Source: an uncultured Pelagibacteraceae bacterium (GTDB lineage: Bacteria; Pseudomonadota; Alphaproteobacteria; Pelagibacterales; Pelagibacteraceae). From it: a DNA stretch of 36,664 bases. The notes under the pieces are model-generated. The model did not search any database. It was not told where the DNA came from and saw only the letters and a list, made by a program, of their open reading frames with translations. The number at the start of each line of letters is the position of its first letter. The stretch's first letter is position 1. Of the stretch, positions 1-36,664 are shown piece after piece. The translations under genes and the position numbers were made by a program. The DNA lies in contig CACJHS010000010.1 of NCBI GenBank assembly GCA_902593235.1, forward strand, positions 1 to 36,664, in the 5' to 3' direction.

Positions 1-400
1 AAATGTAATGGAAAGATTAGAATCTCTAAAAAAATGTAGATTTTTTTTGGCGACAGGTAAAAATGAAGATGAACAAAAAATTTTAACTGAATTATATGAT
101 ACAAAATTTAAAGAAAAATGTGTTGCCCTAGACAATCTTAATTTAAGAGAAATATTACCTGTTATTAAAAATTGTAATGTTGCAATCTGTAATGATACAA
201 GTTTCTCACATTTGTCATCAGCATTAGGAATTAAAACAATTACATTGATGGCAGATACTCCATTAATTTATGGTTCTTACAGTACAAATATGTATCCGAT
301 AATTCCTGATGGAGAAATAACAGTTTCTCATAATACACTTGGTAAAGACAAAATTAATCCAGATAAAATCTACGAAAAGCTATTATCAATAATTAACTAA
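1..400 (+). CDS. Glycosyltransferase family 9 (heptosyltransferase-like), C-terminal part, truncated by window edge
   Basis: ORF 8-400; 'NCNVAICNDTSFSHLSSALGIKTITLM' resembles the GT9 motif (D-T/S-x-x-x-H-x-A-A-x-G); no RBS before the first Met, so probably the 3' end of a longer gene. Confidence 0.65.
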   Translation, partial: NVMERLESLKKCRFFLATGKNEDEQKILTELYDTKFKEKCVALDNLNLREILPVIKNCNVAICNDTSFSHLSSALGIKTITLMADTPLIYGSYSTNMYPIIPDGEITVSHNTLGKDKINPDKIYEKLLSIIN

Positions 401-900
401 GAGATATCTTTAAGAACTATCTCTTTTGCTTCATTAACTATAGCTGATAATCTTGAGGTTTCTGGGGAAATATCTGGATGAATTTTTTTTTGAATTTTTT
501 GGTAAGCTTTGTTAAGTGCTTCTTTGGTTGGTTTCTTATTGATATCTAAATTTAAAATCTTATATGCCTCATTTGTTGATAATGATGAGGAATTATTATT
601 TTGATATTGATTAAAAGAAAATCTTCCTGAATTTCTTAAAGTTTGAATAAGCCTATAAAGAGAAACCAATTGAATCAATGATAAACCTTTAAGTTTTACT
701 AGAGCAAGGCTTGCAAGAGTTAATGGCAATGTAAGTAAAAATTTTCCTCCAATAGCAAATAAAACTGCTAATAAAGCCAATAATAAAATTGTTATTAGTC
801 TCACCCCTTTTGACATTTTTTTTGGAGAAATATTTGACCACCATCTTAATAAAAAATATAAGATGACTAAAATTACAAGTAGATAAATAATAATATTCAT
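397..900 (-). CDS. Membrane-anchored J-domain (DnaJ-like) protein
   Basis: N-terminal hydrophobic segments plus C-terminal J-domain-like 'EAYKILNLDINKKPTKEALNKAYQKIQKKIHPD' with HPD motif; start placed at internal Met (MNIIIYLLVI). Confidence 0.75.
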   Translation of the reverse strand: MNIIIYLLVILVILYFLLRWWSNISPKKMSKGVRLITILLLALLAVLFAIGGKFLLTLPLTLASLALVKLKGLSLIQLVSLYRLIQTLRNSGRFSFNQYQNNNSSSLSTNEAYKILNLDINKKPTKEALNKAYQKIQKKIHPDISPETSRLSAIVNEAKEIVLKDIS

Positions 901-915
901 ATATTTCCTTATTTG

Positions 916-2991
916 ATGAAAGTACCACAACTTAAAAAAAAACTAGAGATAAAATCTTGTCACAATATTAAGTGGGAAGATAATTATAGCTGGATTCATC
1001 AAAAAGATATTTTGGAAGTTCTCAGAGATAAAAGCAAGTTAGATCCTGAAGTTAAAAAATATTTAGAAGACGAAAATACTTACACAGAACACCATTTAAA
1101 AGATACAAAAGATATTCAAAAAAAATTATTCGATGAAATTAAAGGAAGAATTAAATTAGAAGATGAATCTTTACCCTATAAAGATCATACCTATGAGTAT
1201 TGGACAAAAACTACAACAAAAGGAAATTATTCGATAAAACTGAGAAAAAAAATTGGTTCAAAAAATTTAGAAGAAATATGGAATGGAGATAAAGAAAAAG
1301 AAAAACTTAAAACTGAATATTTTGGAGTTGGTGATTTAGAGGTAAGTAATAATGATAAATATCTAGGATACTCTTTAGATCTTAAAGGTTCTGAATATTA
1401 TACAATTTATTTAAGAGATATAAAAACAAACAAAATTATTTCAAAAGAAATTGCAGAAACATCGGGAGGAATAACATTTAGTTTGGATGATAAATATATT
1501 TTTTATTCTAAACTTGATGAAAATCATAGAGCAAGAACAATATACAGGCACAGAATAGGTGATTTTGAGGGCAAAGATGAATTAATATTTGAGGAGAAAA
1601 GTGAGGCTTTTACAGTAGGAATTGGAAAAAGCTCAGATGAAAAATATTTTTTTATAAATACTTCTGACCATAATACTTCAGAGCAATATTACTTTAAATC
1701 AGATGAATTAAATCCATCTCCAAAACTTATTATTAAAAGAGAAAGAGGTGTTCTGTATTCTGTTAATTCATGGGATGGTAAATTTTATAATCATACAAAT
1801 AAAAATGCTGAAGACTTTAAAATTGATATTTGTGACAATTTAGTAAATCAAAATTGGCAAACATATATTCCAGCAAAAGATGAAGTTTTAATTGGTGGAT
1901 TAACATTCCTTAAAAATTGGATTATTCGTGGTGAAACATCAGATGCACTAGATAAATTATTTGTCAAAAATATTTCTACAAATATAGAGGAAGAATTAAT
2001 TTTTTCTGATGAATCTGTTTATGTTCCAGGAGTAAGCTTAACTCAAAAAGATAGAAATACTGATGAAGTTTATTTAGGATACTCATCACCCAAAACTCCT
2101 TCTAGAGTGTTTAAATATAATTTAGCAACAAAATCTAAAGAACTTGTGAAAGAGCAAGAAATTCCTTCTGGTCATAATAAAGATGACTATATTGTTGAGA
2201 GAGTTGAGTTTAAATCTCATGACGGAAGAATGGTTCCATTAACAATTACTAGACACAAAAAAACAAAAATTGATGGGTCTGCAAATGTTTTATTGTATGG
2301 ATATGGGTCTTATGGAAATTCTATGTCCCCAAGTTTTTCTTCTACAAGACTAAGTCTTATCAATAGAGATATAATTTGGGCTACAGCTCATATCAGAGGT
2401 GGTATGGAAAAAGGTATGAAGTGGTGGAAAGAGGGAAAATTAACAAACAAAAAAAATACTTTTGAAGATTATATCTACGCAGCAAAATATTTGATCGAAA
2501 AGAATTATACGTCAAAAGGAAATATTATTGGAATGGGTGGATCAGCTGGAGGATTATTAATGGGAGCTGTAGTCAATCAATCTCCTGAATTATTTTTAGG
2601 AATTATAATGGCTGTTCCTTTTGTGGATTCTTTAACAACAAATCTTGATCATTCTTTACCTTTAACTGTGGGAGAATTTGACGAATTTGGAAATGCAAAA
2701 GAGAATAAAGAACACTTTGATTATATTTTTTCATATGCACCCTACAACAATATTAAAAAAATGGATTATCCACATATTTTTATTACAACAAGTTTAAGTG
2801 ATAATAGAGTTTTATTTGATGAACCTGCAAAGTTCACAGCAAAACTTAGAGACTATAAAACAGATAATAATTTACTTCTTTTAAAAACCGAAATGAATGC
2901 TGGTCATGGTGGAAAATCTGGAAGAGATGGGGCAATAGAAGAAATTGCTATTGACTATGCATTTGCATTAAAGATTTCTAAAAAAATTTAG
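916..2991 (+). CDS. ptrB: Oligopeptidase B / prolyl oligopeptidase family (S9A) serine peptidase
   Basis: GxSxG nucleophile motif 'GMGGSAGGLLMGAVVNQSPELF', C-terminal 'NAGHGGKSGR' catalytic His region, N-terminal beta-propeller-like region; ATG at 916 preferred over TTG at 913. Confidence 0.88.
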   Translation: MKVPQLKKKLEIKSCHNIKWEDNYSWIHQKDILEVLRDKSKLDPEVKKYLEDENTYTEHHLKDTKDIQKKLFDEIKGRIKLEDESLPYKDHTYEYWTKTTTKGNYSIKLRKKIGSKNLEEIWNGDKEKEKLKTEYFGVGDLEVSNNDKYLGYSLDLKGSEYYTIYLRDIKTNKIISKEIAETSGGITFSLDDKYIFYSKLDENHRARTIYRHRIGDFEGKDELIFEEKSEAFTVGIGKSSDEKYFFINTSDHNTSEQYYFKSDELNPSPKLIIKRERGVLYSVNSWDGKFYNHTNKNAEDFKIDICDNLVNQNWQTYIPAKDEVLIGGLTFLKNWIIRGETSDALDKLFVKNISTNIEEELIFSDESVYVPGVSLTQKDRNTDEVYLGYSSPKTPSRVFKYNLATKSKELVKEQEIPSGHNKDDYIVERVEFKSHDGRMVPLTITRHKKTKIDGSANVLLYGYGSYGNSMSPSFSSTRLSLINRDIIWATAHIRGGMEKGMKWWKEGKLTNKKNTFEDYIYAAKYLIEKNYTSKGNIIGMGGSAGGLLMGAVVNQSPELFLGIIMAVPFVDSLTTNLDHSLPLTVGEFDEFGNAKENKEHFDYIFSYAPYNNIKKMDYPHIFITTSLSDNRVLFDEPAKFTAKLRDYKTDNNLLLLKTEMNAGHGGKSGRDGAIEEIAIDYAFALKISKKI

Positions 2992-3003
2992 TACATTTTA
3001 AAT

Positions 3004-3031
3004 CTTGAAAAAAACAAATTAATTACCATAT
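3004..3031 (+). promoter_or_regulatory. Sigma32 (RpoH)-like promoter of hsp20
   Basis: CTTGAAA (3004-3010), 13-nt spacer, TACCATAT (3024-3031) versus textbook CTTGAAA-N13-15-CCCCATNT. Confidence 0.6.
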
Positions 3032-3038
3032 AAATCAG

Positions 3039-3093
3039 GTAAGTCGCCTAATGGGGCTTACAAAAATAAACTTGCTTAACAAAGGAGGATATT
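3039..3093 (+). promoter_or_regulatory. ROSE-like RNA thermometer candidate in hsp20 5'UTR
   Basis: Hairpin 1 GTAAGTC-g-CC/taat/GG-GGCTTAC (3039-3061); hairpin 2 CTTGCTT (3071-3077)/AACA/AAGGAGG (3082-3088) masks the SD with a central G-G mismatch; ATG at 3094. Confidence 0.6.
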
Positions 3094-3540
3094 ATGACAA
3101 GTAAGGATCTATCTATATTTAACTCACTTAGACCTTTTTCAATTGGTTTTGATGACATGTTCGACCAATTTGAAAATATGTTGGGAAATGGGAATTTGAC
3201 AATGCAGTCAAATTATCCACCCTACAACATCCGAAAGACAGGTAAAGACAACTATGCAATTGAAGTAGCATTGGCTGGCTTTAGCAAAAAAGACGTTGAG
3301 GTTGAGTTCGAGGACAATTTATTAACAGTAAGAACAAAACAAGTTAATAAGTCTGAGGACAGTGATGTTAATGGAGAAATTATACATAAAGGTATTTCTC
3401 AAAGACAATTCGCAAGATCATTCACTATTGCTGATGATGTAAAAGTTAATGGTGCTGAACTTAAAGATGGTCTTTTAACAATATCTTGTGAAAGAATAAT
3501 TCCAGAACATAAAAAAAAGAAGCTTATTGAAATTAAATAA
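3094..3540 (+). CDS. Hsp20/alpha-crystallin family small heat-shock protein (IbpA-like)
   Basis: Alpha-crystallin domain 'YNIRKTGKDNYAIEVALAGFSKKDVEVEFEDNLLTVR...IHKGISQRQFARSFTIADDVKVNGAELKDGLLTI'; strong SD AGGAGG. Confidence 0.95.
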   Translation: MTSKDLSIFNSLRPFSIGFDDMFDQFENMLGNGNLTMQSNYPPYNIRKTGKDNYAIEVALAGFSKKDVEVEFEDNLLTVRTKQVNKSEDSDVNGEIIHKGISQRQFARSFTIADDVKVNGAELKDGLLTISCERIIPEHKKKKLIEIK

Positions 3541-3553
3541 GTCTTAAACCTTG

Positions 3554-3585
3554 CTTGTGGGGATTTCTCCCCACAAGTTTTAATT
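3554..3585 (+). terminator. Rho-independent terminator after hsp20
   Basis: 10-bp perfect stem CTTGTGGGGA/TTTC/TCCCCACAAG followed by TTTTAATT. Confidence 0.85.
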
Positions 3586-3587
3586 AG

Positions 3588-4910
3588 TTATTTCTTTGCC
3601 ATTATAGCATTCAAAGCAAATGCTAATAATCCAGCAGGTATAAGTCCAGTTGTTAACAGTAGTTTTAAACTTATTCCAAAATCTGGAATATTTTTCACAA
3701 AGTCTGGTAACAATGACATCCCAATTCCAAAAGACAAAGAAAGAGCTAAGATTAATAAATTTCTTTGATCCATTTCTGCCCTTGAAATCAATTTAATACC
3801 AGCAGCCACAATCATACCAAACATAATAATTGCTGCTCCACCTATCACAGACTCTGGCATCGCTGCAATTATTCCACCTAATTTTGGAAATAATCCCATA
3901 AGAACCAAAACTATTCCAGCTATAGTTCCAACGTGTCTACTTACAACTCCTGTAAACGCAACTAGTCCAGCATTTTGTGAGTAAGATGTATTTGGCATCG
4001 CATTAAATATTGCACCAAATGCAGTACCTACACCATCCGCCATAATTCCACCTGATATTTCTTTATCTGTTGCTTCTCGTTTAGCACCACCCATAGTAGT
4101 AGCACTTATGTCTCCAATTGTTTCAATTGTTGTAACAACTGACATAAACAACATTAGAATTATTGCACCAGGTACAAAATCAATTCCATATTGAAGTGGC
4201 ATTGGAAATGCAAACCATGATGCAGATGCAATTTTACCGTAGTTAACCATTCCTAGTGCTGCTGCAACTATGAAACCAGCTACTATTCCAATTAAAATTG
4301 AGGCTGCAGAAGCCATTCCTTTTCCTCTAAGATTGAAAAAGATAGCAACTATGAACACTGAAGCGGCAACTGTTAAGTGATTTGCATTTGCAAAGATTTC
4401 AGGTTTATTATTCATTAACCATCCACCTCCACCAGCATACATAAAACCAACTTTAAGCAAACTAAATCCAATCATAAGTACAACTATACCAGTGACTAAT
4501 GGTGGGAATAGATGTCTTATTGGTTTTAAAACTTTTCCAATAAAAATTTGAAAAATTCCTCCAATGAACGCTGCTGTAAATACCGCACCTAATCCTGCTG
4601 CTTTAAATGGTAGCATAATTGGTATAAACGCAAAACTTGTTCCTTGAACAATAGGAAGTCTTGCACCAATTTCTTTGTATCCAACTGTTTGGATAATTGT
4701 TGCAACTCCCGCAACAAACAAAGCCATTTGAATCAAAAATATTTTTTGCTCAGGCGTTTGACCAAAAACTCCAGCCACAATTATAGGAACCGTTATATTA
4801 CCAGCAAACATTGCTAGTACATGCTGAATTCCTAAAGGTATGGATTTATTTAATGGAAGTTTTTTATCCGGACTGTTTGTAGAGCCCGCTCTTGTTTTTC
4901 TTGAAGCCAT
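3588..4910 (-). CDS. NCS2 family nucleobase (xanthine/uric acid/uracil) permease
   Basis: Polytopic; 'QHVLAMFAGNITVPIIVAG', 'QGTSFAFIPIM', 'PNTSYSQNAGLVAFTGVVSRHVG', 'MPESVIGGAAIIMFGMI' typical of NCS2 permeases. Confidence 0.93.
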   Translation of the reverse strand: MASRKTRAGSTNSPDKKLPLNKSIPLGIQHVLAMFAGNITVPIIVAGVFGQTPEQKIFLIQMALFVAGVATIIQTVGYKEIGARLPIVQGTSFAFIPIMLPFKAAGLGAVFTAAFIGGIFQIFIGKVLKPIRHLFPPLVTGIVVLMIGFSLLKVGFMYAGGGGWLMNNKPEIFANANHLTVAASVFIVAIFFNLRGKGMASAASILIGIVAGFIVAAALGMVNYGKIASASWFAFPMPLQYGIDFVPGAIILMLFMSVVTTIETIGDISATTMGGAKREATDKEISGGIMADGVGTAFGAIFNAMPNTSYSQNAGLVAFTGVVSRHVGTIAGIVLVLMGLFPKLGGIIAAMPESVIGGAAIIMFGMIVAAGIKLISRAEMDQRNLLILALSLSFGIGMSLLPDFVKNIPDFGISLKLLLTTGLIPAGLLAFALNAIMAKK

Positions 4911-5048
4911 ATAACCTCCGTCGTTAACTAAATAGACGTTACATTATTGGCTATGAATTAATATAAAAAAACTGATTAGTTTAGAACAACTCCACTTTAG
5001 ATAGTAAAAAAAACCTATAATGAGCAGATTTATTTTAATTAATAAATT

Positions 5049-5354
5049 TTAAAAGCAACCGTTTGAAACAAAACCCACAACTATATTTTCTGAATTTATT
5101 TCAAACCTACGTTCACATGGAACAAGGTATTTTTTACTATTATAAACAAACTCAAAATTACCTTTAGCATTTTTAAAGTCCTCGTCTGGTTTTCCAAGCT
5201 CCATCTGAAGTTCACTAGCTGATTTTCCAAGAAATTTACTTAATTTTTCATTTTCTTTTTCAACAATTGCGTCTGTTTTATCTTTAACAGTTTGACACCC
5301 TGAAAAAAAAATTAATATAATTACAAGACTTATTGCTGATTTTAATTTTGACAT
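5049..5354 (-). CDS. Small lipoprotein, SmpA/OmlA-like
   Basis: Lipobox 'IFFSGC', then 'LGKSASELQMELGKPDEDFKNAKGNFEFVYNSKKY' resembling small outer-membrane assembly lipoproteins. Confidence 0.6.
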   Translation of the reverse strand: MSKLKSAISLVIILIFFSGCQTVKDKTDAIVEKENEKLSKFLGKSASELQMELGKPDEDFKNAKGNFEFVYNSKKYLVPCERRFEINSENIVVGFVSNGCF

Positions 5355-5480
5355 AAGTTTAAATTAACACTTTTTGTTTCACAAATTATTAACTTTTAAG
5401 TTGTATAAATAATTTATTTCTTATTACTTTATAGTTTTATTATAGTAACAATTGTGTTCTTTATTTGATTGTCTAAGCAT

Positions 5481-6071
5481 ATGAATGAAAAAGCCCTAGA
5501 AAAGATACTAAATATATTTTTAAGAGAAGTTTTACCCTTAACTGAACAAGGTGTTGCCAAAGGTAGTAAAATATTTGGTGCCGCAATAATTAAAAAAGAT
5601 GATTTATCTGTTGTAGTTGCAGAAACAAACAATGAAATAGAAAATCCATTGTGGCATGGTGAGATGCATACTCTTAAAAAATTTTATGAATTAGATGCAA
5701 ATAAAAGACCAATAGAAAAAGACTGCATGTTCTTAAGTTCACATGAGCCTTGCAGTATGTGTTTGAGTGCAATCACATTTTCTGGATTTGATAATTTTTA
5801 TTATTTGTTTCCGTATACTGACACAAATGATGAATTTAATATTCCACATGATTTAAATATACTCAAAGAAGTATTTAAAATTAATGATGGAGAATATAAT
5901 AAAGAAAATTCATATTGGAAAAGTCAGAATATAAATTTACTTATTGAAAATTTACCCTCTTCAAAAAAAGAAAATATTTTAAATCAATTAGACGAAATTA
6001 AAAAAAAATATCGAAAATTATCAAATCAATATCAGGAAAATAAGGATGGAAATTCTATACCATTAAATTAA
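5481..6071 (+). CDS. Cytidine/deoxycytidylate deaminase superfamily protein (nucleobase deaminase-like)
   Basis: Zinc motifs HGE (LWHGEMHTL) and EPCSMC; start chosen at ATG 5481 rather than TTG 5469; ends 3 nt before the ABC ATPase start. Confidence 0.75.
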   Translation: MNEKALEKILNIFLREVLPLTEQGVAKGSKIFGAAIIKKDDLSVVVAETNNEIENPLWHGEMHTLKKFYELDANKRPIEKDCMFLSSHEPCSMCLSAITFSGFDNFYYLFPYTDTNDEFNIPHDLNILKEVFKINDGEYNKENSYWKSQNINLLIENLPSSKKENILNQLDEIKKKYRKLSNQYQENKDGNSIPLN

Positions 6072-6074
6072 TTA

Positions 6075-7565
6075 ATGAATACAAACCTTAAAATTTCAAA
6101 TGTAACTAAAATATATCCTGGGTGTGTTGCAAACGACAATATTTCACTCGAATTTAATAGTGGTAAAATTTATGCTCTTCTTGGAGAAAATGGTGCTGGA
6201 AAATCTACACTAGTTAAAATTCTATCAGGAGTCATCATTCCTGACGAAGGTAAAATTTATTTAAATGAAAATAATCTAAAGCTTAATTCACCATTAGATG
6301 CAAAAAAAAATGATATCGGAATGGTATTCCAGCATTTTAATCTTTTTGAAACTTTATCCGTATTTGAAAACTTAATAATAGACTCAGATGAACAAAGGGA
6401 AAGTGTAAGAGAAAAAATTGATGCAATTATGAAAAAATATAATTTTTCAGTTGATCTTGATATTCCTGTTCTAAATCTATCAGCAGGTCAAAAACAGAAA
6501 GTGGAAATAATAAGATGCCTAATAAGGAGTCCAAAAGTTTTAATTATGGATGAACCAACATCTGTATTAACAGAACAAGAAACGAGTGAATTATTCTTAT
6601 CGTTGAAAAAATTTTCAGATGAAGGAATTTTAATTATTTATATTACACATAAACTAAAGGAAGTTATGCAGCTTTGTGATGAAGTTGCTGTAATGAGAAG
6701 AGGAAAGTTAGTTTCTGTAAGTGAAATAAAGAACGAAAATATTGAGTCACTTGCTAACAAAATGGTGGGTCAGAACCTAAAAACAATTAAGAAAAAAAAG
6801 GCAAAAACTTCATCAGATCAATTAATTAAAATAACGAATCTTAATTTTACAAGTGAAGATCCTTTTGAAACAAATTTAATGGATATTAATTTTTCTGTTA
6901 ATCGAGGGGAGTGTTTAGGAATTGCTGGTATATCAGGAAACGGACAAAGTGAATTATTTCAAGTATTAAGTGGTGAAATTATTTCGGAAAAGAACTCTAT
7001 AGAATTTAACAATAATTACATAGGAGATTTAAGTCCTCAAGAAAGAAGAGAATATTTGATGGCCTTTTCTCCAGAGGATAGGCTTGAGCAGGCTGCAATT
7101 CCACAAATGAAAATTTTTGAAAATGTAGCTCTAAACAATTTTAAATCATCAAATTTTTTTAATAATGGATTAATAAACGAAAACAAAATTAAAGAACATT
7201 CCAAAAAAATAATTTCAGATTTTAATGTTAATACGGACAACATTGAATTAAAAAGCCAATTTTTGTCCGGAGGTAATCTTCAAAAATTAATTATTGGAAG
7301 AGAATTAATAACATCTCCAGATTTATTAATTTGTTTTAATCCAACTTGGGGTCTAGATGTTGGAGCAATAAATTATATCCACGAAACATTGATTAAAATC
7401 AATGAACAAAATAAATCAATTATATTAATATCTACAGACACTGATGAGTTATTAAAATTAAGTGATAAAATTTCAGTAATTCATAAAGGAAAGTTGTCAA
7501 AAATTATGAATTCTGAAGAAGTTACCTCTGAAAAACTTGGGATACTAATGGGAGGAGCAAATTGA
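6075..7565 (+). CDS. Nucleoside/BMP-type ABC importer, duplicated ATP-binding subunit
   Basis: Walker A 'GENGAGKSTLVK', signature 'LSAGQKQKVEI', Walker B 'VLIMDEPTS'; second degenerate NBD 'GISGNGQSE' and 'LSGGNLQKLIIGRE'. Confidence 0.93.
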   Translation: MNTNLKISNVTKIYPGCVANDNISLEFNSGKIYALLGENGAGKSTLVKILSGVIIPDEGKIYLNENNLKLNSPLDAKKNDIGMVFQHFNLFETLSVFENLIIDSDEQRESVREKIDAIMKKYNFSVDLDIPVLNLSAGQKQKVEIIRCLIRSPKVLIMDEPTSVLTEQETSELFLSLKKFSDEGILIIYITHKLKEVMQLCDEVAVMRRGKLVSVSEIKNENIESLANKMVGQNLKTIKKKKAKTSSDQLIKITNLNFTSEDPFETNLMDINFSVNRGECLGIAGISGNGQSELFQVLSGEIISEKNSIEFNNNYIGDLSPQERREYLMAFSPEDRLEQAAIPQMKIFENVALNNFKSSNFFNNGLINENKIKEHSKKIISDFNVNTDNIELKSQFLSGGNLQKLIIGRELITSPDLLICFNPTWGLDVGAINYIHETLIKINEQNKSIILISTDTDELLKLSDKISVIHKGKLSKIMNSEEVTSEKLGILMGGAN

Positions 7566-8626
7566 TTAAAATCGTAAAAAGAGATCAACCATCAAGAGCT
7601 ATTTTTTTCTTTACACCCGTATTAGCTATTATTCTAACATTAGTAGCGGGAGGTTTGATTTTTTTTATTTTAGGTTTTAAACCATTTGAAGCTCTTAAAT
7701 TTTTTTTCATAGTTCCAATTGCAGATAAATATGGTTTCAGTGAATTACTATTAAAAGCTACACCTCTTTGTTTAATAGCAATCGGTTTATCTTTTTGTTT
7801 TAAAAGTAATAACTGGAATATTGGAGCCGAAGGACAATTAACTTTCGGGGCGATAGTTTCTGGAGGAGTTGCATTATTGTTTTATGAGCAAGAAGGATTT
7901 TACATTCTTCCAACAGTAATTTTAGCTGGTGCAATCGGTGGTATGCTTTATGCATCAATACCCGCAATATTAAAAACTTACTTTAATACAAATGAAATAT
8001 TAGTAAGTCTTATGTTGGTATATGTCTCAAAATTAATTTTAGACTATCTTGTTGTTGGCCCTTGGAGTAATCCAGAGGGGTTTAATTTTCCTGAAACTAG
8101 ACAGTTCAGTGACTCTGCTAAACTTCCGTTGTTATTTGAAGGACTGAGAATTCACGCGGGAATATTTTTAGCTTTAGCTGCGGTGGTTATCAGTTGGTTT
8201 GTTTTTTATAAAACGTATTTAGGGTTCCAAATGAAAGTTTCGGGTTTTAGTTTAAAGACAGCAAAATATGCCGGATACAAAGGTAAAAAAATGATCATCC
8301 TTGTTTTTCTAATAAGTGGTGCTTGCGCAGGTTTAGCTGGAGTTGGAGAAATAACTGGACCTATTGGACAGCTTCATAGAGAAATTTCTCCAGATTATGG
8401 TTTTACTGCTATAATTGTAGCGTTTTTGGGTCGTTTACATCCTGTCGGTATTATCTTTGCATCTCTAGTCGTTGCAATAACTTATCTGGGTGCTGAGACA
8501 GCTCAAATATTTATGCAAATACCTAAATATACTGGTCAGGTTTTTCAAGGAATGATTTTATTTTTTCTTCTTGCATCAGATTATTTACTTTTTTTCAAAA
8601 TTAAATTTATAGGTTTAAAAAAATGA
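7562..8626 (+). CDS. ABC importer permease (BPD_transp_2 family) 1
   Basis: Polytopic; 'GAEGQLTFGAI', 'NTNEILVSLMLVYVSKLILDYL'; TTG start overlapping the ATPase stop. Confidence 0.9.
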   Translation: MIKIVKRDQPSRAIFFFTPVLAIILTLVAGGLIFFILGFKPFEALKFFFIVPIADKYGFSELLLKATPLCLIAIGLSFCFKSNNWNIGAEGQLTFGAIVSGGVALLFYEQEGFYILPTVILAGAIGGMLYASIPAILKTYFNTNEILVSLMLVYVSKLILDYLVVGPWSNPEGFNFPETRQFSDSAKLPLLFEGLRIHAGIFLALAAVVISWFVFYKTYLGFQMKVSGFSLKTAKYAGYKGKKMIILVFLISGACAGLAGVGEITGPIGQLHREISPDYGFTAIIVAFLGRLHPVGIIFASLVVAITYLGAETAQIFMQIPKYTGQVFQGMILFFLLASDYLLFFKIKFIGLKK

Positions 8627-9555
8627 TCATCGATATAAATTTTATTGGACTGATAATTGCTTCAATCATGGCCTCCGCTGTTCCTTTAATCCTAGCGTCT
8701 TGTGGTGAACTGATTACAGAAAGGTCTGGAGTTTTAAACCTTGGTGTTGAAGGAATGATGATCATTGGTGCTATTTCAGGTTTCGCATTAATGACTGTTA
8801 CAGGAAGTTTAATTATTGCAATTTTTGGTGCAATGTTAGCTGGAGTTTTAATTTCAACTATTTTTGCATTCCTGACGCAAACATTGATCACAAATCATGT
8901 TGCTACTGGTTTGGCGCTTACCATATTTGGAATTGGTATTTCTGCGATGATAGGAAAAAATTTTGTAGGTATTCCTGGAAAAGAGTTTCCTGTTTTATTT
9001 GAGGGTTTAAAAGATACAATACCACTTTTAGGTCCAATATTATTTGGACATTCAATTGTTTTTTATTTTGCTTTTGCCCTTCCCTTCATAACTAGCTATT
9101 TTTTAAAAAAAACGAAAATTGGATTAATTGTAAGAGCTGTAGGAGACTCACCTGAGTCTGCATCTAATCAAGGAATAAATGTTAGGCTAGTTCGTTACGC
9201 TTGTATACTTTATGGAGGCGCAATGAGTGGACTTGCTGGTGCATATTTATCCATGATTTATACTCCCCAGTGGATTGAAAATATGACAGGTGGAAGAGGT
9301 TGGATCGCATTGGCTCTGGTGGTTTTCTCAACCTGGAATCCTATTAAAATTTTGATTGGTGCTATGATTTTTGGTGGGTTAACAATTATTCAATTTCATA
9401 TGCAAGCAATTGGAGTAAGAATTCCTGTGCAATTTTTAACAGCTCTACCTTACATCGTTACAATAATAGTTTTAGTTGTAATTTCTCGTGATAGTAGAAA
9501 AATTAGGCTAAGTACTCCTAGTTCTCTGGGGAAATCTTTTCATAAAGACAATTAA
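8623..9555 (+). CDS. ABC importer permease (BPD_transp_2 family) 2
   Basis: Polytopic; 'ITERSGVLNLGVEGMMIIGAISGF', 'RGWIALALVVFSTWNP'; 4-nt overlap with preceding gene. Confidence 0.92.
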   Translation: MIIDINFIGLIIASIMASAVPLILASCGELITERSGVLNLGVEGMMIIGAISGFALMTVTGSLIIAIFGAMLAGVLISTIFAFLTQTLITNHVATGLALTIFGIGISAMIGKNFVGIPGKEFPVLFEGLKDTIPLLGPILFGHSIVFYFAFALPFITSYFLKKTKIGLIVRAVGDSPESASNQGINVRLVRYACILYGGAMSGLAGAYLSMIYTPQWIENMTGGRGWIALALVVFSTWNPIKILIGAMIFGGLTIIQFHMQAIGVRIPVQFLTALPYIVTIIVLVVISRDSRKIRLSTPSSLGKSFHKDN

Positions 9556-9575
9556 TTCTAAAATAATTATTTTTT

Positions 9576-9595
9576 TTTAGATAATTTAATCTAAA
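9576..9595 (+). other. AT-only-loop stem-loop between permease and substrate-binding protein genes
   Basis: TTTAGAT (9576-9582)/AATTTA/ATCTAAA (9589-9595), perfect 7-bp inverted repeat followed by TTTAATTTTATT. Confidence 0.5.
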
Positions 9596-9633
9596 TTTAA
9601 TTTTATTAAAAAATCAAAAGGGGAAATAAATTT

Positions 9634-10704
9634 ATGCATAAATTTTTAATTCGTTCTTTCGTCTCTTCTTTAGTTTTATTATTTACATTGACTGTAGCTG
9701 CAGTTGCCAAGGATGTTAAAGCAGCATTCGTTTATATTGGTCCAACTGGTGACCATGGATGGACATATCAGCATGATGTGGGTAGAAAAGCTGTTGAAGC
9801 TGCCGGATTTAAAACAACTTACGTAGAAGGTGTTCCAGAAAGTGCTGATGCTGAGAGGGTTCTTAGACAATTAGCTAATTCTGGTCATGACGTTATCTTT
9901 ACAACTAGTTTTGGATACATGAATCCAACAAACAAAGTTGCTAAAGAATTTCCAAATGTAAAATTTGAACATGCTACTGGATATAAAAGAGAACATCCAA
10001 ATGTTTCAACATACGCAGCTAGATTCTACGAAGGTAGAACTATCTTGGGAACAATTGCTGGAACTATGACAAAATCAAATGTTATTGGTTATGTTGCATC
10101 TTTTCCAATTCCTGAAGTTATCAGAGGTATCAATTCATTTACTTTAGCAGCTCAAAAAGTTAACCCAAATATTAAAACTAAAATTGTTTGGGCTTTCACT
10201 TGGTACGATCCAGGTAAAGAAGCAGAGGCAGCAAAAGCTTTAATCGATCAAGGTGCTGATGTAATTGCTCAACATACAGATAGTACTGCTATTGTTCAAA
10301 TGGCTGAAAAAGCTGGAGTATATGCTTTTGGACAAGCAAGCGATATGGACAAGTTTGCTCCTAAAGCTGTATTGACTTCAGTTGAAAACAATTGGGGACC
10401 ATATTACGTAGACAGAGTTAAAGCTGTTGCGAACGGTACATGGAGTCAAAAAGATACTTGGCATGGTATTGGAGATGGTATGGTTGTTATATCAGATTTA
10501 GATTCACAAATGCCAGCTGACTTAAGATCAAAAGTTAAAAAGCTTCAAGCAGATTTAGCATCTGGTAAAGTTCACTCTTTCACTGGACCAATTTATGACC
10601 AGAAAGGTAACTTGATGGTAGCAGAAGGAAAAACTGCAGATGATGGAATGCTTGCAGGAATGATGACTTACGTTAAAGGTGTCGAAGGAGATATACCTAA
10701 GTAA
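9634..10704 (+). CDS. BMP/PnrA-like family ABC importer substrate-binding protein
   Basis: Signal peptide, 'AAFVYIGPTGDHGWTYQHDVGRKAVE', 'DVIAQHTDSTAIVQMAEKAGVYAFGQASDM' typical BMP family; less AT-biased codons than neighbours. Confidence 0.93.
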   Translation: MHKFLIRSFVSSLVLLFTLTVAAVAKDVKAAFVYIGPTGDHGWTYQHDVGRKAVEAAGFKTTYVEGVPESADAERVLRQLANSGHDVIFTTSFGYMNPTNKVAKEFPNVKFEHATGYKREHPNVSTYAARFYEGRTILGTIAGTMTKSNVIGYVASFPIPEVIRGINSFTLAAQKVNPNIKTKIVWAFTWYDPGKEAEAAKALIDQGADVIAQHTDSTAIVQMAEKAGVYAFGQASDMDKFAPKAVLTSVENNWGPYYVDRVKAVANGTWSQKDTWHGIGDGMVVISDLDSQMPADLRSKVKKLQADLASGKVHSFTGPIYDQKGNLMVAEGKTADDGMLAGMMTYVKGVEGDIPK

Positions 10705-10727
10705 TCAGTTTCCAATTTAAAAAATTT

Positions 10728-10757
10728 AAAAGGCCGGTTTTTTAACTGGCCTTTTTT
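10728..10757 (+). terminator. Rho-independent terminator, likely shared by convergent genes
   Basis: AAAAGGCCGGTT/TTTT/AACTGGCCTTTT 12-bp stem (one G-T) with T-run on + and A-tract upstream giving a T-run on -. Confidence 0.85.
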
Positions 10758-11280
10758 ATATCTGATGTTTTTTTTTTATTTCTTCAATCCTTAATTCTTC
10801 ATAAATTTCGAAGGGCTGCACTATCCAAGGATTATCAGGAAGTCTATTTGCACAGAAATCTGGCTCAAATGTTGATTTCTTTTTTTTAAACAATGTTGCA
10901 GTTTTGATATCTTCTATTTTATCCTTAATGGGTTCGTATTTTCTTAACCAATCTATACTTTTGTTAAAAGTAATTCCTGTGTCAGATAAATCATCACATA
11001 AAAGTATTTTTCCACCCATATTAGGTGCTATCGAACTCATTTCTCTTGAAAACACAATGTCACCCTGTTCATCCTCTACTCCCTTACCACTGTAAGATTC
11101 AACTGCAAGATACGCACATTTTAATTTAAAAATTCTACTTAGAACATCTATCATCGGCGCTGCTCCACGCATGATGCCAATTAGTATGGTTGGTTTATAT
11201 CCGCTCTCATCAATTTGGATTGCAAGCTTCTCAACAGTTTTATTGTACTCGTCCCAGCTGACAATCATTTTTTCAGACAT
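10756..11280 (-). CDS. Xanthine/guanine-type phosphoribosyltransferase
   Basis: PRPP-binding motif 'KILLCDDLSDTGITF', 'ILIGIMRGAAPMIDVLSRIF'; located in purine cluster. Confidence 0.8.
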   Translation of the reverse strand: MSEKMIVSWDEYNKTVEKLAIQIDESGYKPTILIGIMRGAAPMIDVLSRIFKLKCAYLAVESYSGKGVEDEQGDIVFSREMSSIAPNMGGKILLCDDLSDTGITFNKSIDWLRKYEPIKDKIEDIKTATLFKKKKSTFEPDFCANRLPDNPWIVQPFEIYEELRIEEIKKKHQI

Positions 11281-11296
11281 AATTTTTTATATCTAT

Positions 11297-12205
11297 TTAT
11301 TTAAATAATAAAACTAAAACTGCAAGAACGATAAGTGCTATTATTGAGGATATTAAAATATACAACCTATGAATGTTTCTCCCTCTTAAATTAAAATAAT
11401 GTCTTGCTACACCAGAAATAACAGCAATCGCACACAATATTAACCAATTATATTGATGATAAACTAAAAAGCTCGAATGCCCTGAAAGCATTATAAACAA
11501 AACTAAAAAAGTGGAATAATTATTATGAATTGATCTCTGTTTAGCTGCTAGAGACAGACTCATATCAAATTTTTCACCTCTTTCACTACTACTTATTATG
11601 TTCATTTGATTAGGTATAATTACTGTAAAAACATTACCAAACATATTAGTACCAATGATTAATCCAACACTTAAAATTGCAAATTTCGGTCCAAATAATT
11701 TTGTAAGTCCAAATGAAACAACTGCTAACAAAATTATTCCTAAGGATATAAATAAAATATTATTCTCAATGAATTTTGATTTACATAAAAGATCATAAAT
11801 AAACCAAGCTACAATCAATGATAAAAGCGAAATAATAATAGCATAACTTGGAGGCATTAACAGAACACGCTTATCAACCATCAATACTCCAGCGTTATAA
11901 TAGTAAATTACAACTAATAGCAACATTCCAGTTACAAAAGTTAAGTAACTTTGCCACTTAAAGATTACCAATCTATTTAAGTAATCCTGAGGTGGAGATA
12001 TTTTTAACCTTGAAAGTTTGTAAAAAAAACCTGAATGCATCAGATATCCTTCACCATCGATATCATCACTTGTTATATTTTTATTTAAATTATTATCTAA
12101 GTAATTAAATAAAAAACTATTACCTACCCATAATATTGCAAATAATACATGGCCCCATCTAAGAATAACTTCTAACCATTTTATTGTATAAGGTAAAAAT
12201 TCCAT
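11297..12205 (-). CDS. puuD: PuuD-type urate hydroxylase, membrane domain only
   Basis: 'IKWLEVILRWGHVLFAILWVGNSFLFNYLDN...GFFYKLSRLKISP...LVIFKWQSYLTFVTGMLLLVVIYY' resembles the PuuD integral membrane domain; no CXXCH, ends after final TM. Confidence 0.8.
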   Translation of the reverse strand: MEFLPYTIKWLEVILRWGHVLFAILWVGNSFLFNYLDNNLNKNITSDDIDGEGYLMHSGFFYKLSRLKISPPQDYLNRLVIFKWQSYLTFVTGMLLLVVIYYYNAGVLMVDKRVLLMPPSYAIIISLLSLIVAWFIYDLLCKSKFIENNILFISLGIILLAVVSFGLTKLFGPKFAILSVGLIIGTNMFGNVFTVIIPNQMNIISSSERGEKFDMSLSLAAKQRSIHNNYSTFLVLFIMLSGHSSFLVYHQYNWLILCAIAVISGVARHYFNLRGRNIHRLYILISSIIALIVLAVLVLLFK

Positions 12206-12675
12206 TAATATTTTATTTTATCTACTTTTTTATCCCAAATTTCAAATGCTTTTAAAGCTTCATCTCTGAGCATTTGAACCATTTTAATTTTCCTATCATC
12301 AATTTTTTTTGGGATTTCTGTATAAATAAAGGAGTCATCGAAATCTATATTTTTTGCATCTTCTCTAGTATTTGCATAATATATTTTATCTAATCTTGAC
12401 CAATAAATTGCTGAGAGACACATCGGACAAGGTTCACAAGATGTATAAATCTCGCATCCAGAGAGATCAAAAGTATTTAAATTTTTACAGGCTTCCCTAA
12501 TTGCTACTATTTCTCCATGAGCAGTTGGATCATTTGAAGAAGTAACTTTATTTGAACCCTCTGCAATAATCTTATCATCCTTAACTATAACACTTCCAAA
12601 GGGACCGCCAATTGTATTTGCACTATTTATTGAAAGTTCAATAGCTTTCGCCATAAATTTTTTTTTATCTTCCAT
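12205..12675 (-). CDS. guaD: Guanine deaminase (cytidine-deaminase-fold type)
   Basis: 'TAHGEIVAIREACKNLNTFDLSGCEIYTSCEPCPMCLSAIYWSRLDKIYYANTREDA'; located directly downstream of xdhB. Confidence 0.85.
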   Translation of the reverse strand: MEDKKKFMAKAIELSINSANTIGGPFGSVIVKDDKIIAEGSNKVTSSNDPTAHGEIVAIREACKNLNTFDLSGCEIYTSCEPCPMCLSAIYWSRLDKIYYANTREDAKNIDFDDSFIYTEIPKKIDDRKIKMVQMLRDEALKAFEIWDKKVDKIKY

Positions 12676-12676
12676 T

Positions 12677-14980
12677 TTAATTTTTTATTTTATTTTTAAT
12701 TTTGTTAATGCTCATTAAAATTCTTTCAGGGGTTGCTGGTGCATTTAGTTCTGGTGCAAACTGATAATTTCCAATTGAAGCAACTGCATCTTTTATTGCA
12801 TAAAAAACACTCATGGCTAGCATCAAAGGGGGTTCACCAGTTGTTTTTGCTTTATTAACAACTTTTTCTTTATTTAATCCTTCTTTAAAAATTTCTACAT
12901 TAAATTTTTTTGGAATATCACTTACTGCAGGTATTTTGTAAGTCGATGGAGAAAAAGTTGTAATCTGGCCATCTGATTTCCACTTCAATTCCTCAATTGT
13001 AAGCCAACCTTGTCCTTGTACAAAACCGCCCTCTATCTGGCCCAGTTCTAGTGCTGGATTTATTGGTTTCCCAGCATCATGTAAGATATCCACTCTTTCC
13101 AGCATGTTTTCACCAGTCAATGTATCTACAGTTACTTCCGAAACAGCTGCTCCGTAACAAAAGTAATAAAAAGGTCTTCCTCTAAATTTTTTTTTATCAA
13201 AATTAATTTTTGGTGTTGAATAGAAGCCTGATGATGAAAGAGAAATTCTGTTTAAATATGCCTCTTGAATTATGCTTTTAAATTCAAATTGTCTGTTTCC
13301 AAATATTATGTATTGGTCTTTATAAACTGCCTCTTGATTGTAGATCTTATATTTTTTCTTAATAAATTTTTCTAAATTCAATTTAATTTTTGCTACTGCA
13401 TTTAGAGCTGCTGCTCCATTAAGGTCTGTAGTTGATGAAGCTGCGCTAGCTGAAGTATTTGGAACCTTGGCTGTATCTGTTGATGAGATATGAACTAAAT
13501 TATATGGTAATCCTAGAGAGTTTGCCACTAATTGAGCAATCTTTGTATGAGTTCCCTGACCCATTTCAATGCCTCCATGATTCAAATGAACACTTCCATC
13601 TGTATAAATATGAACTAAAGCTCCAGCTTGATTTAAGTGAATTGTAGTAAATGAAATACCAAATTTTAAAGGTGTAATGGCTATACCTTTCTTTTTAAAC
13701 TTATTTTTTTCATTAAATTTTCTTATATCCGAATATCTTTTCTTATAATTAGATTTACTTTCTAAATTTTTAAATATTTCATTAATGACATTATCTTCAA
13801 CCGTCATTCCATAATGAGTTACATTCTTTTTATCTTTTTGATAAAAATTTTTCTTTCTAACCTCTATAGGATCTTTTTTTAAATACCTTGCGATATTATC
13901 TATAATATTTTCTATAGCCATCATCCCTTGATTACCACCAAAGCCTCTAAATGCAGTTGAGGTTGGAATATTTGTTTTACATAAATTATTTGTTACCTCA
14001 ATATCTGAAATATAATATGCATTGTCCACATGAAGCAAAGCTCTCTCGTTTATTGCTGCTGATAAATCGGGTGACATTCCACAATTAGAAGATAAATTTA
14101 ATTTTAGCCCTTCAATGATACCTTGATCATTAAAACCAACTTCATAATCAGATAAAAATTCATGTCTCTTACCAGTTAAAATTATATCATCATCTCTATC
14201 CAATCTTAATTTAACTGGTTGACCTGATTTTCTTGCCAACAATGCACAAATGCATGCTGTCATGAAATTTGTTTCCTTTCCTCCAAAACCACCTCCTATT
14301 CTTCTAACTTCAACATTTATTGAATTGCTTTTTTGATTAAACATTTTTGCAATTAATTGTTGAGTTTCTGATGGATGTTGTGTTGAACTATAAACTAAAA
14401 AATTATCATCCTCTTTAGGAACAACAAAAGCTGTCTGGCCCTCTAAATAAAAGTGCTCTTGGCTTCCAGTTGTAAAATTTCCTTTTAAATTATTTTTTGA
14501 ATTTTTTATTTTTTTTGAAGGGTTACCTTTTTTAATTTTTCTAGGTTTAAATAAAAATTGCCTTTTATTTAGAGCTTCTTTAATTGTAATAACAGGTTTT
14601 AAATCTTTATAGGTAATTTTGGCTTTTAATACTGCCTTTCTAGCAAGCTCTGTAGTTGTAGCAGCTACAGCAAATAATGGCTGACCAAAAAACTCAACTT
14701 TTTTTTCTGGAAAAATTGGATCTCCATCAAAAACTGGACCCACATCATTCCTACCAGGGATATCTCTTTGAGTAACTATTGATATTACTCCTTCACTTTT
14801 TTTTACCTCGGTTAAGTCTATATTTTTGATTATTGCATGGGCTTTTTTGCTTAAACCAATAGCGCCATAAATTGTATTTTTTGGTTCATTAATATCATCA
14901 GTATACTCTGCATATCCACTTACATGCTTATAGGCACTGTCATGTGGTCTTATTTCCTCAATATAGTTCTCTTTGCTCAT
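12677..14980 (-). CDS. xdhB: Xanthine dehydrogenase molybdopterin-binding subunit
   Basis: 'GQPLFAVAATTTELARKA', 'RRIGGGFGGKET', 'STAFRGFGGNQGM', 'GGIEMGQGTHTKIAQ', 'GEPPLMLAMSVFYAIKDA'. Confidence 0.95.
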   Translation of the reverse strand: MSKENYIEEIRPHDSAYKHVSGYAEYTDDINEPKNTIYGAIGLSKKAHAIIKNIDLTEVKKSEGVISIVTQRDIPGRNDVGPVFDGDPIFPEKKVEFFGQPLFAVAATTTELARKAVLKAKITYKDLKPVITIKEALNKRQFLFKPRKIKKGNPSKKIKNSKNNLKGNFTTGSQEHFYLEGQTAFVVPKEDDNFLVYSSTQHPSETQQLIAKMFNQKSNSINVEVRRIGGGFGGKETNFMTACICALLARKSGQPVKLRLDRDDDIILTGKRHEFLSDYEVGFNDQGIIEGLKLNLSSNCGMSPDLSAAINERALLHVDNAYYISDIEVTNNLCKTNIPTSTAFRGFGGNQGMMAIENIIDNIARYLKKDPIEVRKKNFYQKDKKNVTHYGMTVEDNVINEIFKNLESKSNYKKRYSDIRKFNEKNKFKKKGIAITPLKFGISFTTIHLNQAGALVHIYTDGSVHLNHGGIEMGQGTHTKIAQLVANSLGLPYNLVHISSTDTAKVPNTSASAASSTTDLNGAAALNAVAKIKLNLEKFIKKKYKIYNQEAVYKDQYIIFGNRQFEFKSIIQEAYLNRISLSSSGFYSTPKINFDKKKFRGRPFYYFCYGAAVSEVTVDTLTGENMLERVDILHDAGKPINPALELGQIEGGFVQGQGWLTIEELKWKSDGQITTFSPSTYKIPAVSDIPKKFNVEIFKEGLNKEKVVNKAKTTGEPPLMLAMSVFYAIKDAVASIGNYQFAPELNAPATPERILMSINKIKNKIKN

Positions 14981-16417
14981 TTAATTTACTCTTGATAAAT
15001 TATTAGAATTCATTTCTACAAAACATTTCATTAATAAATTTTTTGCTATCTCTAATCTGTATTCTTTGCTTGCTCTCATGTCTCCAATAGGACTTAAATC
15101 TTTTTCTAAATATTTTTTTGCTTGATCAAAAGTATTGATCGTAAGCGGCTTATTTTTAAGAATTTTTTCACATGCTTTAGCTCTTTTTGGTACAGCAGCC
15201 ATACCTCCATATGCAATATAAACCTCTTTAATTTTATTATTATTAATCTCAAAATTAAAAGATCCACAAACAGATGAAATATCATCATCAAATCTTTTTG
15301 AGATCTTAAATGCCTTAAAAATATTTTTCTTAAATAATGGTATTTTAATTGAGTGTATAAACTCATTGTTTTTTAATTTAGTTTTTCTGTAACCAAGAAA
15401 AAAATTATTTAAAGGTAATACTTTTCTTTTATTAAAACTTTCAATTAAAACCTCTGCATTTAATGAGAGTAAAATTGGTAATGTATCTCCTATTGGAGAT
15501 GCGGTTGCAATATTGCCACCTATGGTTCCCACATTTCGAATTTGAACAGAACCATATCTCTTAAGAACCGAATAAAAATCTGGATAATGTTTTTTAATTT
15601 CTTTTTCAAATTTTATTAAAGGTGTAGCGGAACCAACTTCTAAATAATTTTTACTTACTTTGATAAAATCTAATTCATTAATTTCTTTTAAATCAATTAT
15701 AAATGGAATTTCTTTTCTCTCTTTTGTAACTTTTAAAGATAAGTCGGTACCTCCAGCAAGAAAATTAAAATTAGTATGTTTTTTAATTATACCTTTTAAA
15801 TCTTTAATATTTTTTGGTGAAAAATAAATCTTATCATCTTTTTTAATATAAATATTTTTTGGTTTAATTTTTTTTAATTGCTGAATAATTTTATTTTTAT
15901 TTTTAGAAAATTGATCATTTTTATTTATTTTATTTAAACTTTTTGCAGCATCAATTATAGGTCTGTAACCAGTACAACGACATAAATTACCGGATATAGA
16001 ATCTGATATTAATTCATTATTAAGATTTTTATTATTTTTAAACATTGAAAATAAAGACATAACAAATCCTGGCGTGCAGAAACCACATTGAGAGCCATGA
16101 AATTTGACCATCGCGTCTTGCACTGGGTGAAGTTTTCCATTTTTAGAAACTAAATCTTCGACAATTATAAGTTGCTTACCATTCAGTGTTGGGACAAACG
16201 AAATACAAGAATTAATTGCTTTATATTCAATTTTATTATCGACTAATTCACCCAAAACAATTGTACATGCACCACAACCACCCTCTGAACATCCTTCTTT
16301 AGTTCCAGTCTTTTTTAATTCAGTTCTTATATAATTAAGTAACGTTTGATTTGGATCGGGATTTTTGATTACTATAAGCTTGTCATTTAATAGAAATTTA
16401 ACAGAATTTGATATCAC
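14981..16417 (-). CDS. xdhA: Xanthine dehydrogenase small subunit (2x[2Fe-2S] + FAD)
   Basis: 'GTKEGCSEGGCGACTIVLGE', 'HGSQCGFCTPGFVMSLF', 'GNLCRCTGYRPIIDA', FAD domain 'FLAGGTDLSLKVT', 'IRNVGTIGGNIATASPIGD'. Confidence 0.95.
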   Translation of the reverse strand: MISNSVKFLLNDKLIVIKNPDPNQTLLNYIRTELKKTGTKEGCSEGGCGACTIVLGELVDNKIEYKAINSCISFVPTLNGKQLIIVEDLVSKNGKLHPVQDAMVKFHGSQCGFCTPGFVMSLFSMFKNNKNLNNELISDSISGNLCRCTGYRPIIDAAKSLNKINKNDQFSKNKNKIIQQLKKIKPKNIYIKKDDKIYFSPKNIKDLKGIIKKHTNFNFLAGGTDLSLKVTKERKEIPFIIDLKEINELDFIKVSKNYLEVGSATPLIKFEKEIKKHYPDFYSVLKRYGSVQIRNVGTIGGNIATASPIGDTLPILLSLNAEVLIESFNKRKVLPLNNFFLGYRKTKLKNNEFIHSIKIPLFKKNIFKAFKISKRFDDDISSVCGSFNFEINNNKIKEVYIAYGGMAAVPKRAKACEKILKNKPLTINTFDQAKKYLEKDLSPIGDMRASKEYRLEIAKNLLMKCFVEMNSNNLSRVN

Positions 16418-16768
16418 TTAACTACCTCTATAAGTAGAATAACTCCAAGGTGAAACAAGTAAAGGAACATGATAATGCTGTGTAGGATCTGAAATACCAA
16501 ATCTTATAACAACATCATCCAAGAATGGTACATCGCTAGCTGAAGATATATTTTTAAAATAATCACCAATATGAAAAACTAATTCATATTTACCCTTAAT
16601 AAAAACATCTCCCTCTGCTAATGCTGAATTAGCTCTACCATCGTCATTGAGTTTTGTTGACGTCAATTTTTTTCGTTCTGAATTATTAATATAAAACAAC
16701 TCAACTAGGATACCTTTGCCAGGTTTACCAGAATACACATCTAAAACATGAGTTGTGAGCTTTGTCAT
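16418..16768 (-). CDS. uraH: 5-hydroxyisourate hydrolase (transthyretin-like)
   Basis: 'TTHVLDVYSGKPGKGI', 'YHVPLLVSPWSYSTYRGS' (C-terminal YRGS signature). Confidence 0.96.
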   Translation of the reverse strand: MTKLTTHVLDVYSGKPGKGILVELFYINNSERKKLTSTKLNDDGRANSALAEGDVFIKGKYELVFHIGDYFKNISSASDVPFLDDVVIRFGISDPTQHYHVPLLVSPWSYSTYRGS

Positions 16769-16777
16769 AAAATTATA

Positions 16778-16784
16778 GTATCAT
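16778..16784 (-). promoter_or_regulatory. ATGATAC (GTATCAT) box, possible -10 region/operator of the uraH-xdhAB-guaD-puuD operon
   Basis: GTATCAT on +, exactly 9 nt from the uraH ATG; same box and distance upstream of the cytochrome c gene at 20022-20028. Confidence 0.4.
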
Positions 16785-16815
16785 TTAATTTCAAACTTAA
16801 ATTTTTAAAAGTTAT

Positions 16816-17313
16816 ATGAGAACAATAGATAACATTAACGATCTTAACAAGTCTGATTTTTTATCTTTATTTGGTAATGTTTTTGAAAAAACTGAGTCAG
16901 TTGCTGTGGAAGCTTTTGAGTCAAAACCATTTAAAAACTTTGAAGATATTGTGTTTAAAATGCTTGATATTTATGAAAATTACGAAAAAAATAAAATTTT
17001 AGAGATTTTAAATGCACATCCTGAGCTTGCTGTAGCAAAAAAAATGACCTCTGAATCTATATCAGAACAAGCCTCTGCAAAATTAAACCAATGTTCTAAT
17101 GATGAATATGAAGAATTTAAAAAATTAAATTCAGAATATAAAAAAAAGTTTAATTTTCCTTTTATAATTGCTGTAAAAGGCAAAGATAAAAATGAAATTT
17201 TGAATAATTTTAGACAAAGAATACAAAGTGATGTAGAAAGTGAATTCCTTGAGGCGAAAAAACAAGTAAAAAAAATCGCAACCTTTCGTTTGAATGAAAT
17301 AAATAAAAAATGA
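16816..17313 (+). CDS. uraD: OHCU (2-oxo-4-hydroxy-4-carboxy-5-ureidoimidazoline) decarboxylase
   Basis: 'ILNAHPELA', 'EYKKKFNFPFIIAVKGKDKNEIL', adjacent to HIU hydrolase. Confidence 0.93.
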   Translation: MRTIDNINDLNKSDFLSLFGNVFEKTESVAVEAFESKPFKNFEDIVFKMLDIYENYEKNKILEILNAHPELAVAKKMTSESISEQASAKLNQCSNDEYEEFKKLNSEYKKKFNFPFIIAVKGKDKNEILNNFRQRIQSDVESEFLEAKKQVKKIATFRLNEINKK

Positions 17314-18296
17314 AAAAATTTATAAGTGCAAAAATGATTAACTTAGCGGATCCAAGAATTGGATCTAAGGTAATATTTAAGACTGACGATTTTTTTGCGG
17401 CTGCTCATAGAATATTAAACATCGAAACTCCAGTTTTTAAAGATGGACTATTCGACAAACATGGTAAATGGATGGATGGATGGGAAACAAGGAGAAGAAG
17501 ATCAAAAGGTTTTGATTATTTAATTTTAAAACTTGGTAAACCTGGAAAGATATTTGATATAGACATTGACACAACGCATTTCAATGGAAATCAGCCCACA
17601 CATGCTTCGTTAGAGGGTTGCTTAAGTAAAACAAAGCCTAATAAGAAAACAAAATGGATTTCTTTACTGAGCAAAAAAAAACTTGGGCCAAGCCGAAACC
17701 ACAGCTTCAAATCAAACAACAAATCTGTTTTTAATTATATAAGACTAAACATTTTTCCGGATGGTGGAGTTGCAAGACTAAGGCTTTATGGAAAAATTGA
17801 AATGGAGAAAAACTTTTTAAATAACAAAACTATCAACCTTACATCTGTTTTAAATGGCGCTTCAATTATTGGTTGTAATAATGAACATTTCGGCAGAGCT
17901 GAAAATATCATAGCACCCGGTAAAGGAAAAAATATGGGAGATGGTTGGGAAACAAGAAGAAGTAGAGGAAAAAACTTTGATTGGCTTATAATAAAATTTG
18001 GAAAACCAGGTTTAATAAAAAAACTAGAGATAGATACCCATCATTTTAAAGGAAACTATCCCGATAGTTGTTCAATTCAAACTGCAAGTATTACGAAAGA
18101 AATGTCCAATAAATCAATTGTCAACAACTCAAAAAATTGGAAGTTTATTTTAAATAAGTCAAAACTGTCAGCTCACAAGAAACATATTTTTAAAAAATTC
18201 TTAATTAAGAGAAGTAAGGAAAATTATCTTCGAATAAATATCTATCCAGACGGTGGAATTTCAAGAATAAGGGCATTCGGAAATTTTGTGAGATGA
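17310..18296 (+). CDS. alc: Allantoicase
   Basis: Two internal repeats: 'DGWETRRRRSKGFDYLILKLGKPGKIFDIDIDTTHFNGN' and 'DGWETRRSRGKNFDWLIIKFGKPGLIKKLEIDTHHFKGN'. Confidence 0.95.
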   Translation: MKKFISAKMINLADPRIGSKVIFKTDDFFAAAHRILNIETPVFKDGLFDKHGKWMDGWETRRRRSKGFDYLILKLGKPGKIFDIDIDTTHFNGNQPTHASLEGCLSKTKPNKKTKWISLLSKKKLGPSRNHSFKSNNKSVFNYIRLNIFPDGGVARLRLYGKIEMEKNFLNNKTINLTSVLNGASIIGCNNEHFGRAENIIAPGKGKNMGDGWETRRSRGKNFDWLIIKFGKPGLIKKLEIDTHHFKGNYPDSCSIQTASITKEMSNKSIVNNSKNWKFILNKSKLSAHKKHIFKKFLIKRSKENYLRINIYPDGGISRIRAFGNFVR

Positions 18297-18784
18297 AAGT
18301 AATAAAAGCAAAAAAAATAACTAAAAAAAATTTTTCTAAATTTGGTCAATTAATAGATACGTCAAAAAAAAATCCTATAAATATTAATGATGGGTATGCA
18401 AAAAGATTTGATAATTTGATAAAAGTAGATGCATCTAAAAACAAAGGGAAAGCAATTGTTAGTATTTTTAAAGCAAAAAAAAGAAGGTTTCCGATGAAAA
18501 TTGATATGATGGAAAAACATCCTTTAGGAAGCCAAGCCTTTATACCAATGGAAGATACAAAATTTTTAGTATTTGTAGCACCAAAAGGAAATAAACCAGA
18601 TGTAAATAAAATCCAATCCTTTTTAGTCCCAAAACAAACTGGGGTTAATTATAATGCTGGTATTTGGCACTTTCCGTTGATTTCTATGAAAAATATGAAT
18701 TTTCTAATTGTTGATAGAAAAGGAAAAGGAAACAATCTTGTTATTTATAAATTTAAAAAAGATAAAATTATTTTGAAAAAATGA
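18293..18784 (+). CDS. allA: Ureidoglycolate lyase
   Basis: 'FPMKIDMMEKHPLGSQAFIPME', 'GVNYNAGIWHFPLI' typical AllA; 4-nt overlaps with both neighbours. Confidence 0.93.
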   Translation: MKVIKAKKITKKNFSKFGQLIDTSKKNPININDGYAKRFDNLIKVDASKNKGKAIVSIFKAKKRRFPMKIDMMEKHPLGSQAFIPMEDTKFLVFVAPKGNKPDVNKIQSFLVPKQTGVNYNAGIWHFPLISMKNMNFLIVDRKGKGNNLVIYKFKKDKIILKK

Positions 18785-19680
18785 AAAAAAAATACCCAAG
18801 AGATTTGGTGGGATATGGTTCCAAAAAAGTTAAGGTAAAGTGGCCTGGTAATGCTAAGTTAGCATTGCAATTTGTGCTTAATTACGAGGAGGGAGCAGAG
18901 AATTGTACTCTTCATGGTGATAAGACGTCAGAAGTATTTTTATCAGAAATTATAGGAGCAAAACCAATTAAAGGTCGACACTTAAATATGGAATCAATTT
19001 ATGAATATGGATCAAGAAGAGGGTTTTGGAGAATTCATGATCTATTTAATAAAAAGAAAATTCCACTTACTATTTTTGGAGTTGGTATGGCATTGGAAAG
19101 AAATAAAGAAGTTTGTTCGGCTATAAAAAAAGCAAATTATGAAGTTGCTAGTCATGGGTGGAGATGGATTGACTATCAAAATGTATCAAAGAAAAAAGAA
19201 AAGAATGATATGAATCTTGCAGTCAAATCTATAAAAAAAATTTTTGGTAATCAACCTGCTGGTTGGTATACTGGTAGGTGTAGCGAAAATACTCTAGATT
19301 TAGTAATTGATAATGGTAGTTTTTTATACTGTAGCGACACATACAGTGATGATCTTCCTTACTGGATAAAAAAAGGTAATAAAAAACAACTAATGGTTCC
19401 TTACACACTTGATAACAATGATATGAGGTTTGCAACCAATCAAGGATTTAATTCTGGTGAACAATTTTATAATTATTTAAAAGATAGTTTCGATGCCCTT
19501 TATGAGGAAGGAAAAACTTCACCAAAGATGATGTCAGTTGGCTTGCATTGCAGATTAATTGGAAGACCTGGTAGAATACAGTCTCTTAAAAAATTTTTAA
19601 ATTACATCACAAAATTTAAGGATATTTGGATCTGCAAAAGAGTAGATATAGCTAAACATTGGATAAAAAATTATAGTTAA
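18781..19680 (+). CDS. puuE: PuuE-type (polysaccharide deacetylase-like) allantoinase
   Basis: 'YPRDLVGYGSKKVKVKWPGNAKLALQFVLNYEEGAE', 'EVASHGWRWIDYQ', 'GWYTGRCSENTLDLV'. Confidence 0.94.
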   Translation: MKKKYPRDLVGYGSKKVKVKWPGNAKLALQFVLNYEEGAENCTLHGDKTSEVFLSEIIGAKPIKGRHLNMESIYEYGSRRGFWRIHDLFNKKKIPLTIFGVGMALERNKEVCSAIKKANYEVASHGWRWIDYQNVSKKKEKNDMNLAVKSIKKIFGNQPAGWYTGRCSENTLDLVIDNGSFLYCSDTYSDDLPYWIKKGNKKQLMVPYTLDNNDMRFATNQGFNSGEQFYNYLKDSFDALYEEGKTSPKMMSVGLHCRLIGRPGRIQSLKKFLNYITKFKDIWICKRVDIAKHWIKNYS

Positions 19681-19688
19681 AATTTTTA

Positions 19689-20012
19689 TTATTGTTCCGC
19701 AGCTATAAAAGTATAGTGAGCAACCGCTTCTATTTCCTCATCAGTTAACATACCATCCATTGCGGGCATTACTCCTATACCGTTTCTAACGGCCATAATT
19801 ATTCTTTGAATATCAGGTCTAATTTCATTTAAATTTGGACCAACCATTGCATTCGATCCAGCGTCTGAGAGCATATGGCATGCCGCACAATTTCCAGCCC
19901 CTAGAAAAACTTCTTTGCCCTTATTAAACAGTTCATCAGCATTAACGTGGGTTAATGATAAAAATATCAAAAATAATAATGTATTAAAGAAATTTAAAAA
20001 TAATTTTTTCAC
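19689..20012 (-). CDS. Small secreted monoheme c-type cytochrome, putative detached PuuD cytochrome partner
   Basis: Signal peptide, 'GAGNCAACHM' (CXXCH), 'VMPAM' distal Met region; GTG start. Confidence 0.85.
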   Translation of the reverse strand: MKKLFLNFFNTLLFLIFLSLTHVNADELFNKGKEVFLGAGNCAACHMLSDAGSNAMVGPNLNEIRPDIQRIIMAVRNGIGVMPAMDGMLTDEEIEAVAHYTFIAAEQ

Positions 20013-20021
20013 ATAAATTTG

Positions 20022-20028
20022 GTATCAT
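20022..20028 (-). promoter_or_regulatory. ATGATAC (GTATCAT) box, possible -10 region/operator of the cytochrome c gene
   Basis: GTATCAT on + exactly 9 nt from the GTG start; TATGAT (-10-like) when read on minus strand. Confidence 0.4.
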
Positions 20029-20055
20029 AATTAAAAAAATTTAAAAAGGAGAATT

Positions 20056-20343
20056 ATGAAAGCTTATTGGGTTGCAAATTATACTGAAATAAAAGATGAC
20101 GAAAGACTTAAAAAATATGCTGTTAAAGCAAAAGAAGCGGTTGAAAAATATTCTGGAAAAATAATAGCCAGAAGCGCAAATAATGTAACTTTAGAAGGAA
20201 GAGAAATGGTTAGAGTGGCTCTTGCAGAATTTCCAGACATAGAAACTGCAAAAAATTGTTATAATTCTGAAGAGTATGTTGAGGCTCGGAAGCATTTAGA
20301 AAATAATGCTACAAGAGAACACATAATTTTTGAGGGAATGTAA
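20056..20343 (+). CDS. DUF1330 family protein
   Basis: 'KAYWVANYTEIKDDERLKKYAVKAKEAVEKYSGKIIARS...REMVRVALAEFPDIETAKNCYNSEEYVEARKHLENNATREHIIFEG'; SD AAGGAG. Confidence 0.85.
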   Translation: MKAYWVANYTEIKDDERLKKYAVKAKEAVEKYSGKIIARSANNVTLEGREMVRVALAEFPDIETAKNCYNSEEYVEARKHLENNATREHIIFEGM

Positions 20344-20366
20344 GATAATAAATTTTAAATATATAT

Positions 20367-21266
20367 GTGAAGAGCATGAAGATATTTGATTGTTTTATGT
20401 ATTTTGATGAGGAAATGATTTTAGATCTTAGGCTAAATATTTTAAACAAATATGTTGATTATTTTGTAATTGTGGAAAGCACATTTACTCATCGTGGAGA
20501 GAAGAGAAAGTTAAAATTTAATCAAAATAAGTTTGAGCACTTTAAAGATAAAATTATTTATCTAATTTATGATCAAATCCCAGAAAATATAGAAGATATC
20601 AATACAAAAGATACAGAGAATGAGAAATCAAGAAAATTAATTATGAATGCAGTTTTTAGGGAGAATGGTCAAAGAAATTTTATTTCGAAAGGTTTGAAAA
20701 ATGCTGAAAGTGAGGACATTGTTTTAATTTCAGACGTAGACGAAATACCAAACTTAAATAATTTAAATTTTAATCAAATAAATCAAAAAATTTTTTTATT
20801 TGAACAAGATATGTTTTATTACAAATTTAATTTAAAATTACCTAACTTGTTATGGAAAGGAACTAAGGGTTGTAGAAAAAAAAATTTAAAAAGTCCTCAG
20901 TGGTTAAGAAATATAAAAGACCGTAAGTACCCATTCTATAGAATAGACGCTTTTTTTTCTGAAAAAAAATTTATTAATTGTAAGATAATTAAAGAAGGTG
21001 GATGGCATTTTACTAATATAAAAACAGCTGACGAAATAAAACATAAATTAAAATCATATCTTCATCATATTGAATTTGATAAAAATCCACTAACTACTAA
21101 TGAAATAGATCAAATAATAAAAGATAAAATTCCAGTTTATGATTTATCAGCAGATAAAAGACAAAATAAATTAGGTGGTAACAAATTAGAAAATTATCCT
21201 ATACAAAATTTACCTAAATTTTTAATTGATAATTTAGAGAAGTATAAAGAATGGATAGATATATAA
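20367..21266 (+). CDS. Glycosyltransferase family 17-like protein
   Basis: 'IFDCFMYFDEEMILDLRLNILNKYVDYFVIVESTFTHRGEKRKL', 'ISDVDEIPN' typical GT17. Confidence 0.85.
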   Translation: MKSMKIFDCFMYFDEEMILDLRLNILNKYVDYFVIVESTFTHRGEKRKLKFNQNKFEHFKDKIIYLIYDQIPENIEDINTKDTENEKSRKLIMNAVFRENGQRNFISKGLKNAESEDIVLISDVDEIPNLNNLNFNQINQKIFLFEQDMFYYKFNLKLPNLLWKGTKGCRKKNLKSPQWLRNIKDRKYPFYRIDAFFSEKKFINCKIIKEGGWHFTNIKTADEIKHKLKSYLHHIEFDKNPLTTNEIDQIIKDKIPVYDLSADKRQNKLGGNKLENYPIQNLPKFLIDNLEKYKEWIDI

Positions 21267-21272
21267 AGGAAT

Positions 21273-21908
21273 TTAGTACTGAATAGGCTCTGGATCTATA
21301 CTTCTCCATAAATACCAAGTTGCAACTGAACAATAAGGCGAAAACCTTTTATTTAAATATTTAACGTAGCTTTCAGGTGGAAGATATTTTTTATTAAAAT
21401 TTTTTGAAATAGCTCTTAACAAACCAATATCTTGGATTGGCCAAATATTAGGACGATTATAAGTAAATAATAATATCATTTCTGCTGACCATCTTCCAAT
21501 TTGTCTTAATTGAGACAGATAAATTATGGCATCTTCATCAGACATTTTTGAAATAAGTCTTGGATTAAACTCTTTGCTTAATATTTTTTGGGCTAAACTT
21601 TTTATTCCTTTCACTTTCTGTCTACTTAGACCACAACTTTTAAGTTGAATAGTAGATAACTTGCTTACTGTTTTTGCGTTAATTTTATTTTTACATTTTT
21701 TCTTAAATTTTAAAAAAACTGAATTAGCTGCAGCTACACTAATTTGTTGTCCAATTATACTTTTACAAAGAGAGAAAAAGACATCTTTTCTTGAAGTTAG
21801 CACTGTCTCTGAAGGGGATTTATATTTTTTAATCAAAGAAGACATGATTTTATCTTTTTTAGATAAATATTTTTTTGCTTTATTCCAATATGATGGCTTT
21901 TTACTCAT
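21273..21908 (-). CDS. DNA-3-methyladenine glycosylase II (AlkA-like, HhH-GPD)
   Basis: 'IIGQQISVAAANSVFLKF', HhH-GPD 'LRQIGRWSAEMILLFTYNRPNIWPIQDIGLLRAI'. Confidence 0.87.
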   Translation of the reverse strand: MSKKPSYWNKAKKYLSKKDKIMSSLIKKYKSPSETVLTSRKDVFFSLCKSIIGQQISVAAANSVFLKFKKKCKNKINAKTVSKLSTIQLKSCGLSRQKVKGIKSLAQKILSKEFNPRLISKMSDEDAIIYLSQLRQIGRWSAEMILLFTYNRPNIWPIQDIGLLRAISKNFNKKYLPPESYVKYLNKRFSPYCSVATWYLWRSIDPEPIQY

Positions 21909-22782
21909 GTCGTGAAACAGATAGCTTTTTTTTCAAATACATCTCTCTTCTAAATATAATAATAGATGAAACGATAACCAATAAAGCACCTAATAAAGTT
22001 TTAGAAGTTGGTATTTCATTCCAAATAAAATATCCAAAAATTATTGCAAATACTAATCCAAGATATTTTAAAGGGGAAACTAAACTTACTTCTGAATATT
22101 TGTAAGATTGTGATAACCATAAATTAGCAAGACCACCTAATATACCAACCATAGATAGCAAAAATAAATCAATTAAACTTGGCAAAATCCATCCCTGATA
22201 GAAAGATAGAAAACTTAAAAGCATTATTGAGAATGAAAAGAAAAAACTAATCAACCAGGCAGGTTCAGTTGATGATAATTTTCTTATAGCAATAGCAACG
22301 TAAGATAGACCTAAGCAAAAAATTATTGGATAAATATAATATAAATTTAAAGAGCTAAAACCTGGTTCAGTGATGAAAATTATACCAACAAATCCTACCA
22401 AAACTGCTAACCATCGATAAATACCAACTTTTTCTTTTAGTAAAAAAATTGAAAATATTGTTATAAATATTGGTGCAGCAAAAGAAATACTTACAACTGT
22501 TGCTAAAGGTAAATTTCTTAATGCTACAAATATTGAAACCAAAGCAATTAATCCTGCTAAACATCTTTTAAAATGAAGAAATGGTCTAGTTGTTTTGTAA
22601 AAATCTAAATATCTATCTTTAGGAATAAGAAATAAAATAGGAATTATTCCACAAAATCCTCTGAAAAATAATACTTGTCCAACGGGATAATCCTCAGACC
22701 ATTTAACAATCACATCCATAAGTGAAAATGCACACACCGATATGAACATGTAAAAAAAGCCTAATTGATTTTTTGATAGCAT
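21901..22782 (-). CDS. EamA/DMT family transporter
   Basis: About 10 predicted TM segments, two EamA repeats ('RGFCGIIPILFLIPKD', 'LLGALLVIVSSIII'). Confidence 0.88.
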   Translation of the reverse strand: MLSKNQLGFFYMFISVCAFSLMDVIVKWSEDYPVGQVLFFRGFCGIIPILFLIPKDRYLDFYKTTRPFLHFKRCLAGLIALVSIFVALRNLPLATVVSISFAAPIFITIFSIFLLKEKVGIYRWLAVLVGFVGIIFITEPGFSSLNLYYIYPIIFCLGLSYVAIAIRKLSSTEPAWLISFFFSFSIMLLSFLSFYQGWILPSLIDLFLLSMVGILGGLANLWLSQSYKYSEVSLVSPLKYLGLVFAIIFGYFIWNEIPTSKTLLGALLVIVSSIIIFRREMYLKKKLSVSRHE

Positions 22783-22785
22783 ATG

Positions 22786-22811
22786 ATTAACTTTAGATTA
22801 ATTAAGTTAAT
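22786..22811. repeat. Inverted repeat in the divergent eamA/msrA spacer
   Basis: ATTAACTT (22786-22793)-N10-AAGTTAAT (22804-22811), perfect 8-bp arms. Confidence 0.6.
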
Positions 22812-22816
22812 TATCA

Positions 22817-23260
22817 ATGGAAATAGCAATTTTAGGATTAGGATGTTTTTGGGGACCAGAAATTAAGTTTAGTAAACTTGATGGAGTTATAAAAACAGAA
22901 GTAGGATATTGTGGAGGTCATAATGCTGAAACAAATTACAAAGAGGTATGTACAGGCACAACAAATCATGCAGAAGTAGTAAAATTAGATTTTGATCCTA
23001 AAGTAATATCTTACGAAAAAATTCTTGAATATTTTTTCGAAATTCATGATCCAACAACCTTAAATTCTCAAGGACCAGATTTCGGAACTCAATATAGAAG
23101 TGAAATATTTTATTTAAATGATCAACAAAAAATTACTGCTGAAAAAATGATAGAAAAAGAAAACGTCAAATTATCAGGAAAAGTAGTAACAAAAACTTCT
23201 TTGGTTAAAAATTATTGCCCAGCTGAAGAGTATCATCAACGATATTTGGAAAAAAGATAA
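22817..23260 (+). CDS. msrA: Peptide-methionine (S)-S-oxide reductase
   Basis: 'LGCFWGPEIKFSKLDGV', 'GYCGGHNAETNYKEVCTGTTNHAEVV', 'FFEIHDPTT'. Confidence 0.95.
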   Translation: MEIAILGLGCFWGPEIKFSKLDGVIKTEVGYCGGHNAETNYKEVCTGTTNHAEVVKLDFDPKVISYEKILEYFFEIHDPTTLNSQGPDFGTQYRSEIFYLNDQQKITAEKMIEKENVKLSGKVVTKTSLVKNYCPAEEYHQRYLEKR

Positions 23261-23261
23261 A

Positions 23262-24074
23262 ATGTCTTTAGTTGATACAAGTTGGTTAGAAAATAATATT
23301 GATAAAGTAAAAATTATTGATTGCTCATGGCATATGCCTCAAACTCAAAGAAATGGTTTTGAAGAATATACAGAGGAACATATTCCAAATGCTATTTTTT
23401 TTGATTTAGATAAAAATTCTAAATTAGATACTGATTTACCACATATGCTTACCGATAGTAAATCCTGGGAAAAGATAATGAACAACATGGGTATAGAAAA
23501 TAATGATCGAATAGTAGTTTACGATAACTCTGATGTTATTAGCTCTTGTAGATGTTGGTACAATTTAATTTATTATGGGCATGACCCTAAACTAGTTCAT
23601 GTTCTAGACGGTGGATTAAAAAAATGGAAAAAAGAAAATAAATCTACAGATAACAAAAAAGTGACCACTCAAACTTCTAAGTATACATGTGAAGAAAATA
23701 AAGAACTTGTTAAAAATAAAAAACAAATAGATGAAAATATTAATAAAAAAGAATTTAATGTTGTTGATGCAAGAAGTAGAGAAAGATTTGAAGGCAAAGT
23801 TGCTGAACCAAGAAAAGGTCTTAGAAGTGGTTCAATAAAAAATTCTTTTTGCCTACCCTTTTCTGAATTAGTAAACGAAGACCATACTTTTGTTAGTAAA
23901 GATAAAATAATGGAAAAATTTAAGTCCTTTAATTTTGACCATGATAAAAATCTAGTATTTTCATGTGGTTCTGGAGTGACTGCAAGTGTATTGGCACTAG
24001 CTTATTCTTTAATAAATGCTAAGTATATGCCGACAATTTACGATGGCTCTTGGGCTGAATACGGAAAAAATTAA
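23262..24074 (+). CDS. sseA: 3-mercaptopyruvate/thiosulfate sulfurtransferase (two rhodanese domains)
   Basis: 'HIPNAIFFDLD', 'VLDGGLKKW', active-site 'VFSCGSGVTASV'. Confidence 0.92.
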   Translation: MSLVDTSWLENNIDKVKIIDCSWHMPQTQRNGFEEYTEEHIPNAIFFDLDKNSKLDTDLPHMLTDSKSWEKIMNNMGIENNDRIVVYDNSDVISSCRCWYNLIYYGHDPKLVHVLDGGLKKWKKENKSTDNKKVTTQTSKYTCEENKELVKNKKQIDENINKKEFNVVDARSRERFEGKVAEPRKGLRSGSIKNSFCLPFSELVNEDHTFVSKDKIMEKFKSFNFDHDKNLVFSCGSGVTASVLALAYSLINAKYMPTIYDGSWAEYGKN

Positions 24075-24077
24075 CTT

Positions 24078-25073
24078 ATGAAAACATCCACAAAAATAAC
24101 AAGTATAATAATAATATTTTTCTTAATCATTGCAACAGTGATCATTGGAAGAACAATGATAGGAAATCATTTCAAAAAAAAATTTAGTAAAAGACCGCCT
24201 CCTGGAATAATAATAACTACTACTCAAGAAAGAGTTTTTGAAAATATTGTTAGTACCTATGGAACTGCAACTCCAATTCAAACACAATCATTTAAAATTG
24301 AAAAATATGAAATATTAAAACCTATAAAATTTAATCAAAAAGTTAAAAAGGGTGATGTAATTGCTGAGCTTAAAAATCGAAAAGTAATTGCTCAATTTGA
24401 TGGTGTTATTGGAAAAAGAAAATTTTCGGAAGATATAGAGGTTTCAAAATCTTCAATATTAATTAATCTTGAAGATACTAGCTCAATATTTTGCGATGTA
24501 GATATACCTGAAATTTTTGTACCATTTATTAAAGTTGGTCTGCCAGTTGATATTAAATTTTCTGGATATAAAAATAAAATTTATAAAGGTGAAGTAGACT
24601 CTTTTGCTAGCAGGATAAGTGAAGATACAAGAGCTTTAGCAACAAGAATTAAAATGGACAATTCATCAGGCGAAATATTACCTGGCTCATTTTTAGAAAT
24701 ATCAATTAAATATGATGTAAGAAATAGCTTAAGTGCTCCCGACACTAGTACAATTGTCGAGGGTGAAAATGTTTTTATTTATAAAGTAGATGAAAAAAAT
24801 AAAGTAATGAAAACAAAAGTAACCATTGGTGATAGATACTTAGGCTTTGTAGAAATATTAGATGGATTAAATAATGGAGATAAGATTGTTGCAGAAGGAA
24901 CAAAAAAAGTAAGACCAAATTTAACAATCAGACCTATAGAGAAAGGTGCTAAAAAACAGCAAGGAAATTCTAGCTGGGGTAAAAAAGATAAATCAAAAAA
25001 AGCTGAAGAAAAAAAAGGTAAGTTTGATTGGTTGAAAAATATTTTTAAAAAATCAGATAAAGAGAAAAAATAA
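24078..25073 (+). CDS. RND efflux periplasmic adaptor (membrane fusion protein)
   Basis: N-terminal TM, lipoyl/HlyD-like 'KFNQKVKKGDVIAELKNRKVIAQFDGVIGKRKF', upstream of RND pump. Confidence 0.88.
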   Translation: MKTSTKITSIIIIFFLIIATVIIGRTMIGNHFKKKFSKRPPPGIIITTTQERVFENIVSTYGTATPIQTQSFKIEKYEILKPIKFNQKVKKGDVIAELKNRKVIAQFDGVIGKRKFSEDIEVSKSSILINLEDTSSIFCDVDIPEIFVPFIKVGLPVDIKFSGYKNKIYKGEVDSFASRISEDTRALATRIKMDNSSGEILPGSFLEISIKYDVRNSLSAPDTSTIVEGENVFIYKVDEKNKVMKTKVTIGDRYLGFVEILDGLNNGDKIVAEGTKKVRPNLTIRPIEKGAKKQQGNSSWGKKDKSKKAEEKKGKFDWLKNIFKKSDKEKK

Positions 25074-25077
25074 TTAA

Positions 25078-28000
25078 ATGTATATAACCGAAGTTAGCAT
25101 TAAACGACCTGTGGTAGCTTGGGTCATGTCTTTAATATTAATTATCTTTGGTATTTTCGTCTTTTTAGAGTTGCCAGTAAGAGAACTTCCCGATGGTATA
25201 CAGCCTCCGGTAGTTCAAGTTCAAACCGATTATAAATCTGCTTCAGCCGAAATTGTTGATGAAGAAATAACTCAAAAATTAGAGGATGTAATTGGTGGAG
25301 CTGAGGGTATCAAAAATATTGACTCAAGTTCTCTCAATGGAAGAAGTAGGATTAATATTCAATTCAACACAGACATTGATTTAGATGATGCTGCTAATGA
25401 TATTAGGGAAAGAGTTGCAAGGGTTGTAGATAATTTACCAAGTGAGTCAAATCCTCCACAAATTTTAAAACAGGCAGCAGGTTTTACAACTACAATGTGG
25501 GTAGCTTTATCATCTCCAACTTGGAATGATTTAGATCTTGGAGATTATGCTGAAAGATATCTAATAGATGCATTCTCAAGTGTACCAAACGTAGGTCGAA
25601 TTTTAGTTGGTGGATTAAGAGAGCTTAGTGTTAGAGTTTGGATAGATCCAATTAAATTAGCTGCAAACGATCTTACAATTCAAGAAGTTGAAAGAGCTCT
25701 TAGAAATGAGAATATAAATCTTCCGGCTGGAACCTTAGAAGCTAATAACAAAGACTTAACTTTAAACATTGATAAATCTTATTCTAATATTGATACAATT
25801 AAACAATTGCCACTTAAGAAAAATAAAGAAAAAGTTATCATTTTATCTGATGTGGCTAATATAGAGTTTGGACCTGTTTCAGAAAAAACTTTATTTAAAG
25901 CACAAAGAAAAAATGCAGTAAATTTAAAAACTGTTGGTATTGGTATTTACGCTAAAAGTGGTGCATCAACGGTAGAACTTTCTAAACAAATAAAAACTAA
26001 AATCAAAGAACTTAATAAATCTTTACCTGACGGGTTAAAATTAGAAATTGCATTTAACAGAGCAACCTATATTGGTGCTGCAATTGAAGAAGTATATAAA
26101 AGTCTAGTAATTGCATTCGTATTAGTTGTTTTAATTATTTACCTTTTTTTAGGTAACCTTAAAGCTGTAATAGTTCCTGCTGTTGCGTTGCCAGTAAGCC
26201 TTATAGGTTCATTTCTAGGTCTATATATTTTTGATCTTTCAATTAATATTTTCGTTTTACTAAGCTTTATTCTGGCTATTGGAATAATCACTGACGATTC
26301 AGTGATCATGACCGACGCAATCTATACAAGAATTGAAAATGGCGAAACACCATTAGTGGCTGCTTACAAAGGTTCTAAACAAATTACATTTGCAATTATT
26401 GCAACGACTTTAATTCTTATAGCAGTATTTTTGCCTCTAATTTTTATTAAAGGAATATCGGGAACTTTATTTAAAGAAACAGCAATAGCCTTATCTTTTT
26501 CAATAGTTGTGTCTTCTTTTGTAGCATTAACTTTATCTCCAATGCTAGGAAGTAAATTTTTAAATAAAAAAGAAAAAATCAATTTCTTTGTAAGAAAATT
26601 CAATAATGGATTTAAATCTTTTACAGGATTTTATGTAAACTCACTTAAATATTGGGTGAATAAACAAAAAACTATTTCAATATTCATAATTTTAATTATT
26701 GCTGCCTCAGCATATTTGTTTAGTTTTTCGAAAAAAGAATTAATACCAATTGAGGATAGGGGTGCTTATTTAATTATTGGGTCAACTGATGAAGGAAGTT
26801 CATTTGAATATACCCAAGAAAAAGCCCAGATAATTGAAGGAAGAATATTAAAATTATTACAGGCAGAAGATAGTCCATATGCAAGATTAATAATGAGAGT
26901 TCCTGGTTTTGGAAGATCTGCAACATCTTATAACAGTTTTATAATTATCGCATTACTTGATGAGTGGAAAAATAGAGAAAAAGGTAGTCAACAAATACTA
27001 AGAGAAGCTATCGGACAAGTGGTTTCTGTACCTGAAACTTTTGCTTTTCCAATTTCTCCACAATCAATAAGAGTATCTAGTTATAATAAGCCTGTTCAAA
27101 TGGTCATATATGGATCTAGCTATGAAGAATTGGAGGAAATTCAAAATAGTGTCTTAAGAGAATTAAGAAAAAATAGAAATATGTCTAGAATTGAAAGTGA
27201 TTATACAAAAAATAAACCTGAGGTTAAATTAATCACAAATAAAAACAGAGCAAATGATTTAGGGGTTTCTACTGAAAATATAGGTAGAACTTTGGAAACT
27301 CTTTATGGGGGAAAAAGAGTGACAACTTTTAGTAAAGAGGGAAGAGAATACCCAATTATTTTACAACAATATTTGGCTGACAGAAGAGATAAAGATGGGT
27401 TATCAAAAATTTTTGTTAGATCTGAAACCACTGGTAAACTTGTATCTGTTGCAAGTTTAGTTGAATTTAAAGAAAATGGCACTGCTGAAGCACTTCCAAG
27501 ATATAATCGTCAAAGAGCTGTTACAATTTCTGCTGCGCTTGCTGAGGATTATACTCTAACAGAAGCGATAAAATATTTAGAGGATGTAATGATTAGAGTT
27601 GCGCCTCAAAACCAAATAACTTGGAAAGGGAAATCTGAAGAGTTAAAAGAAACAACAAATGAAATATACTTAATCTTTGCTCTAGCTTTATTAACTGCTT
27701 ATTTAGTTATGGCAGCAACATTCAACTCCTTTGTTCATCCATTTATTATTATTTTAACAGTTCCATTAGCTGTATTTGGTGGGTTAGTATTTATTTTATT
27801 TTTAAATAGTTCGGTAAATATTTTCTCTCAAATCGCTTTAATAATACTTATTGGTATATCCACAAAGAATAGTATTTTGATTGTAGACTATACAAACCAG
27901 ATAAGAACTACAGGTGTTAAAATTCAGGACGCTATAATTAAAGCTTGCCAACTTAGAATTCGACCAATCATCATGACTTCACTAAGCACAATGATAGCAA

Positions 28001-28200
28001 TGCTTCCATTAGTTATTGGGAATATTGGCCCAGGTGCAGGTGAAGGCTCTAGATTAGCTGTGGGTTCTACAATTTTAGGAGGAATGATTATTTCAACCTT
28101 CTTTACTTTATATGTAACTCCAACGATGTATTTAGCACTTGCGAAAAATACTAAGCGTATTGATGCAGTTGATATAGAATTAAAAAAACAGCTAAATTAA
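25078..28200 (+). CDS. RND family efflux transporter (AcrB/MdtB-like)
   Basis: 1040 aa, 'RPVVAWVMSLILIIFGIFVFLELPVRELP', 'GIITDDSVIMTDAI', 'GISTKNSILIVDY'. Confidence 0.95.
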   Translation: MYITEVSIKRPVVAWVMSLILIIFGIFVFLELPVRELPDGIQPPVVQVQTDYKSASAEIVDEEITQKLEDVIGGAEGIKNIDSSSLNGRSRINIQFNTDIDLDDAANDIRERVARVVDNLPSESNPPQILKQAAGFTTTMWVALSSPTWNDLDLGDYAERYLIDAFSSVPNVGRILVGGLRELSVRVWIDPIKLAANDLTIQEVERALRNENINLPAGTLEANNKDLTLNIDKSYSNIDTIKQLPLKKNKEKVIILSDVANIEFGPVSEKTLFKAQRKNAVNLKTVGIGIYAKSGASTVELSKQIKTKIKELNKSLPDGLKLEIAFNRATYIGAAIEEVYKSLVIAFVLVVLIIYLFLGNLKAVIVPAVALPVSLIGSFLGLYIFDLSINIFVLLSFILAIGIITDDSVIMTDAIYTRIENGETPLVAAYKGSKQITFAIIATTLILIAVFLPLIFIKGISGTLFKETAIALSFSIVVSSFVALTLSPMLGSKFLNKKEKINFFVRKFNNGFKSFTGFYVNSLKYWVNKQKTISIFIILIIAASAYLFSFSKKELIPIEDRGAYLIIGSTDEGSSFEYTQEKAQIIEGRILKLLQAEDSPYARLIMRVPGFGRSATSYNSFIIIALLDEWKNREKGSQQILREAIGQVVSVPETFAFPISPQSIRVSSYNKPVQMVIYGSSYEELEEIQNSVLRELRKNRNMSRIESDYTKNKPEVKLITNKNRANDLGVSTENIGRTLETLYGGKRVTTFSKEGREYPIILQQYLADRRDKDGLSKIFVRSETTGKLVSVASLVEFKENGTAEALPRYNRQRAVTISAALAEDYTLTEAIKYLEDVMIRVAPQNQITWKGKSEELKETTNEIYLIFALALLTAYLVMAATFNSFVHPFIIILTVPLAVFGGLVFILFLNSSVNIFSQIALIILIGISTKNSILIVDYTNQIRTTGVKIQDAIIKACQLRIRPIIMTSLSTMIAMLPLVIGNIGPGAGEGSRLAVGSTILGGMIISTFFTLYVTPTMYLALAKNTKRIDAVDIELKKQLN

Positions 28201-28796
28201 AAAATAATATATTTTGAAGTTGATAAAGAATTTTTGCATTCAGACAATTGTCGCTTATAAATATTTGATTGTTTCTCCACTCTTTTGGCTAAATTAATTA
28301 CTTTTTTATTATTTTTATAATTTTTATAGTTACCCCACCCTTCATGATAAGCAACATACTGTTTGAAAGCATCATTTTTAGAAACTTTTAAAATTTTCTC
28401 TGTCTTATTTGTGTACCACCCTATAAAATCAACACTGTCCTTAAATCTTGTTCTAACTGCAAACTTGTTTCCTGTTTCATTTTTATATTGTTTCCAGGTA
28501 CCTTTTACAGCTTGAGAATAACCAAAAGAACTTGATGGTCTTTTATAGGGAATAACCTTAAAAAGCTTTTGTCTTGGTGGCTTTGCCAACCAATCAAAAC
28601 TAGACTCCATCTTAATTATTGCAAGCTGTAAGTGAACTGGTGTACCCCATTTTTTTTCAGACTTTTTTGCATGTTTATACCAAAAATATCTCTCTTTAAA
28701 TATTGAACAACTACTTGCAGTATTTTTTGGAACTGATGAACAAGCTGAAATAAATAATATTATTACAAATAAAAAATTAAGTTTTTGAATTTTCAT
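28197..28796 (-). CDS. Transglycosylase SLT-like lipoprotein
   Basis: Lipobox 'LFISAC', 'HLQLAIIKMESSFDWLAKPP', 'SFGYSQAVKGTWKQYK', 'AYHEGWGNY'. Confidence 0.75.
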   Translation of the reverse strand: MKIQKLNFLFVIILFISACSSVPKNTASSCSIFKERYFWYKHAKKSEKKWGTPVHLQLAIIKMESSFDWLAKPPRQKLFKVIPYKRPSSSFGYSQAVKGTWKQYKNETGNKFAVRTRFKDSVDFIGWYTNKTEKILKVSKNDAFKQYVAYHEGWGNYKNYKNNKKVINLAKRVEKQSNIYKRQLSECKNSLSTSKYIIF

Positions 28797-29172
28797 TTTT
28801 TTTAAAAAAGTAAAATAAGATTAATATAATTAATACACCTAATAAATTTCCAAATAAATCCGAAAATTCAAAACTTCTCTCTGGGATAAAATAATGTGCT
28901 ACTTCTAATGCTAGAGATAAAAAAATTAAATAAATGCTTATATAAATAAATTGGTTTGGTATATTAAAAGTTAACAATCCAAGAGTTGAAACAATTAAGA
29001 ATGCATAAAGATGATTGGTTGAAATTATAAAATCTGGTGTAATTTGTGGCTGTGAATTTAAATCATTATACAAAAACCAGCCTAATACACTACCAGGGAA
29101 TAAATATAAAAAAATTAAAATCAAATTAGATAAATAAAAAATAAACTTATTTTTTGAAAAAAAATTAATCAT
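28777..29172 (-). CDS. VanZ-like family membrane protein
   Basis: Four TM segments, 'LALEVAHYFIPERSFEFSDLFGNLLGVL' typical of VanZ-like proteins. Confidence 0.8.
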   Translation of the reverse strand: MINFFSKNKFIFYLSNLILIFLYLFPGSVLGWFLYNDLNSQPQITPDFIISTNHLYAFLIVSTLGLLTFNIPNQFIYISIYLIFLSLALEVAHYFIPERSFEFSDLFGNLLGVLIILILFYFFKKNENSKT

Positions 29173-29215
29173 TAAATATAGTTTTATTTATCAAATTGTT
29201 CTAAAAGATAAACAA

Positions 29216-29923
29216 ATGAGTTATTTAATTTTAGTAAGACATGGCCAAAGTGTGTGGAATTTAGAAAAAAAATTTACTGGATGGGTAGATGTAGATTTAA
29301 CAGAAAATGGAAAATCAGAGGCAAAAAAAGCAGGCCAACTAATAAAACAAGAAAATATTGAAATTAATCTTTATTATTCATCTTTCCAATTAAGAGCTAA
29401 AAATACCTTAAAAATTATTCAGGAAGAGCTGCAAGATTTTAAAGAAGTAAAGAATGCATGGGAATTAAACGAAAGACATTATGGTGCTCTCACAGGATTA
29501 AATAAAGATGAAATGAAAGTAAAACTTGGAGAAGAAAAAGTTCATCAATTTAGACGTTCTTGGGATCTAAGGCCCGATCCTCTCGATAAAAAAAATCCAT
29601 ATCATCCCCTAAATATTGATACTTACAAAGAAATTCCTTTAGAAAAAATTCCTGACACTGAGTCACTAAAAGATACATATGAAAGAGTAATAAAATTTTA
29701 TAGCAAAGATATAGAAAGACAAACAAGCGAAAATATTCTCATTTCTGCTCATGGAAACTCTATAAGAGCGCTTTGTAAATATTTGTTTAATTTAGATGAC
29801 AATGAAATTTCTAAACTTGAAATACCTACAGGAAACCCACTTTTGATTAAATTAGAAAACAACAAAATTTCTAATTGCAAATATCTTGATCAAGAGAGAG
29901 CTAAAGATCTTTTAGTTTTTTAA
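29216..29923 (+). CDS. gpmA: 2,3-bisphosphoglycerate-dependent phosphoglycerate mutase
   Basis: 'LVRHGQSVWNLEKKFTGWVDVDLTENG', 'LNERHYGALTGLNK', 'ISAHGNSIRALCKYL'. Confidence 0.96.
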   Translation: MSYLILVRHGQSVWNLEKKFTGWVDVDLTENGKSEAKKAGQLIKQENIEINLYYSSFQLRAKNTLKIIQEELQDFKEVKNAWELNERHYGALTGLNKDEMKVKLGEEKVHQFRRSWDLRPDPLDKKNPYHPLNIDTYKEIPLEKIPDTESLKDTYERVIKFYSKDIERQTSENILISAHGNSIRALCKYLFNLDDNEISKLEIPTGNPLLIKLENNKISNCKYLDQERAKDLLVF

Positions 29924-30590
29924 AAATATCCAGATCAGTTAAATGATAAAAGTCATTTTGGCTTTCATAACCAAATAACTTTTTTTGGTCCAATAAATTA
30001 TTCCAAACTTCCAAAATTGAGTAATTTTCTATTTTCTCTTTAATAAATAACTTTTTATTAATTATTTGACATCCAATATAAATAAATTCTTTTTCAGCCT
30101 CTTTGTTAATTAAATTATTTTTTAAATTGAAATCTCCTTTTAACTTTTTATCAAAACTAAATTTTTTATTTACTAAAAGAAGAATGTTTTCTAATTTTTC
30201 AGCAAAATACATATTTTCCATTTTTAATATCTCGTCTTTATAATTATTACTCCAAACTGTATCTGGATTAAAAATTATAAAATCCTTTTCATTAGAGTCT
30301 TTAATCATATTTTGAATACCTCCCCCTGTATCTAAAATATGCTCACCATCCTCAATTATTTTGATATCAATGTTGAAATTTTTACTGTTTAAAAACACTG
30401 AAAATTGATCCTTTAAATAAAAAGTATTTATTAAGATTTTTTTAATACCTAGTTTTTCAATTAAATTAATACATCTTTCCAGCATACTTACATTTTTAAT
30501 CTCTAATAAAGGCTTAGGAATATTTAATGTAATTGGATTTAATCTTTTACCAAAACCTGCACATAAAATTAAAGCTGTATTTATTCTCAC
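29901..30590 (-). CDS. murU: Nucleotidyltransferase, MurU-like (MurNAc-1-phosphate uridylyltransferase candidate)
   Basis: 'ALILCAGFGKRLNPITLNIPKPLLEI', adjacent to AmgK-like kinase. Confidence 0.78.
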   Translation of the reverse strand: MRINTALILCAGFGKRLNPITLNIPKPLLEIKNVSMLERCINLIEKLGIKKILINTFYLKDQFSVFLNSKNFNIDIKIIEDGEHILDTGGGIQNMIKDSNEKDFIIFNPDTVWSNNYKDEILKMENMYFAEKLENILLLVNKKFSFDKKLKGDFNLKNNLINKEAEKEFIYIGCQIINKKLFIKEKIENYSILEVWNNLLDQKKLFGYESQNDFYHLTDLDIFKKLKDL

Positions 30591-30594
30591 TACT

Positions 30595-31542
30595 CTACCT
30601 TATAAATTTTGGAAAATTAATTTTTAATAGTAACATCAAATTATTGAATTCATTTTGCTCTTTAATTCTATGATTGATCAATTCCCAAGCGTAGGGAATT
30701 AATTTAAGATATTTTTTTTTGTTATCTCTAACAGCTAAACGCATAAATATACCAATTATTTTTAAATTCCTTAAAACAGACAATATTTCAAAATCTTTTT
30801 TAAATTTTTCTAAATCAATTTTTTGATTTGTTTTGACATAAAACCTAAATACCTTATCTTTTAATTTATTGGGTGTTTTTAATCTTACGTCGTCAATTAA
30901 GGATGCTAAGTCGTAAGCTATATTGCCAATTAGTGCATCTTGACTATCTATTACTGCAATTTTTTTATTGTGATACATCAAATTTGAAACATGAAAATCT
31001 CTATGAACAAATGTAACATTTTTATAATTTAATTTTGATAATAATTTTTTTATCTCTAATTTAAATTTTTTTTTAAATTGAATACTTTTGGATTTAGACA
31101 ATATCTTTGGTACATACCAGTCACAAAAAAGTTTAGTTTCATCAAACAAAATTTTGTTATTATATTCTTGAACTTTATATAAGTTATTTTTAAAATTTTT
31201 TACTTTTTTATCTTTTATTAATTGTATTTTATTTAAAATTTTTATTATTTTTTTAAAAATGACATATTTATTGTTCTTTTTATTTTTTAAAATTTGAAAC
31301 AAAGTTTGATCTCCAAAGTCATTTATTTCTATATAATTCTTAATGTAATTTTCACTTAATAGATTTGGTGCTAAAATTTTATTTTTAATTAAAATTTTAT
31401 TTATCGCATCGTAAATTAAAAGGTTTTTTAGCTTTTCTTTCTTAGATATTACAATAATAGATTTATTTTCTCTGTTTCTATAAAATTCTCTAAAAGACGC
31501 GTCACCTTTTATTTTTTTCAATTTTGCAAAGCTTTTCATCAA
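30595..31542 (-). CDS. amgK: Aminoglycoside phosphotransferase-fold sugar kinase, AmgK-like
   Basis: 'VTFVHRDFHVSNLMYHNKKIAVIDSQDALIGNIAYDLASLIDD' (HxDxxxxN, IDxQD); synteny with murU and tsaE. Confidence 0.78.
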   Translation of the reverse strand: MMKSFAKLKKIKGDASFREFYRNRENKSIIVISKKEKLKNLLIYDAINKILIKNKILAPNLLSENYIKNYIEINDFGDQTLFQILKNKKNNKYVIFKKIIKILNKIQLIKDKKVKNFKNNLYKVQEYNNKILFDETKLFCDWYVPKILSKSKSIQFKKKFKLEIKKLLSKLNYKNVTFVHRDFHVSNLMYHNKKIAVIDSQDALIGNIAYDLASLIDDVRLKTPNKLKDKVFRFYVKTNQKIDLEKFKKDFEILSVLRNLKIIGIFMRLAVRDNKKKYLKLIPYAWELINHRIKEQNEFNNLMLLLKINFPKFIR

Positions 31543-31555
31543 AATAAGCCTTAAT

Positions 31556-32032
31556 TTAAACTTTTATATCTACAGTTCTATCATTTAATTGATTTAAATA
31601 ATTAAATGTTAAAGTTATAAATTTTATATCTTGTTTATCAGCAATCAATTGTGGCCATTCTATAAGCGTTATTAATTTATTATCTTTTTCAAAAATATCT
31701 AAATTATTGATATCTTCTTTCCTATTAATTCTAAATAAATCATAATGTTTTATTCTTATATCTTTTACCTGATACTCATTTAATAAACTAAAAGTAGGGC
31801 TTGTAATTTCTGTTTGTGTTAAATTATTTATTTTTTGATACTCATTTATAAAATATTTAACAAAGGTTGTTTTACCAACGCCCATCTCTCCATATAAAAA
31901 AACAAACTCGCCACCTTTAAGATATTTTGTAAATTCTTTAGCTAATTCTTTGGTTAACTTCTCTGAACTGATATCGATTGTGCTATCTTTAATAGCGATA
32001 GGCATCTGGTTTGAAAGGACCTTCTGTTCCAA
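31556..32032 (-). CDS. tsaE: tRNA threonylcarbamoyladenosine biosynthesis ATPase TsaE
   Basis: Walker A '[15 protein letters not shown]', '[10 protein letters not shown]', 'HYDLFRI', 'LIEWPQL'; true start may be the internal ATG at 32005. Confidence 0.92.
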
Positions 32033-33275
32033 CGCTTATATAATCTGCTTGCTCTTTTGATAATTTTGTTAGTTTTGCTCCAACCTTTTTTAAATGCAGA
32101 GTTGCTACTTTTTCATCTAAATGTTTTGGAAGGACGTAAACTTTATTTTCATAATTTTTATGATTGTGCCATAGTTCTATTTGAGCAATTACTTGATTGG
32201 TAAATGATGCACTCATTACAAAACTTGGATGTCCTGTTGCACAACCAAGATTAACTAATCTTCCTTCAGCTAAAAGAATAATTCTTTTGCCACTTGGCAG
32301 CTCTATTTCATGCACTTGAGGTTTTACTTCAGTCCACTTATAATTTCTAAGAGCTTCAACTTGTATTTCATTATCAAAGTGACCAATATTACATAAGATG
32401 GCTCTATCCTTCATTTCTCTCATATGGTCTGCAGTAACAATATCTTTGTTACCTGTTGCTGTTACAACGATATCCGCTCTACTTATAGCCTCCTCCATTA
32501 ATACCACTTCATAACCTTCCATTGCAGCTTGGAGAGCACAAATTGGATCTGCTTCTGTAACTAAAACTCTAGCTCCGCTTTGTCTTAAAGATGCAGCACT
32601 TCCTTTTCCAACGTCTCCAAAACCAGCAACAATAGCAATTTTTCCAGACATCATTACGTCAGTAGCTCTTCTTATTCCGTCTACTAAACTTTCTCTACAT
32701 CCATATAAATTATCAAATTTTGATTTTGTGACAGAGTCATTCACGTTTATTGCTGGAACTAAAAGAGATTTATCTTTTTCCATTTTATTAAGTGCTTTAA
32801 TTCCAGTTGTAGTCTCTTCTGAAACTCCCTTAATTTCTTTCATTAAATCCTGATATTCATTGTGCATGATAGCTGTTAAATCACCACCATCATCTAATAA
32901 CATATTAGGTTTCCAGTCAGGTTTTCCAACTATAGTTTGTTTAATGCACCATATATATTCTTCTTCTGTTTCACCTTTCCAGGCATAAACAGGGATCCCA
33001 GCCTTTGCAATTGCAGCAGCTGCATGATCTTGTGTTGAAAAAATATTACATGAAGACCAACGAACTTCAGCGCCTAAGGCAACTAAGGTTTCGATTAGTA
33101 CTGCAGTTTGAATTGTCATATGAAGACATCCTATAATCCTTGCACCCTTTAATGGTTTTTCTTTAGAATATTCTTCTCTTAAAGCCATTAAACCAGGCAT
33201 TTCACTTTCAGCTATTGATATTTCTTTTCTACCAAATTCAGCTTGAGCAATGTCTTTTACTTTATAATCTTCCAT
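31989..33275 (-). CDS. ahcY: S-adenosylhomocysteine hydrolase
   Basis: '[19 protein letters not shown]', '[30 protein letters not shown]', C-terminal '[10 protein letters not shown]'. Confidence 0.98.
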
Positions 33276-33317
33276 GGCTAGCTTTATACAGCTAAGTATT
33301 TATTTTTCAAGAAATGA

Positions 33318-34859
33318 TTAAACATTGGGAAATCTTATCTCTATCATTGCTCCCTCTTTATCAATACGATTAGATGCTACAATTTCACCATCGTGGAGTT
33401 CAACCAAGTTTTTCACTATATTAAGACCTAAGCCTGAGTGTTCTCCAAATTTTTCAGGTCTATTACTATAAAATCTTTTAAATATTCTTGATGTGTCTTT
33501 TTCTTTAAATCCTTGGCCTTCATCAATAATTTTGATTGATATTTGATTTTTTCCATTAACAGATACATCAACAAAAACATTAGCACCTTCTTTACTAAAT
33601 GATATTGAATTGTCTAATAAATTTGCAATGATTTGTTCAATTCTATTTTCTATTCCATTTATATAATATTGTTCTTTTCCGTCATTTTTATATTCAATTT
33701 TAATTCCTTTTTTCACTTGATGAATATTATTATAATCATCAACAACAGATTGAATTATAGGTTCAATATCAATTTTTTTCATTTTTTCTTTACTCAAAGC
33801 AACTTCATCCTTTAACATTTGCGAATAATCAGTAATTAATCTTTCTATTCTTTGAACGTCATGACTAAGTATATTCAATAGTCTATTTCTTTGGTCGGTA
33901 TCATTTGTGTCTTGTAAAATTTCTGATGCACTTTTTAAAGATGCTAGTGGATTTCTTATCTCATGAACCAAATCTGTTGAAAAGTTTTCTGCATGAGTAA
34001 CTCTATTTTGAAGCTCATTTGTCATATCCTCTAAAGAATTTGATAAAAGTCCCAATTCGTCATTCCTTTTTTTAAGGTTTTCAATACCTGGTTTGGCTTG
34101 GCTTTTTTCTTTAATGCGAATTGTATATCCAACGAGATTTTGTATTGGTTTTATAAAATATCTGCTTAACACAAAAGAGAAAATTAATATTACAAATCCT
34201 ACAGATATAGCGGTTCTTATTACAAATGCTTTTCTCTCATCTATCGCTGTCTTTATTTCATTGGCGTTTTCTGTAATAGCTACATAACCAAGATTAATCT
34301 CATTCTTTGTAACATTCTTAATAGTTGTTACATTAAATTGATTAAAATCTTCTTGAATAAATGTGTAAGGAATTCCTAAATTTTCAGAACTAGAATAATT
34401 TTTTAATATATCTTTAAATGAAACAGGTTTTTTTTCATCAATTTTTATATTTTTTTCCTCAATAGTTTTTTCTACTTCCTCATTATCTAAACTTTCAAAT
34501 TCAATTCTATCAAGTCTTGTAGAGAATGATCTTGGATCAAGATCTAGAGTATCAGTGTCTCCAATTAGGTTAAGTTGATCATCAAAAAATATTACTCTAT
34601 CTAAATTTTGAAAAATAAACCTTGTAGAAAATAAAAATCTTCTAATATCATCAGATTGGAATTTTACATCTAGCCTTAAAATATTATCAATAGTGTTGTT
34701 AATGATGTTTGTGTGATTTTGAGATTTTTTTTTTATTAAACTTGGCTGAATATTATTTAGATATATGAATGTAAATAGTCCAATAATTGTAAAAATTACA
34801 AAATTTATAAATAAAAATTTCTTTAATATAGAAAGAGTTTTTAAGTATTTACTAAACAT
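33318..34859 (-). CDS. chvG: Sensor histidine kinase, ChvG/ExoS-like
   Basis: Two TMs, periplasmic domain, HAMP, 'FSTDLVHEIRNPLASLKSASEIL' H-box, 'HSGLGLNIVKNLVELHDGEI' G box; paired with ChvI-like regulator. Confidence 0.85.
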   Translation of the reverse strand: MFSKYLKTLSILKKFLFINFVIFTIIGLFTFIYLNNIQPSLIKKKSQNHTNIINNTIDNILRLDVKFQSDDIRRFLFSTRFIFQNLDRVIFFDDQLNLIGDTDTLDLDPRSFSTRLDRIEFESLDNEEVEKTIEEKNIKIDEKKPVSFKDILKNYSSSENLGIPYTFIQEDFNQFNVTTIKNVTKNEINLGYVAITENANEIKTAIDERKAFVIRTAISVGFVILIFSFVLSRYFIKPIQNLVGYTIRIKEKSQAKPGIENLKKRNDELGLLSNSLEDMTNELQNRVTHAENFSTDLVHEIRNPLASLKSASEILQDTNDTDQRNRLLNILSHDVQRIERLITDYSQMLKDEVALSKEKMKKIDIEPIIQSVVDDYNNIHQVKKGIKIEYKNDGKEQYYINGIENRIEQIIANLLDNSISFSKEGANVFVDVSVNGKNQISIKIIDEGQGFKEKDTSRIFKRFYSNRPEKFGEHSGLGLNIVKNLVELHDGEIVASNRIDKEGAMIEIRFPNV

Positions 34860-35566
34860 TAGCTAACATTCCATCTATATCCACTACCATACCTAGTTTC
34901 AATAGCTGAAAAATCAGGATCTACTTTTTTAAATTTTTTTCTAATTCGTTTTACGTGACTATCAATAGTTCTATCCTCAATATCTGTATCTTCTCGGTAA
35001 GCTATATCCATAAGCTGAGCTCTTTCTTTAATTATACCAGGCCTCTTTGCTAATTCTTTAACGATTAAAAACTCAGTTGTCGTCAATTTATCAGGCAGCT
35101 GTTTTCCATTCCATTCACACTCAAGTTGTGATGGATCTAATTTTAATCTTCCATGAGATATCAGGCTTTTATTTTCCTCTAGAATATTATTTGAATCTTT
35201 TTTTCTTAACTGCACTCTAATTCTTTCAATCAAAACTTTTATTGAAAAACCTCCTGATTTTTTTACAAAATCATCCGCACCCAGCTTTAAACCTAACAAC
35301 TCATCAATTTCATCATCTTTGGATGTTAAAAAAATTACTGGTAAGGAAGTTTTTTTTCGAAGTTTTTTTAGTAATTCTTCTCCATCCATCTTAGGCATCT
35401 TTATATCTATAACTGCTAAGTCAGGTGGCATTCTGGTTAAACCGATTAATGCGCTTTCACCATCAATGTATGTTTGAACTTTAAAACCCTCTTTTTCTAA
35501 TGCGATACTTAAACTTGTTAAAATATTTCTATCGTCATCAATTAGAGCTATAGTTTGTTTTTGCAT
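34859..35566 (-). CDS. chvI: OmpR/PhoB-type response regulator, ChvI-like
   Basis: Receiver 'IALIDDDRNILTSL...PDLAVIDIKMPKMDGEELL' plus winged-helix 'DRTIDSHVKRIRKKFK...IETRYGSGYRW'. Confidence 0.9.
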   Translation of the reverse strand: MQKQTIALIDDDRNILTSLSIALEKEGFKVQTYIDGESALIGLTRMPPDLAVIDIKMPKMDGEELLKKLRKKTSLPVIFLTSKDDEIDELLGLKLGADDFVKKSGGFSIKVLIERIRVQLRKKDSNNILEENKSLISHGRLKLDPSQLECEWNGKQLPDKLTTTEFLIVKELAKRPGIIKERAQLMDIAYREDTDIEDRTIDSHVKRIRKKFKKVDPDFSAIETRYGSGYRWNVS

Positions 35567-35616
35567 AAAGTAGTTTAAAAATACTAAATTGTCCTAATTT
35601 GGGCAATGTTATAAAT

Positions 35617-36664
35617 TTAATGTAACATACCCCAATTATCTCCAACATTAATATCAACTGTTAAAGGAGTTGAAAAAGAATGATAATCACTCTGAGCTAC
35701 ACTGGTCATTTCTTTCTCAATTAATTTAATCATTACTTTTTCATCTTTTTTTGGAATTTCAAAAATTAATTCATCATGAATTTGCAAGAGCATTTTTGAA
35801 TTAGAATTTTTTTCCTCTGATAATTTCTTATCTAGTCTTATCATAGCTAATCTCATTACTTCAGAAGCAGAACCTTGGATGGGAGCATTAATTGCGGCAC
35901 GTTCTTGAAAATTTCTGACATTAAAGTTTTTGTCATTAATTCCATTAAAATGAGATCTTCTTCCAAAAATATTATTAACATATCCGCTTTTCCTACAAAA
36001 TTTTATTGTATTATCCATATAAACCTTAATTTCTGGAAACTTTGCAAAATATGAATTTAAAAATTCCTCAGCTTCGTAATTAGAAACATTTATTTGTTTA
36101 GCTAATCCATATTGCGAAATTCCATAAATAATTCCAAAATTAATAGCCTTAGCCTTTCGTCTGTGGTCTTGATTAACTTTTTTAATATCAATATTAAATA
36201 TTTGGCTAGCTGTTAAAGAGTGAATATCTTCTTTATTTTTAAAAGCTTTTTTCAATTCTTTTACATCTGCAAGGTCTGCTAAAATTCTCATCTCAATTTG
36301 ATTGTAATCTGCAGAAATTAGTAAGTGATCTTTTTTTGCTTTAAAAGCTTTTCTTATATCTTTTCCATCTTCTGATTTAATTGGTATATTTTGTAAGTTG
36401 GGATCACTAGATGCTAGTCTTCCGGTCGTTGTAGCGGCCAGCAAAAACGAAGTGTGAACTCTTTTTGTATTTGGGTTTAAATGTTCAGGTAAAGCATCTG
36501 AATAAGTATTTTTTAATTTTGAAACTTGTCTCCAGTCTAAAATTAATTTTGGAAACTCATGACCTTTAAAAGCTAAATCCTCTAAAACACTTGCACTTGT
36601 TGCAAAACTTCCTTTTTTAGTTTTCTTTAAACCAGCTATTTTCAAGTCATTATAAATTATTTCA
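35617..36664 (-). CDS. polA: DNA polymerase I, C-terminal polymerase domain (truncated by window edge)
   Basis: 'TGRLASSDPNLQNIPI', 'DYNQIEMRILADLADV', 'RRKAKAINFGIIYGISQYGLA', 'LLQIHDELIFEIP'; start lies outside the window. Confidence 0.96.
   Translation of the reverse strand, partial: EIIYNDLKIAGLKKTKKGSFATSASVLEDLAFKGHEFPKLILDWRQVSKLKNTYSDALPEHLNPNTKRVHTSFLLAATTTGRLASSDPNLQNIPIKSEDGKDIRKAFKAKKDHLLISADYNQIEMRILADLADVKELKKAFKNKEDIHSLTASQIFNIDIKKVNQDHRRKAKAINFGIIYGISQYGLAKQINVSNYEAEEFLNSYFAKFPEIKVYMDNTIKFCRKSGYVNNIFGRRSHFNGINDKNFNVRNFQERAAINAPIQGSASEVMRLAMIRLDKKLSEEKNSNSKMLLQIHDELIFEIPKKDEKVMIKLIEKEMTSVAQSDYHSFSTPLTVDINVGDNWGMLH

Follow-up and report, generated by a model that had tools for sequence, protein, structure and literature searches.

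A short two-hairpin ROSE-like leader as a probable RNA thermometer of hsp20 in SAR11 bacteria

The 5' leader of the hsp20 gene in a SAR11 bacterium of the Pelagibacteraceae, lying at approximately 3038–3093 of the 36.7 kb stretch of DNA that was analysed as a whole (the window), is very probably a short RNA thermometer of the ROSE-like kind, composed of two hairpins of which the second is predicted to hide the Shine–Dalgarno (SD) sequence. SAR11 bacteria, which possess very few regulators, rank among the sea's most abundant cells. ROSE thermometers are familiar from rhizobia, enterics and pseudomonads. The argument for the leader is built from the gene that it precedes, its promoter, the pattern of change in its two hairpins among relatives and its likeness to ROSE elements of other bacteria. 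The features described lie on the + strand of the window unless another strand is given.

The hsp20 gene and its promoter

The gene downstream of the leader (3094–3540) encodes an IbpA-type small heat-shock protein of 148 amino acids belonging to the Hsp20/alpha-crystallin family (PF00011, E 8.5e-17), as the first-pass annotation of this DNA had proposed; the best NCBIfam model for the product is IbpA, with a score under its cut-off. No other PF00011 match is present in the host assembly, which comprises 1.03 Mb in 52 contigs and is 77% complete. On the 5' side of hsp20 lies a gene for a prolyl oligopeptidase, which ends at 2991. On the 3' side the terminator scan returned a hairpin resembling an intrinsic terminator (3553–3578), which suggests that the hsp20 transcript carries one gene. 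Two genes away from hsp20, on the - strand at 397–930, there is an open reading frame resembling a membrane protein with a C-terminal J-domain (DnaJ, PF00226, slightly under cut-off). Several nearly complete SAR11 genomes gave no hsp20 match (G093, G445, G471 and G482, from genus g3 of family f2 and genera g229 and g231 of family f1), a distribution which suggests that hsp20 and its thermometer have been lost in particular SAR11 lineages.

Upstream of the leader is a promoter of the sigma-32 (RpoH) type, with a -35 element CTTGAAA (3004–3010) and a -10 element CCATATA (3026–3032) separated by a spacer of 15 nt. Of 124 distinct relatives, 101 have CTTGAA exactly and most of the others ATTGAA, and the -10 element is similar in nearly all; the sequence from there to hairpin I varies freely. 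An rpoH gene was found in the host genome. Given this promoter, transcription is inferred to start at about 3038–3040, so that hairpin I would form the extreme 5' end of the mRNA.

The possibility that the same element also precedes the rpoH genes of SAR11 was rejected, none being seen in those rpoH leaders. Upstream of rpoH in family f2 (L258–L267) a sigma-32-like promoter (CATTGA...CCATAT) stands a few bases before the ATG. No clear SD was apparent in the f2 regions, the inspection of which also took in L270–L286 from the genus of the host genome, with start codons picked by script. This arrangement suggests an f2 rpoH mRNA that would be self-activated and nearly leaderless.

Two hairpins and their conservation

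Hairpin I (3039–3061) has 9 bp, a bulged G3046 and the loop UAAU. Its lower part is formed by the pairs G3039–C3061, U3040–A3060, A3041–U3059, A3042–U3058, G3043–C3057, U3044–G3056 and C3045–G3055, and beyond the bulge C3047 pairs with G3054 and C3048 with G3053; folding reproduced the extent, pairs, bulge and loop given in the first-pass annotation. The compensatory changes which that annotation had suggested looking for are present in this stem. On an hsp20 tree of 165 tips, double changes that preserve the pair number 36 in stem I, beside 91 single-sided changes and 27 changes to or from unpaired, with 97.4% paired, whereas slid control pairings gave 0–9 double changes and 110–196 unpaired. 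In the leaders of relatives pairing drops sharply past pair 7 of the stem. The covariation in alignment A2 was 0.178 against 0.113 in the shuffle control, none of 500 shuffles being as high, and the conserved core of the hairpin reads GCC-UNAU-GGG. Judged by these comparisons hairpin I is under selection, and with its compensatory changes it corresponds to the stable upstream hairpin, or hairpins, of the ROSE class. It is followed by an A-rich, single-stranded linker (3062–3070), the length of which varies in the alignment.

In hairpin II the strand CUUGCUU (3071–3077), containing the ROSE motif U(U/C)GCU, pairs across the loop AACA (3078–3081), the length of which varies in relatives, with the SD strand AAGGAGG (3082–3088). 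The predicted pairs are C3071–G3088, U3072–G3087, U3073–A3086, C3075–G3084, U3076–A3083 and U3077–A3082, with G3074 and G3085 opposed. Folding thus returns a pairing over the whole SD, interrupted by one G–G mismatch and including one U–G pair, in agreement with the earlier reading. The hsp20 ATG begins 5 nt past the SD strand, and in relatives and in other families the leader likewise stands directly before a small heat-shock gene, as is usual for the ROSE class.

The 61-nt leader folds with an energy of -14.3 kcal/mol (z -3.1; 0 of 200 shuffles as good), and RNAalifold returned the identical two-hairpin structure unprompted from 20 relatives. Hairpin II alone has an energy of -3.1 kcal/mol at 37 C (z -2.5); at 20 C the energy model gives it -5.5 kcal/mol. 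The pairing energy of the SD is ordinary: among 128 SD-bearing gene starts from the window and from 400 kb of a complete relative, for which the gene-start calls are rough, the window's hsp20 ranks 51 and that of the relative 23. Because such pairing of the SD is common in this AT-rich genome, folding energy alone does not single out hairpin II, and the case for this predicted hairpin is carried by conservation instead.

That conservation is extensive. The combination of hairpin-I core, U[UC]GCU, GGAG and ATG occurs once in the window and once in the 400 kb of the relative, at hsp20 in both. Each of 121 distinct leaders of the same genus contains UUGCU a single time despite the variable length of the hairpin II loop, and among 173 Pelagibacteraceae leaders, sister genera included, the strand reads UUGCU in 171 and UCGCU in 2. 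All 173 have G at the position of G3074. The leader has both the U(U/C)GCU motif paired with the SD in the 3'-proximal hairpin and the non-canonical G facing the SD that are associated with ROSE elements. The first-pass annotation had named retention of the SD with loss of the UUGCU strand as the observation that would count against it, and the opposite was found. Its expectation that relatives would keep the G and also show compensatory changes was borne out in hairpin II as regards the G; double changes are absent there because both arms are almost frozen. In relatives with CCUUGCU, the G–G register is not favoured by the energy model.

Variants outside the genus retain the principle of a covered SD. 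Genus g228 has UCGCU, the other ROSE form, in place of UUGCU, and keeps the SD stem with the G bulged. In the sister family f2, AAUCGCUUAAGGAGGAUU folds into an SD stem of 10 pairs with a bulged G, by which the SD is hidden. The hsp20 leaders of f2 (L004–L031) differ in their upstream hairpin, an example being GCUUAGCUCUUAAAGAGUAAGC, and have this longer bulged-G SD stem with UCGCU; from their predicted folds they are a ROSE-like form of different build in the sister family.

Relation to known ROSE elements

Two ROSE models, ROSE_3 (RF02523; 22.7 bits, E 0.0077) and ROSE (RF00435; 19.6 bits), are the best two of 4227 Rfam families at this site, with scores below their gathering thresholds of 43 and 45, respectively. 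The covariance search advocated in the first-pass annotation therefore favoured ROSE in rank and fell short in score, and at gathering thresholds nothing in the window matched Rfam. In the alignment to ROSE the bulged G and the CCUNAUGG apex of the upstream hairpin match, as does the UUGCU/SD hairpin. The Rfam ROSE models are narrow, since L188, a leader resembling ROSE from a different alphaproteobacterium, likewise scores only 30.8 against a gathering threshold of 45. Genome-wide searches of 61 relatives with RF00435 gave 0 matches, the controls being equally silent, so that absence is not proved by it. The SAR11 leader agrees with a ROSE thermometer in each sequence feature that was compared. 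On account of the sub-gathering scores it is filed as ROSE-like and not as a member of these two Rfam families; the ranking and the constant U(U/C)GCU strand both support that ROSE-like reading, which the earlier annotation had advanced.

A covariance model built from SAR11 leaders, R1, has a single match in the host genome, and within the genus it yields one strong match apiece in 72 genomes, the host included (E<=6.4e-4). Over 290 alphaproteobacterial genomes its six best matches, among them the window, are all hsp20 leaders, from families f1, f143, f50 and f10. Nine of the 20 R1 loci examined, again counting the window, precede hsp20, and more hsp20 leaders (f10, f120) are found farther down the list amid chance matches. 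R1 also matches weakly at other places in SAR11 genomes, where the hairpin-I core is missing; these matches were taken as chance. In an alphaproteobacterium of family f23, a ROSE-like leader (L228, reverse strand, element 1501–1563) stands directly before rpoH, the gene being recognized by TIGR02392 above cut-off. This element has a hairpin I with the GCCUAAU-GGG core and UUGCUU before the SD, at a weak score of 22.9 bits (E 0.08); its SD hairpin has no folding advantage over shuffled sequences, and the other two genomes of family f23 gave no match to the element.

The closest counterparts are the short ROSE elements of Pseudomonas ibpA, which have been tested and which measure 61–62 nt, with an RpoH promoter, a stable hairpin I and a melting hairpin II containing U(U/C)GCU, the energies of hairpin II being -4.1 to -7.6 kcal/mol (PMC3669281). 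The SAR11 leader resembles them in its length of about 60 nt, its two hairpins, its RpoH promoter, its stable hairpin I, the U(U/C)GCU facing the SD and the small heat-shock gene that follows; it differs in being AT-rich, in its weaker hairpin II (-3.1) and in a possible partner for the anti-SD strand within codons 2–4. The first-pass annotation had suggested that the compact leader may be a form minimised in a streamlined marine bacterium. The short two-hairpin form is real, but it is not peculiar to SAR11, since the Pseudomonas ibpA leaders share the layout (PMC3669281). With the classical rhizobial ROSE (RF00435, Bradyrhizobium hspA) the leader shares the upstream hairpin with its bulged G and CCUNAUGG apex and the UUGCU/AGGAGG hairpin, whilst it has no counterpart to the central portion of the model's 94 positions and has two hairpins as against three to four. 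Like the fourU thermometers it has, ahead of a heat-shock gene, a hairpin in which the SD is imperfectly paired; unlike them it has UUGCU and no run of four U facing AGGA.

Earlier work on SAR11 touches the subject briefly. The intergenic regions of strain HIMB5 have been described as including 'a possible RNA thermometer', for which the main text gives neither gene nor sequence (PMC6429828), and this may be the SAR11 hsp20 leader. A further study mentions in its main text neither a heat-shock nor a thermometer motif for Pelagibacter (PMC2704228). No description of a ROSE element in SAR11 was found in the literature searched, the main text of PMC6429828 naming no gene, and the ROSE-like leader is apparently undescribed so far in this group.

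Proposed mechanism and alternatives

In the proposed mechanism, the hsp20 mRNA would begin with hairpin I, being transcribed from the sigma-32 promoter. The G–G opposition and the U–G pair would weaken hairpin II, which at the usual temperature of the sea would hide the SD; upon warming it would open whilst hairpin I remained folded, allowing ribosomes to bind and the chaperone to be produced. The probable role of hairpin I is to insulate hairpin II as it folds and to shield the 5' end of the mRNA. Most likely RpoH drives transcription of hsp20, and hairpin II represses its translation at low temperature until warming relieves it. A weak hairpin II may suit a cooler set point, which would fit its being weaker than the -4.1 to -7.6 of Pseudomonas.

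The evidence bears differently on the explanations that could replace this one. Were hairpin II a chance pairing in an AT-rich leader, heat control could be purely transcriptional through RpoH, and the ordinary SD pairing energy and the sigma-32-type promoter would both accord with that; it is very unlikely, however, given that CUUGCU is invariant in 121 distinct leaders across changes in loop length and that g228 and f2 have UCGCU and still keep the stem. Improbable too, on balance, is a leader which is no thermometer and serves instead as a translational operator responsive to a protein or ligand, or as an element of mRNA stability. The strongly conserved GCC-UNAU-GGG core of hairpin I could act as a binding site, and many structured SAR11 leaders are non-thermal (PMC2704228, PMC6429828), but the core falls within the Rfam ROSE alignment, the strong R1 matches all lie before small heat-shock genes and a U(U/C)GCU–SD hairpin is the ROSE signature (PMC3669281).

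A further alternative concerns the way in which the thermometer would work. The segment AAGUAAG (3099–3105), within codons 2–4, is complementary to the anti-SD strand 3071–3077 over 7 pairs, one of them G–U, and the conservation of these codons suggests a second, competing pairing. The first-pass annotation was correct in the SD pairing itself and had not considered this possible one. In a bistable or exchange thermometer CUUGCUU would leave the SD upon warming and be captured by the frozen codons, the SD-paired state being off and the codon-paired state on. Among 141 distinct orthologues, codons 2, 3 and 4 have the 2nd, 1st and 4th lowest synonymous variation of 116 conserved codons, and Lys4 is AAG in 138 of 140, although 76% of the lysine codons in the rest of these genes are AAA. 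When synonymous alternatives, weighted by codon usage, are ranked for this pairing, the native codons fall on average within the top 7%, a figure that reflects one shared inheritance and not independent observations. The complement is retained in the sister genus g230 (approximately 80–83% protein identity) and in part in g12, and in g229 AGUAAG sits one codon nearer the start. Modelled over 3037–3123, the RNA is SD-paired at 20 C, with codon pairing at 0.05, and codon pairing rises to 0.50 at 42 C.

Several observations nevertheless make the exchange doubtful. Over the shorter segment 3037–3111 the same kind of model places the codon pairing on top at every temperature. The complement is absent or broken in g228, which retains the SD pairing, and in f2. 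AGC at codon 3 would strengthen the pairing yet is never used, ACA is frozen even where its last base would stay unpaired, and the lowering of synonymous variation tapers off by degrees until about codon 11, as it would under ordinary constraint on the start region, which is a fair alternative explanation of the frozen codons.

If confirmed, the thermometer proposed here, in which hairpin II melts to expose the SD, would provide SAR11 with a heat sensor free of protein, placed on the sole hsp20 found in the host genome, and would extend the ROSE class to a marine lineage that is streamlined and whose habitat is much colder. If the exchange were true, the thermometer would reach into the coding region, with part of the sensor written in the coding sequence. 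The natural variants in loop length, register and the choice of UUGCU or UCGCU open thermal tuning to direct tests.
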